Positions 1-64,000 of a stretch of DNA of 64,000 nucleotides are shown piece by piece. Source of the DNA: Acidithiobacillus thiooxidans ATCC 19377 (GTDB taxonomy: Bacteria > Pseudomonadota > Gammaproteobacteria > Acidithiobacillales > Acidithiobacillaceae). The translations under genes were made by a program, and so were the position numbers. The DNA lies in assembly GCF_009662475.1 (NCBI RefSeq), contig NZ_CP045571.1, positions 2,540,501 to 2,604,500 on the forward strand, given 5' to 3'. The notes under the pieces were generated by a model. It worked only from the letters and a program-made list of their open reading frames with translations. It did not search any database and was not told the origin of the DNA. Each line of letters begins with the position of its first letter. Position 1 is the first letter of the stretch.

Positions 1-1155
1 TCTGCCGCCCGTGATGGCTTCACGAATCACCGGTGCCGTAACCACCTTGTTATCGAGCAGAATGGCCATGCGCTTGCCCACATTTTTGCTGGTCAGATCG
101 CCAAAAATCCGGGTACCGGCATTATTGAAACTGACGTTGATAATGGATTCGCCGTTATTGTTATCCACGCCGGCACTGGCATTACTGAGATAACGACCCG
201 TCAGCACCGTATCGGTATACAACACATAGGGTGAATTATGCAGACCATAATACAGGGCGGTTCCCGGCGGAAGTTGGCCCTTGAGGGCATCTGCCATGTT
301 GGCCTGATCATCCACCATCTTGAATTCCAGCTGGGCCGTAGAACCAATGATCGATTTGGCACGCTGGGTATCCTGAACACCGGGAAGCTGCACGGCAATA
401 TGCTCAACGCCCTGGCGCTGAATCACCGGCTCAGATACGCCCAGTTCGTCAATACGGTTACGAATCACCACAATGGCCTGTTGTAAGGCGTCGTCTTTCA
501 TTTTCTTGGCGGCATCGGGCGTGATGGTGACGTCGATTATGCCCTTGGGTTGTACGGTGACGGCATAATCGGGGTATTGCTGGGCAATCACTTTTTGCGC
601 TTCCACAGCCAAAGCCGGACTGGCCATTTCGATGGCCAGAGCATCAGGCCCCGTAGTATTCACAGCCAGATATTGCAGATCCTTGTGACGCAGAAAAGTG
701 CGCAGGCTGCCACTATCCTGCTCCAAAGCGTGTTTGATGACCGCATCGGTATCCACGCGCAGGAGCAAATATACACCGCCGCGCAAATCCAGTCCGAGGT
801 TTACGGGCTTGCCCCCTACGGATTTCAGCCAGTCGGGCTCGGCGGACATTTGCGACAGAATCACCTGGGCGTTGGCCGGAAGCTTATTCTGCAACAAAGT
901 TTCGGCCAGCCCCTGGGCATTGTCGTTGGGAAAAAAGAATGTGCTGCCCTGGGCATCACTACGGACGCTGCTCACCGGAATTTTGGCGTCCTGGAGCCAG
1001 CCTTGCAGGGTCGTTACGGGCGGAATGATCGTTCCGATCGGGGCGCGGACTTCCACGGCAGCATGCCAACCGTAAAAATTGGGCAGTGCATAAAGCAGCG
1101 CAGGTATGACAACCAGGAGAATGATCAGGTACTTCCACCACGGATAACGGGTCAT
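1..1155 (-). CDS. secD: SecD, Sec translocon accessory subunit (C-terminal part beyond window)
   Basis: SecD is the inner-membrane subunit that, with SecF, uses the proton motive force to help preproteins through SecYEG. The leftward frame runs from an ATG at 1155 (MTRYPWWKYL) to the window edge without a stop, giving 385 codons of a usual ~610. There is an N-terminal membrane segment at about residues 9-25 and the family signature NLGLDLRGGVYL. A long periplasmic region follows, with VIRNRIDELGVSEP and then FNNAGTRIFGDLTS. The C-terminal membrane domain lies outside. The gene begins 9 bases after yajC, the usual yajC-secD-secF order, so secF is expected further left. Confidence 0.95.
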   Translation of the reverse strand, partial: MTRYPWWKYLIILLVVIPALLYALPNFYGWHAAVEVRAPIGTIIPPVTTLQGWLQDAKIPVSSVRSDAQGSTFFFPNDNAQGLAETLLQNKLPANAQVILSQMSAEPDWLKSVGGKPVNLGLDLRGGVYLLLRVDTDAVIKHALEQDSGSLRTFLRHKDLQYLAVNTTGPDALAIEMASPALAVEAQKVIAQQYPDYAVTVQPKGIIDVTITPDAAKKMKDDALQQAIVVIRNRIDELGVSEPVIQRQGVEHIAVQLPGVQDTQRAKSIIGSTAQLEFKMVDDQANMADALKGQLPPGTALYYGLHNSPYVLYTDTVLTGRYLSNASAGVDNNNGESIINVSFNNAGTRIFGDLTSKNVGKRMAILLDNKVVTAPVIREAITGGR

Positions 1156-1164
1156 GAACAGGCC

Positions 1165-1500
1165 TTAAAGTTTTTTCAGAGTCCCTTTGGGAAGCAACAA
1201 GGTGACCGCCGCCTTCTGGACTTTTACGGTAACCCCTTCAGCGACTTCAATGTGCAAGTATTCGTCGCCCAGTTGCATGACGCGCCCGGCGAGGCCGCCG
1301 ACAGTAACTACTTCATCCCCCTTGGAGATGGAAGCCATGAGCTGGCGTTGTTCCTTGGATTTTCTCATCTGCGGACGAATCATCATAAAATAGATAATTG
1401 CCCCGAAGACCAGAATATAGACAATCATGATCAGTCCAGAGTCTGAACCACCACCGGCTGCAGTTCCGGCATAGGCATTGGCAATCGGTGAAAAACTCAT
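1165..1500 (-). CDS. yajC: YajC, Sec translocon auxiliary protein
   Basis: A small inner-membrane protein of the SecDF-YajC complex. It has 111 residues, the normal length. One membrane segment sits at about residues 23-43 (MIVYILVFGAIIYFMMIRPQ), followed by the family hallmark of a basic patch (RPQMRKSKEQRQ) and a KGDEVVTVGGLAGRV stretch. The start is supported by a purine-rich AGGAGTG just upstream (about 1502-1508). It sits directly before secD and after tgt, the standard queA-tgt-yajC-secD order. Confidence 0.95.
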   Translation of the reverse strand: MSFSPIANAYAGTAAGGGSDSGLIMIVYILVFGAIIYFMMIRPQMRKSKEQRQLMASISKGDEVVTVGGLAGRVMQLGDEYLHIEVAEGVTVKVQKAAVTLLLPKGTLKKL

Positions 1501-1541
1501 TATTCACTCCTGATCAGGTTTGCGGGCGCCCATTGTAGCCT

Positions 1542-3700
<2,159 letters not shown>

Positions 3701-3712
3701 CTTGTCTCTTTT

Positions 3713-5038
3713 TCAGGAAAACCAGTCCGACTCATCATTCTCAGGATGCGGGATGACTTGCACCTGGGTAATACGCGGGCCTTTTTTGCGCAATACCAGA
3801 ACATCAAAATCGGGAAACGCTACTCTTTCACCTTCTTCCGGAACCCTGTCCAGTTGGCGCATGACCAGCCCACCGATGGTATCTGCTGCATCTTCGTCAA
3901 TATCCCGATCCAGACAACGCTCCAGGGAATAGAGGGACAGGCTTCCTGAACCCACCCAGCTACCATCCAGGCGTCGCTGCCACTCCTTGCGCTGATGGCG
4001 GAATTCGTCGGGGATAACGCCGAGCAGACTTTCCAGAACATGATCCAGCGTCACAAAACCGGTGATAGTGCCTAGGTCATCCACCACCAGCGCAAAATGC
4101 GGATGACCGGAACGAAAATGGCTCAGCAGGTCCATGGCGGGCATGGCTTTATTGACCGAAGGCAAGGGACGTAAAAGACTTTTGAGATCGCCCAGATTAT
4201 CATGGCGCACCATCTGCGCAAAAGCGTCTTTCACATGCAGCAGACCGATCACATGCTGGCGGTCGCCCTCGCAAACCGGGTAACGGGTAAAACGATGGCG
4301 CAACATCATTGCCCGGGTTTCTTCGGAACTCTCTTCGCGCATCAGGCAGATCATGTCTGCTGCGGGACGCATCAAATCACCGGCTGTCAATTCATTGAAG
4401 TCCAGGGTGCGGTCGAGAATATCACCGGTGCGCTGACCCAGGGTTCCCTGAGCCTGGCTGAGGGCAAGAATCATCGCCAGTTCATCCCGGGAATGCGGCG
4501 CATCACCGGCATGCTGATCCAGACGTAGGGCGAACAGGCGCAGCACCATGCGTGTTGCCCCGTTGAGAACAAAAATGGCGGGGTACATCAGCCAATAGAA
4601 GGCGTAGAGCGGAGCACCCGTCCACAGAGAAACGGCTTCGACTTTACGAATGGCCAGGGATTTAGGTACCAACTCGCCAATCACAATAACCACGAATGAA
4701 ACCAGTGCAAATCCCACTGCCAGGGCGATGGAATGGAGCAGAGTCGGGTCCCGAACCCCGAAAAACCGGAACACCGGCTCCAGTAGATGCGCCATCGCGG
4801 GCTCACCAATCCAGCCAATGCCCAGGGAGGCAAAGGTAATGCCCAGTTGCGTGGCCGAAAGATAAGCATCCAGACGCGCATGCATCCGCACCAGAATGCG
4901 CCCACGCAGCCCGTGTTCCTGGGCCAGAGTACGCGCATGGGTGCTGCGCAGGCGGACCAGGGCGAATTCGGCCGCCACAAAGAATCCATTGAGAAAAATC
5001 AGGAGGGCTGCCAGTAGCAGCCCGTTTGCTTCAGTCAC
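3713..5038 (-). CDS. CorC/HlyC (TlyC)-family membrane protein: DUF21, CBS pair, CorC_HlyC domain
   Basis: A 441-residue inner-membrane protein of the hemolysin-C/CorC family, members of which are linked to Mg2+ or Co2+ efflux or to tolerance of membrane-active stress. Residues about 1-190 form the DUF21 membrane domain (LLLAALLIFLNGFFVAAEFALVRLRS starts it). A CBS pair follows at about 215-340 (MRPAADMICLMREESS, FALVVDDLGTITGFVTLDHV). The C-terminal 90 residues match the CorC_HlyC domain (GSLSLYSLERCLDRD, DTIGGLVMRQLDRVPEEGE). It precedes a second CBS protein and queA. Old names calling such proteins haemolysins are not supported by function. The substrate is unknown. Confidence 0.88.
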   Translation of the reverse strand: MTEANGLLLAALLIFLNGFFVAAEFALVRLRSTHARTLAQEHGLRGRILVRMHARLDAYLSATQLGITFASLGIGWIGEPAMAHLLEPVFRFFGVRDPTLLHSIALAVGFALVSFVVIVIGELVPKSLAIRKVEAVSLWTGAPLYAFYWLMYPAIFVLNGATRMVLRLFALRLDQHAGDAPHSRDELAMILALSQAQGTLGQRTGDILDRTLDFNELTAGDLMRPAADMICLMREESSEETRAMMLRHRFTRYPVCEGDRQHVIGLLHVKDAFAQMVRHDNLGDLKSLLRPLPSVNKAMPAMDLLSHFRSGHPHFALVVDDLGTITGFVTLDHVLESLLGVIPDEFRHQRKEWQRRLDGSWVGSGSLSLYSLERCLDRDIDEDAADTIGGLVMRQLDRVPEEGERVAFPDFDVLVLRKKGPRITQVQVIPHPENDESDWFS

Positions 5039-5079
5039 CGGGGCAGACCCCCACCTGCAGCACTTTGCTCGGAATGTGT

Positions 5080-5673
5080 TTAGTCATCACTGGCGATGAG
5101 TTGCTCCAAACCCGCAAAACTTTGCACCACATCATTACTTTGCAGGGTTACACCCAGCTGCCGGGCAATCTGGCTGATGGAAAAAATTCCACGTATTTCA
5201 AATCCATGCGTGGTTTCCTCACGCACCAGGGCATGCTGACGACCCGCCTTGCGCAAGGTGAGGACAATATCCCCTACAGTGGAGCGTTCTACCTCGGGAA
5301 AATCCAGCACATCAATTTGTCCAAGGGGCACCATGATATTCTGGACCTTGATGTCATCACGGGCGATATGGTCTTCTGCAGCCAGCCGAACCGGCTTTTC
5401 CCCCATGATGTCCCGGGCCGTAATCAAGCCGACCAGGGTCCCCAAATCATCCAGAACAAATAACAGGCGTACGCCCACATGAATCATGCGCTGCATGGCC
5501 TGATCAATAGTGGACTCCGGCTTGATGGATGCAGCCGGGACGCGGCGCAGATCCGTCATACTATTCAGTGCGGAGTCTTCCGGCTTGAGACTCAGGGGCA
5601 AACCATTATCAAACAGACAAATGCGGGTATCCGGCTGGAGGCCGTAACGTTGTAAGGCACGGAATCTTGTCAT
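5080..5673 (-). CDS. CBS-domain protein
   Basis: A 197-residue soluble protein holding two CBS motifs, the adenosine-nucleotide-sensing modules. One lies at about residues 43-100 (VPAASIKPESTIDQAMQRM, LLFVLDDLGTLVGLITARDI) and the second at about 110-180 (VQNIMVPLGQIDVLDF, EIRGIFSISQIARQLG). There is no fused enzyme or membrane domain, so it probably acts as a regulatory subunit. Its only hint of partnership is its place beside the CBS-containing CorC-like protein. The start ATG lies after a GGAGAAAAAGAG purine stretch, which supports it. Confidence 0.85.
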   Translation of the reverse strand: MTRFRALQRYGLQPDTRICLFDNGLPLSLKPEDSALNSMTDLRRVPAASIKPESTIDQAMQRMIHVGVRLLFVLDDLGTLVGLITARDIMGEKPVRLAAEDHIARDDIKVQNIMVPLGQIDVLDFPEVERSTVGDIVLTLRKAGRQHALVREETTHGFEIRGIFSISQIARQLGVTLQSNDVVQSFAGLEQLIASDD

Positions 5674-5736
5674 CTCTTTTTCTCCGTCAGTTTAATGATA
5701 GGAAAACAACTCTCTGTAAACACAGCATAGCGCAAA

Positions 5737-6954
5737 TCAGACAGCGCTATTTGCGGCTGCAAAACCTCGTAGCAAATCATCCCGTAGATCATCTACATGT
5801 TCCAGACCGACACTGATGCGCAGCAAACCATCGCCAACACCGGCAGCAGCCCGGGCTTCAGGACTGACCCGGCTATGGGTTGTGCTGGCCGGGTGGGTGA
5901 TGGTGGTTTTGGCATCCCCCAGATTGGCGGTCAGGGAAAGCAGACGCAGGCCATTGACGAAAGCCCAGGCTGCTGCCTGCCCACCTTTCAGATCAAAGGA
6001 GAGGATGGCACCTGGACGCTTTTGTTGCTGCGCGGCCAGGGCATATTGCGGATGCGTTTTCAGGCCTGGGAAATACACCTGTTCCACTTCCGGACGGTTG
6101 TCCAGCCACTCGGCCATTTGCTGGGCGTTCTGACAATGCTTTTCCATGCGCAAAGCCAGCGTTTCCAGCCCTTTAAGCTGCACCCAGGCATTAAACGGAC
6201 TCAGGCTGGGGCCAGCTGTGCGCACAAAATTGCGGGGCCCATTATTCAACAGGGCGTTACTGCCGCACACGGCACCACCTAGAGTCCGGCCCTGCCCGTC
6301 CAGATATTTGGTGGCAGAATGTAACACCAGATCGGCCCCAAACCGGAGGGGTTGCTGAAGTATCGGCGTACAGAAACAATTATCTACTACCAGCCAGGCG
6401 TCGTGTTGATGCGCCAGATCGGCCAAAGCCGCCATATCGCCAATCTCCGTCAAGGGATTGGAAGGGGTTTCCAGAAACAGCAAGCGGGTTTCCGGACGAA
6501 TGGCGGCTTTCCAGGCCTCTAAATCCGCCAGGGGCACAAAGGTGGTTTCCACCCCGAAACGTCCGAGAATGCTGCTGAGAAACTGTACCGTCGTCCCGAA
6601 AATGGAACGCGATGCGACGATATGATCGCCGGCCTTCAATAACCCCATGAAGGCCGTCATGCAGGCGGCCATCCCTGAAGCGGTCGCCACACAAGCCTCA
6701 GCACCCTCCAGGGCTGCCAGACGCTCTTCAAAAGTGCGCACCGTCGGATTGGTAAAACGCGCGTAAATATTTCCCGGGACTCGCCCGGCGAAACGCTCGG
6801 CCGCTTCTTCAGCAGAGTCGAATACAAAACTGGAAGTCGGGAAAATGGCTTCGCTATGTTCCTGTTCCTGGGTTCGATGAATGCCCGAACGAATAGCGAG
6901 GGTTTCCGGACGCAATTGCGCAGTCCAAGCCGCATCCTGATTTTCTGAACTCAT
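5737..6954 (-). CDS. metZ: O-succinylhomoserine sulfhydrylase
   Basis: A PLP enzyme of the Cys/Met metabolism family that makes homocysteine directly from O-succinylhomoserine and sulfide. It has 405 residues. The PLP-binding lysine lies in LHSATKYLDGQGR; the phosphate-binding ASGMAACMTAF and substrate-region TPSNPLTEI stretches are also clear. Its identity as MetZ, rather than cystathionine gamma-synthase, rests on sequence resemblance plus the purF-metZ linkage seen in Pseudomonas. The start overlaps the purF stop (ATGA), suggesting coupling. Direct sulfhydrylation would suit a sulfide-rich metabolism, but that is inference. Confidence 0.9.
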   Translation of the reverse strand: MSSENQDAAWTAQLRPETLAIRSGIHRTQEQEHSEAIFPTSSFVFDSAEEAAERFAGRVPGNIYARFTNPTVRTFEERLAALEGAEACVATASGMAACMTAFMGLLKAGDHIVASRSIFGTTVQFLSSILGRFGVETTFVPLADLEAWKAAIRPETRLLFLETPSNPLTEIGDMAALADLAHQHDAWLVVDNCFCTPILQQPLRFGADLVLHSATKYLDGQGRTLGGAVCGSNALLNNGPRNFVRTAGPSLSPFNAWVQLKGLETLALRMEKHCQNAQQMAEWLDNRPEVEQVYFPGLKTHPQYALAAQQQKRPGAILSFDLKGGQAAAWAFVNGLRLLSLTANLGDAKTTITHPASTTHSRVSPEARAAAGVGDGLLRISVGLEHVDDLRDDLLRGFAAANSAV

Positions 6955-8396
6955 TTCACCTCCTTGAGCAGGTGCAACTGACGGGAGCCATGTCCTTCAG
7001 GGGTAGGCAACGGATAGTCGTCACTGAAACAGGCATCACAAAATCCCTGAGTGCGCGCACCGACTGCTTCGTACAGGGCGTCCAGACTGATATAGCCCAA
7101 GCTGTCCGCCCCGATGATTTTCCGCACTTCCTCAATACTATGCTGGGCAGCAATCAATTGGGAGCGGTCCGGAGTATCAATACCGTAATAACAGGGCCCC
7201 GTCGTCGGTGGTGAACTGACCAGAAAATGTACTTCACGGGCCCCGGCAGCGCGCACCAGGTTGACAATTTTGGCGCTGGTGGTGCCGCGCACAATCGAGT
7301 CATCCACCAGAATGACGCGTTTACCACGGAGAATATTGGGTTGGGCATTGAGCTTGACCTTGACGCCAAAATCGCGGCCACGCTGGGCGGGCTGGATAAA
7401 GGTGCGGCCGACATAATGATTACGGATCAGGCCCAGTTCGAAGGGGAGACCGGAAGCTTCTGCATAACCCATGGCCGCAGCAACACCAGAGTCCGGCACG
7501 GGCACCACCAAATCGGCCTCACGCGGGTGCAGATGGGCAAGGGCCCTGCCAATCTGCTTACGCGCCGAATACACATGAGTGCCATCCAGAACGCTATCGG
7601 GTCGCGCAAAATAAATGTATTCAAACACACACATTCTGCGTTCGACGGGGGCAAAAGGCCTGCGGCTTTCGATGCCCTCCTTGGAAATAATGATGAGTTC
7701 GCCGGGCTCAATATCCCGGACAAATTCAGCACCCATCAAATCCAGGGCGCAGGTTTCGGAAGCCAGCACAAACCCCCCGGAATCAATCAGACGACCGAGA
7801 ACCAGGGGACGAAAACCCATGGGGTCGCGCGCGCCGATCAGGCGGGTTTCGGTCAGGCAAACCAGGGAATAAGCACCCGAAACCTGTTTCAGTGCAGCAG
7901 CGAGACGGGTTCCCGGGTCGTCTCCGGGCACTCGCGCCAGCAGGTGGACGATGACTTCCGTGTCCATATCCGTATGAAAAATAGCGCCTTCCTGTTCCAG
8001 CCGAAGACGTAATTCATCGGCATTGACCAGATTACCATTATGCCCAACGGCAAAAGCACCGTGCCGGTAATTGATAAAAATCGGCTGAGTATTCCTGAGC
8101 ACAGAACCGCCCGCCGTGGAATAACGCACATGGCCAATGGCCTGCTCGCCGGGCAGCTGGCTGATCTGTTCCAGACCAAACACATCCGCCACCCGTCCCA
8201 TACCGCGCTGGACAAATAACTTGCCCTGATCTTCCGAAACAATACCGGCAGATTCCTGACCACGATGCTGCAGGGCGTATAGCCCCAGATAAGTCAGATT
8301 GGCGGCTTCCGGGTGCCCGAAAACGCCGATCACTCCACATTCATCATGGAAATGATCATCTTCTATCAATTGTTCTTCCCAACGTTCAGTGTGCAA
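6951..8396 (-). CDS. purF: Amidophosphoribosyltransferase (Bacillus-type, with propeptide and Fe-S cysteines)
   Basis: Catalyses the first committed step of purine synthesis, glutamine plus PRPP to phosphoribosylamine. The nucleophile is the Cys in HDECGVIGVFGH, which is not at the N-terminus, so a short propeptide must be removed as in B. subtilis PurF. The PRPP site is VILVDDSIVRGTTSAKIV. Four cysteines match the Bacillus [4Fe-4S] ligands: one in MCVFEYIYFARPDS, one in GPCYYGID, and the pair in FCDACFSDDYP. No ATG precedes the catalytic Cys. The longest frame opens with TTG at 8396; a second TTG at 8369 has GGGAAG upstream and would give an 11-residue N-terminus like the Bacillus one. Confidence 0.94.
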   Translation of the reverse strand: MHTERWEEQLIEDDHFHDECGVIGVFGHPEAANLTYLGLYALQHRGQESAGIVSEDQGKLFVQRGMGRVADVFGLEQISQLPGEQAIGHVRYSTAGGSVLRNTQPIFINYRHGAFAVGHNGNLVNADELRLRLEQEGAIFHTDMDTEVIVHLLARVPGDDPGTRLAAALKQVSGAYSLVCLTETRLIGARDPMGFRPLVLGRLIDSGGFVLASETCALDLMGAEFVRDIEPGELIIISKEGIESRRPFAPVERRMCVFEYIYFARPDSVLDGTHVYSARKQIGRALAHLHPREADLVVPVPDSGVAAAMGYAEASGLPFELGLIRNHYVGRTFIQPAQRGRDFGVKVKLNAQPNILRGKRVILVDDSIVRGTTSAKIVNLVRAAGAREVHFLVSSPPTTGPCYYGIDTPDRSQLIAAQHSIEEVRKIIGADSLGYISLDALYEAVGARTQGFCDACFSDDYPLPTPEGHGSRQLHLLKEVK

Positions 8397-8883
8397 TTTT
8401 CTGCGACTCCAAATAGGACACGGCTGGCGCCGTCAACGATTGTGACCAGTGTTTTATGGGCTCCTGCGCCAGCCAGGAGTTTTTCCACCAGGACTCATGG
8501 GACAAATCCGAAGATTGTACCAATGTGACCAGAATGGCGATCAGCACCAAGCCCCGCAGGAATCCGAAAAAAGTGCCCAGAAACCGGTCGGTGGCTCCAA
8601 AGCCAATGCCGTATAATAACTTACGCACCACAAAAGCGCACAGGGTTCCAACTACCAGACAGGCAAAAAACAGGATAAAAGAAGCTAAGGGTACCCGCCA
8701 TCCGACAGGAATATCATGGGACAACTGGGGCGCCAGCCAGCTCCCCCCCCAGGTCCAGGCTACATAAAATCCACCAACCCAGGCCGCCAATGAAAAAAAT
8801 TCGCGAACCATGCCCCGAAACAGTCCCCACAGGGCGGATAATACGACCAGCCCGACAACGACAATATCCAGCCAGTAATTCAC
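8386..8883 (-). CDS. cvpA: CvpA-family membrane protein
   Basis: A four-segment inner-membrane protein of the CvpA family, named for colicin V production and generally found upstream of purF. Starting at the GTG at 8883 gives VNYWLDIVVVGLVVL, the usual family N-terminus, and 165 residues. A longer version from 8904 is possible but sits inside folC. Hydrophobic segments lie at about 4-22, 26-44, 58-80 and 98-118, with LWGLFRGMVREFFSLAAW between the first two. It overlaps the end of folC by a few bases and the purF frame by 11. The biochemical role is not known. Confidence 0.88.
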   Translation of the reverse strand: MNYWLDIVVVGLVVLSALWGLFRGMVREFFSLAAWVGGFYVAWTWGGSWLAPQLSHDIPVGWRVPLASFILFFACLVVGTLCAFVVRKLLYGIGFGATDRFLGTFFGFLRGLVLIAILVTLVQSSDLSHESWWKNSWLAQEPIKHWSQSLTAPAVSYLESQKIAH

Positions 8884-10172
8884 ACGCTGGTACCGTCCAG
8901 CCATTGCCGGGGCAACTGCTTGACCAGATGAAATGATCCGAAGCAGACAATGCTGTCATCGGCTGTCAAAACGGAACCCAGTGCATCAAGAGCGGTTTGC
9001 ATGTTTTCCTCAATTTCCACATGAGCAGCGCCCATTTCCCACAAACATTTCTGCAGACTGGCAGCACTGGCGGCACGTGGCGTATCGGTTATTTCCAGAA
9101 CATGCCAGACTTCTACACGCCTGAGCAAGTTTTTCAGGGTACCTGCAACGTCTTTATCGGCGAGCATGGCCACTACGGCATGGCAGCGCCCGCCCTGGCC
9201 CTCCAACAGCGTTGCCAATTGTGCCACTGCCTGAGGATTGTGGGCGACATCAACAATCAGACGCGGACCGTTTTCTCCCCAAGGCCGTAACATCTGTGCC
9301 CTGCCCGGCAAATCTGGCCGGATTGACCAATGGCTCAATGCCGCAGCGGAAACGGGTAATTTTTTTTGCAAAAACCAGACGGCGGCCAGGGCGAGGGCCA
9401 GGTTCTGCCATTGCGCAGCAGCGGGCCAGAGCGGTTCCGGTATTGCCAGGGTCTGGCCGAATCCCCACCAACGGCGGGCCTGTGCATCAAAGTCGAAATC
9501 CCGACCGAGTAATTGTAATGGCACCTGATGTTGCGCTGCTGTTTCCAGCACGGAGGCGCAGGGATTTGCAGCATCTCCGTAGAGAGCCGGCACATCGGGC
9601 CGAAAAATTCCGGATTTTTCCCGACCGATGGACAGTCGATCCGGGCCCAGCCAGTCCTGATGATCCAGATCTACCGTAGTCAGCACGCTGCAGTCCGGAT
9701 CAAAAGCGTTGACAGCGTCCAGTCGCCCACCCAGTCCGACCTCCAGTATGGCCAGATCCACCTGCGCCGCACAGAGAATTTTCACTGCAGCCAGGGTCGT
9801 GATTTCAAAAAAGGTCAGGGCAATGCTTCCGGCAACGGCCGCAATGTCATCCAGTGCAGCGTCCCAGTCGGACATCGAAGCAGATGTGCCATTCAGCCGC
9901 AGACGTTCGTTAAACGACCAGATATGCGGGCTGGTATAGGCGGCTACCCGGTAACCGGCCTGTCGATAAAAAGTCTCCAGACAAGCCACCGTAGAACCCT
10001 TGCCATTGGTACCGGCCACGGTAATGACCGGCATCGGCAAACGCGCAGGCAAATCCAGCAAAGCCATGGCCGTCCGCATACGCTCCAGACCCAGGACAAT
10101 CCGTTCCGGCGGGCCGGCCATGCGAATCACCTGATCACTGAGGGCATCCGTCGACGCCCTGCTCTGCAGCAC
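8880..10172 (-). CDS. folC: Folylpolyglutamate synthase / dihydrofolate synthase
   Basis: Adds glutamate to dihydropteroate and extends the polyglutamate tail of folates. It has 430 residues. The ATP-binding loop TVAGTNGKGSTVACLE (about residues 50-65) is canonical, followed by YTSPHIWSFNERLRLNG and the LEVGLGGRLDAVNAF motif. The ligase C-terminal domain begins near DVAHNPQAVAQLA. It lies between accD and cvpA. The SPOR-domain gene dedD, often found between folC and cvpA in gammaproteobacteria, is absent here because folC and cvpA overlap. Confidence 0.95.
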   Translation of the reverse strand: MLQSRASTDALSDQVIRMAGPPERIVLGLERMRTAMALLDLPARLPMPVITVAGTNGKGSTVACLETFYRQAGYRVAAYTSPHIWSFNERLRLNGTSASMSDWDAALDDIAAVAGSIALTFFEITTLAAVKILCAAQVDLAILEVGLGGRLDAVNAFDPDCSVLTTVDLDHQDWLGPDRLSIGREKSGIFRPDVPALYGDAANPCASVLETAAQHQVPLQLLGRDFDFDAQARRWWGFGQTLAIPEPLWPAAAQWQNLALALAAVWFLQKKLPVSAAALSHWSIRPDLPGRAQMLRPWGENGPRLIVDVAHNPQAVAQLATLLEGQGGRCHAVVAMLADKDVAGTLKNLLRRVEVWHVLEITDTPRAASAASLQKCLWEMGAAHVEIEENMQTALDALGSVLTADDSIVCFGSFHLVKQLPRQWLDGTSV

Positions 10173-10181
10173 GATCAGCTC

Positions 10182-11066
10182 CTAGGGTTTGCTGCTGGAC
10201 TGGGTCAGCATCCCCAGTATTTCACCGATCACCGTGCGCAACTGGCGGCGATCCACAATCTGGTCAATAGCCCCGTGTTCCAGCAAATACTCCGAACGCT
10301 GAAAACCAACCGGCAGCTTTTCGCGGATCGTCTGTTCGATGACGCGTGGCCCCGCAAAGCCAATGAGGGCCTTGGGCTCGGCAATCAGCACGTCGCCCAG
10401 GGTCGCGAGGCTGGCAGAAACCCCGCCCATGGTGGGGTCCGTCAGCACCGAAATAAAAGGCAGTCCGGCCTTGGCCAGGCGTTCAACGGCTGCCGAGGTT
10501 TTGGCCATCTGCATCAGTGACAGCAGACCTTCCTGCATCCGGGCACCGCCACTGGCTGAAAAACAGACCAATGGACAGCGATCTACCAGGGCGGTTTCTG
10601 CGGCCCGGGCAAAACGGGCGCCGACCACCGAACCCATGCTCCCCCCCATGAATTCAAAAGCAAAAGCGGCAACCACCACCGGACGCCCCTGCAGCAGGCC
10701 GCGCATGACCACCAAAGCATCTTTTTCACCGGTCTTGGTCTGGGCTTCCTGCAAACGCTCCTTGTAGCGCTTCTGATCTTTGAAACGCAGGGGATCAACG
10801 GGGACATATTCCTTGGCAATTTCCAGGCGCGGTTCTGCATCCAGGAAAAAATCCAGACGCTGCCGGGCCGTAATGCGCTGATGATGACCACAATTGGGAC
10901 AGACAAACAGATTTTCTTCCAGCTCGGTACGATACAAAACCGTTTGGCAGGTGGGGCACTTGGACCAAAGCCCTTCGGGTACCGTGCGCTTGTTTTCCGC
11001 CGCTTGCGGCTCTGGATTAGGGTTTTTCTTGATTTTGGGGGGTAATACCCGGTCAAACCAGCTCAT
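10182..11066 (-). CDS. accD: Acetyl-CoA carboxylase, carboxyltransferase beta subunit
   Basis: The beta half of the carboxyltransferase that makes malonyl-CoA for fatty acid synthesis, paired with AccA encoded elsewhere. It has 294 residues. An N-terminal zinc ribbon is visible as [20 protein letters not shown] followed by PNCG, a C-x2-C ... C-x2-C pattern at about residues 37-60. The crotonase-like core follows, with [36 protein letters not shown] and [19 protein letters not shown]. The start overlaps the trpA stop (ATGA), so translation of trpA and accD appears coupled. Confidence 0.96.
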
Positions 11067-11878
11067 TGAACACTCCGGGGTTTTTGTACGGCACCCGCCA
11101 ACGCTTGAATAAAGTTTTTGGCCACCTGAACGGCTGCCTGATCATTGCTGCAATCGGCCAGTTGTTCGACCAGGGCACTGCCTACCACTACGGCATCCGC
11201 ACCTTGGGCAACCCGGGTCACTGTCTCGGCATCACGAATTCCAAAGCCGATGGCAACTGGCAAAGCCAATTCCCGGCGCAATTCACCAACCCGTTTGAGG
11301 ACCTCGGGCCAGTCAGACTGCGCAGCCCCGGTAATGCCCCGCAAGGAGACATAGTAGACAAAACCGCTGCCCAGTTCGCGGACCGTCTGCACCCGCGCCG
11401 CGCCACTGGTGGGAGCCAGCAGAAAAATGGGGTCCACACCACAGGCCTTGAGCAAAGCTGATTCCTCGCGGCCCTCTTCGGGGGTGAGATCGACAATGAT
11501 AACCCCATCCACGCCAGCCCCTGCCGCCAACTCCGCAAAGGTCGCCATACCCATGGCTTCGAGCGGATTCAGATAACCCATGAGGATGACCGGCGTCCGT
11601 TGATTGCTGCGCCGGAATTCGCGGACCCACTCCAACACCATCCGCAACTTGACGCCACGCCCGAGGGCGCGCTCACTGGCCCGCTGAATACTGGGTCCAT
11701 CTGCCATGGGATCGGAAAAGGGCATGCCCAACTCAATCGCATCCGCTCCGGATTCTACCAGGGCATGCATGAGGGGCACGGTTGCCGTCAGGGAAGGATC
11801 GCCGGCGGTGATAAAAGGGATAAGGGCCGCCCGATTTTTCTGCTGCAACTGCGCAAACATGGCCGCTAGACGACTCAT
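11063..11878 (-). CDS. trpA: Tryptophan synthase alpha chain
   Basis: Cleaves indole-3-glycerol phosphate and passes indole to TrpB. The protein has 271 residues. Catalytic Glu is in [18 protein letters not shown] (about residues 45-62) and catalytic Asp in [12 protein letters not shown] (about 125-136). The phosphate loop is seen as [11 protein letters not shown] and the late [12 protein letters not shown]-like stretch. It overlaps trpB upstream and accD downstream by four bases each, so these genes form one tightly coupled unit. Confidence 0.96.
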
Positions 11879-13074
11879 AAATGAATACCCTCCAGAGCCG
11901 CAACCGTGTGAATATCCTTGTCACCCCGGCCCGATAAATTGACGATAATGGTCTGATCTGAACGCATGCCGGGCGCGATGGCAAAGGCATGGGCGAGGGC
12001 ATGGGAGGTCTCCAGGGCCGGAATGATGCCTTCCGTGCGGCACAGTTCGTGAAAGGCCTGCAAGGCTTCCTGATCTGTCGCTGCCACATATTCAGCACGA
12101 CCAATGTCTTTCAGGTAGGCGTGCTCCGGCCCCACTCCCGGATAATCCAGCCCTGCCGAGATCGAATGGGTGGGCAGAATCTGGCCGTCTTCATCTTCCA
12201 TGAGATAAGTGCGATTACCATGCAACACCCCCGGGCGCCCCGTGGTCAGTGGTGCAGCATGCTGGCCGGTACTCAGGCCCAGCCCCCCCGCCTCCACACC
12301 GATCAGACGCACTGACTGGTCATTGATGAACGGGTAAAACAGGCCGATGGCATTACTGCCGCCGCCCACACAGGCGACGCACACGTCCGGCAGGCGACCA
12401 GTCAGTTCCAGACACTGAGCCCGCGCTTCATCACCAATAACCCGATGGAAATCCCGGACCATGGCAGGGTAAGGATGGGGGCCTGCTACGGTACCAATAA
12501 CATAAAACGTATTATCCACATGGGTGACCCAGTCGCGCAGGGCTTCATTGAGCGCGTCTTTCAGCGTGCGGGTGCCACTGGTTACGGCCGCCACCTGTGC
12601 ACCCAGCAAACGCATCCGGAAAACATTGCTGGATTGCCGTTGAATATCTTCTTCACCCATATACACCAGACATTCCATACCATAACGGGTAGCTACCGTC
12701 GCAGTAGCCACGCCATGTTGCCCGGCTCCCGTTTCCGCAATGACCCGCTTTTTGCCCATGCGCCGGGCCAATAATGCCTGTCCCACGGCATTATTGATTT
12801 TATGCGCGCCCGTATGATTCAGGTCTTCCCGTTTCAGATAAATCTGGGCACCACCCAGTCTGCGGGAGATGCGCTCGGCGTGGTACAAAGGATTGGGACG
12901 CCCGACAAACTGCCGCAACTCACTGTGTAATTCTGCGCGAAACTCGGGATCAGCCTGAGCTTCCTGATAAGCCTGGTTTAATTCATCCAGTGCCGGAATC
13001 AGCGTCTCCGCCACAAAACGCCCGCCATAAGGTCCATAATGTCCCGTTGCATCCGGAAGTTCATAGTTGTCCAT
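11875..13074 (-). CDS. trpB: Tryptophan synthase beta chain
   Basis: PLP enzyme that joins indole and serine to make tryptophan. It has 399 residues. The PLP lysine is in [19 protein letters not shown] (about residues 84-102), followed by [15 protein letters not shown] and the phosphate-binding glycine loop [15 protein letters not shown]. It directly follows trpF and precedes trpA. No attenuator-like run of Trp codons was noticed upstream of the trpF-trpB-trpA group. Confidence 0.97.
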
Positions 13075-13083
13075 ATTTTCTCC

Positions 13084-13695
13084 TCAAAACCCTTGCAGTT
13101 GGGCCATAAACTGCACCATTTTGTCATGATCCTTGATACCCGGCGACTGCTCTACCCCACTGCTGACATCCACCGCATAGGGGCAAGCCACGCGGATGGC
13201 TTCCTGCACATTGTCGGCACGCAAACCACCCGCCAGAATCAGGGGCTTGCCCAAGTCCGGCAGTTTCCACCAGGCAAAACTCTGTCCGGAACCACCCCAG
13301 TGTCCAGCTACCGCACAATCCAGCAACAAGCCCTGAGCGTCAAAATAATCATCAACCGGGCGGCGCAAGTCTTCTTCTCCTGAGACACGCAAGGCTTTTA
13401 GATAGGGACGGCCAAAACGCCGACAGAAATCAGGCGTTTCATCTCCATGAAACTGGAGAGTATCCAATGGACAGTCATCCAGAACCCTTTCTATGCCAGC
13501 CGGATCAGCATTAACAAAAAGTCCGACCGAACTCACAAAAGGGGGTAATGCCTGAAGTATCTCCCGAGCCTGGGAAACTGATACCGCACGCGGGCTTTTT
13601 TCATAAAACACCAGGCCAATGGCATCTGCGCCAACTCGTGCCGCCGCTAGAGCATCACCCACATGCGTTATGCCACATATTTTCGCCCGTATCAT
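13084..13695 (-). CDS. trpF: Phosphoribosylanthranilate isomerase
   Basis: Converts phosphoribosylanthranilate to its deoxyribulose form in tryptophan synthesis. It has 203 residues with the TIM-barrel markers KICGITHVGDALAA at the N-terminus (general base Cys in KICG), LQFHGDETPDFC in the middle, and LILAGGLRADNVQEAI and VDVSSGVEQSPGIKD at the end. The catalytic Asp is in LLLDCAVAGHWGGSGQSF. It begins the trpF-trpB-trpA-accD row and lies 71 bases downstream of truA. Confidence 0.96.
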   Translation of the reverse strand: MIRAKICGITHVGDALAAARVGADAIGLVFYEKSPRAVSVSQAREILQALPPFVSSVGLFVNADPAGIERVLDDCPLDTLQFHGDETPDFCRRFGRPYLKALRVSGEEDLRRPVDDYFDAQGLLLDCAVAGHWGGSGQSFAWWKLPDLGKPLILAGGLRADNVQEAIRVACPYAVDVSSGVEQSPGIKDHDKMVQFMAQLQGF

Positions 13696-13766
13696 CAGCG
13701 CATTCTAACACTGCCATCGGGATAAACCCACATCCACAGCTATTACTGATGCTGGATGGCAGGCCT

Positions 13767-14639
13767 TCAAGTACCCGTCAGAAAACCGGGATCCACCGCA
13801 TCGACGGGCAAAGCGAATTCATCCGGATAGCGCGGTGCAACAAAATACAGGCCTCCAGGCGGGGCGGTGACTCCGGCCTGACAACGATCCCGGCTGGCAA
13901 GGACCTCTGCCGCCCATTGTGGAGACTGATCGCCACGGCCAATGGCTATCAAAACGCCCGCAAGGTTACGCACCATATGGTGCAAAAATCCATTGGCTTC
14001 GGCATCAATACTAATCAGGTCACCACGCTGGCTGACCGTCAGGCGATGTAAACTGCGGACGGGACTATTGGCCTGACACGATGAAGCCCGAAAAGCAGAA
14101 AAATCATGGGTACCCAGTAGCAAGTCCGCCGCCACCTGCATGGGTTCAATGGCTAGCGGACTGTACACCCAGGCGGTGTGATGGCGCCATAACGCCGATT
14201 TTTCCCGGCGATTTAAAATCACGTAGCGATAGCGTCTGGCCGTTGCCGAAAATCGGGCATGAAAATGCGCCGATACCGGCTGCGCCCAGCGCACTGCCAC
14301 GCCATCTGGAAGGTAAGTATTGGTGGCCCGCAGCCAGGATTCTGCAGAACGCTGCACGGGTGCATCAAAATGGACCACCTGGCACAGCGCGTGCACGCCC
14401 GTATCGGTCCGCCCTGCCACAGTGACCGGAATAGCCGTCCCGGCCAGACGACTGAGGGCCTCCTCCAGAGACTGCTGCACGCTGGCCTGACCCAACTGAC
14501 GCTGCCAGCCACAAAAACCGTTGCCATCATATTCAACGCCCAAGGCCCAGCGTATGCCGGGCCTTGGGGTATCTGCCAGAATGTCAGGGGACAAATTACA
14601 AGTCTTCGAGCATTTTCTGGGCTTCTTCGCGCTGAGCAC
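13767..14639 (-). CDS. truA: tRNA pseudouridine synthase A
   Basis: Makes pseudouridine at positions 38-40 of the tRNA anticodon stem. The core carries the catalytic Asp in AGRTDTGVHALCQVVHFD and the typical GVEYDGNGFCGWQRQ entry. C-terminal motifs include FLHHMVRNLAGVLIAIGRG and TAPPGGLYFVAPRYP. The longest frame opens at a GTG inside the end of fimV. The conserved domain begins only near residue 31, so a start just after the fimV stop (TTG at 14594) is equally likely. The order fimV-truA-trpF matches Pseudomonas. Confidence 0.93.
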   Translation of the reverse strand: MLSAKKPRKCSKTCNLSPDILADTPRPGIRWALGVEYDGNGFCGWQRQLGQASVQQSLEEALSRLAGTAIPVTVAGRTDTGVHALCQVVHFDAPVQRSAESWLRATNTYLPDGVAVRWAQPVSAHFHARFSATARRYRYVILNRREKSALWRHHTAWVYSPLAIEPMQVAADLLLGTHDFSAFRASSCQANSPVRSLHRLTVSQRGDLISIDAEANGFLHHMVRNLAGVLIAIGRGDQSPQWAAEVLASRDRCQAGVTAPPGGLYFVAPRYPDEFALPVDAVDPGFLTGT

Positions 14640-16956
14640 TACTCCCTTCCTTGCTCACCTCTTCGAGAAGGTCGCGCGCCGATTCACTGTCTCCCATTTC
14701 GACATAGGCTTTGGCCAGATCCAGCTTGGTCCCGACTGCATCCCAGTCTTCGGCTGCAGGACTCGTCTCCTCAACAATGGCCGGCTTGGGCATTTCGCGA
14801 AGCGCTTCAGGCTCGGGATCGAGTTCCCTGGCAGGCACAGCCGGAGCTCGCTCTTCTTCAAAAGGTGACAGCCCGAAAGAGAATGGCAGCGTATCTTCCG
14901 CACTCGGGGCTTCGGCCTTGGGTGCCTCGGGAGTCGGGATGGGCTCATGACTTGCAGATTCCCCCTCGCCAGTCACTTGTTCAGCATGAAAATGTTCTGC
15001 ATCCATCAACCGGAATTGTTCATCAATATCCTGCAACAAGCGGTCTTTTTCATCGGCAGGAAAGGATTCGTCCGCAGCAGACGCAACCTGCCCATGGGAA
15101 AAATCAAAATCCAGCATATCGTCTGCATCATGTCCAGTGGCCGGAGCTTCTTGCACTTTATCAGCAGGCGTTTCTACGGGAGCCTGCTTGACCATTACGT
15201 CCGCCTCGCGTTCATCCTCCGAAGCAAACAAGGCATTCCCCGGAAACAGGCGGGACCCCTGAGCAGCCACTTCCTGCCAGGCGGCGTTATGGGGACCAAA
15301 GCGGGCACGCATCCGTTCCGCCAGATCCAGATAATCTGCTCGACGATCCAGAGTGGCATACATATCCAGAAGCTTGACATAAAGCTCCTTGCGTCTGGGA
15401 TTCTCATCCAGCGCTTCATTCATTACCGTAATGGCCTGTTCGGATTTACCATAAGTCAGGTAGAGATCCGCCTGTTCGATGGGATCAATTTCCATCACAT
15501 CGTCATGATCTTCGCCTTGCGTTTGCACTGGAGCCAGTTCAGTAACCGGCACAATCTCCTCCACCGCCGCCTCTTTGGAGGCAGGAGTCGGAGTCGGTGC
15601 TGGCGTGGAAACGGCTGGAGGAGTTATTGCCGGTTCCGCTGCCGCACTATATGCGGCAGCCGATGCCGGTGCCGGTGCCGGTGCAACAACCGGGGGCTCG
15701 GCAACCGGTTTCGATTTGCTACTGTTCAGTGTGGAAAGGCGTTGAGAAACTTCACGCTGACGTCTTTCCGATTCTTTCTGACGGCGCAGCATCCATATAA
15801 AGAGGATGAGCAGCAGCAGATTACCTCCCAGAGAAATCAATAGTGGGATGTTGTTGAATAGACTACTATTGGCACTATTGCGCGAGAGCGTAGCCAACTG
15901 GACGCCCTGATTGGCCAGTAAACGTTCTTCTGCGCTCAAACGCTGTCCAAGGCCCGTTACTTCACTTTTCAGCTTCTGATTTTCCGTCTGCAGGGCCAGG
16001 GTGTCCACTGCCAGAGGCGAACTAGTGGCAGATGCCGTCTCAGCACTGGCAGCTACTGCATTGGCTGGCGCACTGGACAGCACCAGATGCGTAGCACTTT
16101 CGGTGGGACTTGTGGAAGCTTTTTGTGGCTGAGCTGTGGAAGCCGCAGCCCCAGAGGTTTGAGTAGCAGGAAGAGGCGCCGCACTTCCCGCTTGACTTTG
16201 GGTTGACAACCAGGCTGTAGCCTGAGCCGGAGTCATGGCCTGCACCTGATTCACATTGGGCAAATTCAGCATGCTTCCCGCATACAAATAGGTCGGGTTG
16301 GCATTTTTGAAGGCCTGTGGATTGGCCTTGACGACTGCCGACATGACCTGATCCAGAGTAACTGCATTACTGTTGGTGATAGACTGCGCTATATCATACA
16401 GAGAGCTGTTTACCGGAACAGGGCCATAACGGTTTACCCGCGACCAACCATGGTACAGTCTAGCGGGTGCGGGAGGCTGCGCCACAGATTCGGTCGCTGG
16501 CACACTCGCTGGCGAAATTGCCGACGGGGCAACGGGTGCCGGGCTGAATACCAGGGGCATCGCTGCAGCGGCATTCGCAACACTGGCCGAGTATTCCCGG
16601 ACTAACTGCCCCCCCGACCAGTTGAGCTGTACCAAAAACTGTAAATTTGGCTGACTCACGGGTAGAGGACTGGAAATCAGAATGGCGGGTTGACTCCCAC
16701 GCCGCACCGTAAATTGCCAATGCTCAAGGGTCGGAGCCTGTGGCAGATTGATCATGGCAAACGCGCTGTTCGGAGCCAGGCTGGCATTAAGACTGGATGC
16801 AGTCTGAGGGGTTACTGATTGGATGGGTATTTCGGCACGAAAGGGTTCTCCGGGGGCAGACAAGACCTGCAGGGATCCCAACCCCAGTGCCTGAGCCAGG
16901 CCTGGCAAGAGTAAGCCCATTCCGGCCATGGCCCACAACCAATTCTTTCTCTCCAT
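14596..16956 (-). CDS. fimV: FimV/HubP-like polar motility protein
   Basis: FimV is a large inner-membrane protein that organises cell-pole components and type IV pili or type II secretion. The 786-residue protein starts at the ATG at 16956, preceded by GAGGA seven bases upstream. An ATG 54 bases earlier lacks such a site. It has a signal peptide (residues about 1-24), a FimV N-terminal domain (GSLQVLSAPGEPFRAEIPIQ), and a LysM-like stretch near 185-245 (DIAQSITNSNAVTLDQVM). A coiled coil follows, then one membrane segment (IPLLISLGGNLLLLILFIWML). An acidic, Pro/Ala-rich tail ends in TPR-like repeats and the conserved LDLAKAYVEMGDSESARDLL motif. Confidence 0.9.
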   Translation of the reverse strand: MERKNWLWAMAGMGLLLPGLAQALGLGSLQVLSAPGEPFRAEIPIQSVTPQTASSLNASLAPNSAFAMINLPQAPTLEHWQFTVRRGSQPAILISSPLPVSQPNLQFLVQLNWSGGQLVREYSASVANAAAAMPLVFSPAPVAPSAISPASVPATESVAQPPAPARLYHGWSRVNRYGPVPVNSSLYDIAQSITNSNAVTLDQVMSAVVKANPQAFKNANPTYLYAGSMLNLPNVNQVQAMTPAQATAWLSTQSQAGSAAPLPATQTSGAAASTAQPQKASTSPTESATHLVLSSAPANAVAASAETASATSSPLAVDTLALQTENQKLKSEVTGLGQRLSAEERLLANQGVQLATLSRNSANSSLFNNIPLLISLGGNLLLLILFIWMLRRQKESERRQREVSQRLSTLNSSKSKPVAEPPVVAPAPAPASAAAYSAAAEPAITPPAVSTPAPTPTPASKEAAVEEIVPVTELAPVQTQGEDHDDVMEIDPIEQADLYLTYGKSEQAITVMNEALDENPRRKELYVKLLDMYATLDRRADYLDLAERMRARFGPHNAAWQEVAAQGSRLFPGNALFASEDEREADVMVKQAPVETPADKVQEAPATGHDADDMLDFDFSHGQVASAADESFPADEKDRLLQDIDEQFRLMDAEHFHAEQVTGEGESASHEPIPTPEAPKAEAPSAEDTLPFSFGLSPFEEERAPAVPARELDPEPEALREMPKPAIVEETSPAAEDWDAVGTKLDLAKAYVEMGDSESARDLLEEVSKEGSSAQREEAQKMLEDL

Positions 16957-17022
16957 TGTTATTTCCTCATTTTTCTGTAACGCAAGCGTATTGCAATGGG
17001 CCACTTTCAACCCGCAGTGTTC

Positions 17023-18045
17023 CTATAAATAGTCGCGAATCAACAACTCTGCAATCTGCACACTATTCAATGCCGCGCCCTTGCGAATATTATCGGACAC
17101 CACCCAGAAATTAATGCCCTTCTCATGGGAACAATCCCCGCGAATGCGCCCCACATAAGTGGTGTCCTGGCCTGCTGCATCCAGAGCAGATGGCCATAAA
17201 TTCTTCTCCTGATTATCCACCACCGTCACGCCCGGTGCTTTTTCCAGCAAGGCCCGCACGGCCTCCGGGGTAATCGGGTCACGGGTCACCACGTTGACCG
17301 CCTCGGAATGGCCGTAAAATACGGGCACCCGCACGCAGGTTGCCGTCAGCGCGATGTCAGGAAGCTCCAGAATTTTTCGGGTTTCCCAAAGCATTTTCAT
17401 TTCTTCCTTGGTGTAACCGTTGTCCTGAAACACATCAATCTGAGGCAGACAATTGAAGGAAATCCGCTTGGGGAAAATGTCGCAGACAGCTTCTTCGTGG
17501 CGGAACAGGGCCATGGTCTGTTGTCCCAATTCTTCAATGGCGCGCTTACCTGCCCCGCTGACCGCCTGATAGGTGGCCACGACCACGCGCTCAATGCCCA
17601 CGGCATCGGCAATGGGTTTCAAAGCCAGCAACATCTGGATAGTGGAACAATTGGGATTGGCAATAATGCCCCGATTCACATGATCGGCAATACGATGAGG
17701 ATTGACTTCCGGGACCACCAGGGGAATATCGTCGTCATAACGGTACTGGGAGGTATTATCAATGACGACACAGCCCGCTTCCGCCGCCAATGGCGCAAAT
17801 TGAGCACTGACTTTGGCGCCGGCAGAAAACAAGCCGATATCCACCTGGGACCAGTCAAAATTGGCCGCATCCTGCACCAGAACCTGCTTACCCCGAAACG
17901 GCAGCCGCCCCCCTGCAGAGCGACTACTGGACAACAGGTAAAGCTGATCAACGGGAAACTTGCGCTGCTCCAGGATTTGCAGCATGACTTCGCCGACGGC
18001 ACCCGTCGCCCCCAGTACCGCCACGTTGTAATGCGTTTTTTTCAT
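17023..18045 (-). CDS. asd: Aspartate-semialdehyde dehydrogenase
   Basis: Reduces aspartyl phosphate to aspartate semialdehyde, the branch point to lysine/peptidoglycan, methionine and threonine. It has 340 residues. The NADP loop is AVLGATGAVGEVMLQ (residues about 9-23), the nucleophilic Cys lies in IANPNCSTIQML, and the acid/base His and substrate Arg are in RVPVFYGHSEAV and GRIRGDCSHEKG. It lies between leuB and fimV, as in Pseudomonas. Confidence 0.96.
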   Translation of the reverse strand: MKKTHYNVAVLGATGAVGEVMLQILEQRKFPVDQLYLLSSSRSAGGRLPFRGKQVLVQDAANFDWSQVDIGLFSAGAKVSAQFAPLAAEAGCVVIDNTSQYRYDDDIPLVVPEVNPHRIADHVNRGIIANPNCSTIQMLLALKPIADAVGIERVVVATYQAVSGAGKRAIEELGQQTMALFRHEEAVCDIFPKRISFNCLPQIDVFQDNGYTKEEMKMLWETRKILELPDIALTATCVRVPVFYGHSEAVNVVTRDPITPEAVRALLEKAPGVTVVDNQEKNLWPSALDAAGQDTTYVGRIRGDCSHEKGINFWVVSDNIRKGAALNSVQIAELLIRDYL

Positions 18046-18058
18046 GCTTCATTCATCC

Positions 18059-19129
18059 TTAGAGTTGCAACGCCTTGACCACGGCTTGGCCCATGGCACG
18101 GGTTCCGACTACGGCTTCACCGGCTGCAGCAATATCGGCCGTACGCAGTCCATCATCCAGCACTTTCTGAACCGCCTTTTCCACCCGCTGCGCCCATTGT
18201 TCAGCACCCAGAGAATGACGCAACATCATGGCCACAGACAAAATCGTGGCGAGCGGATTGGCTTTATCCTGTCCGGCAATATCCGGAGCAGAGCCATGAA
18301 TGGGTTCATACATGCCCCGCCCTTCGCCCAGGGAAGCCGAAGGCAACATACCGATGGAGCCGGTCAGTTGGCTCGCTTCATCCGACAGAATGTCACCGAA
18401 CATATTGCCTGTGAGCAGCACATCAAACTGGGAAGGGGCACGAATCAGCTGCATCGCTGCATTGTCCACATACATGTGGGTTAAGTGGACATCGGGATAC
18501 TCGGCAGCCAATTCAGTCACCACTTCGCGCCAGAGACGGGTGGTTTCGAGCACATTGGCCTTGTCCACCGAACATAATTGTTTACGGCGACCCTGTGCTG
18601 CCTTGAAGGCAACGTGGGCAATGCGCCGGATTTCGTCCTCATCATACACCATGGTGTTGTAGGCACGACGCTTGCCGTCCACCAGCTCCACAGCTCTGGG
18701 CTGACCAAAGTAAATATCGCCCGTCAGCTCGCGCACCACCAGAATATCCACATCCCGCACCAGCTCCGGACGCAGTGGCGATGCACTCAATAACTGCGGG
18801 AAAATTTGTGCTGGACGCAAATTTGCAAACAAATCCAGATTCTTGCGCAGGCGCAGCAAACCCTGCTCAGGACGCTTGGCCGGCGGCAGACCATCCCAGC
18901 GCGGGCCACCGACAGCACCTAGAATGACCGCATCGGCCGCCATGGCCAATTGCAGGGAAGCTTCAGGCAAGGGGTCATCGGTCGCATCCAGGGCGGCACC
19001 ACCGACCAATCCATCGGTACATTGCAAATTCAGGCCTGCAGCCTGGTCCACGGCATCCAGCACCAGTCGGGCCGCGTCCACAATTTCGGGTCCAATCCCG
19101 TCACCCGGGAAAATTGCTATTTTTTTCAT
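18059..19129 (-). CDS. leuB: 3-isopropylmalate dehydrogenase
   Basis: Oxidatively decarboxylates 3-isopropylmalate in leucine synthesis. It has 356 residues. Motifs are the nucleotide-region [11 protein letters not shown] near the N-terminus, [27 protein letters not shown] with the catalytic Tyr region [11 protein letters not shown], the catalytic Lys region [14 protein letters not shown], and the metal-binding [31 protein letters not shown] is the cofactor-discriminating stretch; its D suggests NAD use, as usual for LeuB. It overlaps the next upstream gene by four bases. Confidence 0.96.
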
Positions 19130-19683
19130 GCCAGATCCTTTTTCATAACAATACGAATAATAAAGGGGTTTTCTGTTCCCGGATGCGGATTCTCGGGAAT
19201 ATGGGTAAAAGGGTAAGTACCAACACCCAAATCATAGGGATTGGCCTCGGCAATGGCGCATACCTCGGCATCGGCCCCGGCAGGGTCACGGAGGGTAAAT
19301 TGCAGCCCGGCGACATCCTCGCGCTTGCGGGCCGCATCAATATACATGCGGCGGGTAATTTCACTGTGCAAGACCTTGAAAAATTGCACAACGGTTTCCA
19401 GCTCTATGCCGAAACGGGACTGCAGCGCAGCACTTTCTTCCAGACGCCGGGCACTGACCCGGGGTAAATCTCGCAAAAAATCACCATTACGCGCCGTGTT
19501 CAGCAGTAATTGCCGCAACTCGGCATTTTCCGGGAGCTTTGCGAAGCCATTGTAATGGAGCACAAACAGTGCTTCGGGCAGCGGCAATTCTGCGACGCGC
19601 TCCTGATTGGGAATACCAGCATCCACCACCACACCACGGGGGGGAGCAGTCGGCCCTGACTTGCCCCGCAACCAATCCCACAT
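19126..19683 (-). CDS. Uncharacterised protein coupled to leuB
   Basis: I do not recognise this 185-residue protein. It has no signal peptide or membrane segment. The middle is rich in Leu, Arg and Glu and is probably helical (residues about 55-125, for example [20 protein letters not shown]). The C-terminal quarter ([20 protein letters not shown], then [14 protein letters not shown]) looks like mixed beta structure. It starts the leftward housekeeping row, divergent from mobA, and its stop overlaps the leuB start (ATGA). Codon use and composition match the neighbours, so it looks like a resident gene. Confidence 0.7.
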
Positions 19684-19737
19684 ACCTGCTCCGGGTTTTA
19701 CTTGCCTGAGAATTGTGGAAGGATAGCATAGGCTTTT

Positions 19738-20352
19738 ATGACAGGGCAGCAGCTAAATAGCATGGACCACCGGCAAACTGTTTCCTCATCGGCTCTTCCA
19801 CCGCTCCCGATCACCGGATTGATTCTTGCCGGAGGGGCTGGCCGGCGCATGGGCGGGGTGGATAAAGGCTGGGTCCTTTGGCGCAATGCTCCTCTGATTA
19901 CCCATGCCATCCAGATCCTGCAGGCAGACACTGCAGAAATTCTGATCAGTGCCAATCGTCAGCTCGAAGATTATCGGGCCTTAGGCTACCCCGTTATTTC
20001 TGACTCCTGCGCCACTTTTGAGGGTCCACTTATGGGCCTGAGTGCCGGACTGGCCGCTGCCGGTCAGGATTGGGTGGCCAGTATTCCCGTGGACAGTCCG
20101 CTCCTCCCCCACGATCTGTTGCGGCAGATGTGGCAGGTAAAAATGGACAAGGATCTGGTCGTGGTGCGCAGCAACCAGCGCTGGCATGCGGTACTCGTCT
20201 TATGTCATCGCCGTCTTTTACCCCACCTGCAAGCTTATCTGGATCAAGGCGGACGGCGGGTTCAGGACTGGTTTCGTGATCTGGATTACGCCACCCTGCA
20301 TCTGGATGAAGCCGTTCTGCACAATTGTAACGCGCCCGAGGATCTGTCATGA
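19738..20352 (+). CDS. mobA: Molybdenum cofactor guanylyltransferase
   Basis: Attaches GMP to molybdopterin to form the guanine dinucleotide cofactor used by DMSO-reductase-family enzymes. It has 204 residues. The nucleotide-binding signature LILAGGAGRRMGGVDKGW lies at about residues 28-45, and the metal-binding Asp is in ASIPVDSPLLPHDLL. The N-terminal ~24 residues are not conserved-looking, and a second ATG at 19762 is possible. It overlaps mobB by four bases (ATGA) and leads a mobA-mobB-moeA operon. Confidence 0.93.
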   Translation: MTGQQLNSMDHRQTVSSSALPPLPITGLILAGGAGRRMGGVDKGWVLWRNAPLITHAIQILQADTAEILISANRQLEDYRALGYPVISDSCATFEGPLMGLSAGLAAAGQDWVASIPVDSPLLPHDLLRQMWQVKMDKDLVVVRSNQRWHAVLVLCHRRLLPHLQAYLDQGGRRVQDWFRDLDYATLHLDEAVLHNCNAPEDLS

Positions 20353-20843
20353 AAGCGTTGGGTGTGATAGGATATAGCGGTAGCGGAAAAACCACCCTGC
20401 TCTGTGCCTTGATCCCTCTGCTTCGCGCAGCGGATTTACGCATCGCCATGGTCAAATCCACGCATCATGACGTGGACTGGGATACCCCCGGAAAAGACAG
20501 TTATCGCCTGCGTGAGGCCGGTGCCGAAACGGTCATGCTCCAAGGCCCCAAACGCTGGTTCACTACCTGTCCGGCGCCGGAAAAGATCACTCTGGAAAGC
20601 ATCGTTGCCAGCTTGCCTGCGCCTGCAGATTTGCTGTTGATTGAGGGGAACAAGGCTTTGCCCATTCCGAAAATAGAGGTACACCGCCCGGCGCTGCAAA
20701 AACCTTTGCTGGCCGCAGAAGATCACCGGATTATTGCCGTAGCCAGCGATGCGACCTTACTCACACACTGCGCGGTACTGGACCTCAATGCCCCTGAAAG
20801 CATTGCGCAATTTATTCACCACTGGATACACGAGGAACCCTGA
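20349..20843 (+). CDS. mobB: Molybdopterin-guanine dinucleotide biosynthesis adapter MobB
   Basis: A small P-loop GTPase that assists MobA in molybdopterin guanylylation. It has 164 residues. The Walker A loop is GVIGYSGSGKTTLLCAL at about residues 5-21. KSTHHDVDWDTPGKDSYRLR and LLLIEGNKALPIPKIEVHRP are typical MobB stretches. It is coupled to mobA and directly abuts the moeA start. Confidence 0.94.
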   Translation: MKALGVIGYSGSGKTTLLCALIPLLRAADLRIAMVKSTHHDVDWDTPGKDSYRLREAGAETVMLQGPKRWFTTCPAPEKITLESIVASLPAPADLLLIEGNKALPIPKIEVHRPALQKPLLAAEDHRIIAVASDATLLTHCAVLDLNAPESIAQFIHHWIHEEP

Positions 20844-22082
20844 ATGGCTCACTGCTGTAGTGATAATGAACATGACCCCATGGCCAAAAGTGTTGAGGAA
20901 GCGCGCGCTGCCATTCTTGCCAGCAGCCCGGCCCTGACAGATACCGAAGTTCTGCACCTCAGTGCTGCACTGGGACGGGTTCTCGCTGAAGACATACGCG
21001 CACCGCAAGCGGTCCCCGCCTGGCCGAACTCGGCGATGGATGGTTACGCCCTGCGCAGCAGTGACGGCGAAAAGCCCCGACAGCTCATTGGGCATTGTTT
21101 TGCCGGACATCCCTTCACGGGTGTTGTCGGGCCTGGTGAGTGCGTGCGCATCATGACCGGCGCCGTCATGCCAGAGGGTGCAGACAGCGTCCTGATTCAG
21201 GAACAGGCAGAAATTCAGGATAAAACCATCCTTCCCCAGCAGCACCCGGCACCCGGCGCCAATATTCGTCAGGCTGGCGAAGATCTGCAGCCCGGCGTCG
21301 AGGCCCTCCCTGCCGGCACACTGCTCCGACCCGCCCAACTGGCCCTGCTCGCCAGTCTGGGCATTGCCGAGGTCAAGGTTTTTCGACGTCTGCGTGTGGC
21401 CTTTTTTTCAACGGGTGATGAACTGCGTCCGCTGGGTAGCACCCTGGAGGCAGGGCAGATTTACGACAGTAACCGGTACGCCCTGCAAGGGATGCTCCAA
21501 CGTCTCGGTTGTGAAATTCTCGACCTTGGACGGATCCTGGATAACCCGGAGCATCTGGAAAAAACTCTGCAACAAGCCGCAGGCATGGCTGATTTAGTGA
21601 TCAGCACCGGCGGCGTGTCGGTAGGTGATGCGGATTACATTGCCGAACTGCTGGGACGCATCGGCAGCATCAATTTCTGGAAAATGAACATGAAGCCCGG
21701 TCGCCCGCTGGCCTTTGGCCAACTGGGAGAGGCTACTTTTTTTGGGCTACCCGGCAATCCGGTTTCCACCATGGTGACTTTCTATCAGTTCGTGCAGCCC
21801 TGCATCCTCAAACGTATGGGGAAAAGCGCCCCCTGGACGCCCACCGTTCTCAAAATACCGCTGGCACATTCCCTCAAGAAAAAACCGGGGCGCACCGACT
21901 TTCAGCGCGGCGTGCTGATTTCTGGGGAAAACGGTCTGCAGGTGGCGGGGGTCGGTCAACAGGCTTCGCACATCATGAGTGGACTGGCCCATGCGGATTG
22001 CCTGATTATTCTGGCCGCCGAAGCCGAGGGTGCTCCAGCCGGAAGCATGGTGGATGTGCAATTGCTGGAGGGTCTGGTCTAA
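20844..22082 (+). CDS. moeA: Molybdopterin molybdenumtransferase
   Basis: Inserts molybdate into adenylated molybdopterin. It has 412 residues. Recognisable stretches are PAWPNSAMDGYALRSSDG near residue 55, RIMTGAVMPEGADSVL, FFSTGDELRPLGS, and the MoeA/MogA-domain signature STGGVSVGDADYIAELLG near 250. LPGNPVSTMVTFYQFVQPC follows. The first ~13 residues are poorly conserved, and an internal ATG at residue 13 (MAKSVEEAR) is an alternative start. It ends the mob operon. Confidence 0.95.
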   Translation: MAHCCSDNEHDPMAKSVEEARAAILASSPALTDTEVLHLSAALGRVLAEDIRAPQAVPAWPNSAMDGYALRSSDGEKPRQLIGHCFAGHPFTGVVGPGECVRIMTGAVMPEGADSVLIQEQAEIQDKTILPQQHPAPGANIRQAGEDLQPGVEALPAGTLLRPAQLALLASLGIAEVKVFRRLRVAFFSTGDELRPLGSTLEAGQIYDSNRYALQGMLQRLGCEILDLGRILDNPEHLEKTLQQAAGMADLVISTGGVSVGDADYIAELLGRIGSINFWKMNMKPGRPLAFGQLGEATFFGLPGNPVSTMVTFYQFVQPCILKRMGKSAPWTPTVLKIPLAHSLKKKPGRTDFQRGVLISGENGLQVAGVGQQASHIMSGLAHADCLIILAAEAEGAPAGSMVDVQLLEGLV

Positions 22083-22102
22083 ATTGCTCGTAACAGCTGC
22101 CG

Positions 22103-22729
22103 TCAGTCCAGACCATGACGCGGCTGGTAGCGAGTGGAATGGCTGAGATGAAAGCGGAAATTCTCGGCGTACAGCTTTTGTAGTGCGGGATTTCCCCGAA
22201 AAATCAGCAGATTTTCGGCATTCGCCTGTTCTGCCGCTTTGCTGAAGTTGAAACTGCCGGTGATGAGGGTGTCTGCATCAATGACCATCACCTTGTTGTG
22301 GGCAATGGCATGCTGATCGTCAATAAATACGGGCACGCCCTGATTGGCAAAAAAGTCCGCCACGGAATATTTCTGGGTACGCTGGCTTTTGTCCAGCACC
22401 ACCTGAACATCCAGCCCCCGACGTGCCGCCTGCAAAACCGCCTTGGCAATAGGGGCGCTGGTAAAACTGTAGGCCTGCACCCAGACCCGCTGGCGGGCGC
22501 CGTCCACGGCGCGGACGATGGCGGCTGTTGCCCCTCCCGGCGGAGAAAAAGCCACTTCGATGCTCCCCTGCGCCGGAACAGTGACTGGCGATTGCGGCAT
22601 GGTTGCTGTCGCCATGGACCACTGTTCCTTGCCCCAATGCTGGACTTGTTGCCACAGCGAAGCTTCTGCCGAAGCCGGCAATGGATTCAGAAAAAAAGGC
22701 AACAAAAGGTATAGCAGGGACTTTTTCAT
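22103..22729 (-). CDS. Secreted PLD-family nuclease-like protein
   Basis: A member of the phospholipase D superfamily with a single HKD motif (HNKVMVIDADTLITGSFNFS), as in the Nuc/ZUCCHINI-like phosphodiesterases that work as homodimers. The chosen start gives a 208-residue precursor with an immediate signal peptide (KKSLLYLLLPFFLNPLPASA). Upstream in-frame starts at 22738, 22753 and 22789 exist without a clear ribosome site. The mature protein would lie in the periplasm or outside. It is convergent with moeA and divergent from the HugZ-like gene. Substrate (nucleic acid or lipid) cannot be told from sequence. Confidence 0.82.
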   Translation of the reverse strand: MKKSLLYLLLPFFLNPLPASAEASLWQQVQHWGKEQWSMATATMPQSPVTVPAQGSIEVAFSPPGGATAAIVRAVDGARQRVWVQAYSFTSAPIAKAVLQAARRGLDVQVVLDKSQRTQKYSVADFFANQGVPVFIDDQHAIAHNKVMVIDADTLITGSFNFSKAAEQANAENLLIFRGNPALQKLYAENFRFHLSHSTRYQPRHGLD

Positions 22730-22875
22730 CAAGGTCATGGGATTTACGCTCATCAGGTTTTTGGGTGAAGATAATGTGAATGAAGGCATTCGCCAAGTGG
22801 CAAATCATCGACAGATAAATAATCACTCTTTAGACTGCAGAGGTTGGGCTGAATGCCCCCAGTCTGGATAATCTC

Positions 22876-23616
22876 ATGACACCTATTGACCAGGGAGTTG
22901 CCATTGGCGCAGAAGCCAGGCGATTCGTACGCAGCTACCATAATGGATCGCTCTGCACACTCTCCAAAAAACTGGAAGGCTATCCTTTTGCCTCGGTCAG
23001 TCCTTTTGTGCTCGACGCCGCAGGTAATCCAGTCATTCTCATCTCCAATCTGGCCGAACACACCAAAAATATTGATGCCGATCCCCGGGTGAGCCTGCTG
23101 GTTTATCCCTGTGCAGACGATGCGCAAGCCGTGGGCCGGGTGACTTTAACAGGGCGCGCTGCCCGCTTGCCCGACAAAAATGGTTTTGGAGAACGCTATC
23201 TGCGTTACTTACCCCAGGCACAGGATTACTTCGCTGCCCATGATTTTTATTTCTATCGGATTCAGGTCGAAAACATTCGCTATATTGGCGGTTTCGGCAA
23301 AATCCACTGGGTGCGACCTGAACATTATGCACCCCCACCCACAGCGGCTCTGCTAGAAGCTGAAGCAGGGATTCTTGCCCATATGAATGCTGACCATCGC
23401 GACAATATGCGCGATTATTGTCGTCATCTGTGCGCTTGCGACGCTGTTGATGTAGAAATGGTGGGCATTGACTACGATGGTTTTGATTTACGTGCCGATG
23501 GCAAGCTACTGCGCCTTGATTTTCCTGAGCCCATTACCGGCCCGCAGGAAGCGCGGACAGCACTGGTCGCCATGGCCCGGCAGTGCCGGGAAGCGCAAGG
23601 ACAGGAAACCATATGA
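22876..23616 (+). CDS. HugZ-like split-barrel flavin/haem-binding protein
   Basis: A 246-residue protein with a pyridoxamine-phosphate-oxidase-like split barrel (FVRSYHNGSLCTLSKKLEGY, SPFVLDAAGNPVILISNLAEHTKN) followed by a DUF2470 tail (GILAHMNADHRDNMRDYC). This two-part layout is that of HugZ-type haem oxygenases, and the IGGFGKIHWV linker is also typical. It may use FMN or degrade haem; sequence alone does not decide. Its stop overlaps the methyltransferase gene by four bases. Confidence 0.8.
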   Translation: MTPIDQGVAIGAEARRFVRSYHNGSLCTLSKKLEGYPFASVSPFVLDAAGNPVILISNLAEHTKNIDADPRVSLLVYPCADDAQAVGRVTLTGRAARLPDKNGFGERYLRYLPQAQDYFAAHDFYFYRIQVENIRYIGGFGKIHWVRPEHYAPPPTAALLEAEAGILAHMNADHRDNMRDYCRHLCACDAVDVEMVGIDYDGFDLRADGKLLRLDFPEPITGPQEARTALVAMARQCREAQGQETI

Positions 23617-24266
23617 ATCAGGCGTATTGGCGACAACGCTGGCAGGAACATCGCATCGGCTTCCACCGTCCGGATGTTCACCCACGACTTCCCGCCTTTT
23701 GGGATCGTCTGCAAGTCGCTCAAGGGGGTACAGTTTTCGTCCCGCTGTGTGGCAAGAGCCTGGACCTGCTGTGGCTGGTCGAGCAAGGCTATCGGGTGCG
23801 CGGCGTCGAACTCAGCCCTATTGCTGTCCAGGAGTTTTTTCAGGAACACCATCTGCATCCGCAAGTGGACAGCGTGGGTGCCTTTCAACGCTGGCAGGCG
23901 GGTCCTGTCGAAATCTTTTGCGGAGACTTTTTCGACCTCACCGGTGCAGAATTGAAGGATATTACCGCCGTGTATGATCGGGCCGCACTCATCGCCCTTC
24001 CCCCGGAATTGCGCCGCGCCTACACCGAAAAATTACGGGATATTCTTCCCCATCGGCCACCGATCCTGCTCATCACCCTCGATTATCCCCAGGAAACCCG
24101 GCAAGGCCCACCCTTTGCCGTGCCCGAGGCCGAAGTCTGCGCACTCTACCAGCCCTCTTGGGCCGTACAGCACCTGTCTTCCATCGACTTGCGGGAGGAA
24201 GGATCCACGGATACCAATCGCTTTGAGGAGCTGGTATTCGCGCTCCGTCGTGGTGTCGATTCGTAA
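23613..24266 (+). CDS. tpm: Thiopurine S-methyltransferase-like SAM methyltransferase
   Basis: A class I SAM-dependent methyltransferase of the TPMT family, whose bacterial members methylate thiols, selenium and tellurium compounds. It has 217 residues from MNQAYWRQRWQEHRIGFHRP, a typical bacterial TPMT N-terminus. The SAM loop is VFVPLCGKSLDLLWLVEQGY, followed by RGVELSPIAVQEFF and AVYDRAALIALPPELRRAY. The start at 23613 overlaps the HugZ-like stop (ATGA) and is preferred over an open extension 10 codons upstream. Confidence 0.88.
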   Translation: MNQAYWRQRWQEHRIGFHRPDVHPRLPAFWDRLQVAQGGTVFVPLCGKSLDLLWLVEQGYRVRGVELSPIAVQEFFQEHHLHPQVDSVGAFQRWQAGPVEIFCGDFFDLTGAELKDITAVYDRAALIALPPELRRAYTEKLRDILPHRPPILLITLDYPQETRQGPPFAVPEAEVCALYQPSWAVQHLSSIDLREEGSTDTNRFEELVFALRRGVDS

Positions 24267-24281
24267 TCTACCGGTGACCAG

Positions 24282-25226
24282 TTATGAGTGAATTTCAGCG
24301 TCTGGATTGATCACATATCGGCCTATCAACGGAAGTCCTACCGTAGCGGTTTCCAGAAACTCCAAAAAGGCGCGTATGGTGTGAGACTGATAAGCGGGTT
24401 GTGGTCTGGCCATGTATAAAGTCCACTGGATACCATGCGGTGCAGGTAGACGCCGCGCCTGTACGCGCCAGTCTTTTCGGCAGAGCAAGGCGGCGGCTGT
24501 CACAAAGCCGATGCCCAACCCGGCATCCACAGCGGCGCCGACCGCCTCAACACCTGTCACTTCAATAGACTGTCTGGGACTCAACCCGGCATCCCGAAAA
24601 ACTTTTTCGACGGAGCGGCGGATTCCCGAACCCGATTCGCGCCAGATCAGAGGGTAGGCCATCAGATCTTCCAGATTCAGAACATCGCGTTGCAGCAAAG
24701 CGTGTCCTTCTGGAAATATCGTCATGATTTCATCATCCAGCCAGGGTGTTACGGCGTAATAGGAAGGCAAGCCTTCCAGATCCAGACCACCTTCCAGAAA
24801 GAATAAATCCCAGTCAGACAAAGCAATGCTTTCCCAGTCAATAACCCCTCCGCGCAACTGAATTTCTACATCAGGAAATTGCTGCTGAAAAGCAACCAGG
24901 CGTTCCGGTAAAAAATAGTTGGCTACGGTATTAGTCGCCGCAATGCGTAAAACCCCACTTTGCAGGCGTTGGCGACGTAAGATTATATCCTCGAATTCGT
25001 CGATGACTTCACGCATACGTTGGGCGGTGGTCAGGAGCGCCTCACCGGCGGGGGTCAGTTGAATGCCGCGACCATGACGCATCGTCAAAGGTTCTCCGAC
25101 CATCTGGCTCAATTTCTGCAGTCTTTCCGTGACGGCCGGCTGGCTGCGATGGAGTACTCGCGCTGCTGCACTGATCCCGCCACTTTTGGCCACGGTCAGA
25201 AAGGTTAATAAAAGTTCTGTGTCCAT
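24282..25226 (-). CDS. LysR-family transcriptional regulator
   Basis: A 314-residue LysR regulator. The N-terminal winged helix covers about residues 1-60 (FLTVAKSGGISAAARVLHRS, then QPAVTERLQKL). The effector domain spans about 90-300 (GVLRIAATNTVANYFLPERL, AVDAGLGIGFVTAAAL). It is transcribed away from the EmrB-like efflux operon, the classic arrangement for a LysR protein controlling its neighbour. An inverted repeat touches its start codon region. The effector is unknown; an efflux-pump substrate is the simplest guess. Confidence 0.9.
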   Translation of the reverse strand: MDTELLLTFLTVAKSGGISAAARVLHRSQPAVTERLQKLSQMVGEPLTMRHGRGIQLTPAGEALLTTAQRMREVIDEFEDIILRRQRLQSGVLRIAATNTVANYFLPERLVAFQQQFPDVEIQLRGGVIDWESIALSDWDLFFLEGGLDLEGLPSYYAVTPWLDDEIMTIFPEGHALLQRDVLNLEDLMAYPLIWRESGSGIRRSVEKVFRDAGLSPRQSIEVTGVEAVGAAVDAGLGIGFVTAAALLCRKDWRVQARRLPAPHGIQWTLYMARPQPAYQSHTIRAFLEFLETATVGLPLIGRYVINPDAEIHS

Positions 25227-25227
25227 A

Positions 25228-25244
25228 TATCGCTATGTCCGATA
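25228..25244. promoter_or_regulatory. Inverted repeat, candidate LysR operator
   Basis: TATCG, seven bases, CGATA form a perfect 5+5 inverted repeat right upstream of the LysR gene start and about 90 bases before the efflux operon. Position and size fit a LysR-type site, which usually has a T-N11-A core in a dyad. It is followed by an AT-rich run (about 25246-25260). Binding is inferred. Confidence 0.4.
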
Positions 25245-25335
25245 GATTATATATATATTACCAATTTGACCTATGTATTCATGCCCCGCATGATCGGCGC
25301 GTTTAGTTCATCAGCATAGAAGCGGTTTCCTATTC

Positions 25336-26880
25336 ATGGCTTTTTCACACGATGCTCCGGCAGTTTCTCCACTCAGCACCGGCATGGTATTGCTGCTGAA
25401 CCTGGTGATCGGGCTCGGACATTTTCTGGTGCTGTTCAACACTGGCGCCTATCTGCCCATGATACCCCATGTTGCCGGCAGTTTGGGCGTCAACCCGGAT
25501 TTTGCGGATTGGACCCAGGCAGATTTTTTTCTAGCCATGGCCCTGGCCTTTCCGACTTCTCCCTGGTTTTTGCAGCGTTGGGGAGAAATGCGGGTTTTGG
25601 CAGGTGCCTTTATGGCGTTCGCCCTGGCTTCGGCCATCTGCGCGCAAACCGGCCATTATGATGCATTTCTGAGTGCCCGTATTGTTCAGGGATTTTCGGG
25701 TGGATTAACCATCCCGGTCTCCTTGCAGATTATCCTGCGCCATTATCAGGCACATCGCCGTAATATTGGCCTGGGTCTGTGGGGGGTCGCTGCCCTCACC
25801 CCGTTTACCCTGGGTCCGGTTATAGGCGGTTGGATCACCGACAGTATCGGTTGGCGCTGGCTGTTTTTCCTGAATATACCCATTGCCATCAGCGTGGCTA
25901 TCATCATTGTGATTTTGTTATTTGGTCGGGAAATGGAACATCGCCATCCCCCTCTGGACTGGCCGGGTCTGCTAATGCTGCTGATTGCCCTGGCCACTTT
26001 GGAGTCAGCCCTTAATGCCGGGGAAATCATCAGTTGGTGGCGATCACTACCCATTATTTTTCTCGGCAGCATCAGCCTGATCACTCTGATTTTTTTTGGG
26101 ATTTGGGAATGGTATAGCACGCATCCCTTACTTGAACTCACGCTCCTGAAACGACGTAACTTCATGATCGGGGGTATTGTGCTGTTTTTTACGGCCCTGT
26201 TTTTCCAAGGCAGCATCGCCATTTATATTGTGGGATTTCAGTTGGTCATGGGCTACAGCGCCTGGCTGGTCGGCCTGTTGATATTACCCATGGCGATTTT
26301 TTCGAAAATCAGTTTTTTCTTGACCCAGCGCCTGCTCAATCATCTGGATGCACGTATCCTGGCTATTTTCTCCTTATTGGGGTTTGCGGCCGCCAGTTTT
26401 TGGGTTGCCTCCTACAACCATCCGGCCTCTTTCAGCGAATTACTGTGGCCACAAGCTTTTGTAGGAATATTTCTGGGCAGTTTATTTCCATCCATCATCG
26501 CCATTGCCTTGTCCGGATTATCCGGCCCTGCCGAAATACGTGGTACCGCCTTTTTGAATGTATTGCGGCTCTGTGGACAAGCTATGGGCATCCCCCTTAT
26601 TGCCACACTTTTCGACCGGAGAATGATTCTGCATGCGCATTTTCTTGCCGAAGTTCACAACAGCACTAGGGTTTATGCGCCCAAACCAACAGTAAGCAAT
26701 ATCCGCACTGCTCACTACATTGCGCATCAGGCAGCCATGCTCGCCTTCAACGAAATATTTTATATAGCTGCATGGGGATTCCTGCTCGGCGCGGGTCTCA
26801 TGCTGTTCAGCAAACAGGTGGTTTACGCAGAACCTGATATTCGGGTACGCCGCGCCATAGAAGAACTGGTGGATCTCTGA
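25336..26880 (+). CDS. DHA2-family MFS multidrug exporter (EmrB-like)
   Basis: A 514-residue, 14-segment major facilitator protein of the DHA2 drug:H+ antiporter family. The antiporter motif C region reads TPFTLGPVIGGWITDSIGWR (about residues 153-172), and ARIVQGFSGGLTIPVSLQII precedes it. It sits in a three-gene row with an outer-membrane factor and a membrane fusion protein, so it probably pumps substrates across both membranes. The stop overlaps the next start (TGATG). The divergent LysR gene is its likely regulator. Confidence 0.9.
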   Translation: MAFSHDAPAVSPLSTGMVLLLNLVIGLGHFLVLFNTGAYLPMIPHVAGSLGVNPDFADWTQADFFLAMALAFPTSPWFLQRWGEMRVLAGAFMAFALASAICAQTGHYDAFLSARIVQGFSGGLTIPVSLQIILRHYQAHRRNIGLGLWGVAALTPFTLGPVIGGWITDSIGWRWLFFLNIPIAISVAIIIVILLFGREMEHRHPPLDWPGLLMLLIALATLESALNAGEIISWWRSLPIIFLGSISLITLIFFGIWEWYSTHPLLELTLLKRRNFMIGGIVLFFTALFFQGSIAIYIVGFQLVMGYSAWLVGLLILPMAIFSKISFFLTQRLLNHLDARILAIFSLLGFAAASFWVASYNHPASFSELLWPQAFVGIFLGSLFPSIIAIALSGLSGPAEIRGTAFLNVLRLCGQAMGIPLIATLFDRRMILHAHFLAEVHNSTRVYAPKPTVSNIRTAHYIAHQAAMLAFNEIFYIAAWGFLLGAGLMLFSKQVVYAEPDIRVRRAIEELVDL

Positions 26881-28313
26881 TGAAAAAATCCATTGTTCTA
26901 CTGCTAACATTGTTACTGCTTGCGGCTTGTGCGCGCCTGCCGGAGCATCTTCCCGGTGCGCATCTCGCCCATAGCCCTCAAATTCAACAGACCCTGGCAC
27001 GGGCCGATCATCACTATGGAATCACGGCGGGTCCATGGCCTGCACAGCAGTGGTGGAAAGCGGCGCAACTGCCTGCTCTTGACCATCTGATTCAGGTTGC
27101 CCTTCGCCAAAACCCATCGCTGCAGCTTGCCAGCACCCGTATTCTGGCCGCCAAAGCCATGACTGCAGAGCAGCAGGCCGCCCTCCTCCCGCAGTTTTCG
27201 GCGGGAGCCGCCCTTACTCAGGAGTATTTTTCACAGAATGGTTTGCACCTTCAGGCCAATGGCAAAAGCTTCACCTATACCGCAATCAACCCGCTGGAAC
27301 TCCGTTATCATCTGGACTTGTGGGGACGCGACAGCGATCAGGTTCGTGCAGCTTTGGGGCAAGTACGCGTTCATCAGGCGGATTATGCCGAGGCAAAATT
27401 ACAGTTGGAGAAACAACTGGCTTGGCATTATTTTCTGCTGGCGGGTGAAACACGGCAACTGCATCTGGCGGAGCGTCTGGAAAACCTGCAAAAATCCTTG
27501 TTGCAACTGGAAAAACAACGTTGGCAGGATGGTCTGAACAATGCCCGGCCGGTGTATGCGCAGACAGAAACTTATGGCAGTGCGCGGCAGTCAGTCGCCC
27601 AACTGCGGGCCGCCATTGCGCAACAGCGCTATGTGCTGGCCGCCTTGGCCGGGCATGGACCCGATTGGGGACGGAGTATTGGCGTAGAACCGTTACCGGA
27701 TTTCTCCACCATAAATATCCCCCGTCAATTACCTCTGCGTCTGATCAGCCACCGTCCTGATATGGTCGCTGCACGCTGGGAAATCGAAGTCGCTGCGCAA
27801 CAGGTCGGGGCCGCCCGCGCGGCTTTTTATCCCGATGTCAATATTGCCCTGTTTGCCGGTTGGAACAGTATTGATCTGGGTGATTTATTCAGTCCCGGAA
27901 ATCTGGCCCATGCCATTGGTCCGGTGGTATCCCTGCCCATTTTTGAAGGCGGAAAGCTCCGTGCCCGTCTCAAAGCGCAAAATGCCTTGTATCTGGCCGC
28001 ACAAGATCATTATCGCCATACCATTCTCAGCGCGGTGCGTGAAATTGCCGGGCATTTGGCCAGCTGGCAAAAATATCGTCAGCAACTACAGGAACAGACA
28101 CGGATGAGCAAGGCCGCCAGCCAGGATAGCGCACTGACTACAGCCGCTTTTCATTCGGGTACCACCAATAAGATAAGTGTTTATCGCAGCCGGATTCGGG
28201 AAATCAATCTGCAAAACCAGCAGATCACCTTGCAAATACATAACGCACAATCCTGGGTGCTGCTCAATGTTGCCCTGGGGGGCGGATATACGGTGGAGAA
28301 AAAACCAGCATGA
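26880..28313 (+). CDS. NodT-family outer-membrane efflux lipoprotein
   Basis: A 477-residue TolC/NodT-type outer-membrane channel. It has a lipoprotein signal (LLLTLLLLAACARLPEHLPG; Cys at about residue 17) and two outer-membrane-efflux repeats, the first including LIQVALRQNPSLQLASTRI and NPLELRYHLDLWGRDSDQVR and the second RPDMVAARWEIEVAAQQVGA. Its place between the MFS pump and the fusion protein makes it the channel of this tripartite pump. It is coupled on both sides by short overlaps. Confidence 0.9.
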   Translation: MKKSIVLLLTLLLLAACARLPEHLPGAHLAHSPQIQQTLARADHHYGITAGPWPAQQWWKAAQLPALDHLIQVALRQNPSLQLASTRILAAKAMTAEQQAALLPQFSAGAALTQEYFSQNGLHLQANGKSFTYTAINPLELRYHLDLWGRDSDQVRAALGQVRVHQADYAEAKLQLEKQLAWHYFLLAGETRQLHLAERLENLQKSLLQLEKQRWQDGLNNARPVYAQTETYGSARQSVAQLRAAIAQQRYVLAALAGHGPDWGRSIGVEPLPDFSTINIPRQLPLRLISHRPDMVAARWEIEVAAQQVGAARAAFYPDVNIALFAGWNSIDLGDLFSPGNLAHAIGPVVSLPIFEGGKLRARLKAQNALYLAAQDHYRHTILSAVREIAGHLASWQKYRQQLQEQTRMSKAASQDSALTTAAFHSGTTNKISVYRSRIREINLQNQQITLQIHNAQSWVLLNVALGGGYTVEKKPA

Positions 28314-29482
28314 GTACAACAGCATCCTCCTCAGCCCCTGACTACAGCTCGCGGGAAAAACAGCGGCGCAGACTGTTGCTGCTGCTTGCCGTTATTGTGC
28401 TTATTGCTGCTGGATTGGGAGTCCTCTGGTGGTTGTTGCGGGGCCAGTACTGGATTGAAACCAATGATGCTTACGTCACCGGCAACATCACCCCGGTGGA
28501 TAGTTTGTCGGCAGGCACCGTCAAGCAGGTGCGGGTGGAGAATACGGAATATGTTCATGCCGGTCAGATTCTGGCAGCCCTCCAGGGTTCGCAGACCCGA
28601 CTGGCCATGGAACAGGCCGGTGCCCATCTGGCGGCAACAGTCAGACAGGTCCGCCAGGATTTCGCCCGGGTCCAGGCGTTGCAACAGAGCGTTCAGGCCC
28701 AACTGGCTGAACGGCAAAAACTGGAAATGGATTTGAACCGCTACCAACAGTCGCTGCCCAGCGGGGCGGTTTCCAGGATTCGCATTGAAAATACGCAAAA
28801 TGAAATCACTTCCGCAGCAGCACAAGTCGCAGAGGCCCAAGCCAAGTTGCGAGGGGCACGAGCCATTGTCGCGGGCACCACGGTATCTGATAATCCGCTG
28901 GTTCAGCAGGCTGCCACGGCTTTTGAAAAAGCCGACATCAACTGGCAACGGCGACTCATCCGTGCCCCCATATCGGGTTATATCGCGCAACGCTCTGCCT
29001 ACCCCGGTTTAAAAGTGGCTGCAGGCCAGCACCTGTTTTCGGTGGTGCCGCTCAATGACTTATGGGTGGTGGCCAATATCAAGGAAACGGCCATGCGCCA
29101 TGTCCGTCCCGGACAGGCCGTTCAGTTGACCAGCTATTACTACGGCCATCAGGTACGCTATCACGGCACCGTTCTGGGTTTGCTTCCCGGTGCCGGCAGT
29201 GCATTCAGCATTCTGCCCCCCGAGAATGCTACCGGAAATTACATTCATATTGTGGAACGCGTGCCGGTACGTATTGCCATACCTGCCAGGGAACTCGCGG
29301 AACACCCCTTGCGTCCGGGGCTTTCCATGATTGCACAACTGCACTGGAAATCCGGGCAAAAACATTCGGTACTCCAGCCCCTGACCACCACCCCGACCCA
29401 AGGTTATGCAACCACGGTATACCGCACTGAACTGCTGCAGGCTCAACAGCGGGCGGAGGTCATCATTCACCAGAATAGCTAA
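28310..29482 (+). CDS. EmrA-like membrane fusion protein
   Basis: A 390-residue HlyD/EmrA-type periplasmic adaptor. One N-terminal membrane segment (LLLLAVIVLIAAGLGVLWWL) is followed by the lipoyl half-motif WIETNDAYVTGNITPVDSLS. A helical hairpin runs from about residue 100 to 190, and the second half-motif RAPISGYIAQRSAYPGLKVA follows. The beta-barrel region includes LNDLWVVANIKETAMRHVRP. It completes an EmrAB-type pump with the two upstream genes. Confidence 0.9.
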   Translation: MSTTASSSAPDYSSREKQRRRLLLLLAVIVLIAAGLGVLWWLLRGQYWIETNDAYVTGNITPVDSLSAGTVKQVRVENTEYVHAGQILAALQGSQTRLAMEQAGAHLAATVRQVRQDFARVQALQQSVQAQLAERQKLEMDLNRYQQSLPSGAVSRIRIENTQNEITSAAAQVAEAQAKLRGARAIVAGTTVSDNPLVQQAATAFEKADINWQRRLIRAPISGYIAQRSAYPGLKVAAGQHLFSVVPLNDLWVVANIKETAMRHVRPGQAVQLTSYYYGHQVRYHGTVLGLLPGAGSAFSILPPENATGNYIHIVERVPVRIAIPARELAEHPLRPGLSMIAQLHWKSGQKHSVLQPLTTTPTQGYATTVYRTELLQAQQRAEVIIHQNS

Positions 29483-29499
29483 ATCGGGAATTCGTAAAC

Positions 29500-29513
29500 T
29501 TGACCGAAATCAA
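29500..29513. promoter_or_regulatory. FNR/DNR-type binding site upstream of the globin operon
   Basis: TTGAC, CGAA, ATCAA differs at one base from the FNR-class consensus TTGAT-N4-ATCAA. It lies about 90 bases before the globin start and just after the EmrA stop. A Crp/Fnr-family protein whose recognition helix carries the matching E-x2-S-R residues is encoded at the far end of the same cluster (33702-34409). Confidence 0.5.
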
Positions 29514-29602
29514 GGAAATTCCATTAACCAATCCTTATTCTCTAAAACGCTGGCTGTGTTACGCAGCCTATCCACCAAATACACATATAGGAGTCATCCG
29601 TA

Positions 29603-30064
29603 ATGAGCATCAATATTCAACTGATCCAGTCCAGTGGTGCAGCTGTGAAAGACCTGGGTGTTCCGGTTGCCGAGCACTTTTATAATTATATGTTTACGCA
29701 TTTTCCGGAAGTCCGGAAAATGTTTCCGGGAGACATGACCGAACAACGTATTCGGCTTTTTAATTCGGTCATTCTGATTGCGACCACTATCGACAATCTG
29801 GAAGTGTTGGTCCCCTATCTGAAAGAACTGGGCATTTCACACATCAAATATGATACGCGTCCGGAACATTATCCCATCGTCGGTAAAAGCCTGCTCAATA
29901 CCCTGAAACATTTTCTGGGCGCTGCATGGACTCAGGAAATGGCAGAATCCTGGATTGAGGCCTACAACCTCGCGTCCACGGTTTGTATTGAGGCAGCCTA
30001 TGAGGCGATGGCTCCTTCCCGTTTTGTCCCGGTCACCATCGACGACGTTCCGCCTGCTGTGTGA
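29603..30064 (+). CDS. Single-domain globin (flavohaemoglobin/Vgb type)
   Basis: A 153-residue haem globin of the class found as the N-terminal part of flavohaemoglobins and as Vitreoscilla haemoglobin. The proximal histidine is H89 in RPEHYPIVGKSLLNTL, a near-exact match to the Hmp F-helix. The distal pocket Tyr is probably Y27 in HFYNYMFTHFPEVRKMF. No reductase domain is fused, but the next gene is a flavin reductase. AGGAG lies about nine bases before the ATG. Likely role: NO dioxygenation or O2 delivery, by family. An FNR-type site stands upstream. Confidence 0.9.
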   Translation: MSINIQLIQSSGAAVKDLGVPVAEHFYNYMFTHFPEVRKMFPGDMTEQRIRLFNSVILIATTIDNLEVLVPYLKELGISHIKYDTRPEHYPIVGKSLLNTLKHFLGAAWTQEMAESWIEAYNLASTVCIEAAYEAMAPSRFVPVTIDDVPPAV

Positions 30065-30123
30065 TTCAGACATACCGGTGGCGCAGGGATATTTCCGCTG
30101 CGCCACGCTGATGAGGTGACTGC

Positions 30124-31104
30124 ATGGAATACGAAATTTGTCTGGAGCCCTCCGGTGTCCGCTTCAAGGCGGATGAAAGCCAGAATATTGTCGAAGCAGC
30201 AAAAGCCCATCATGTGGCCATTAAACATGGATGCGCCAGCGGTTCTTGCGGAGATTGCAAGGGCACCATCCTGTCCGGAGAAAGTGAGCAGGGACCCTTC
30301 ATGCCCCTGCTTTTATTGCCCACAGAGCGCGCTGCGGGCATGGCCATTTTGTGCAAGCTTTATCCGCGCAGCAATCTGCGGCTGCAAGCTGAAGTGATTT
30401 CCGGGGACGTCTGGAATACTGAAATTGTGGGGTTGAGCAAACTGGCCTGGAATGTGCTGGAACTGCGGTTACGGCCGGAAAAACCCTATCCATACCGAAG
30501 CGGGCAATATGCACGGATGGCCGTGCCGGGACAGGAAAATCAATGGCGTTCTTACTCCATGGCCACCCCTCCACAGGACCGGGACGAGTTGGTTTTTCAT
30601 ATCCGCGAACTTCCGGGTGGTCTGTTCAGTCGCTGGCTTTTCTACCAGGCTCAATGCGGCGACGCAATCACGCTCGGACCGCCACAAGGAGACTTCGCTC
30701 TCCAGGATAATACGCGGCCCCTGCTTTGTATTGCCGCAGGAACAGGATTGGCACCCATTGAAGCCATCATTCAGGAAAGTATGCACACAGGGCAAACCCG
30801 CCCGATTCATCTTTTTTACGGCGCCAAAAAACAGCGGGATTTTTATCATCTGGAAACCCTGCAGCAATGGGCCGGACAGTATGCCCATTTCACTTTTACA
30901 CCCACCATTTCCGATGGCGAAGATACGCAGTGGAAAGGTGCCCGCCGTCTTCTGCCCACGGTGGCAGCCAACGGCCACTGGCAGGATCATGAAGTGTATT
31001 TGTGTGGCGGACCCGGCATGATAGAAGCGGCCATTGATCTCCTGCGTTCTCATGACGTGCCTCATGCGCACATACATTTTGATTCTTTTGCACCCAACGG
31101 TTAG
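30124..31104 (+). CDS. 2Fe-2S/FAD/NAD(P)H oxidoreductase (MmoC/AscD-like)
   Basis: A 326-residue electron-transfer protein. It has an N-terminal plant-type ferredoxin with ligands C37, C42, C45 (GCASGSCGDCKG) and C77 (AILCKLYP). The FAD domain follows (RSGQYARMAVP, WRSYSMATPP), then the NAD(P) domain (CIAAGTGLAPIEAII, VYLCGGPGMIEAAIDLL). This is the layout of reductases of multicomponent oxygenases. Here no oxygenase is nearby. The upstream neighbour is a globin, so it may reduce the globin haem and thereby stand in for the reductase half of a flavohaemoglobin. Confidence 0.9.
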   Translation: MEYEICLEPSGVRFKADESQNIVEAAKAHHVAIKHGCASGSCGDCKGTILSGESEQGPFMPLLLLPTERAAGMAILCKLYPRSNLRLQAEVISGDVWNTEIVGLSKLAWNVLELRLRPEKPYPYRSGQYARMAVPGQENQWRSYSMATPPQDRDELVFHIRELPGGLFSRWLFYQAQCGDAITLGPPQGDFALQDNTRPLLCIAAGTGLAPIEAIIQESMHTGQTRPIHLFYGAKKQRDFYHLETLQQWAGQYAHFTFTPTISDGEDTQWKGARRLLPTVAANGHWQDHEVYLCGGPGMIEAAIDLLRSHDVPHAHIHFDSFAPNG

Positions 31105-31124
31105 CGCGATTGGAGGAGATGAAG

Positions 31125-31370
31125 ATGAAAGTACAAATTCTGGTCTCGAAATGGTGCCCGGTTTGCCCGCAGGCTGAAGCAGTATGGAAACAAGCTGCGG
31201 AAAAGGTGCCGATGGAACTGCAGGTACTGGATGTGGCGGATCGCGAAGGGCGCGAAATCGTCAGCAATCTGCGCATTAAAACGGTCCCGGCCATTGTCGT
31301 GGACGGTGCCCTGAAGACAGTGGGCGCACAGCCTCTGGGCGAAGTGCTGAAAATGCTCGGCGTCCAATGA
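31125..31370 (+). CDS. Small thioredoxin/glutaredoxin-fold protein
   Basis: An 81-residue thioredoxin-fold protein with an active-site CPVC (Cys 11 and 14 in KWCPVCPQAEAVW) and the cis-proline region KTVPAIVVDG. The ATG at 31125 is preferred because GGAGGAG lies seven bases upstream; two earlier in-frame starts overlap that site. It resembles small redox proteins acting on thiols of a dedicated partner. It sits 20 bases after the reductase and before the hemerythrin-like gene. The partner is unknown. Confidence 0.85.
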   Translation: MKVQILVSKWCPVCPQAEAVWKQAAEKVPMELQVLDVADREGREIVSNLRIKTVPAIVVDGALKTVGAQPLGEVLKMLGVQ

Positions 31371-31455
31371 ATACAACTTCCTGAATGCGCCTGAACAAAG
31401 CTTCGGCCACGTTCATGTCCCGTAGAAACACACCACAACCTTTTTGGAGAATGTC

Positions 31456-31914
31456 ATGACACCCATAGATCAGATCATGCAACAGGACCATGAACGCCTG
31501 GATCAACTTTTGGAGCAAAGTGCCCAGGCTGTCCGCCAAGGCGCATGGCAGGAAGCTGCGCAGTTACTGGAAGCCTTCCGCCATGGGATTGTCGATGGTC
31601 ATATGGTTGTGGAAGAAAACACCTTATTCCCTGCCTTTGAGCTGCAGGAAGGTAGCGAAGATCATCCTCTGACTGCGCTACTCCGCAAGGGGCATCAGGA
31701 TCTGCGGGTGTTTTTTGAAGAAATGGCGGAGGCCATTGCAGACCAAGACGCCGAGACCTTTGACGATCTGCTGAGTACCGTCCAAACCATTCTCAAACAA
31801 CACGATGCCAAGGAGGAAACTGAACTTTATCCCTATCTGGCTGCCGCATTGGCGGATCAGGGTGAAGCTGCGGGAAAGCGTATTCTCGACTTTGAGGCGG
31901 AGGCCAGATCATGA
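31456..31914 (+). CDS. Hemerythrin-like (HHE) di-iron protein
   Basis: A 152-residue four-helix protein with hemerythrin-type metal ligands: the His in QQDHERLDQL, HMVVEENTLFPAFE, the His in RKGHQDLRVFFEEM, and HDAKEETELYPYL. Such proteins bind O2 or NO, or help repair iron centres (for example the YtfE type). The start at 31456 has GGAGA five bases upstream. The stop overlaps the next start (ATGA), coupling it to the lipoyl-carrier gene. Its place with a globin suggests NO or O2 handling. Confidence 0.88.
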   Translation: MTPIDQIMQQDHERLDQLLEQSAQAVRQGAWQEAAQLLEAFRHGIVDGHMVVEENTLFPAFELQEGSEDHPLTALLRKGHQDLRVFFEEMAEAIADQDAETFDDLLSTVQTILKQHDAKEETELYPYLAAALADQGEAAGKRILDFEAEARS

Positions 31915-32357
31915 GCGAACATAATGGTTGTGAACTACCTGAAGACCTGTTTTATGATCTCGATTATGTCTGGGTGCGTCCGGAAGAGGACGGTACGCTG
32001 ACGATTGGCGTCACAGACCCTGCACAGACCATGTCGGGCCGCCTGCAAAAAGCCCGTATTAAAAAAGTCGGAACACATCTGGAGGCCGGACGGCATGTGG
32101 CTACGCTGGAAAGTGGCAAATGGGCGGGCGGCGTACCCGTGCCCTTTGCCGGTGAAGTCATTGCCCGCAACGAGCAATTGTTGGAAGACCCGCACCTAAT
32201 CAATATTGATCCTTACAAGGACGCCTGGATTGCCCGCGTCAAACCGGATGATCCCCAACATGCCCTGGACAACGTCAAAACCGGTAGTGAAGCTATTGAA
32301 GCACTGGAGGCCTGGATCAAACGCTATGGAGTGCAGTGTATGCGCTGTTCGGAATGA
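31911..32357 (+). CDS. GcvH-like lipoyl carrier protein
   Basis: A 148-residue protein of the glycine-cleavage H family. The lipoylation lysine is K70 in ATLESGKWAGGVPVPFAGEV, keeping the E-S-x-K spacing of GcvH but with G-K-W instead of the usual V-K-A. No other glycine-cleavage gene (P, T or L) is in the window, and the neighbours are redox-stress genes. It may therefore carry a lipoyl dithiol for another reaction, as shown elsewhere for H-protein-like carriers of sulfur oxidation. It ends in an unusual CMRCSE tail with two cysteines. Confidence 0.82.
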   Translation: MSEHNGCELPEDLFYDLDYVWVRPEEDGTLTIGVTDPAQTMSGRLQKARIKKVGTHLEAGRHVATLESGKWAGGVPVPFAGEVIARNEQLLEDPHLINIDPYKDAWIARVKPDDPQHALDNVKTGSEAIEALEAWIKRYGVQCMRCSE

Positions 32358-32360
32358 TCC

Positions 32361-33287
32361 ATGAATCAGGCCGCAAGCCGTTTTACGCTCAGCCCGCCCG
32401 CGCCCTTTCGCCTGGACCTGACCGTCTGGGCACTCCGTCGTCAGGCTCATAATCAGATAGATAGCTGGGATGGCGAAATCTACCGGCGGGCCTGGCAATA
32501 TTCAGGAAACAGGCTGGAGGTCCGGCTTTGGCAAACTCAGGCTGGCAGGACGCCACTGCTGGAAGGAGAAGTCCAGGGGAACTGCGTTGATGCATCAAGC
32601 GTTGCCTGGGTCAGCAGGCAACTTTCGTGGATGCTGAGTCTGGACCAGGATCTTCGCCCCTTCTACGCGATGGCCGCCAGCGACTTGCGGCTGGCAGCTC
32701 TGGCGGATCGCTTTCAAGGATTCAGGCCGCCGCGTTTTTCCTCTCTTTTCGAAGCGCTGAGTAATGCCATTGCCTGCCAGCAATTAAGTCTGCACGTCGG
32801 CATTCTCCTGCTCAATCGCATGGCGAGGCTGTGCAGTAACGCTCCCGAAGCAACGAACTCGTTTGTGCCTTTCCCGAACCCTGCCACCTTACTGCAGCTG
32901 GAAGCAGCCAGCCTGCGCAGCCTGGGGTTCAGCATCCAGAAGGCCAAGTTTTTGCATGGAATTGCAGAAACCGCTGCAGCAGGTCAGTTGGCGCGTGAAA
33001 ACTGGCAAGGCCTGAGCAATTCTGAAGCCGCACAGCGCCTGCATCAGTTGCGCGGTATCGGCCGTTGGTCTACAGAATATGTGTTACTGCGCGGGCTGGG
33101 GCGTCTGGACGTGTTTCCCGGTGATGATGTAGGTGCCCGCAAGGCCTTGTATCAGTGGCTGGAAGAAAAGTCTGCTCCGGACTATACGCAGGTAGCCAAA
33201 AGGTTGCAGCCTTGGCAACCCTATGCTGGCATGCTGTATTTTCTTCTGCTCTTAAACCGCCTGGAGAAGGAGGGACATATACCATGA
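32361..33287 (+). CDS. AlkA-type DNA-3-methyladenine glycosylase
   Basis: A 308-residue base-excision glycosylase of the HhH-GPD superfamily. The helix-hairpin-helix is LHQLRGIGRWSTEYVLLRGL (about residues 227-246), and the catalytic Asp follows in VFPGDDVGARKALY. LFEALSNAIACQQLSLHVG is the conserved start of the domain. The N-terminal 120 residues resemble the AlkA N-domain. It probably removes alkylated bases. It lies three bases after the lipoyl-carrier gene and overlaps the DUF488 gene, so it belongs to the same transcript. DNA alkylation can follow nitrosative stress, which would fit the operon. Confidence 0.86.
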   Translation: MNQAASRFTLSPPAPFRLDLTVWALRRQAHNQIDSWDGEIYRRAWQYSGNRLEVRLWQTQAGRTPLLEGEVQGNCVDASSVAWVSRQLSWMLSLDQDLRPFYAMAASDLRLAALADRFQGFRPPRFSSLFEALSNAIACQQLSLHVGILLLNRMARLCSNAPEATNSFVPFPNPATLLQLEAASLRSLGFSIQKAKFLHGIAETAAAGQLARENWQGLSNSEAAQRLHQLRGIGRWSTEYVLLRGLGRLDVFPGDDVGARKALYQWLEEKSAPDYTQVAKRLQPWQPYAGMLYFLLLLNRLEKEGHIP

Positions 33288-33667
33288 CATCCCATTCGCC
33301 GTTGCGACTGCATCCCCCTGAGATCATTACCTGGCGCGTCTATGAGCGCCCTCTGCCAGCAGGCTACCACGTGCTCGCTGAACGCCTCTGGCCGCGCGGG
33401 GTGCGCAAGGAGGATCTTCCCCTGGACGACTGGCCCAAGGAACTCACACCCAGCACCGCCTTGCGTCAATGGTTTGGGCATGTAGAGGATCGCTGGACCG
33501 AGTTTCGTGAGCGTTATCTGAAAGAACTTGCCGAACACCAGGAAGAAGCCTGTCGTTTACTGGATAATGCGGAAGGTCGGCCGGTCATTCTGCTGTATGC
33601 CGCCCACGATAAAATCCATAATGGTGCTGTGGTACTTCGGGAGTTTTTGCTATCACAGTCCTGCTGA
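33284..33667 (+). CDS. DUF488 (YeaO-like) protein
   Basis: A 127-residue DUF488 protein: RVYERPLPAGYHVLAERLWP followed by RGVRKEDLPLDDWPKELTPS and HVEDRWTEFRERYLKEL are the family blocks. Its function is not known. The frame is open for 43 more codons upstream, but those lie inside the glycosylase gene. The ATG at 33284 overlaps the glycosylase stop (ATGA) and matches the family start. It is the last gene of the globin operon and converges on the Crp/Fnr gene. Confidence 0.85.
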   Translation: MTSHSPLRLHPPEIITWRVYERPLPAGYHVLAERLWPRGVRKEDLPLDDWPKELTPSTALRQWFGHVEDRWTEFRERYLKELAEHQEEACRLLDNAEGRPVILLYAAHDKIHNGAVVLREFLLSQSC

Positions 33668-33701
33668 TCCTGACACCATCACGATCGGCCTACTTCAAAC
33701 G

Positions 33702-34409
33702 TTATGACGAATGACCGGCGGCCCAACACTGCAGGGCACGTGGATCGGGAATATCCAGCACGCGGCGATTGACTGTAATCAGCCCGGCTTTGCGCATACG
33801 CAATAGCAAGCGGGACAGGGTTTCCGGGGTCAAGCCCAGACGGGCAGCTACTGCTGATTTTTTGGCGGGAAGCTCCACAACAGCTGCAGCATCCAGAACC
33901 GGACACAAATCCAGCAGATAACTTACCAGACGTTGTTCTGCCGACTCGACACTGAGCTGGCGGAGCTCCTTGACCAGAAAATGTAAGCGCATACTCAGTC
34001 GTGCCAGCATCTGCCGCATCAACTGGGGCCTTTGCTCCAGAATTTCCAGAAATAAGGCGAGGGGTATTTCCAGAACCGTTGTGGAACCTTCCGCAGCAGC
34101 CGTTACTGGATAACATCCCCCCAGAAAAGCAACGGCTTCGGCAAATAGATCGTTTTCCCGAATAATTTCAACAATTTTTTCCTGACCAGTGGCGGCAGCA
34201 GCAATCAGATGAATACGACCGGAGAGGACCAGATAAAAAGCATTTGCGGTCGCCTTTTCGACAAACAGAATATCGCCTGATCCCAAATGGACTGTTTTGC
34301 TGTGCTTCAGCAAGGAATCCAGCAACGCTTCTGGCCAGGCCGAAAAAAGCGACGTTTCGCGCAGGAGTGAGGGTACATTATCCGTGATGGCTTCCATCAA
34401 AATAGGCAC
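33702..34409 (-). CDS. Crp/Fnr-family regulator (DNR/NnrR-like candidate)
   Basis: A 235-residue regulator with a cyclic-nucleotide-binding-like sensor domain (residues about 15-125, GSGDILFVEKATANAFYLVL) and a dimerisation helix. The C-terminal winged helix reads KKSAVAARLGLTPETLSRLL. The recognition helix has E-x2-S-R, the FNR pattern that reads TTGAT half-sites. The N-terminal cysteine cluster of FNR is missing, so it does not look like an Fe-S oxygen sensor. DNR-type NO sensing is possible. It is convergent with the globin operon. The first codon is GTG at 34409; an ATG four codons later is an alternative. Confidence 0.87.
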   Translation of the reverse strand: MPILMEAITDNVPSLLRETSLFSAWPEALLDSLLKHSKTVHLGSGDILFVEKATANAFYLVLSGRIHLIAAAATGQEKIVEIIRENDLFAEAVAFLGGCYPVTAAAEGSTTVLEIPLALFLEILEQRPQLMRQMLARLSMRLHFLVKELRQLSVESAEQRLVSYLLDLCPVLDAAAVVELPAKKSAVAARLGLTPETLSRLLLRMRKAGLITVNRRVLDIPDPRALQCWAAGHSS

Positions 34410-34676
34410 TCACTGGAGAAAAAGGCAGGATAGCCATCGCCCGTCAGCACCGCAAGCACAAAACCATCCTGGCAAGCAGGATTCACTCTGATCGGGCCAG
34501 AAGCTGACCCATGAATTGATTTATAAAATTGCAGTCTGGATAATGAAATCCTCGCGAGACGACAATGGATCGGCAGGTAGACGTAATCGGATACTATCGG
34601 CACAAGCCGCGACGCGCCATATGGACGTATAATTCCTGTTCCACTCGTACTGAGCCAGGATGCTGAGCATAATTCC

Positions 34677-35741
34677 ATGAATATGATCCAGAAGCTGATT
34701 CGTCCCGGAATTCCGGCAGCGATTTTCTCCGCCCTGCTTTTTGGTGCCAGCACCCCTCTGGCCAAAATTCTCCTAGCGTCGGTCAGCCCCTGGATGCTCG
34801 CGGCCCTGCTTTATCTGGGTTCCGGTCTGGGGCTCAGCGTGTATCGACTGCTGCGCCGCAGTCCGCGCGTCCATTTATCGCGTACAGACACCTTCTGGTT
34901 TGGTGCCTCCGTACTGGCAGGAGGCATCATCGCACCAGTGCTGTTCATGTTCGGACTGCGGGGTGCGGCAGCATCCGATGCCTCCTTGCTGCTCAATGCC
35001 GAATCCGTATTCACCACGCTGCTGGCCTGGTGGGTGTTCAAGGAAAACTTTGATCGTCGGATTGCCTGGGGCATGTTCGCCATTGTGCTCGGCATGGTGC
35101 TGCTCAGCTGGCCCGGTGCCGGAATACTGCAATTTCATATCCAACAGTTGTGGCCAGCAGCGGCCATCATTGCCGCCTGCTTTGCCTGGGGCGTAGACAA
35201 TAATCTGACCCGGAAAGTCTCCCTGACGGATTCCAGCTGGATTGCCGCAAACAAGGGATGGGTCGCGGGTAGCGTCAATCTACTACTCGCCTTATGGCTG
35301 GGCAGCACAATACCGGCTCTACCCGATGCCATTGCTGCCATGATTCTGGGATTTTTTGCTTACGGGGTAAGCCTCGCCTTGTTTGTGGTTGGCTTACGCC
35401 ATCTGGGCAGTGCCCGCACGGGGGCCTATTTTTCAAGCGCTCCCTTCTTTGGGGCCATTCTCAGCGTCATCATCCTGGGCACTCCGGTCACCCCGCTACT
35501 ACTGATCACGGCAGCACTGATGGCCTGGGGCATCTGGATGCATCTGGATGAACGCCACGATCATGTCCATTCCCATGAGGCCATGGATCATGCCCACATG
35601 CATATCCATGACGTCCATCACCAACACGCCCATGCCTTTCCGGTTGCTCCAGGAACCCGCCATGCGCATCCGCATCATCACGAGCCCCTCACTCACAGCC
35701 ACCCTCACGTGCCGGACATGCATCATTTACACAAGCACTAA
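34677..35741 (+). CDS. EamA/DMT-family transporter with histidine-rich C-terminal tail
   Basis: A 354-residue, ten-segment drug/metabolite transporter. The two EamA repeats cover about residues 10-145 and 155-290 (IPAAIFSALLFGASTPLAKI; LRHLGSARTGAYFSSAPFFG). The last ~65 residues carry about 25 histidines in HxH and HHxH patterns (HVHSHEAMDHAHMHIHDVHH), which should face the cytoplasm and could bind Ni, Co, Zn or Cu. The substrate is unknown. Such tails occur in metal transporters, so a metal or metal-complex substrate is plausible but unproven. Confidence 0.85.
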   Translation: MNMIQKLIRPGIPAAIFSALLFGASTPLAKILLASVSPWMLAALLYLGSGLGLSVYRLLRRSPRVHLSRTDTFWFGASVLAGGIIAPVLFMFGLRGAAASDASLLLNAESVFTTLLAWWVFKENFDRRIAWGMFAIVLGMVLLSWPGAGILQFHIQQLWPAAAIIAACFAWGVDNNLTRKVSLTDSSWIAANKGWVAGSVNLLLALWLGSTIPALPDAIAAMILGFFAYGVSLALFVVGLRHLGSARTGAYFSSAPFFGAILSVIILGTPVTPLLLITAALMAWGIWMHLDERHDHVHSHEAMDHAHMHIHDVHHQHAHAFPVAPGTRHAHPHHHEPLTHSHPHVPDMHHLHKH

Positions 35742-35769
35742 ATCGCGCCAGCCATAGATTTTCAGGAGG

Positions 35770-36297
35770 CTACAAAGGCGCCACCCGAAACGTTTCAAAG
35801 AGAATATCTACGGCAGTATGCTGGGCACCGTGGGCAACAGCGTCAAAAATGTCCTGATCCGTCCAGCCTTCCTGGCGCAGTTGGTCAACCTCAGCATTTT
35901 TGACAGCATGAGGATTTCTCACCGCACGGACCACATAATCCAGCAACAGATTTTCGCGCTCGGCCAAGGGACCATTACGGGGATTTTCGAGGGCTTTCTG
36001 GATAGCCTCGGGCGAGATTCCGGCATTGACCAGCAGCGACTGATTGAAACCAATACAAAACTGGCAGTGTCCATCTTCTGAAAGGATATAACGCAGCAAT
36101 GCCAGAAAGTTAGCCGAAAGGCGTGGATGCTGTCCGAAATACCCCAATAACTGCATTTGAATGGCCAGCAATTTGGGGCTGACACCAAATAATTGCAGGC
36201 CTTCCGGGACGCCTCCGAAAGATTTCTCAATGGCTGCATAGAGTTCTGCCAGCTCGCCGGTGGCTTCCGAAGGCGGGGTAAGGGTAAGTGTGGTCAT
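35770..36297 (-). CDS. AhpD/carboxymuconolactone-decarboxylase-like protein
   Basis: A 175-residue all-helical protein of the CMD/AhpD family. A CxxC lies in LSEDGHCQFCIGFNQSLL. Classical AhpD peroxidase sites have C-x2-C-x3-H, and here the His position is Asn, so peroxidase activity is doubtful. The ATG at 36297 is preferred because GGAG lies about nine bases upstream; an ATG two codons earlier sits too close. A GGTATGT...ACATACC inverted repeat (36346-36352 and 36377-36383) upstream may be an operator. It stands alone between the DMT transporter and the RND operon. Confidence 0.8.
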   Translation of the reverse strand: MTTLTLTPPSEATGELAELYAAIEKSFGGVPEGLQLFGVSPKLLAIQMQLLGYFGQHPRLSANFLALLRYILSEDGHCQFCIGFNQSLLVNAGISPEAIQKALENPRNGPLAERENLLLDYVVRAVRNPHAVKNAEVDQLRQEGWTDQDIFDAVAHGAQHTAVDILFETFRVAPL

Positions 36298-36474
36298 GAC
36301 CATTCTCCTCTGTTAGATAATGAAAACATAAGGTACCAACTGTCCGGTATGTTGTCAAAAGCAACAAAGAACCAAGACATACCTGAGGGACTAACATATT
36401 GTTTAGCGACCCGCGCATGGTAGTAGCATCATGACTCCCTTTCACAAGGACGGGCCTTTCCCTGAACCAATGGA

Positions 36475-39400
36475 TCAGTGTATGACGCGCACTGATCCCT
36501 TTTTAGAAAGTCTTTCCAGCCACGCGTAAATTCCAGGCATCACCAGCAGTACCAGAGGAATTTCAGCCAGCAATCCGGAAATAATGGCGATGGCCAAAGG
36601 CGCCTGCATTTGTGCTCCGGCGCCCATCCCCAAGGCCAGCGGCATGAGGGCCAAAATGGCGATAATGGCCGTCATCAGCACCGGCCGTAGCCGCGCCTTA
36701 CCAGCCCGAACCAGTTCGTGGGACTCTGCGGACTGCGCTTCCGCAAAAAAGAAAATCGCCGTTTCCGTGACAATGCCAACAATCATGGTCATCCCGATCA
36801 TAGCGGTAATATTGCGCTCGGTGCCGGTCAGCCACAGGCCGATAAACACACTGCCCAAAGCCAGAAGCGCCGTAGCGAGAATACTCAGGACCACGGTAAA
36901 ACGCTCGTAGAGAAACAGCAGCAATACCGTCACCAGCAGAATGGCTGCCAGCAGCACCAGCGCCAGCTCGCGCATGGATTGTTGCTGTTCGCGGTATAAT
37001 CCCCCGTACTGTAAATAGACCCCTTGGGGTAACTGCAGGTGGGCCAGACGGGCCTTCACCTCGCCCATCACCGTACTCATCGCCCGCCCTTCGATACGGG
37101 CTGTCACTGCCACCATGGGTTTGAGATTTTCGGAGTTCAGTTCCGCCTGCCCGGATTGCATTCGAATTTCAGCCACCTGTCCCAGAGTCAGATAATGCCC
37201 ATCGGGGGCGATTATGGGGAGTTGTCTCAGGCGGTGAATTTCACTCCAGAGTGCATGGGGAGCGCGGACGCGGACCCCGATCATTTCCTGGCCTTGGGGT
37301 ATTCGGCTGACCACGCGGCCCTCCATCAAGGTTTGCAACTGGCTGCTGACCTGACCGGGAGTCATTCCCGCCAGGGCCGCCTTCACCGGATCCACATGAA
37401 TATCAACGGCGTCACCGGCAATGGTAATCCCGTCAAACACCTCGACAACACCCGACACCTGCCGGATTTGCCCAGCCACTTGCCGGGCCAATTTTTGCAG
37501 GGTTTGGGGATCCGCTCCGAAGAGCTTGATTTCGACAGGCTGAGGGACGGCGGTTAAATCTCCGATAAGATCTTCCATCAGTTGCCCCGTTTGCACCCGC
37601 AACCCCGGAACCTGATTATGAATCTGCGCACGAACGGCCTGCATCACCTGCCATATGCTGTGCTGTCGCTGCGCCTTCAGTCGGATGAAAAAGTCTCCGG
37701 TATTCGCTTCGGTGATGCCGCCGCCCAACTGCAGACCCGTGCGCCGTGAATAACTGGCCACATCCCGATTCTGGGCGAGAATCTGCTGTACCTGATCCAG
37801 CAGTCGATCCGTTTCCGCCAGAGAAGTGCCGGGAGCAGCGGTATAATCCAGCACGAAGCCCCCCTCGTCCATCGCGGGCATGAAACCACTGCCCACCTGG
37901 GTATAGGACCATCCTCCCAACAGCAAAAAAGCCAGCACAATCAAAGATAAAAACAATGGCCGCCGCAACAGTTTTTCCAGATAATGCCCATACATGCGGC
38001 TGAACCAGGCCAAAAAACGGCCCTGATGTTCGGCCTGCTCGGCATCCCGGGGTCTCAGGAGTAGATCGGCGAGGAGGGGCACCGCCAGATAAGCCACCAG
38101 AAAGGACACCAGCAGGGCCGCTGCAATGGAAATGGCCAATGCCTGAAAAAAAGCACCGGTAACCCCGGATAAAAAGGCCAGGGGTATAAAAATGATAATG
38201 GTTGCTGCCGATGAGCCCGCCAGGGGTTTACTCATTTCCAGGGCAGAATGCAGCACGGACACCGGCTTACCTTCACTGGGGTTATCGGTAATGCGGCGCA
38301 TGATGTGTTCGAGCATGACCACAGCATCATCTACTACCAGGCCCACAGCTGCCGCCATGCCCCCCAGCGTCATGATATTAAAGCTCTGGTGCAACACATA
38401 AAGGATCAGCACGCTGGCAAGGAGCACACTGGGCAGCACGATGGCCACAATGAAGGTCAGCCGCAAATTTCGTAAAAACACCAGCAGCACCAGAGCGGCC
38501 AAAGCTGCGCCGATAAAAATGGCATCCCGCACACTGGATGCTGCAGCGGTAATCAACTGACTCTGATCGTACCAGGTACTCAGCTTTATCCCTGCCGGAA
38601 TACTCTTGGCATCCTTGCGCAGCAGAGTCCGGATATCCTGATCAATGGCCACCGTATTGGCACCCATCTGTTGCTTGATATTGACCAGCACAGCGTTTTT
38701 GCCATTGGCCGTTACTGTGGTCCACTGAGGTGCGGTTCCTACCCGGACCTCGGCAACATCGGCCAGGTCCACGACCCCGGCCGTGCCGGTCTTCAGTACG
38801 ATATGACGGATATCCTGCACATTTTTCAGGGGGCTTTCACTCAGAATCTGATAGAGGCGGTAATGTCGTTGCAATCGACCCACGGCGGTAATGACATTGC
38901 CGTTACTCAGTGCCTGCTCCACCGCCGTCAGACGCAGCCCATAACTCTGCAGACGCATGGGATCCACCACCACCTGATATTCCTCACGCGCCCCGCCCTG
39001 CACTTCGACCTGTGCCACACCGTGGATAGCCAACAGCAGCGGCCGCAGGTCATATTCGGCATAGCGACGCAGGGCGACCGGATCCAGACGATCCGAGGTC
39101 AGCGACAGACCCAACACCGGAAACACCGTCGGATCCATGCGCCGCGCCGTAAACCGGGTGTCTGGCGGCAAAGCGGGCAATACCTTGTTGACCGCCGATT
39201 CCGCCTGCAACAGCGCTTCGGTCATATTGCTGCCCCAGGCGAACTGTACGGATACATCGGCGGCACCACGCGCCGTGGTAGAACGAATGCGCTCGACACC
39301 GGGAACCGCCCGCAAGGCCTGTTCCAACGGCCGGGTGACCGCAATTTCCGTCTGTTGAATGGGCATGTTCCCGGAATTTACCGAGACTTCGATCCGTGGG

Positions 39401-39519
39401 AAAACCACATTGGGAAACAGGGCCACCGGCATTTTCATGGCGGCCATCAGACCCGCCAGGACCAACACCAGCAACAGGAAAAGCATGGAACGCCGATGCT
39501 GCAGCAACCAGGCACCCAT
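36475..39519 (-). CDS. RND efflux pump, inner-membrane subunit
   Basis: A full-length 1014-residue RND transporter with twelve expected membrane segments. The first is at residues about 9-28; proton-relay aspartates are D397 and D398 in GLVVDDAVVMLEHIMRR. Two large periplasmic loops follow segments 1 and 7. The DD pair resembles drug-type (HAE) rather than CusA-type pumps, although PVALFPNVVFPRIEVSVNSG also fits broader CzcA-like families. It is the last gene of a leftward TolC-HlyD-RND operon, and its start overlaps the HlyD stop (TGATG). The substrate is unknown. Confidence 0.92.
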   Translation of the reverse strand: MGAWLLQHRRSMLFLLLVLVLAGLMAAMKMPVALFPNVVFPRIEVSVNSGNMPIQQTEIAVTRPLEQALRAVPGVERIRSTTARGAADVSVQFAWGSNMTEALLQAESAVNKVLPALPPDTRFTARRMDPTVFPVLGLSLTSDRLDPVALRRYAEYDLRPLLLAIHGVAQVEVQGGAREEYQVVVDPMRLQSYGLRLTAVEQALSNGNVITAVGRLQRHYRLYQILSESPLKNVQDIRHIVLKTGTAGVVDLADVAEVRVGTAPQWTTVTANGKNAVLVNIKQQMGANTVAIDQDIRTLLRKDAKSIPAGIKLSTWYDQSQLITAAASSVRDAIFIGAALAALVLLVFLRNLRLTFIVAIVLPSVLLASVLILYVLHQSFNIMTLGGMAAAVGLVVDDAVVMLEHIMRRITDNPSEGKPVSVLHSALEMSKPLAGSSAATIIIFIPLAFLSGVTGAFFQALAISIAAALLVSFLVAYLAVPLLADLLLRPRDAEQAEHQGRFLAWFSRMYGHYLEKLLRRPLFLSLIVLAFLLLGGWSYTQVGSGFMPAMDEGGFVLDYTAAPGTSLAETDRLLDQVQQILAQNRDVASYSRRTGLQLGGGITEANTGDFFIRLKAQRQHSIWQVMQAVRAQIHNQVPGLRVQTGQLMEDLIGDLTAVPQPVEIKLFGADPQTLQKLARQVAGQIRQVSGVVEVFDGITIAGDAVDIHVDPVKAALAGMTPGQVSSQLQTLMEGRVVSRIPQGQEMIGVRVRAPHALWSEIHRLRQLPIIAPDGHYLTLGQVAEIRMQSGQAELNSENLKPMVAVTARIEGRAMSTVMGEVKARLAHLQLPQGVYLQYGGLYREQQQSMRELALVLLAAILLVTVLLLFLYERFTVVLSILATALLALGSVFIGLWLTGTERNITAMIGMTMIVGIVTETAIFFFAEAQSAESHELVRAGKARLRPVLMTAIIAILALMPLALGMGAGAQMQAPLAIAIISGLLAEIPLVLLVMPGIYAWLERLSKKGSVRVIH

Positions 39520-40559
39520 CAGGATTTCCCTTCTATCCGCAAGGCCATGCCGTTTTTCAGCTCATAGTTGCCGAGACTGACCACCGAATCCCCCGCGCTC
39601 AGCCCTTGGTTGACCGCAATCCAGCCACCCTGCTGCCAACCGGTTTTCACCCAGCGTTTTTGAGCTTTACCCGCCACGTCTACGAAACAATAGGATCTAC
39701 CGCCCTGCTGAAGAACCGCACTGTCCGGAACCGCCACAGCCTTTTGTCGATGTAGAATAATTTCCGCCTGCAGCATGGCACCCGGCATTAAATCGGGACT
39801 TGCAGGCAAAGGGACCACCACCTGGGCCAGTCGGGTTTGTGGATCGATCTGACTATAAATCTGCCGGATTTTCCCCTGCACCGCTGCCTGCCCTCCATAT
39901 ACCGGGAGCAGCTGCACGGAATCTCCCACCTGTATGCGCGCCAAATCTGCCGGCTCTACCCCCAACAACACCCGCAGGGCATTAGCCGTACTCAAACTGA
40001 GCAAAGGCTGACCAGCGGGGACGAGGTCGCCCTGATGGACATGTACGATAGTCACCACCCCGTTGATGGGCGCAGAGACTTGTCCTTTTTGCAGTTGCTG
40101 CAGCCGCAACTGGATATCCTGCAAGGCGGCCCGCGCCCGGGCCAGCGATTGATCGGCCGCCTGCAGTTGGCTATTGGTCGCCAGTTGGCGCTGGCGCAGG
40201 CTTGCCACCCGTTGCTGGTCGGCAATGGCGAATTTCAGGGCAATTTCCGCCTGTTTCCGTTGCAGTTGATCGCTGACCGAAGCCTGTATCTGCAGCAAAG
40301 GTTGTCCTTGCCTGACCCTCTGCCCGGCAGCCACCAACACCTGATTGACCAGGGTTTCAGCTGGCAGCACGATGGTCCTGCCATCTTCCGGCGCAAACTC
40401 TACGGTACCGTAGACCCGCAGCTGATCGGCCATGTACATCATGCGCGCTGGCGTAACTTTTACCAGAGCGGAAACCTCTGCCCCGGCAGATCCCGCAAAC
40501 AGCAAGCACAGGCAGCATCCCCAGGCCAGAATTTTTCCGCCCGAAAACCGTGTTCTCAT
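39519..40559 (-). CDS. RND periplasmic adaptor (HlyD family)
   Basis: A 346-residue membrane fusion protein. It has a signal peptide (residues about 1-27, ILAWGCCLCLLFAGSAGAEV) and a first lipoyl half (FAPEDGRTIVLPAETLVNQV). An alpha-hairpin (KQAEIALKFAIADQQRVASL) and the second lipoyl half (VSAPINGVVTIVHVHQGDLV) follow, then a barrel domain. The start at 40559 overlaps the TolC stop (ATGA). An upstream extension of five codons is less likely. It links the RND pump to the TolC-like channel of the same operon. Confidence 0.9.
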   Translation of the reverse strand: MRTRFSGGKILAWGCCLCLLFAGSAGAEVSALVKVTPARMMYMADQLRVYGTVEFAPEDGRTIVLPAETLVNQVLVAAGQRVRQGQPLLQIQASVSDQLQRKQAEIALKFAIADQQRVASLRQRQLATNSQLQAADQSLARARAALQDIQLRLQQLQKGQVSAPINGVVTIVHVHQGDLVPAGQPLLSLSTANALRVLLGVEPADLARIQVGDSVQLLPVYGGQAAVQGKIRQIYSQIDPQTRLAQVVVPLPASPDLMPGAMLQAEIILHRQKAVAVPDSAVLQQGGRSYCFVDVAGKAQKRWVKTGWQQGGWIAVNQGLSAGDSVVSLGNYELKNGMALRIEGKS

Positions 40560-41905
40560 TTCTGACTCTCCCAATCTGCATAAGGTACTCCAACCGCCAT
40601 TTCCAGAGCGGCCTGCTGGGCGGCATAGGACTCCTGCAGCGCCAGTAATTGCAGACGCTTCGCCAGGGACTGGCTACGTATGGTTTCATAATCCAGCAAG
40701 GTCACGTCATGTTCGGCAGCCGCCTTGCGTAAGCGGTTTTCGGCTTTCTCCAGTTCCGGAACCTGTTGCTGCAGAGGCAGGATTTCCCGGGCCAAACGGT
40801 GGAGGTCCGTCACCAGACGGTAAATGTCAGCGCGGGTCTGAAACAAACGGGCGGCATAGGCTGCCCGCAGTTGAGTACGGGTCGCCTCGCTTTCGGCAAT
40901 GGCCCCGCGATTCCGGTTCCAGAGGGGAATATCCAGGGTCAAACTCGGGCTGTAGCTTTGTATATTGGAAGTATCAGCAGCCTTTCCAAAACCGATGGTG
41001 AAACCCGGATATTGACCCAGAATAGCCCGCCGTACCCGGGCTTCCTGTGCCTGATAACCGGCCCGCAGGGCCACCAGGTCCAAGCGGCGCTGGTCGGCCA
41101 ATTTCACTAATGACGCCGCATCGGGCATGCTTTTCCACAGCTGCGGAGGTTTTATGTTGAACGTCATTTTCGGGGGCAAACCAATAGCCTGGTTGAGTTT
41201 CTGGCGGGTATCCGTGACTTGTCGACGTAAGGCCAAAGCCCGATCCTGACTATCCAGCCAGGCAATTTGCCGCAGTGAAGCGGTAGTGATGGTGCTATCC
41301 CCCAGACGTAAATTTTCAGCGGCGGCTTGATACAATTTCCCGGAGGTCCTGGCCGCTGCTGCCGCGACCGCTTCCTGCGCCTGCAAATAATAAAGCTGAC
41401 GGGCAAGCACGCGCGTATTACCGGCTTGCATCCACTCCTGCCAGGCGACCTGATATTGCACGAATTTCTGCTGGGCGCGGGCAATATCCAGATTGGCTGA
41501 GCGGGTAAACAGACTGGCGAGGCTCCAACTCAAACCCATGCTATAGGCATTGTAATAACCGGCTGCAACATTACTGGGCAAGTCCGCACTGAGTGACAAT
41601 TGGGGATCGGGAAGCAGACCGGCCGCGAAAACCTGGGCCTGGGCGACCCCCAGATTGGCCCGCATGGCTCGCAACTGCGGGTTGAGCAACACCGCAATGG
41701 TTCCAAGATCCTTCCCGGAAAATGGTCCCTGCAAATCCATTGACTGGACATGGGAGTACATCCGCGCCAATGCCGCTGCCATTTTCTGATGCAGATCCTG
41801 ACTGGAGGACAGATGCTCAGGCAAAGGCGCTGCCTGATAATGCGCGCATCCTGTCAGCAGTAACAACAGGCTCGCCGTGCAGGCGAACCATAATCGTAAT
41901 GCCAT
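40556..41905 (-). CDS. TolC-like outer-membrane efflux lipoprotein
   Basis: A 449-residue outer-membrane factor. The ATG at 41905 starts a lipoprotein signal (ALRLWFACTASLLLLLTGCA) with GGGAG 11 bases upstream; the 17-codon upstream extension lacks a signal. OEP repeats are visible (LLNPQLRAMRANLGVAQAQV; LADQRRLDLVALRAGYQAQE). It is the first gene of the operon with HlyD and RND. A GTCATGAC palindrome at 41982-41989 lies about 77 bases upstream and may be regulatory. Confidence 0.88.
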   Translation of the reverse strand: MALRLWFACTASLLLLLTGCAHYQAAPLPEHLSSSQDLHQKMAAALARMYSHVQSMDLQGPFSGKDLGTIAVLLNPQLRAMRANLGVAQAQVFAAGLLPDPQLSLSADLPSNVAAGYYNAYSMGLSWSLASLFTRSANLDIARAQQKFVQYQVAWQEWMQAGNTRVLARQLYYLQAQEAVAAAAARTSGKLYQAAAENLRLGDSTITTASLRQIAWLDSQDRALALRRQVTDTRQKLNQAIGLPPKMTFNIKPPQLWKSMPDAASLVKLADQRRLDLVALRAGYQAQEARVRRAILGQYPGFTIGFGKAADTSNIQSYSPSLTLDIPLWNRNRGAIAESEATRTQLRAAYAARLFQTRADIYRLVTDLHRLAREILPLQQQVPELEKAENRLRKAAAEHDVTLLDYETIRSQSLAKRLQLLALQESYAAQQAALEMAVGVPYADWESQK

Positions 41906-42045
41906 AAATCCAATGCTCCCTGAAGGTTGAGAACGCTTAATCGAGGTGTCTATCAACCACCCGGCGTCTGTCCATCAGTATGTCATGACGGAATTAGGCG
42001 AAACTTAGGATGAGGATTTCCAGTGCGCCGTGAGTCGTAGTCACC

Positions 42046-42306
42046 ATGTTGCAGATACAGACCATCTTTGGCGTCGAGATGGTCTCCAGCGCGCTAAAAA
42101 TATTCGAATTGCTTGGTACAAAATTGGTAGTGCAGAGCGCGGATAATTTTCACAAGCTACGCAAAAAGGGAATTACCATCAGAAAGACTGCCGATGTAAT
42201 AATTGCATCGTTTTGCATTGAACATCACCTCCCCCTGCTGTTTTCAGATAAAGATTTCAAATCTTTTGTAGAACACCTCGGCCTACGTAATGCAATTTAC
42301 ATATAA
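42046..42306 (+). pseudogene. VapC-like PIN-domain toxin fragment (C-terminal half)
   Basis: The 86-codon frame ends in a clear VapC C-terminus: LRKKGITIRKTADVIIASFC and LLFSDKDFKSFVEHLGLRNA. The second metal-site Asp of the PIN fold (in RKTADVIIA) and the last (SDKDF) are present. The N-terminal half with the first catalytic Asp is missing, and the first ~25 residues do not resemble the family. No antitoxin is adjacent. It is read as a decayed fragment at the edge of the integron-like region, on the strand opposite to the cassettes. Confidence 0.65.
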
Positions 42307-42395
42307 CGTAGCTCAGGGACGTCCGATTGAGCGCGCCTGGCAGCAAGAACCGCAACTTGCCGGTATTTCGACATGATGAAAGTGCCCCTTGTAAA

Positions 42396-42454
42396 GACTA
42401 ACGTCTGAATTCAACGGAGTGCTTCAGCGCGTCCGCCGGAATGACGGGTTGGGC
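42396..42454 (-). repeat. attC recombination site of cassette 2 (59 bp)
   Basis: Read on the minus strand, the site opens with R'' GCCCAAC (42454-42448, a perfect RYYYAAC), then CCGTC, ATTCCGG, a GGACGCGCTGAAGC stem-loop, a TTGAATTCAGAC L' region, and closes with R' GTTAGTC (42402-42396, one mismatch to GTTRRRY). The 59-bp span and inner blocks match the classic 59-base element of integron cassettes. The DUF2442-like gene runs into it and ends KPNPSFRRTR, as genes reading into attC often do. Confidence 0.7.
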
Positions 42455-42704
42455 TTGGCGACTAATGGGAACGAAGCTGGATTGCGGATAGATTCAACTG
42501 CAAGGTCAACATCAAGCAAGGGCCAATAAAGATGAGCAGAAGATTGCCGTTCAATCGTGGTGATTTGCTCAACTGTGGCTTGTTTGAACCACGGGAACTC
42601 GGCATAGGAAACAAAAAGCTCGCCGTTGTCCAGGAGCAGCCAGAAGCCATTGTTTGATAATGCATTTTTTTGCCTTCATGCCAGCGTTTGATGCGCGAGA
42701 ACAT
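42424..42704 (-). pseudogene. Integron cassette 2: DUF2442-like gene with frameshift
   Basis: From ATG at 42704, 12 bases inside the cassette boundary, the frame reads MFSRIKRWHEGKK and then leaves the conserved frame. One extra base in the A7 run (T7 on the plus strand, 42665-42671) would continue as ALSNNGFWLLLDNGELFVSY ... AHLYWPLLDVDLAVESIRNP, which matches DUF2442 proteins (dGelfv..awFP...at, hWp.lDvDl). The restored protein would have about 93 residues. DUF2442 genes often pair with DUF4160 genes, but none is seen. The frameshift could be decay or a sequencing error. Confidence 0.6.
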
Positions 42705-42710
42705 GAAGAC

Positions 42711-42769
42711 CTCTAACGTTTGAGTTAGGTTTCACCGCTAGTAGAGCGTAATGACCCTGAGAGTTTTGC
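42711..42769 (-). repeat. attC recombination site of cassette 1 (59 bp)
   Basis: On the minus strand the right half is very clear: L' ACCTAAC, spacer TCAAAC, R' GTTAGAG (42717-42711), closely resembling the ACTCAAGCGTTAGAT end of well-known attC sites. Exactly 59 bp span results if R'' is the degenerate GCAAAAC (42769-42763). Between them CGCT-CTACT-AGCG can form the inner stem. The cassette 1 stop codon (42740-42738) lies inside, as usual for attC. Confidence 0.6.
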
Positions 42770-43188
42770 TTGCCGGAAGGTACTCAAGCGCGACTGTCAT
42801 TCGTGCAGGGTATCCGTCGACTCGATCGACCTCAACCATCAAGTTGAACTTCATTACGTCATGCTCATCGAGGTATATGAGGTTGTAGAGGTAACTGGCC
42901 ATGATTTTTGATTCAATCAGCGATGCGATGTAGTCGCGATCTGCGTCAGCAAGACCAGCTTTGGCCAGCTTGCCAAGCTTCTCGTTGATCAGGTATCCAT
43001 GCTTGGCTTCCTCCAAGATGACGCTGAAATCGCCAAGACTGGAAACTTCATCGGAGATGGCGTTCAGTGCCATCTCCGAGTCAACTGCGAACGCGCCAAA
43101 GACAGGGCGTTCGATTTTGTATGACAGGAAGATTCCGAAGTAGACCTCTTGCAGACTTGCGACCTTGTAGCCAAAATCTTCAAGTGGA

Positions 43189-43197
43189 TAGAGAGTG
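43189..43197. repeat. Target site duplication, left copy
   Basis: TAGAGAGTG directly precedes the left end of the insertion element and is repeated exactly at 44613-44621 after the right end. Nine bases is within the 8-9 bp range usual for IS256-family elements. Confidence 0.85.
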
Positions 43198-44612
43198 GAG
43201 CTATGCTCGAAAGTGGTGTACGGGCGCGTTACAACTGGCTTGAATGAGGTGGCGTACTGTTGCTACAAAGGGTTTCCGACTCAAAGAGCAACATAAGGAG
43301 TACGCCGTGGAAAAGAATACCGTAATAGCAGGTGGGATGGGAGAGTTGGGTCTGGGCATTGAAGGGATACTTCGACGCGCGGCACGCTCTCTGATTGAGC
43401 AGGCCATAGAGGCAGAGGTGGCGGTATTGCTGGAAGAATTTGCGACGGTGCGGATGGTTGATGGGCGTCAGGCGGTCGTGCGTAATGGGCATCTGCCGGA
43501 GCGCGAGATCCTGACCGCTCTGGGTCCGGTACCCGTCAAAGTACCCAAGGTGCGGGACCGCTCAGGATCGGGGATCAAATTCAATTCGGTACTGGCGCCT
43601 CCGTATGTACGCAAATCACGAACGGTAGCCGCTACAGTACCTTGGCTCTATCTGCATGGGGTGTCTTCCGGCCACATGCAGGAAGCCCTTTCCATTTTGC
43701 TGGGTGATGAGGCCAAGGGACTTTCACCTGCGGTGTTGGGACGTCTCAAGGCGGAGTGGGCGCAAGAGTATGCCCATTGGCAACACCGCTCCCTACAGGG
43801 AAAGCGCTATGCTTACTGGTGGGTAGACGGTATTTATACGAACCTCCGTGCGGAGGAGGATCCGCGTATCTGCCTGCTGGTGATTATCGGCGTGACGGCA
43901 GAGGGCAAGAAAGAGCTGGTCAGTGTCAGTGACGGCCTGCGCGAATCCAAAGCTTCCTGGCTGGAGATCCTGCGTGACCTGCAGGCGCGCGGTCTGGAGA
44001 CGGCCCCTTTGCTCGCCATTGGGGATGGTGCCATGGGGTTTTGGGCCGCACTGGATGAAGCCTATCCCGAAACTGGTCAGCAACGCTGCTGGGTGCATAA
44101 GACCGCCAACATTCTCAACGAACTTCCCAAAGCCCAACAGAGCAAAGCCAAGGCAGCGTTGCAGGAAATCTGGATGGCCGCCAATCGCCAGGCTGCGGAA
44201 AAAGCACTGGACGTGTTTGTGCGCAATTACCAGGCAAAGTATCCCAAGGCCGTGGCTAAACTGGAAAAAGATCGGGCTGAATTGCTCGCTTTCTATGATT
44301 TTCCGGCCGAACACTGGCGGCATATCCGGACCACCAATGCCATTGAGTCCACCTTCGCTACGGTACGCCACCGGACTACCCGGACGAAGAACTGTGTATC
44401 ACGCAGCAGCTTTCTGGGATTGGGTTTCAAGATGCTGCAGCAGGCTGAAAAACGCTGGATTGGGATTTATGCTCCAGAGAAAGTCCTGCAGCTTTTTGCA
44501 GGGGTGAAATTTATCGATGGCTTACCGGCTAACCTCACCCTGCCGGATGATCAACAGACCGCCGCCTGATCTATGTCAGAAAATGCTCATACACCAGATT
44601 TGACTATAGCTC
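43198..44612 (+). mobile_element. IS256-family insertion sequence (1415 bp)
   Basis: The ends are defined by imperfect terminal inverted repeats of about 28 bp (43198-43225 and 44585-44612, 21 of 28 matching, both beginning GAGCTAT and sharing TGGTGTA) and by identical flanking 9-bp duplications. The element carries one transposase gene filling most of its length. Intact ends, intact duplications and an undamaged reading frame suggest a fairly recent insertion. It landed in the first integron cassette. Confidence 0.9.
43307..44569 (+). CDS. IS256-family (mutator-type) DDE transposase
   Basis: A 420-residue transposase. Catalytic residues are visible as Asp in YAYWWVDGIYTNLRAEEDPR, Asp in LLAIGDGAMGFWAALDEAYP, the family C-x2-H motif in RCWVHKTANILNELPKAQQS, and Glu in TNAIESTFATVRHRT. 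The GTG at 43307 is preferred because AAGGAG lies six bases upstream; the frame is open back to an ATG at 43244. There is no frameshift, so it is probably active. Confidence 0.92.
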   Translation: MEKNTVIAGGMGELGLGIEGILRRAARSLIEQAIEAEVAVLLEEFATVRMVDGRQAVVRNGHLPEREILTALGPVPVKVPKVRDRSGSGIKFNSVLAPPYVRKSRTVAATVPWLYLHGVSSGHMQEALSILLGDEAKGLSPAVLGRLKAEWAQEYAHWQHRSLQGKRYAYWWVDGIYTNLRAEEDPRICLLVIIGVTAEGKKELVSVSDGLRESKASWLEILRDLQARGLETAPLLAIGDGAMGFWAALDEAYPETGQQRCWVHKTANILNELPKAQQSKAKAALQEIWMAANRQAAEKALDVFVRNYQAKYPKAVAKLEKDRAELLAFYDFPAEHWRHIRTTNAIESTFATVRHRTTRTKNCVSRSSFLGLGFKMLQQAEKRWIGIYAPEKVLQLFAGVKFIDGLPANLTLPDDQQTAA

Positions 44613-44621
44613 TAGAGAGTG
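44613..44621. repeat. Target site duplication, right copy
   Basis: TAGAGAGTG directly follows the right end of the insertion element, identical to the copy at 43189-43197. Confidence 0.85.
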
Positions 44622-45261
44622 ATATTTATGTTCTCGGCATTGGATCGGTCACCTTCATGCCCGAGGATGAGAGTTCTGTTCTTTTTGAGGAACAGGTTTG
44701 CCATACTAAGAGAAAGATAGGCCTTTGCCCGTGATGCGAAGGATGTTGGAATATGACCAAGGTACGCTGGGAAGGCCACCAACTTCTCATGAAGCTGTGA
44801 CAGGGTGGTGGAGGACAGATTGTTGATGTACACGCCGTAGAGAAGCGTGGAATGCCTGAATGTAAAGGAACGCGCCAAGATCATAGATTCTTGGAGAATC
44901 TCAACTATCAAGTCTTGATCATCACCTAGAAGATCACCGACGAGCACGCTTTGCGTTGTGCGTGGATCCAGAAGAGGAAGTACTTGCTTGAGCACTTCTC
45001 TTCCATACATACCAGACTCAATCTCCGTGGAGTCGAAAATGAAAGCTGCTTCGTGCCGATCTGCGCTTGGCACCAGCGCCGAACGCAGATCCGAGTATTG
45101 AATGCCCTTTGACGCAAGAATCTTGACCACATCTCCTTGCAGCCGCAGGATCTCCTTTCGCATTTGCGGCGCCGCGATCCCGAGATGATCGCGGAACACT
45201 TCGAGCATGATGTGGTCGCGCGAATTGAGAGTGAGGATTGTCTGCATTTCAGACAATTGAA

Positions 45262-45268
45262 AGCTAAC
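45262..45268 (-). other. Candidate attI/cassette 1 junction core
   Basis: GTTAGCT on the minus strand (one mismatch to GTTRRRY) sits 15 bases before the cassette 1 start codon and about 125 bases upstream of intI on its divergent side, where attI is expected. An inverted repeat AGACAATT/AATTGTCT (45251-45258, 45301-45308) brackets it. Without the full integrase its use cannot be inferred with confidence. Confidence 0.45.
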
Positions 45269-45392
45269 GTAATTTAGATTCTGAAATACTACCACCAAAG
45301 AATTGTCTAATACAATATTAGTAGTAATCAACATGCTGTATATTCATGACATTTCCCATTGCGCAATAATTTAACAGCCTAAAATTTCCCAG

Positions 45393-45812
45393 ATGAAAAA
45401 CTCCCGACCAGATCCCAGCAACCCGCCCAAGCTTCTGGATCAGCTGCGCGCCCGCATCCGGACGATGCATTACAGTATCCGCACTGAAGAAGTTTATACC
45501 GATTGGGTGCGGCGTTTTATTTTGTTCCATCGGAAGCGCCATCCCCAAAATATGGGGGTCGCTGAGGTGGAGGCTTTTCTGAGTTACCTCGCCAATGAGC
45601 GTCACGTTTCGTCATCCACTCAAAATCAGGCCAAGGCAGCTCTGCTTTTTTTGTACAAGCAGGTGCTGAATATAGATCTGCCCAGGTTGGAAAACATTAC
45701 CAATGCCAAGCCTTCGCAGCATCTGCCCGTAGTGCTTACACCTATTGGATTGGCTTTTGGCTTCGATGTACGAGCTGTGCGGAGTTGTGAGGCGGCGGGA
45801 TTGACTTGTTAA
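45393..45812 (+). pseudogene. intI: Integron integrase IntI, N-terminal fragment
   Basis: The 139-codon frame matches the N-terminal core-binding domain of integron integrases: [40 protein letters not shown] and [20 protein letters not shown], ending at LPVVLT. Full integrases have about 320-340 residues. Here the match stops near residue 117 and the remaining 22 codons are unrelated in this frame. The whole catalytic domain (R, K, H-x2-R, Y) is missing. The next frame reads [16 protein letters not shown], which might be a scrap of the catalytic domain. It is oriented away from the cassettes, as in functional integrons. Confidence 0.8.
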
Positions 45813-45829
45813 GCGCCTACTGCAATATT

Positions 45830-45844
45830 TACCAATTATTGGTA
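45830..45844. promoter_or_regulatory. Perfect palindrome, candidate ParD operator
   Basis: TACCAAT-T-ATTGGTA is a perfect 7+7 inverted repeat 20 bases before the parD start. ParD antitoxins are ribbon-helix-helix proteins that autorepress through such repeats. Binding is inferred. Confidence 0.5.
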
Positions 45845-45863
45845 TTTTCTGGAGATTACCACA

Positions 45864-46103
45864 ATGTCTAAAAACACCAGTGTTAGCTTGGGAAACCATT
45901 TCGATCAGTTTATTGCTGCCCAACTTTCTAGGGGCCGTTATGGCTCTGCGACAGAGGTGGTGCGAGCCGGTTTGCGTCTGCTTGAGAATGAAGAACAGAA
46001 ACTGGAAGCGCTGCGCCAGTTGATTGCAGAAGGTCGAGCCAGCGGAACGGCTGCATACAGCTACGAAACTTTTATGGCTGAACTCGATAATGAATTGGGC
46101 TAA
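45864..46103 (+). CDS. parD: ParD-like ribbon-helix-helix antitoxin
   Basis: A 79-residue antitoxin. The N-terminal ribbon-helix-helix (NTSVSLGNHFDQFIAAQLSR) and the family block GRYGSATEVVRAGLRLLENE are typical of ParD. The C-terminal tail (AYSYETFMAELDNELG) would wrap the toxin. GGAG lies about 10 bases before the ATG. The stop overlaps the toxin start (TAATG). It lies on the far side of the intI fragment from the cassettes, so it is not part of the array as seen. Confidence 0.88.
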   Translation: MSKNTSVSLGNHFDQFIAAQLSRGRYGSATEVVRAGLRLLENEEQKLEALRQLIAEGRASGTAAYSYETFMAELDNELG

Positions 46104-46417
46104 TGGGCGTATTTGCCCTTACCCTTGCGGCTAAAAACGATTTGCGTGGAATTGCTCGATTCACAGAGGAACGCTGGGGAAGGGCACAACGCCTGCATTA
46201 CCTGAAAGGCTTGGATGAAACTTTCAAGATACTGGCCGATTCGCCAAGACTTGGGAATCCCTGTGATTATATCGAACCTGACCTGCGTAAACATCCTTTT
46301 CAGAGTCACGTCGTTTTTTACAACTGCCGCTCCGAAGAGGAGATTCAAGTGATTCGTGTTCTTCATAAAAATATGGATACTCAGTATAGAATGCTGCTGC
46401 GTCATAGCGAAACTTAG
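46103..46417 (+). CDS. parE: ParE-like RelE-superfamily toxin
   Basis: A 104-residue toxin of the ParE branch, whose members poison DNA gyrase. Family blocks are LTLAAKNDLRGIARFTEERW at the N-terminus, RLGNPCDYIEPDLRKHPFQS, and HVVFYNCRSEEEIQVIRVLH with the terminal Arg-rich RMLLRH. It is coupled to parD. The stop overlaps the converging histidine kinase stop by four bases. Confidence 0.88.
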   Translation: MGVFALTLAAKNDLRGIARFTEERWGRAQRLHYLKGLDETFKILADSPRLGNPCDYIEPDLRKHPFQSHVVFYNCRSEEEIQVIRVLHKNMDTQYRMLLRHSET

Positions 46418-47721
46418 CCGGCTTTTTGACGGTAGATGAAATGCAACCCGGCGTGATCTGTCCGTGCTTGCAGGATAATTTCCCCGCCCATTTGTTCGGC
46501 AATACTGCGCACGATGCTCAGGCCCAAACCACTGCCGTCTCCTGCTGAACCGGGAAGCCGGTAAAAAGGATCAAATACGCGTTCTGAGGCCTCGGGCGGA
46601 ATCCCCGGACCACTGTCCAGCACTTCCAGCAGTACATCATTCCCTTCGCTGCGCACCCGCACGGTCACTTCGGAATGGTCCGGGCTGTAGCGCAGGGCAT
46701 TATCCACAGCGTTGCGCAACAGGCTGTAAAAGGCAGCAAAACTACCCTGCACGCGCAAAGCTTGTTCGGCATCCATGCCAAAATCTATTTTTTTCAGCTC
46801 CGCCAGAGGATAAAGATCTTCCACAACCTGACGGGCTACGGCGGTCAGATCAACCGGTTCTATCGTGGAAACGACACTCTGCTGCCTGGCAAAACCCAGC
46901 AACTGATCCAACAAATGACGGGTCCGTTCCAAACCATCCTGTAGAGGCAACAAACGTTTTCGACTTTCCTCAAGAGAATCCGCCCGCTGCAGATTTTGCA
47001 CCTGGAGTGACAAGGCCGTTAGAGGCGTGCGTAATTCATGGGCGGCATCGGCAATAAAACGCCGCTCCTTAGCCAACAACTGCCGAATCCTTTCCAGCAG
47101 GCGATTCAGGGATTGTATAAACGGGACAATCTCCTCGGGTACCTGTTCCACAGAAAGCGGCGTGGGTCGGTCGGCATTCTGCTGATCCACGGCCTCGGCC
47201 AAAGCATGGATCGGTCTCAGACTGCGGCGAACAATAATCCGTGCGAATATCACCAACAACGGAATCAAAATCAACAAGGGCAACAGGGTCCAACGCGCGC
47301 TGGCAAAAGCTGCATCACTGCGCAGATCGGTAGATTGTGCCACGGCCAGCGCCTTATCTGGTCCCAGACGCCGTACAAAAACCCGCCAATCCTGATCTTT
47401 GACAGCAACCGTATGAAATCCCTGTGATAATTGCGGGGGCAGTTGCAAAGGAGTATCCAGCTTCCCACAATTTGATAAACATAACGGTTCAACGACGATA
47501 CGCGCGTCCGGATCAATATCCACATGTCGTTGATCATAGCGGTAAGCATTCTGCCAGACCTGGGGAGGGACCAGTGCAGCAATCTGCTGCAAGGAAGCAT
47601 CCTGATATTCCTGGGCTTCATTCAGGGATAAAAAGAAAGCCGCCAAACCGGCCAGCAAGCCCATACAGATAATGGCAATACCCAAGCCAATGGACAATTG
47701 CCGCTGCAAGGATTTTTTCAT
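46414..47721 (-). CDS. Sensor histidine kinase (QseC/PmrB-like)
   Basis: A 435-residue membrane kinase with two N-terminal membrane segments (about residues 9-31 and 143-163) framing a ~110-residue periplasmic sensor. A HAMP-like linker follows, then the phospho-acceptor His in FIADAAHELRTPLTALSLQV. The ATPase boxes are LLRNAVDNALRYSP (N box), VLDSGPGIPPEASERVFDPF (G1) and GSGLGLSIVRSIA (G2). The start overlaps the regulator stop (ATGA). With the PepSY gene upstream, metal or envelope sensing is likely, but the signal is unknown. Confidence 0.9.
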   Translation of the reverse strand: MKKSLQRQLSIGLGIAIICMGLLAGLAAFFLSLNEAQEYQDASLQQIAALVPPQVWQNAYRYDQRHVDIDPDARIVVEPLCLSNCGKLDTPLQLPPQLSQGFHTVAVKDQDWRVFVRRLGPDKALAVAQSTDLRSDAAFASARWTLLPLLILIPLLVIFARIIVRRSLRPIHALAEAVDQQNADRPTPLSVEQVPEEIVPFIQSLNRLLERIRQLLAKERRFIADAAHELRTPLTALSLQVQNLQRADSLEESRKRLLPLQDGLERTRHLLDQLLGFARQQSVVSTIEPVDLTAVARQVVEDLYPLAELKKIDFGMDAEQALRVQGSFAAFYSLLRNAVDNALRYSPDHSEVTVRVRSEGNDVLLEVLDSGPGIPPEASERVFDPFYRLPGSAGDGSGLGLSIVRSIAEQMGGEIILQARTDHAGLHFIYRQKAG

Positions 47722-48380
47722 AATGGACGCGAAACCATCCAGCCCGCACCACGCACGTTTTTGATGACCTCCGCACCGAGTTTCTTGCGCAAAGCATGAA
47801 TCAGGAAATCAATGCTGTTACTTTCTATTTCTTCGCCCCAACCATATAGCCGTTCTTCCAGTTGTGCCCGGCTCAGTATCGCACCGGGGCGTAATAATAA
47901 AGCCTGCAGCAAGGCGAACTCCCGACGGCTCAGCAGCACACTGACTTCGCCAAGTTGCGCGATATGGGTGCTTAAATCAAGCTGCAGGGATCCGCTGCTG
48001 AGCACAGGCGACCCCTGTCCACCCTGACGACGGATAATGGCACGCAAGCGTGCCAACAATTCATCCATGGCAAAAGGTTTGACCAGATAATCATCCGCCC
48101 CCAGGTCCAAACCCTCTATCCGGTCTGATAGGGCATCCCGGGCAGAAATAATAATAATCGGCAGATCACTACCCATTGCCCGCACCCGCTGCAGCACCGT
48201 ACAACCATCCAGTTTGGGCAAGCCCAAATCCAGAAGAATGGCCTGATATTCCTGATTGGCAATGGCTTGCAGGGCCGTTTCACCATCACGCGTCCAATCC
48301 ACAGCATAAGCGGCATCCCGCAGCGCAACAGAGATGGCTTCACCAATCATTCGGTCGTCTTCAACCAGAAGAATACGCAT
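47718..48380 (-). CDS. OmpR-family response regulator
   Basis: A 220-residue regulator with a receiver domain (phospho-acceptor D51 in YQAILLDLGLPKLDG, conserved Lys in DDYLVKPFAMDELLARL). The C-terminal winged helix is LLSRREFALLQALLLRPGAI followed by SIDFLIHALRKKLGAEVIKN. It resembles QseB/PmrA. It is the partner of the downstream kinase. A hairpin with a T run separates it from the PepSY gene, so it may also have its own promoter. Confidence 0.92.
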   Translation of the reverse strand: MRILLVEDDRMIGEAISVALRDAAYAVDWTRDGETALQAIANQEYQAILLDLGLPKLDGCTVLQRVRAMGSDLPIIIISARDALSDRIEGLDLGADDYLVKPFAMDELLARLRAIIRRQGGQGSPVLSSGSLQLDLSTHIAQLGEVSVLLSRREFALLQALLLRPGAILSRAQLEERLYGWGEEIESNSIDFLIHALRKKLGAEVIKNVRGAGWMVSRPL

Positions 48381-48413
48381 TTTTGAGTGATACCCTCCAC
48401 AAATACACGCAAA

Positions 48414-48433
48414 ACCCGCTCCTAAGAGCGGGT
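48414..48433 (-). terminator. Candidate Rho-independent terminator after the PepSY gene
   Basis: ACCCGCTC-loop of four-GAGCGGGT is a perfect 8-bp stem. On the minus strand it is followed by TTTTGCGTGTATTT, a modest T run. It lies between the PepSY gene and the regulator gene and may reduce read-through. Confidence 0.55.
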
Positions 48434-48459
48434 CAGCGCCTATTGAAAACTATAACGCA

Positions 48460-48771
48460 TCAATCGGCATGGTCACCTTCAACCGAGTTCTCCAGAATGG
48501 CGCCAGTCATGGCATCAACACCGACTTCATGACTGACATGCCCCTTTTTGATCACGAAAGAATATCGCAATCCACTGCCGCCTTTCTCTTTCTCCAGCTC
48601 CTGATCGGTGATGCTACCTGGATAAGTCCGTAAAGCCGTAGCGCGTGCCTGGGCGATACTGATCTTTGCTTTCCCAGCCAATTCCTGGCCGGTAAAAGCA
48701 TAAGCACCAAAAGCAGACAGCAATAACACCCCGCCCACAATACCGCCCACCAGCCGTATAGATATCTTCAT
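48460..48771 (-). CDS. Secreted PepSY-domain protein
   Basis: A 103-residue periplasmic protein with a signal peptide (KISIRLVGGIVGGVLLLSAF) and one PepSY domain (ISIAQARATALRTYPGSITD; YSFVIKKGHVSHEVGVDAMT). Small PepSY proteins often stand next to QseBC/PmrAB-like two-component genes, as here, and may modulate the sensor. The tail NSVEGDHAD is acidic. The molecular role is not established. Confidence 0.85.
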   Translation of the reverse strand: MKISIRLVGGIVGGVLLLSAFGAYAFTGQELAGKAKISIAQARATALRTYPGSITDQELEKEKGGSGLRYSFVIKKGHVSHEVGVDAMTGAILENSVEGDHAD

Positions 48772-48862
48772 GATTTTGCTCCTGTTACCTGCGTTAAATG
48801 ATGGATGGATCCCATTGACCCCTTCCGTTTACGCACTATACCGCCCCGGTATTAGCCCAAAA

Positions 48863-49444
48863 TTAGGGAATAAATATTCGCAAAATCCGTGGGGTACGCG
48901 ACGCATGCAGCAGAGCCATGGCAATATGACCCCACCAGTAAGCCCATACCAGATTGGCAATCAGGGAATGGATGGCATGGGGAATGCCATAAGCATCGCC
49001 GGGCTTGACGCCGCCAGCCGCATAAATCATCACAAACATCACCACCCCCGAAGCCCCCATGGCGGAAATGGCCAGAAGACCCAAACCATGGACCAGGCCC
49101 GGTAATCCGCCACGCATACCCGCCGGGGGGAAAATACCGCGTGTCGCACCCTGAATATCTTTACCAATACGCTGCAGATAAACCCCATGATAGGGAAACA
49201 GATGGGCACGTAATTGAGCGTTCCCGGCAACAACCAGCCAGAACAGGATGATCACCAGAGTACTGGCCATCCCCACCCACATATGGGATACAAACAGAAA
49301 GTGCCGAAACGCTGAAATACCTACATGTTTCCAGATGGCTTTCATGTCCAGCTCGCTCATCAACTGAAAGGTGATGAACAGCGCCAAAAATATATGCAGC
49401 CACTTGACACTGCGTGGCCAGGGTAAGCTATCTGATCCGTGCAT
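48863..49444 (-). CDS. Cytochrome b561-like membrane haem protein
   Basis: A 193-residue four-segment membrane protein of the cytochrome b561/hydrogenase b-subunit type. Candidate haem-ligand histidines lie within or near membrane segments: VKWLHIFLALFITFQLM, HFLFVSHMWVGMASTLVI, LPGLVHGLGLLAISAMG and YWWGHIAMALLHASR. The ATG at 49444 is chosen because the 36 residues upstream are polar and unlike the family. It probably moves electrons across the membrane, perhaps to reduce a metal taken up by the TonB receptor encoded upstream. Confidence 0.8.
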   Translation of the reverse strand: MHGSDSLPWPRSVKWLHIFLALFITFQLMSELDMKAIWKHVGISAFRHFLFVSHMWVGMASTLVIILFWLVVAGNAQLRAHLFPYHGVYLQRIGKDIQGATRGIFPPAGMRGGLPGLVHGLGLLAISAMGASGVVMFVMIYAAGGVKPGDAYGIPHAIHSLIANLVWAYWWGHIAMALLHASRTPRILRIFIP

Positions 49445-49548
49445 CGATGAAACCCTTTTTATAAAATGTCCGGTTGCTTGGTTAAAAAACGACCTGCTTA
49501 TGGCAAGTCGTGAATTATAGCTATGAGTAGCAACCGGAAGTCTATCCC

Positions 49549-50625
49549 TCAATCATGGACAGGCTGATACACATAAACCGCATGCGCCTCGCCCACATAA
49601 ACAAAAATCTTGTGATTACCGGGGTCTACCGCTCCAGTATGGGTCTTGCCATAACCGGTAGAGACAAAAGTAACCGGTTTCATGGTTCGGGCATTATAGA
49701 CATTGAAGCCTTTGGCATTACTTTCAAAGGCATAAACCAAATGATAGGCCGGATCATAGGCAACCTGATCAATACCGGCTCGCGCAGGCAACTGCTTGAG
49801 CACTTTCAAATTGCCCGCATTAAAGACAAAAATCCGGGAACCCGTAGTGCCCACCCAAAGTGTATGATTTTCCGGATCAACAATTTGTCCCTTGGTATCA
49901 GGATGATGCTTTGTCGCTGAGACCGGAAAGTAAGGAGCAACATTGGTCTTGTCTTCAATTTGCCCGTTCAGCAAATTGATTTTTTCTTCCCAGGAATCAT
50001 CCGGCATGTACAACAAATGCCGGGCACTCAGCAACACACCCAGATCAGGACCATGACCAGTTTCCGGATACAAGGAAATTTTCCCGACAAATTTGGGTGC
50101 TTTTCCCAAGGTATAAACATCAATCCAGTTACTGTCATCCATGGCCACATAAAGGCGTCCCAATTTCTGGTCCACCCAGATGCCATCAGCACCAGAACCT
50201 ACCGTATCAAAGACATTAACCACCTTCCAGTCAGCCTTATTGACAACAAAAATTCTGGACTTTTTTTCAGGTACAGTATTATTGCCCGCGCCCGCCGAAT
50301 GCTCCAGTTTATTGGATGTCCAATAAACGTATTGATGGTCAAAAGCCATACCATATGGACGGACAAGACCGTCACGAACCACCTTGACGAGTGCGTTCGT
50401 ATCCGCATTGATGACCACGCCACCGGCATCGGTCTTTCCCATGGATACATAAACACAATGATTGAAAGGATCATAACTGACTGCATCACCACCTTGATCC
50501 GTGGTCGGCAATAGAATAACTTTGATCAGCTTGAATGTGCTTGTTCCGGCATTGGCAACCCCCAAAAATAGCAAAAAAATGGTCATTACCGAAAGCACAT
50601 ATCTGGCCAGTGCGGTTTTTTTCAT
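49549..50625 (-). CDS. Secreted beta-propeller (YVTN-type) protein
   Basis: A 358-residue periplasmic protein with a signal peptide (ARYVLSVMTIFLLFLGVANA) and repeated propeller blades, for example DPFNHCVYVSMGKTDAGGVV, DQKLGRLYVAMDDSNWIDVY, DPENHTLWVGTTGSRIFVFN and DPGNHKIFVYVGEAHAVYVY. The blade spacing of ~45 residues fits the YVTN/NHL-like class. It lies 84 bases after the TonB receptor and before the cytochrome gene. A binding role in uptake or in delivery to the cytochrome is a guess. The ATG at 50625 is preferred since the signal peptide follows at once. Confidence 0.8.
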   Translation of the reverse strand: MKKTALARYVLSVMTIFLLFLGVANAGTSTFKLIKVILLPTTDQGGDAVSYDPFNHCVYVSMGKTDAGGVVINADTNALVKVVRDGLVRPYGMAFDHQYVYWTSNKLEHSAGAGNNTVPEKKSRIFVVNKADWKVVNVFDTVGSGADGIWVDQKLGRLYVAMDDSNWIDVYTLGKAPKFVGKISLYPETGHGPDLGVLLSARHLLYMPDDSWEEKINLLNGQIEDKTNVAPYFPVSATKHHPDTKGQIVDPENHTLWVGTTGSRIFVFNAGNLKVLKQLPARAGIDQVAYDPAYHLVYAFESNAKGFNVYNARTMKPVTFVSTGYGKTHTGAVDPGNHKIFVYVGEAHAVYVYQPVHD

Positions 50626-50708
50626 GTGAATAATTTCCCTCAAATTACGTCCGAACAAGATCATTAAGCGAGGATGAAGAAATTTCCATCCCCGCTGTAT
50701 AGCGGTTT

Positions 50709-53051
50709 TTAGAAGTCAGCAGAAATACTTCCATAGACAGTAAATGGTGCTCCGGGGAGAGCCAGCACCTGTCCTTGCGAATTTCCACCGAGCAAACCAC
50801 CGGAAGTAACGTACTCAAACGGATTATAATGATTGTTGGTCACATTCAACATATCCAGGTTGAGCTTCACGTCTTTCAGCAGAGGTAACGATCCATGGGT
50901 GGGAATTACGCTTTCCAGCCCGAGGTTCAGCGTGTCATAGGTGGGAATTTTCTGGCTGCTGGGCATAACCGTATTGTTATTCCACATATTCTGGGCACCG
51001 GTATAGGTGTACCAAATGCTGGGCGAAATCAGGATACCATCCAGAAAATAACGATATTTGGCACCAATGTTAAACGTGCTTTCGGGAACATTGGATACCG
51101 GCAAGCCCTGATAACTGACGCCACCCGTCGTATAGTGTGCAAAAGTGGCTTTCTCGAAATTCAGGTTGGCAAAAACATGGACATTATAAAGGGGATCATC
51201 TTCCAGAGCGATGTTCACACCCTGGTAAATGGAGTCACCATCGGCGTCCCCGAGATAATTTCCATTAGCATCATAGGCGGCAACAAACTGGTTGCTGAAA
51301 TGCAGATGATAAAAACTGAACATGACGAAGAAATGGTGCAGATAATCCGCATCATTAAAATGCAATTTTATGCCGGCATTATAATCCGCACTATGTTCAA
51401 GGTTATACACCGGCCGGATACTCTGGTAGAGACCACCACCACCGCCAACCTGCGGTTCTTTGTAGGCCTGGGCATAACTTGCAAATACCGCCAACCACTG
51501 CAGCGGCTTCCAGTTGAAATCCACCGAGGGTTCCACCTTGGTAAAGCTTTTATTGGAAGCAGGCAGCTTGCCCTGATTGGTGCCTGTCGCTCCGGGTATA
51601 TCTGCCCCCTGTGTGTATTGGGTCTGATAATTGATAAAGCGCACCCCCGGAGTAATATGCAGATTATGCATGGGGCTGATGCGATCCTGCACAAATGCCG
51701 CCAGGTCCGTCTGGCTAAAAATATCATTCCGATAGGAATGATTGGGAAGCGCAAGAGAACCACCATCCGCCGGATTATAAAAAGCGTTTTTGGTATTGTA
51801 TTGGCTGTTCAGAAAGAAGCCGCCGAAGCTGACATCATTGTAGGGAAGCTTGGCGGAAATCCATAGCTTGTCCCCGTACACGCTGTCATGAGGATTGTTG
51901 TATTCATAGAGATTGCTGGGATTACTCAAGCCGTAATTATTATAATGCTGATGCAAGCGATGGCCGTAGCGATACCAGATCATATTGTGCAAAGCAAAGG
52001 TTTTATCCAGCTTCTGATTCAGCTTGCTGTAAATCAACCAGGTCGTGTTGCTGTCATCCTTGTTCCAGATATCAAAGGGAATGGACGAATAAAACCCGGT
52101 AGTTTTCTGGCTATATAATGGTCCCGTTGCGGCACCGGTATAAGTAACGCCGGCAATAGGGTTGACCGGAACCGGAACCGGACGGTATCCGGAACCCTTG
52201 GCCAGATAGGCCCCCAATGAAAAATTCCCATCCGTATAGGTTTTTTTGGTTTTCAGAAACCAGGCATAATTGTAACTCGGGTTCGCGAATCCATCGGGGC
52301 TTTGCCGGTAACTGTTACTGGATCCTGCGCCACCCGCCATAATGGTTGACCATCCGTCTATGCTGCCGGTACGGACATTGAACACAATATTCTTGGAATT
52401 ATAGCTTCCATAGGTCATCTTGATGCTGGCGCCCGGCTGTGCCGTTGGCTGCAAAGGGACAAAGGCGATTTGGCCGCCAATATTGTTATACCAGCGATTC
52501 ACCGGATTACCCGGCCCGTAGGTGATACCAATTCCCTGTAAAATTCCCGTTTGTGGGACTTGCGGACTTTCCCAAAGACCAGTGGATGGATTGACCATGG
52601 GAACGCCATCAAAAGTCACCGAGAGGTTACCGGCATCTATGACACTCCCGCCAAAACCACCCCAGCCCTGACTGATTCCATTGACACTGATGGATGTTTT
52701 GGTGGAGCCGGTATTTCCGTATCCCGTCACATTTACGCCTGGTGCGTAGGCTAATGCCTGAGCACTGCCGCCCACCGGTCCTGCAGCTGCAATTTGTTGT
52801 TTACCCAATACCTTTATGGACTGACCGGAGTCAAAACGGTGTTTCTGGGTGAGCGAATGTACTCCTCTGCTACCCAGAAAGGATTGAGAAGCAGCGGCCG
52901 CATTGACCTCTCCCACATTCACCGCTTCGTTGTCCTGACTGCTTACCGTGGCAGCAGTGATGGTATCTGCCATGACACTGGTAGCCGTCAACAACACACC
53001 ACCAGTCACGAGGGCCAACACCAAAGGACGTAATGATACGGATTTACTCAT
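50709..53051 (-). CDS. TonB-dependent outer-membrane receptor
   Basis: A 780-residue receptor. It has a signal peptide (LRPLVLALVTGGVLLTATSV), a plug domain at about residues 75-210 (AQALAYAPGVNVTGYGNTGS; TSISVNGISQGWGGFGGSVI; VTFDGVPMVNPS), and a 22-strand-type barrel ending in the aromatic terminus APFTVYGSISADF. A typical TonB box is not obvious. The substrate is unknown. The operon (propeller, b-type cytochrome, PepSY) suggests a metal or metal complex with reduction or sensing. Three phased ATGAC repeats lie about 95-120 bases upstream of the start. Confidence 0.9.
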   Translation of the reverse strand: MSKSVSLRPLVLALVTGGVLLTATSVMADTITAATVSSQDNEAVNVGEVNAAAASQSFLGSRGVHSLTQKHRFDSGQSIKVLGKQQIAAAGPVGGSAQALAYAPGVNVTGYGNTGSTKTSISVNGISQGWGGFGGSVIDAGNLSVTFDGVPMVNPSTGLWESPQVPQTGILQGIGITYGPGNPVNRWYNNIGGQIAFVPLQPTAQPGASIKMTYGSYNSKNIVFNVRTGSIDGWSTIMAGGAGSSNSYRQSPDGFANPSYNYAWFLKTKKTYTDGNFSLGAYLAKGSGYRPVPVPVNPIAGVTYTGAATGPLYSQKTTGFYSSIPFDIWNKDDSNTTWLIYSKLNQKLDKTFALHNMIWYRYGHRLHQHYNNYGLSNPSNLYEYNNPHDSVYGDKLWISAKLPYNDVSFGGFFLNSQYNTKNAFYNPADGGSLALPNHSYRNDIFSQTDLAAFVQDRISPMHNLHITPGVRFINYQTQYTQGADIPGATGTNQGKLPASNKSFTKVEPSVDFNWKPLQWLAVFASYAQAYKEPQVGGGGGLYQSIRPVYNLEHSADYNAGIKLHFNDADYLHHFFVMFSFYHLHFSNQFVAAYDANGNYLGDADGDSIYQGVNIALEDDPLYNVHVFANLNFEKATFAHYTTGGVSYQGLPVSNVPESTFNIGAKYRYFLDGILISPSIWYTYTGAQNMWNNNTVMPSSQKIPTYDTLNLGLESVIPTHGSLPLLKDVKLNLDMLNVTNNHYNPFEYVTSGGLLGGNSQGQVLALPGAPFTVYGSISADF

Positions 53052-53365
53052 GATTTTGTTTCTCCCTGTTTATGTAGGCGTTAAGGACTGAGTCAGCCCT
53101 TGGTTTTGCAGCCGCACAATTTATCAGGGGAATATGTCAAAAAGATGACAATTTGATGACGATATTATGACCATTTTCATCATGCACACCCGGAAGAACA
53201 CCTTAAAAAATGTCCTTATCATGGCAGATGGCTCCCGCATCTTTTCAGAAGCAAGCCGGGGAGAGCAGATTGTCATAATAATGTCACATTACCAAGCTAC
53301 CATGTATGGGTTCAAAAAGTGTGCACTCACCGACTGGTTTATCTGAACATTGCAGGAAAATACAC
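53052..53365. promoter_or_regulatory. Divergent control region with phased ATGAC/TGTCA repeats
   Basis: This 314-base gap separates the TonB receptor from the divergent orphan regulator. Three ATGAC copies start at 53145, 53156 and 53167, exactly 11 bases apart. Two TGTCA copies (the opposite orientation) start at 53271 and 53282, again 11 apart. TGTCA at 53135 forms a dyad with TGACA at 53146. One-helical-turn direct repeats are the usual binding pattern of OmpR-family regulators. The rest of the gap shows no open frame I would call. Confidence 0.5.
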
Positions 53366-54190
53366 ATGTTTTTTCATTCTATAATCCCCTTCATTTCCGT
53401 TCATCTGCACTGGATTGTGGTGGAAGGACTGGCCTGGCTACATATGCCCACAGCAAAAAGCATGTTCAAAAGTGATCCGGATATTGTCGTGTTATCCCCG
53501 CAAAGTGATCACCATGAATCCAGACTGTTGCAAAGCATAAATCTTCATACCGCTTATATAGTTCAGACGGTAACATCCGCTCTGGATTGCGAAAAACTGC
53601 TGAATCATTCAAACAGACCCGTCCTCATCACCAATGGCTGGAATGATAAAATCAGGGAGTTACTGCTGGTCTTGCAAAAAAACTATGGATCCGATCTGCC
53701 ATTTTTAGTCATGGCCGAGGCGAACAATGCGCTTCTGGGCAGCCTTGCCGAAGATGCCATTCACTCCGGCGCCCAGACTTTTATTCCCTGGAGCCTGGGT
53801 ACGGCGCCTCTCCTGGCCTATCTGCACAGGTTGCTGGAACCGGTTCCATCATCAGGCTGCAGCGCAGCAGAGCGGATCAAATCCACGCACATATCGATCA
53901 ATCATAAGGCGCGGATAGTCAATATCGATGATCAAAAAATATATCTCCCCAGCAATTTGTACGCCCTCTTCTGCTGTATGGTCCAGAATCCCGGCGAAGC
54001 ATTGTCTTATCAGCAACTTACACAAGCGCTGAAAAATGGCAGAAAAGTATTTATTGCCCCTAACACGCTGGTCGTAAAGGTATATCGGCTCAGACGCCTG
54101 TTTGAACATACCGGTTTACATCACTGGATGGAAACCGTTCCGGGATTCGGGTATCGCTATAGCGGCCCCAAAATACGCATCATGGATTAG
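53366..54190 (+). CDS. Orphan OmpR-type regulator with degenerate receiver
   Basis: A 274-residue protein with a C-terminal winged helix of the OmpR/PhoB type (YALFCCMVQNPGEALSYQQL; NTLVVKVYRLRRLFEHTGLH). The N-terminal half has receiver-like strand/helix spacing, but the acceptor site reads RPVLITNGWND, Asn or Gly where Asp should be, and the acidic pair near the start is absent. It is therefore probably not phosphorylated. The ATG at 53366 is preferred (AGGA eight bases upstream) over 53306. It is divergent from the TonB receptor and precedes the multicopper oxidase gene by 83 bases. Confidence 0.8.
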   Translation: MFFHSIIPFISVHLHWIVVEGLAWLHMPTAKSMFKSDPDIVVLSPQSDHHESRLLQSINLHTAYIVQTVTSALDCEKLLNHSNRPVLITNGWNDKIRELLLVLQKNYGSDLPFLVMAEANNALLGSLAEDAIHSGAQTFIPWSLGTAPLLAYLHRLLEPVPSSGCSAAERIKSTHISINHKARIVNIDDQKIYLPSNLYALFCCMVQNPGEALSYQQLTQALKNGRKVFIAPNTLVVKVYRLRRLFEHTGLHHWMETVPGFGYRYSGPKIRIMD

Positions 54191-54273
54191 CAAGTTCGGC
54201 AGAGTGTTGACCCTCAAGCCAACTCCAATGTTATGGTTCCACGGTCAATCATACCCACCAGGGAACTCCTGCC

Positions 54274-55899
54274 ATGACCAAACCCGCCAGCGCCGAACCA
54301 TCCTCTGCGTCTCACATTTCCCGACGTCAGTTTCTGACTTATGGTGCCGGCACTGCAGCGCTGCTTGCCCTGCCGTCTGCCGTGGCCATGAATATGAGTG
54401 GCATGAATATGGCCGGAGTGCATGGCAAATCCTCGCCGTTACCCAAGCCGGTGTTTTCCGGCGCACTACCCATTCCGCCGGTATATACGGGAGTCATGGG
54501 GCGCGACAAGGTTCGGGAATTTCACTTGCACATGGCGGATGGTCATTCCGTTTTGAGTGATGGTCTCAAAACGGCCACCTGGGGTTATAACGGCGCTGTT
54601 TTAGGACCCGCCCTGCGCATCCCCAGAGGACAGCCGCTGCGGCTGTATGTGCACAATCACCTTGATCAGAGCACAACCACCCACTGGCATGGCGCGCACG
54701 TGCCCGGAACCATGGATGGTGGTCCGCAAAGCCTCATCCTGCCTGGAAAAACATGGACCTATGGCTATACGATTGATCAGCCCGAAGCCACCCTCTGGTA
54801 TCATCCTCACCCTGCCGGCAGAACCGGACCGCATGTATACGGGGGGCTGGCGGGTCTGTATCTGGTGGAGGACGGCACTGATCGGCGACTGGGTCTCCCC
54901 CACCATTGGGGGATAGATGACATTCCGGTTATCGTCCAGGACCGCCTGCTCGATGCGCAGGGCAAACTGGTTTATATGCCTCAGGCCATGGACGTCATGG
55001 GGATGAAGGGTAACCGCTTTCTCATCAATGGTCGCGAATCTCCCGTCCTGCATGTTCCGGCACAGTGGGTCAGATTACGCCTGCTCAATGCCTCCAATGC
55101 CCGCCTTTACAATTTTGCCCTGAGTGGAGATCGGGCGTTTTATGTCATTGCAAGTGATGCCGGCTATCTTGAGGCGCCGGTGAAGGTGCAGAGATTACTT
55201 CTGGCACCGGCTGAACGCGCCGAAATCCTCCTCGATTTGCGCTCACTTGCAGGCAATACATTGGCGTTACGCAGTGATTCTGCCGCGGTGGTTCCCGGAC
55301 TCAGCCTACATCCCATGGACAGCGATCATTTTGATCGCAGCAATTTTGATCTCCTGGAAATTCATGTCGGTTCTGCCACAGGCTCAGCTGGACGCTTGCC
55401 CGATCACCTGGTAGCCATCCCCACCATGCAGGCGGATGCGCCGTCGCGCCGTTTCGAGCTCAGGGGCATGCCTATGGACAAAATGTCTCTCGCCCAAAGG
55501 GCTCTGGAGAACGCTCTGCACAACGGTCCGGCGCAAATGTCCATGGGGATCGGTCGCCAACCGCTGTTTTCCATCAATAATCAGTACATGAATATGCAGG
55601 TCATCAATCAGCGTCTGCGCCTGGGAAGCACGGAAATCTGGGAGGTCTACAACGATGCGGAGATGGCCCACACTTTTCATGTTCATGGCACTTCGTTTCA
55701 GATACTGTCCCGCAATGGCAAGGCGCCTCCTGCTTATGAAAATGGCTGGAAAGACACCTTGCTGATCCGGCGTGCTGAAACCATACGTTTTATTGCCCAC
55801 TATGGGCAGCCCGCCCCCGACGACTTCCCCTATATGTATCATTGCCACATGCTGGAACACGAGGACAATGGCATGATGGGGCAGTTTACCGTGAGCTGA
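54274..55899 (+). CDS. Tat-exported multicopper oxidase (CueO/CopA-like)
   Basis: A 541-residue periplasmic multicopper oxidase. A Tat signal (SRRQFL, residues 16-21) is followed by a Met-rich stretch (MNMSGMNMAGVHG). All four copper motifs are present: TTHWHGAHVPGTMDG, LWYHPHPAGRTGPHVYG, HTFHVHGTSFQIL and YMYHCHMLEHEDNGMMGQF, the last with the type 1 Cys and axial Met. CueO-type enzymes oxidise Cu(I) and protect the periplasm. The neighbours are an OmpR-type regulator and a heavy-metal-type two-component system, which supports a copper role. Confidence 0.93.
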   Translation: MTKPASAEPSSASHISRRQFLTYGAGTAALLALPSAVAMNMSGMNMAGVHGKSSPLPKPVFSGALPIPPVYTGVMGRDKVREFHLHMADGHSVLSDGLKTATWGYNGAVLGPALRIPRGQPLRLYVHNHLDQSTTTHWHGAHVPGTMDGGPQSLILPGKTWTYGYTIDQPEATLWYHPHPAGRTGPHVYGGLAGLYLVEDGTDRRLGLPHHWGIDDIPVIVQDRLLDAQGKLVYMPQAMDVMGMKGNRFLINGRESPVLHVPAQWVRLRLLNASNARLYNFALSGDRAFYVIASDAGYLEAPVKVQRLLLAPAERAEILLDLRSLAGNTLALRSDSAAVVPGLSLHPMDSDHFDRSNFDLLEIHVGSATGSAGRLPDHLVAIPTMQADAPSRRFELRGMPMDKMSLAQRALENALHNGPAQMSMGIGRQPLFSINNQYMNMQVINQRLRLGSTEIWEVYNDAEMAHTFHVHGTSFQILSRNGKAPPAYENGWKDTLLIRRAETIRFIAHYGQPAPDDFPYMYHCHMLEHEDNGMMGQFTVS

Positions 55900-55909
55900 T
55901 CAGGCGGCT

Positions 55910-56863
55910 TCAGGCATCGCCGTTGCCCCTGCGCTGGGCACGGGGAGTGAAATAAACCCAGGCCGCCAGGAACAGGAAGGCAATGATATAAATGTTGGTG
56001 GTGCCCAGCACATCGCCTTTATTGGCCGTGCTGCCGGGCAGATAAGGCGCTCCCCATCCCTCGGCTGTTGTCCACACCCCGAAACTGTAGGCAATACCCA
56101 CAGGAATAATCCAGCGCATACCTCGTCCGATGAGCAGAAAAAAAGCGATGATACTTTCCATGATGGCGGCGACGTAGCCGAAAAGTACCGGTCCTGCCAG
56201 GTTGATCACGGCAATCACGAAGGAAATATAAGCAGCAATCCAGACGGGCTCTCCTGGAAGTGCCTGCTGCAAATAAGTCACGGCATTGTGCAGAAAATAG
56301 GGCTGCCACTTCCAGAATGCATCAAAAGCCCAAAGCAGACCGAAAAGAATCCGGGCAGTGTGCATGGCCGGGGCATACAAAGGCTTATGCGGCACTTTGC
56401 TCAAACTCAGACCTTCCCAGCTTCGGGACCAGATCACATAAACAAAGCACAGGGCATAGATAATCGCCGTGCCCGGATCTGTGGCCCCTTGGGTATAGGG
56501 TCCGCCAAATCCACCCACCGTACTCCAGAGCCAGAGGTTATACAGCACCCCTACCCCGGCCAGAAATGGCAAGCCCAGCCCGGTGATCAGGGCAACCGCC
56601 AGAATGGCATCCAGCCCTACCGTTCCATAAGCCACAGACTGTGGCCCTACGTGCTGCACCAGATTCGCCATCCAATGTCCATACTGGATGATCCAGTCAG
56701 GCTGTCCACTCACCCAGTCCGCATTAAAACTCCCCAGAAAGTGGGCTGCATAGGCTGGATTAAACTGTAACCAAGTGTTGATCAGCCAGACCAGGCCAAA
56801 AACGATACGAACAACGCCGAAAGCCAAGCGGCGTTTATGTTCCATGGACATTGAGGATTTCAT
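55910..56863 (-). CDS. DoxX-like integral membrane protein
   Basis: A 317-residue protein with about eight hydrophobic segments in two similar halves, for example RLAFGVVRIVFGLVWLINTW near the N-terminus and TARILFGLLWAFDAFWKWQP in the second half. These half-repeats and LFGYVAAIMESIIAFFLLIG resemble DoxX/DoxD-type membrane proteins, but the match is loose. The frame is open 80 more codons upstream, across the promoter of the response regulator, so the ATG at 56863 is chosen. It converges on the multicopper oxidase and is divergent from the two-component genes. Its role is unknown. Confidence 0.72.
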   Translation of the reverse strand: MKSSMSMEHKRRLAFGVVRIVFGLVWLINTWLQFNPAYAAHFLGSFNADWVSGQPDWIIQYGHWMANLVQHVGPQSVAYGTVGLDAILAVALITGLGLPFLAGVGVLYNLWLWSTVGGFGGPYTQGATDPGTAIIYALCFVYVIWSRSWEGLSLSKVPHKPLYAPAMHTARILFGLLWAFDAFWKWQPYFLHNAVTYLQQALPGEPVWIAAYISFVIAVINLAGPVLFGYVAAIMESIIAFFLLIGRGMRWIIPVGIAYSFGVWTTAEGWGAPYLPGSTANKGDVLGTTNIYIIAFLFLAAWVYFTPRAQRRGNGDA

Positions 56864-57041
56864 AGTATCTCGGAATAGGACCATTAAGAGAGAGTTTATT
56901 GTATACATATTCTCCAAAAGGTCAAAAAATGACTTATTATGAAATATCCTCCTTTCCGCTCTTATCCGCAGAAAAGTTGTTAAGAGGATTAATACAGCGT
57001 ATTTTTCCAACATTATTCTTGACTCATTTTGGCTTTTCCCC

Positions 57042-57716
57042 ATGAAAATTCTGGTTATTGAAGATGAATCTAAAACGGCTGCCTTTCTCAAAAAAGGATT
57101 CAACGAGCTAGGCTATGTGGTAGATGTTGCCGACAATGGCGTAGACGGCCAGCACCTCGCCGAAATCGGCGAATATGAAGTGATTGTGCTCGACCTGATG
57201 TTGCCGCAGAGGGATGGCTGGTGGGTTCTTCAGGAAATCCGTAAAAGGCATCCCGATCAGCCGGTCATTCTGCTGACCGCCCTGGATGCCGTAGCCCAGC
57301 GCGTGGAAGGTTTGCGCCGGGGCGCAGACGACTATCTGGTGAAACCCTTTGCTTTTTCAGAATTACTAGCCAGAATTCACAGTATTCTGAGACGCAGTAA
57401 TCTGCGTACGGAAGAGACCATTTATTACGCCGATCTGGAAATGGATCTGCTCCGCCACAAAATCTGGCGTGCCGCCACGCCCATAAACCTGGCCCCTCAG
57501 GAATTCCGCCTGCTGGCCTACCTCATGCGCTTTCCCGGCGAAGTGCTGACCCGCACCCGCATTGCCGAGCAGGTCTGGGATATGCATTTTGAAAGTGATA
57601 GTAATGTTGTGGACGTTGCCATTCGCCGCCTGCGCCGAAAAGTGGACGATCCCTTTCCGGACAAATTGATCCATACTTTACGAGGGGTTGGCTATGTTCT
57701 TGAACTACGTCATTAA
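57042..57716 (+). CDS. Heavy-metal-type response regulator (CusR/CopR-like)
   Basis: A 224-residue OmpR-family regulator. Phospho-acceptor D51 lies in EYEVIVLDLMLPQRDGWW; the conserved Lys is in DDYLVKPFAFSELLARI. The winged helix includes LAPQEFRLLAYLMRFPGEVL and VDVAIRRLRRKVDDPFPDKL, typical of the CusR/CopR/CzcR group. Its end overlaps the kinase start. A GTCA-A5-TGAC dyad (56921-56933) stands about 110 bases upstream. It is a candidate for control of the following efflux operon. Confidence 0.93.
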   Translation: MKILVIEDESKTAAFLKKGFNELGYVVDVADNGVDGQHLAEIGEYEVIVLDLMLPQRDGWWVLQEIRKRHPDQPVILLTALDAVAQRVEGLRRGADDYLVKPFAFSELLARIHSILRRSNLRTEETIYYADLEMDLLRHKIWRAATPINLAPQEFRLLAYLMRFPGEVLTRTRIAEQVWDMHFESDSNVVDVAIRRLRRKVDDPFPDKLIHTLRGVGYVLELRH

Positions 57717-59136
57717 AATCTTAAAGCGTCCGGGGCGCTCCATGGCGGTCCGGCTCACCCTCTGGTACGCCCTGTTGAGCACCATCCTGATTGCGGTAGC
57801 GGGCGCTGCCCTGTACTGGATTCTGGCTGAACAACTGCGTGCGGCCGACAGCCAGATTCTCATCAGTAAAATCCATGCCATACATACGGCCATGCGCAAC
57901 AGCACCGATCACTTTTCCGAACTGCTTCATGAAATACAGATGGAGTCCAATACCATTCGCGGGGTATACATCTGGGTAAGCCGGTCACAGGAGGGCATTA
58001 TTGCCCGGGGTCGCAGTGATAATCCTCTCCTCGACAGCAACAAGCCCTTTGACCGCAAACCCAAGGCTTTCGAGCCCCAACAATGGCACTGGAAAGTTAA
58101 AAAGCATGAACATTTTCAAGTGATGGCGCAACGCTTTGCAGGCCAGCCAGCCAGTATCATTTACGTGGCTATCCGCACCAGCGAAAGTGAACACTTTCTG
58201 GCTTTTTATCGTTACGCGCTCGCGCTATCGATTATTTTGGCGTTATTCATCGCGATACTGGCAGGGTATTTGATTGCCCGGCGTGGCTTGCGACCCGTCC
58301 ATCAGTTGGCCAGCCTGGTGGACGAACTGAGCGCCAGCCAGTTGCATCGGCGCATTGCTGGAGATAACTGGCCCAGCGAACTCGCCACACTGGCCGAAAA
58401 TTTTGACCGGCTGCTGGAAAGGCTGGAAGACTCCTTTGCCAGGATTTCCCGCTTCTCGGCAGACATTGCCCATGAGTTGCGCACGCCCATCCATATTTTA
58501 CGCGGTGAGGGCGAGCTGGCACTCTCCAGGAACCGTAGCATCCCGGAATACCAGGCCTGTATCGCCTCCGCCATGGATGAATATGAACGCTTGTCGCGTA
58601 TGGTAGATGCCCTTCTGTTTCTGGCCCGGGCAGAACAGGATCATAACGCGCTGGATAAGCAACAGCTGGACATTCATCAGGAAATGGCCTCTCTTTGCAG
58701 TTTTTATCAGGCAATGGCGGATGAACAGGATGTTACCCTGAACAATGATGCTCAGGGATCCATCACTGCAAACTCTGATCTCCTGCGCCGCGCTGTCAGT
58801 AATCTACTGAGTAATGCCCTGCGTCATACGCCAGCCGGTGGCAGCATCCGGATTTATTGTGAACAGTCCCGCGAGCAGGTCCAACTGATTGTTAGCGATA
58901 CCGGATCGGGCATCGCCGATGCGGATCTTGACCGGGTATTTGACCGTTTTTACAGCGCAGATGCCGCACGCATGCGGCGTGGACAGGGAACCGGGCTGGG
59001 ACTGGCCATTGTACAATCCATCGTGCATCTACATGGGGGTAAGATCCGCTTAAAAAGCGTTGCCGGAAAAGGGACGACGGCCATTTTATCTTTCCCGATA
59101 ATTTCTAAGGATAACAATGATGACAACATAATATGA
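57694..59136 (+). CDS. Heavy-metal-type sensor histidine kinase (CusS-like)
   Basis: A 480-residue membrane kinase. Membrane segments lie at about residues 20-42 and 171-193, framing a ~125-residue periplasmic sensor. HAMP (ARRGLRPVHQLASLVDELSA) and the acceptor His (FSADIAHELRTPIHILRGEG) follow. ATPase boxes are AVSNLLSNALRHTPAGG, VSDTGSGIADADLDRVFDRF and GQGTGLGLAIVQSIVHLHGG. The ATG at 57694 (GAGGGG eight bases upstream) overlaps the regulator gene by 23 bases. The sequence style is that of the CusS/CopS family, so copper, silver or a similar ion is the likely signal. Confidence 0.92.
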   Translation: MFLNYVIKILKRPGRSMAVRLTLWYALLSTILIAVAGAALYWILAEQLRAADSQILISKIHAIHTAMRNSTDHFSELLHEIQMESNTIRGVYIWVSRSQEGIIARGRSDNPLLDSNKPFDRKPKAFEPQQWHWKVKKHEHFQVMAQRFAGQPASIIYVAIRTSESEHFLAFYRYALALSIILALFIAILAGYLIARRGLRPVHQLASLVDELSASQLHRRIAGDNWPSELATLAENFDRLLERLEDSFARISRFSADIAHELRTPIHILRGEGELALSRNRSIPEYQACIASAMDEYERLSRMVDALLFLARAEQDHNALDKQQLDIHQEMASLCSFYQAMADEQDVTLNNDAQGSITANSDLLRRAVSNLLSNALRHTPAGGSIRIYCEQSREQVQLIVSDTGSGIADADLDRVFDRFYSADAARMRRGQGTGLGLAIVQSIVHLHGGKIRLKSVAGKGTTAILSFPIISKDNNDDNII

Positions 59137-59143
59137 CGATTTG

Positions 59144-59188
59144 GTCATCTTGCGGTCATCTTCTGGACATGCAGCAATGTCATAATAA
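59144..59188. promoter_or_regulatory. Phased GTCAT repeats upstream of the efflux operon
   Basis: GTCAT at 59144 and 59155, a one-mismatch copy GACAT at 59166 (all 11 bases apart), then GTCAT at 59179 inside TGTCATAATAA. The same 11-mer TGTCATAATAA occurs at 53271-53281 before the orphan regulator. The position, about 50-90 bases before the tolC-like gene, suits a promoter element bound by an OmpR-family protein. Confidence 0.5.
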
Positions 59189-59235
59189 AAAAACCGTCCC
59201 CATTCATAAACACATTTTACAGATAGTCGAGAAAA

Positions 59236-60552
59236 ATGCTTTTTCAATTTATACCGAATAATCGTCAGTCTGCTGCCAAAAATTGGCTACTGGTTTTAAG
59301 CTTGGGCTGCATATCGATTGGCGCCCATGCGGCCCCTCTGACGCTCAACCAGGCTATTAACAGCGCCCTGCATAATCAGGCCCTCGTTCAGGCAAGCCAG
59401 CACCAACTGGAAGCGCAACAAGATCTCAGTCGCAGTGCCGAAGCCCGACTGCTACCCGCTCTTTCCCTGAATGCGGCCACTATCTGGACCCAATCCCGCT
59501 CCGGTCAGCCCGTTTTTGTCAGTGCCAATGGCGCACGGGAAATGCTGGGACAAATCCGTTTGCATGTTCCCATTTATGCGCCGCAAACCCGGGCACTCAG
59601 CAAACTGAGCGAAGATCGGGTCACTATTGAGCGCTTTCATCTGCTGCAAACCCGCCTGTCAGTGGCCGCACAAGTGAGTATGACCTATTACCGGCTGGCT
59701 CTGAGTAATAATATGATCGCCATCTGGCGACGCGCCCTCGTTACTGCCAGGCAAGTATTTCAAGCCACCCGGGATAGTTATGCTGCTGGTACCCGTTCCC
59801 GCCTGGCGCTGAAGCAGGCACAACTGAACCTGTTGCGCATCCAGAGCAAACTGAAACAAACCCTGGCCCAAAGTGTGGCCATACGCCAGGTTCTGGCCTT
59901 GCAAACCGGCCTTGGAAGCCATTTACCAACGCTGGCAAAAATCAGCACCCCACTCAAGCCGTTACCGGATTTATCCAAAATCCAGAGTCGAGCCATGCAG
60001 GCGCAGCCCTTACTCCGGACGGCTGATGCGCAAATTCAGGCGGCACACGCCCAATTGCAATTCCAACAAAGTGTCCGCTTACCGGTATTCAGTGCCAACG
60101 CCGCTTACGGAGTTGATACTGCGACCATACCGCATAGTGCGCAGTTAGGTTGGCAGGCCAGCCTCAGCCTGCAGATGCCCATTTTTGGCTTTGGTCGCAA
60201 CCGCGATCAGATTGCAGCAGCCCGGGAACAGGTTGCGGCATTGCAGTCAGCTAAATCGGCTCTGCAAATGCAGATACGCAGCCGTCTGGCACAGGACGCC
60301 GGGACCGCCCGGGCGGCCAGCATTGCCCTGAAAGATGCCGGGGAAATCGAGCACAGTGCTCAGGCGGTGTACGACATGACCCGCAAGGGCTATCTGGCCG
60401 GTGCCGAGAGCGCATTATCCTTGCAACAAGCTGAAGATGCCTGGGTTCAGGCTCAGCTGCAGGCTACCAACGCGATGATTCGCGCCCGTTTAAGTCGCAC
60501 GCAACTGATCCTGGACAGCGGCTTCCTGCCGGGACAGCGTGCATCCTCATGA
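59236..60552 (+). CDS. TolC-like outer-membrane efflux protein
   Basis: A 438-residue outer-membrane factor with a signal peptide (NWLLVLSLGCISIGAHAAPL) and no lipobox Cys at the cleavage site. The two OEP repeats are seen at about residues 36-220 (LTLNQAINSALHNQALVQAS) and 245-430 (SRAMQAQPLLRTADAQIQAA; AVYDMTRKGYLAGAESALSL). It opens the second tripartite operon and overlaps the adaptor gene by four bases (ATGA). Confidence 0.9.
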   Translation: MLFQFIPNNRQSAAKNWLLVLSLGCISIGAHAAPLTLNQAINSALHNQALVQASQHQLEAQQDLSRSAEARLLPALSLNAATIWTQSRSGQPVFVSANGAREMLGQIRLHVPIYAPQTRALSKLSEDRVTIERFHLLQTRLSVAAQVSMTYYRLALSNNMIAIWRRALVTARQVFQATRDSYAAGTRSRLALKQAQLNLLRIQSKLKQTLAQSVAIRQVLALQTGLGSHLPTLAKISTPLKPLPDLSKIQSRAMQAQPLLRTADAQIQAAHAQLQFQQSVRLPVFSANAAYGVDTATIPHSAQLGWQASLSLQMPIFGFGRNRDQIAAAREQVAALQSAKSALQMQIRSRLAQDAGTARAASIALKDAGEIEHSAQAVYDMTRKGYLAGAESALSLQQAEDAWVQAQLQATNAMIRARLSRTQLILDSGFLPGQRASS

Positions 60553-61595
60553 TAATCCACTCATGGAAGCTTAACCGCATGAAATTTTTACCATATTTTT
60601 ACCGGGCATCGCTACCTTACTGCTTCAGCATTTTTTCAGGCATTCTGCTCCTCTTGAGCGTTCATAACGCCTGGGGGGCTGGCATACCCGTGCGGACGGC
60701 TCCAGTCAGGGTAAGTGCTGCCATTCAGCAAAGCGCCCTGCTGGCCCAGGTTGAAAGTAATGGTGCCGCCACTTTGACAGCCCCCGTTACCGGACGCGTC
60801 CTCGGTCCGCTGCTCCCCGATGGACCCGTAACTGCCGGAACGATCATCGCCAGAATCGCGTCACCCGGGTTGCAGAGCAGCATCCAGACCGCACAAAAAC
60901 AGATTGCCTTTTCTCAAGGACAGTATTTGCGCGACCAGAAATTGTATCAGGATGGCGTCATTGCCCAGCAAAATGTCGCAACCAGTCGTTTGACGCTGGC
61001 AGAGGCGCAATCTCATCTGCGCATTTTACAGGCGCAGGCCGCTCAACAAACCCTCAGTGCGCCCTTTGCAGGCAGCTTACATTATCTGGTTCCGGCTGGG
61101 GCCGTAGTCAATTTTGGAACAGCCATTGCGACCCTGGATGGTCGCGGAAAACCCTGGGCACAGGCCTATGTCACCCCCTCCCTCGCCCGAAACTTACGCC
61201 CCGGAAGTACCGTCGTTCTGCACGGTGCAGACTGGCACGGCCTGGGACAGGTCCGTTCCGTAGGACAAAGCGCCCGCCATCTGGGACTGGTGTCCGTCTA
61301 TATTGATCTGCCAGTACAAAGCCGGGCGCTGCCCGGCGAATGGCTGCAGGCAGAAGTACAACAAGTTCAAGGCCGAGCCGTCCAGATTCCTACTGCCGCT
61401 GTGGTAATGCATGCCGCACAGATCGAAGTGTTTGTTATCCGCAAGGGCAAGGCCATGGCTGTTCCCGTACATATTATTGCCAGTCAGGCCGGGCAAAGTT
61501 GGGTACAGGGCGCTCTGCGAACCGGCGAGCAGGTCATCGTCAGCGCCAATGATCGCTTGCTCAGTGGCACCCCGGTACAAGAGCAACAACCATGA
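60549..61595 (+). CDS. RND periplasmic adaptor (HlyD/CusB-like family)
   Basis: A 348-residue adaptor. After a hydrophobic leader at about residues 15-45 (CFSIFSGILLLLSVHNAWGA) come a first lipoyl half (NGAATLTAPVTGRVLGPLLP), a short helical hairpin (QLAEAQSHLRILQAQA-like region near residues 145-165), and a second lipoyl half (LSAPFAGSLHYLVPAGAVVN). A barrel domain follows. The hairpin is short, as in metal-type adaptors. The start overlaps the channel stop, and the stop overlaps the pump start, so all three are coupled. No CusF-like or Met-rich metal site is obvious. Confidence 0.88.
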   Translation: MIIHSWKLNRMKFLPYFYRASLPYCFSIFSGILLLLSVHNAWGAGIPVRTAPVRVSAAIQQSALLAQVESNGAATLTAPVTGRVLGPLLPDGPVTAGTIIARIASPGLQSSIQTAQKQIAFSQGQYLRDQKLYQDGVIAQQNVATSRLTLAEAQSHLRILQAQAAQQTLSAPFAGSLHYLVPAGAVVNFGTAIATLDGRGKPWAQAYVTPSLARNLRPGSTVVLHGADWHGLGQVRSVGQSARHLGLVSVYIDLPVQSRALPGEWLQAEVQQVQGRAVQIPTAAVVMHAAQIEVFVIRKGKAMAVPVHIIASQAGQSWVQGALRTGEQVIVSANDRLLSGTPVQEQQP

Positions 61596-64000
61596 GAGTG
61601 TATCTGCATTTTCTCTGGAGCAATCGCTTCAGCATCTTACTCAGCGCCTTATTATTACTCGGTGCAGGCTGGTTTGCCCTGCAGAATCTTCCGGAAAGCG
61701 TCTTTCCGAATGTCAATTTTCCAAGAGTGGCGGTCCTCGTCAATGACGGCAGTCTGCCCGTCAAGTTCATGGAAGTGGAGGTAACCAAGCCCCTGGAAGC
61801 GCTCGCAAAAGGTCAGCCAGGGGTGCGTCTGGTTCGCTCGCAAACCGGTACCGGCCTGAGCAAGCTCAATATTTATTTTGAACCAGGGACCAACCCGCAA
61901 ACCGCATATCTGATGCTCCAGGCACGCCTGGCGCAATACCGCCTGCCCGCCGGTGCGCAATTGCGGGTGATCCGCATGGCACCCTATACCTATCCATTTG
62001 CTGAATATGCGCTGGTGTCCAATCAAAAGAGTAGTTCGGCAATGATGCCTACTTTTGCCTTTAAGATACGACCGGCTCTACTGTCCATTCCCGGGATCTA
62101 TCAGGTGCAGGGCACCGGTCGCGGCTGGCCACAGGTGCATGTGGATCTGGATCCGGCACGGTTAGCGCAGCATCACCTCAGTGCCCGGCAGGTCATCAAC
62201 GCCTTGCAATCCGCCCAAGGTCCATTTTTTTCTGGGGTTCTGCACGCCTATCATCAGCAGTTGATTCTGGCGACAACAGCGCGGCCTGAAAACGATCAGA
62301 CCTTGGCTGCCTTGACCCTGCCACTGGGGCCACCCGATGCTTCCGGTGCCCGCACTCCGCTGGCCTTGGGCGCCCTGGGTCAGGTGCATACCGGGCCGCC
62401 CCCGCTGCTGAGTGAAGCAGCCATACCCGGTTATCAACACGCCCTGATCATTGACGTACTTGCACAGTCGGGCGCCAATGACGTCAGCGTCGCCCACGCC
62501 GTGCAAACACGTCTGAACAATCTGCGCAAACATCTCCCCCCGGGCGTCCATCTGGTACCCATTTATGATCTCAGCCACCTGATCAGCCATAGCCTGCGTG
62601 ATGTCTGGATTGCCCTGGGACTCGGCAGCCTGATTGCCTGGCTGGTCGTATTGGCCTTTCTGGGACGTTTGGACGGAGCGCTGGCAACGCTGGCCGTGGT
62701 CCCTCTGGCCCTGGCTGCCACTTTTCTGGTTCTGCATATGCTCGGATATGGCCTGAATATCATGACCCTGGGGGGCATAACCGCAGCCATCGGTGCTTTG
62801 GTGGACCATGCCATCGTCGTGGTCGAACGCGGTCTCCATGGCCTGCAGGGTAAAGCTTCGCAGCGTCGCCAGTTGGCGTTGCGCCGCAGCGCCGACATCC
62901 TACCATTGATGAGTCTTGCCACCCTCACCTCCTGCCTGGTGTTTCTGCCCCTGCTCTTCTTATCGGGCACCCTGGGGCTGCTGTTCCGCCATATGGCATT
63001 GGCCATCGTCATTGCCCTGCTGGCATCACAAATGGTGGCCTTGCTGGTCACACCGATTCTGACAGCATGGCTCGCCGGTCGTGTGACCTCATCTTCCCGC
63101 CGTTTGCATCATGCAGAGCGCTGGGTGCGCCGGCACTACAGTCAATGGCTCATCGCCGGGATGCGCCGCCCTTATTGGGCCATTTTACCCGTCGCTATAC
63201 TGGCAGGGGCCGCCGGACTGGCACTCACGATCCTGCCGACCGCTTTTCTCCCGCACTGGGATGAAGGCATTATTTCTGTACCCTATCGCACCCAGGTGGG
63301 CAGCAGCGTTGCCGAAACCACCCGGATCGGCCGCGCTTTCATGCAGGCGGCACTGCACAATCCCAATGTGCAGCGGGCGTCCCTTATGGTCGGTCGTGGT
63401 TTCGAGTTCCGTCATGCACCCGCCAACAAAGGTGCCATCACCATCGTCCTCAAACCGGATCATCACGACAGCACCGAAACCGTGATGGCAGAACTGCGCA
63501 AACAATACCGCAGCATGGCCCCCAATCTGATCGGACTGTCTTTGCATCAGACCATGATTGTCCGTCTGGGAAACCTCTCGGGCGCACATGCCCCCCTGGT
63601 AGTTTATCTGTTTGGCTCCGATTCCAGCGTTTTGCGTGGTGAAGGCGCACGGCTGGCTGCCGCCCTGAAAAACAGTCATGATTTTGCATCAGTCAACTTC
63701 AAGTCCCCATCGGCTGGGCCTGAGTTGGAAATCACCCCCACGCCCATGGCCGCACTTTATGGCATTACCCCGCCGGGCATTGCTGAGCAGCTCAAGGCCC
63801 GTTTCTGGGGAAGACAAGCGGGTTTTTTGCTGCATGGCGAACAAATACTGCCTATTCGCGTTAAACTGGTGGGGCAGCCACAGACCCCGCAGACCTTGTC
63901 CGCGCTGCCTATCCAACTGCCCGACGGGGCCATGACCTCTCTTTCCAGCATTGCTTCCCTGCACATTCAAGGTGCCATTCCTTTTGTGACTCATCAGAAT
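61592..64000 (+). CDS. RND efflux pump, inner-membrane subunit (C-terminus beyond window)
   Basis: The frame runs from an ATG overlapping the adaptor stop to the window end without a stop: 803 of about 1000-1050 expected residues. The first membrane segment is at about 11-30 and the second cluster at about 340-480. The segment 4 relay reads GALVDHAIVVVERGL, with D405 kept and His at 406 where drug pumps have a second Asp and CzcA-type pumps have Gly. The single Asp favours a metal-type or related subgroup. FPNVNFPRVAVLVNDGSLPV is like the pump at 36475-39519. Substrate is unresolved; the context suggests a metal ion. Confidence 0.9.
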   Translation, partial: MRVYLHFLWSNRFSILLSALLLLGAGWFALQNLPESVFPNVNFPRVAVLVNDGSLPVKFMEVEVTKPLEALAKGQPGVRLVRSQTGTGLSKLNIYFEPGTNPQTAYLMLQARLAQYRLPAGAQLRVIRMAPYTYPFAEYALVSNQKSSSAMMPTFAFKIRPALLSIPGIYQVQGTGRGWPQVHVDLDPARLAQHHLSARQVINALQSAQGPFFSGVLHAYHQQLILATTARPENDQTLAALTLPLGPPDASGARTPLALGALGQVHTGPPPLLSEAAIPGYQHALIIDVLAQSGANDVSVAHAVQTRLNNLRKHLPPGVHLVPIYDLSHLISHSLRDVWIALGLGSLIAWLVVLAFLGRLDGALATLAVVPLALAATFLVLHMLGYGLNIMTLGGITAAIGALVDHAIVVVERGLHGLQGKASQRRQLALRRSADILPLMSLATLTSCLVFLPLLFLSGTLGLLFRHMALAIVIALLASQMVALLVTPILTAWLAGRVTSSSRRLHHAERWVRRHYSQWLIAGMRRPYWAILPVAILAGAAGLALTILPTAFLPHWDEGIISVPYRTQVGSSVAETTRIGRAFMQAALHNPNVQRASLMVGRGFEFRHAPANKGAITIVLKPDHHDSTETVMAELRKQYRSMAPNLIGLSLHQTMIVRLGNLSGAHAPLVVYLFGSDSSVLRGEGARLAAALKNSHDFASVNFKSPSAGPELEITPTPMAALYGITPPGIAEQLKARFWGRQAGFLLHGEQILPIRVKLVGQPQTPQTLSALPIQLPDGAMTSLSSIASLHIQGAIPFVTHQN

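Follow-up and report, generated by a model that had tools for sequence, protein, structure and literature searches.

A conserved box ahead of the globin genes of Acidithiobacillus is probably the operator of a DNR-type regulator encoded in the same cluster

The box TTGACCGAAATCAA that precedes a globin gene in Acidithiobacillus thiooxidans ATCC 19377 is best explained as an operator for the DNR-type activator whose gene closes the cluster, a reading that we consider likely. We analyzed a 64,000-nucleotide stretch of this genome (the window), in which the box occupies positions 29500-29513 of the forward strand. It starts 103 bp before the globin ATG at 29603, confirming the original prediction of an FNR-type TTGAC-N4-ATCAA sequence ahead of this gene. 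From sequence and conservation across globin loci, the core at 29500-29513 was extended to a DNR-type box of the form CTTGACC-GAA-ATCAAGG (29499-29515).

The genes that follow the box on the forward strand begin with a single-domain globin that resembles the haem domain of flavohaemoglobin (29603-30064). Its product matches Pfam Globin and, partially and under the cut-off of that model, PRK13289; the best match in the PDB is 1vhb, which we take to be the Vitreoscilla-type bacterial haemoglobin. Next is a 2Fe-2S/FAD/NAD reductase (30124-31104; Pfam Fer2, FAD_binding_6, and NAD_binding_1) that likely serves as the globin reductase. Further downstream are genes encoding a small thioredoxin-like protein (31125-31370; Pfam Thioredoxin_3), which has its own box where it stands outside the operon; a hemerythrin-domain protein (31456-31914; Pfam Hemerythrin); a GcvH-like lipoyl-carrier protein (31911-32357; Pfam GCV_H); an AlkA-like DNA glycosylase (32361-33287; Pfam HhH-GPD, with PRK10308 under its cut-off); and a DUF488 protein (33284-33667; Pfam DUF488-N3i). 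The GcvH-like lipoyl carrier recurs in many of the globin clusters of the genus. The gene for the Crp/Fnr regulator, with the recognition helix LGLTPETLSR, lies on the reverse strand (33702-34409), and is assigned to the DNR type by its domains, its PDB profile match, and its residues.

By itself, the short sequence of the box appears unremarkable. With at most one mismatch, the window contains seven matches, compared to 8.1 expected from shuffles. A scan of the whole genome, which the original prediction had proposed as a check on TTGAY-N4-ATCAA, went against the bare box and in favor of its extended form. In the 3.416-Mb genome, TTGAYN4ATCAA yielded 23 strand-hits, corresponding to 17 places. 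Spacings from N0 to N14 yielded 324 strand-hits genome-wide, a mean of 21.6 for each of the 15 spacings, and N4 was thus no commoner than the others. Moreover, 15 of the 17 exact places fell inside ORFs of at least 70 amino acids, some of which are doubtful or have extended starts. A reversed-pattern control (1 + 1 hits compared to 14 + 9) was discounted because its dinucleotide make-up differs from that of the box pattern. In contrast, the extended box CTTGAY-N4-RTCAAGG occurred at 32 places in 17 genomes of the genus, while the remaining spacings between N0 and N12, 12 in all, gave 65 places (mean 5.4, range 1-13), with orthologous sites tallied per genome and hence mutually non-independent. 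It is the comparison across species that makes the box convincing.

TTGAY-N4-RTCAA was found ahead of globin in all 20 Acidithiobacillus loci that include upstream DNA (L042, which has none, was left out), and the distance from the start of the box to the globin start codon is 85 to 140 bp. The gene upstream of the box differs among these 20 loci; the box is constant. Across 23 rows (21 distinct), 11 columns within or just past the box carried 2.0 bits of information, and most flanking columns carried 0.1-0.6 bits.

The spacing of the box from the promoter is also conserved. Among 20 distinct sequences downstream of the globin boxes, the best match to a -10 element at any one offset (mean 3.8 of 6) placed the center of the box at -41.5. 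None of 2,000 base shuffles, which ignore the kinship of the sequences, attained this mean at any offset, and likewise none of 2,000 reached the observed match for 10 sequences that are less than 70% identical. For the six distinct hcp promoters, -41.5 was again the best offset, narrowly (3.17 compared to 2.83), and for six boxes ahead of other genes it tied with two other offsets. In the window, the predicted -10 element is TATTCT (29536-29541, forward strand), and the predicted transcription start is at ~29548, with the box centered at 29506.5. This predicted arrangement is as for a class II activator. Since TTGACC is similar to the -35 consensus, TTGAC might instead simply serve as the -35 of a sigma-70 promoter with constitutive activity, which we regard as extremely unlikely. 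The conserved -10 element stands 30 bp past TTGACC, rather than ~17 bp, so TTGACC is not the -35 of this -10, and the ATCAA-GGA half of the box is as conserved as the TTGAC half.

Typical NO-detoxification genes follow the box across the genus. The extended form is present in 15 of the 17 genomes (G010 and G012 are without it), and 31 of its 32 places are ahead of genes that Pfam labels as globin (16), hcp (eight), DUF2249 or hemerythrin (five), or thioredoxin (two). The single miss, in G009, is inside an S-adenosylmethionine synthetase gene. All eight hcp genes, from seven genomes, have a box at -78 or -79. Both thioredoxin genes with a box are copies that moved out of the globin operon: L103 in G015, and L031, from which the G013 case was read, apparently on the same contig. 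As the named globin loci (L022-L042) and the genomes G001-G016 share species, the locus count and the genome count are not independent. We take COG4309 to be the DUF2249-type family. This COG is discussed for other bacteria in the passages of Rodionov et al. (2005) that we draw on (PMC1274295).

In the window's genome, boxes precede three copies of the globin operon and one DUF2249 gene; hcp was looked for in this genome and not found. Besides the operon described above, the other two globin-reductase copies, near-identical to each other, are at G000:C1:1433023 and 2375096 (L053 and L055), and both are preceded by a hemerythrin gene and the box CTTGACCAAAGTCAAGG. An extended box also lies ahead of thiC (G000:C1:1203412, L052), upstream of a leader resembling a thiamine riboswitch. 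This box is probably a chance match.

The regulator encoded in the cluster likely starts at a conserved Met at 34397, rather than at the GTG at 34409. Its cNMP-like sensor domain (PF00027) and Crp HTH domain (PF13545) both scored over cut-off. The prediction that its recognition helix carries the FNR-like E-x2-S-R was borne out by E196, S199, and R200 within TPETLSR. In 10 aligned sequences, the PET[LF]SR region is nearly invariant and these three residues are fully so. FNR uses four cysteines to bind a 4Fe-4S cluster. The regulator lacks an N-terminal cysteine cluster, also as predicted: it has just three cysteines, C99, C169, and C228, none of them N-terminal, and C99 is replaced by R in most orthologues.

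When the family profile was compared to the PDB, the best match was P. aeruginosa DNR (3dkw; 158.6 bits), with a "cyclic nucleotide-binding protein" second at 149 bits and the best FNR at 78.9 bits. In a single-sequence PDB search, 3fx3, named "cyclic nucleotide-binding protein," scored slightly above DNR (119.4 compared to 105.7). No match in the profile search was named HcpR; 9day_A ("Transcriptional regulator, putative"), which we suppose might be HcpR, scored 60 bits. By profile, DNR is thus the best match among characterized relatives of the regulator. The DNR/NnrR-type assignment made in the original prediction is supported by this profile match, by the resemblance of the box to CTTGATnnnnATCAAG, and by the NO-type genes that follow the boxes. 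CTTGATnnnnATCAAG is the DNR motif, and the regulator fits the accompanying residue rule, a recognition helix of the P/E-x2-S-R type (passages of PMC1274295).

A DNR-type protein could read the box and sense something other than NO through haem, for example another small ligand or the redox state, which we consider improbable. We take the haem ligands of P. aeruginosa DNR to be H14, H15, H167, and H187, and in our alignments the corresponding residues of the regulator are not His, which would fit such a sensor. Haem sensing is therefore not supported by residue conservation, and we infer the parts played by NO and haem. Because this ligand list is our own assumption and its status as family-defining is uncertain, we did not take the missing histidines to exclude membership in the DNR family. 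The targets of the box, which are NO-type genes (hcp, globin, and DUF2249), speak against a different signal, as do the axial-ligand switching described for DNR and CooA and the poor conservation of key haem residues between HcpR and DNR (passages of PMC12750200). H143 is invariant in the 10 aligned sequences, and R occupies the same place in the second paralogue. Tentatively, and with the odds against it, the protein may be an NO regulator of the DNR family that, in a cell rich in iron and acid, does without the Pseudomonas histidine ligands and relies on a cofactor other than haem or on another conserved residue (e.g., H143, dimerization helix).

By protein and family searches, the window's genome has three Crp/Fnr proteins, one of them encoded in the cluster. 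This cluster regulator and the globin are both present in 16 of the 17 genomes, and G012 (81% complete) has neither. In 14 of the 21 named loci (L022-L042), the regulator and the globin share a locus, with the regulator downstream and convergent in 12 cases and upstream and divergent in two; of the remaining seven loci, five end early, and L022 and L036 show no regulator. In G002 (100% complete) and G004 (99%), this regulator is the sole HTH_Crp_2 protein above 28 bits, a search that could miss a Crp protein with another HTH model, and the boxes are kept. The two HTH_Crp_2 hits in G004 belong to a single gene interrupted by a contig end, as the pieces share 87 identical bases. Given the conserved site, the best profile match to DNR, the co-occurrence with globin, and the two genomes in which it is the sole HTH_Crp_2 protein, the same-cluster regulator is very likely the reader of the box and an NO-type activator. 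The proposed pairing of the box with the recognition helix of this protein is likewise supported.

One alternative is that the main reader is another Fnr-like regulator (C1:1850316-1851056), with a CxxC N terminus and an STEHVSR helix, which would place the globin operon under oxygen or redox control. As E-x2-S-R is common to FNR, this protein could share the site, and a TTGAT-N4-ATCAA box, TTGATAAAAATCAA, is just past the stop codon of its gene (G000:C1:1850288; L007 and L018). However, the best-matching CxxC paralogue is missing from six of the 17 genomes (G002, G004, G005, G006, G013, and G015), in that our searches gave nothing there beyond weak cross-hits to DNR-type proteins, and all six keep the globin box. 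G005, G006, G013, and G015 contain further HTH_Crp_2 proteins; G002 and G004 have no clear regulator of this kind besides the DNR-type protein. The gene for the CxxC regulator is also far from all three globin copies in the window's genome. We therefore consider it very unlikely that this protein is the main reader. Dual control by both regulators may occur in the window's genome.

In L040 and L041, the cluster regulator is divergent from the globin gene with the box in between, which suggests autoregulation there, unlike in the species of the window, where no box was found in the 400 bp that precede the regulator gene. Among 31 regulator rows, an upstream box was present only in L040, L041, and the second-paralogue rows L072-L074. 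In G003, G007, and G013, a second DNR-like paralogue is divergent from hcp, again with the box in between. No second dnr was found in the window's genome.

In the mechanism that we propose, the cluster regulator would sense NO, and its dimer would bind CTTGAC-N4-ATCAAG, centered at -41.5. The bound dimer would recruit RNA polymerase to a promoter that has a -10 element and no good -35, and so induce a putative operon that runs from the globin through the reductase and thioredoxin genes to those for hemerythrin and the GcvH-like protein. Acting together, the induced proteins would repair damage and oxidize NO to nitrate. The two further globin operon copies of the window's genome, and its DUF2249 gene, would likewise be driven by this regulator.

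A different box, ATGAT-N4-ATCAT, is conserved 116-136 bp before the globin start in all six Nitrospirae loci that we inspected (L043-L048), probably from Leptospirillum. The DNR-type profile found no relative in these loci as fetched, and with a different box and no such relative, we rejected them as cases of the same circuit. A reader with altered specificity may recognize ATGAT-N4-ATCAT. GcvH matches in these loci are 29-37% identical, and the genes beside them are presumably glycine-cleavage genes.

The circuit has a precedent in A. ferrooxidans, for which Rodionov et al. (2005) predicted a pair of dnr paralogues: the first goes with the cgb globin operon, the second stands divergent from hcp, and a DNR site accompanies each (passages of PMC1274295). 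To judge by gene order, the globin box and its regulator form the same circuit in a related species; given the 2005 prediction for a sister species, the circuit is well supported but not new. Shared features are a dnr clustered with the cgb-COG0543 operon behind a DNR site, and a further dnr that diverges from hcp, an arrangement found here in G003, G007, and G013. The window's genome differs in that neither hcp nor a second dnr was found and in its three globin operon copies. The passages of PMC1274295 used here mention neither the class II spacing nor sites ahead of DUF2249, hemerythrin, and thioredoxin genes in this genus. Our search of the open-licence literature turned up no experiment on the circuit. 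In proteomics of A. ferrooxidans pyrite biofilms, a globin that may be the orthologue, AFE_0861, was the most increased protein (passages of PMC6450195). For extreme acidophiles used in biomining, our analysis thus describes a well-supported NO-defense regulon whose operator and promoter geometry are clear, and a DNR relative with other haem-pocket residues that is open to bench testing.

Compared to Pseudomonas DNR, the targets of the box are NO-detoxification rather than denitrification genes, and the histidines that we take to be haem ligands are not conserved in the Acidithiobacillus regulator. The two systems are alike in the PET-x-SR helix, the best profile match, and the resemblance of the extended box to CTTGATnnnnATCAAG (motif from PMC1274295). 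In the similar NssR-Cgb system of Campylobacter jejuni, defense against NO by a single-domain globin is switched on by a Crp/Fnr protein; however, NssR has the motif TTAACnnnnGTTAA and A180/Q181, compared to TTGAY-N4-RTCAA and P/E here (passages of PMC1274295). HcpR, a further Crp/Fnr protein, is similar in that it regulates hcp; its sites in several delta-proteobacteria are TTGACnnnnGTCAA (passages of PMC1274295), and it is NO- and haem-dependent in P. gingivalis (passages of PMC12750200), whereas the family profile of the Acidithiobacillus regulator matches DNR best in the PDB.
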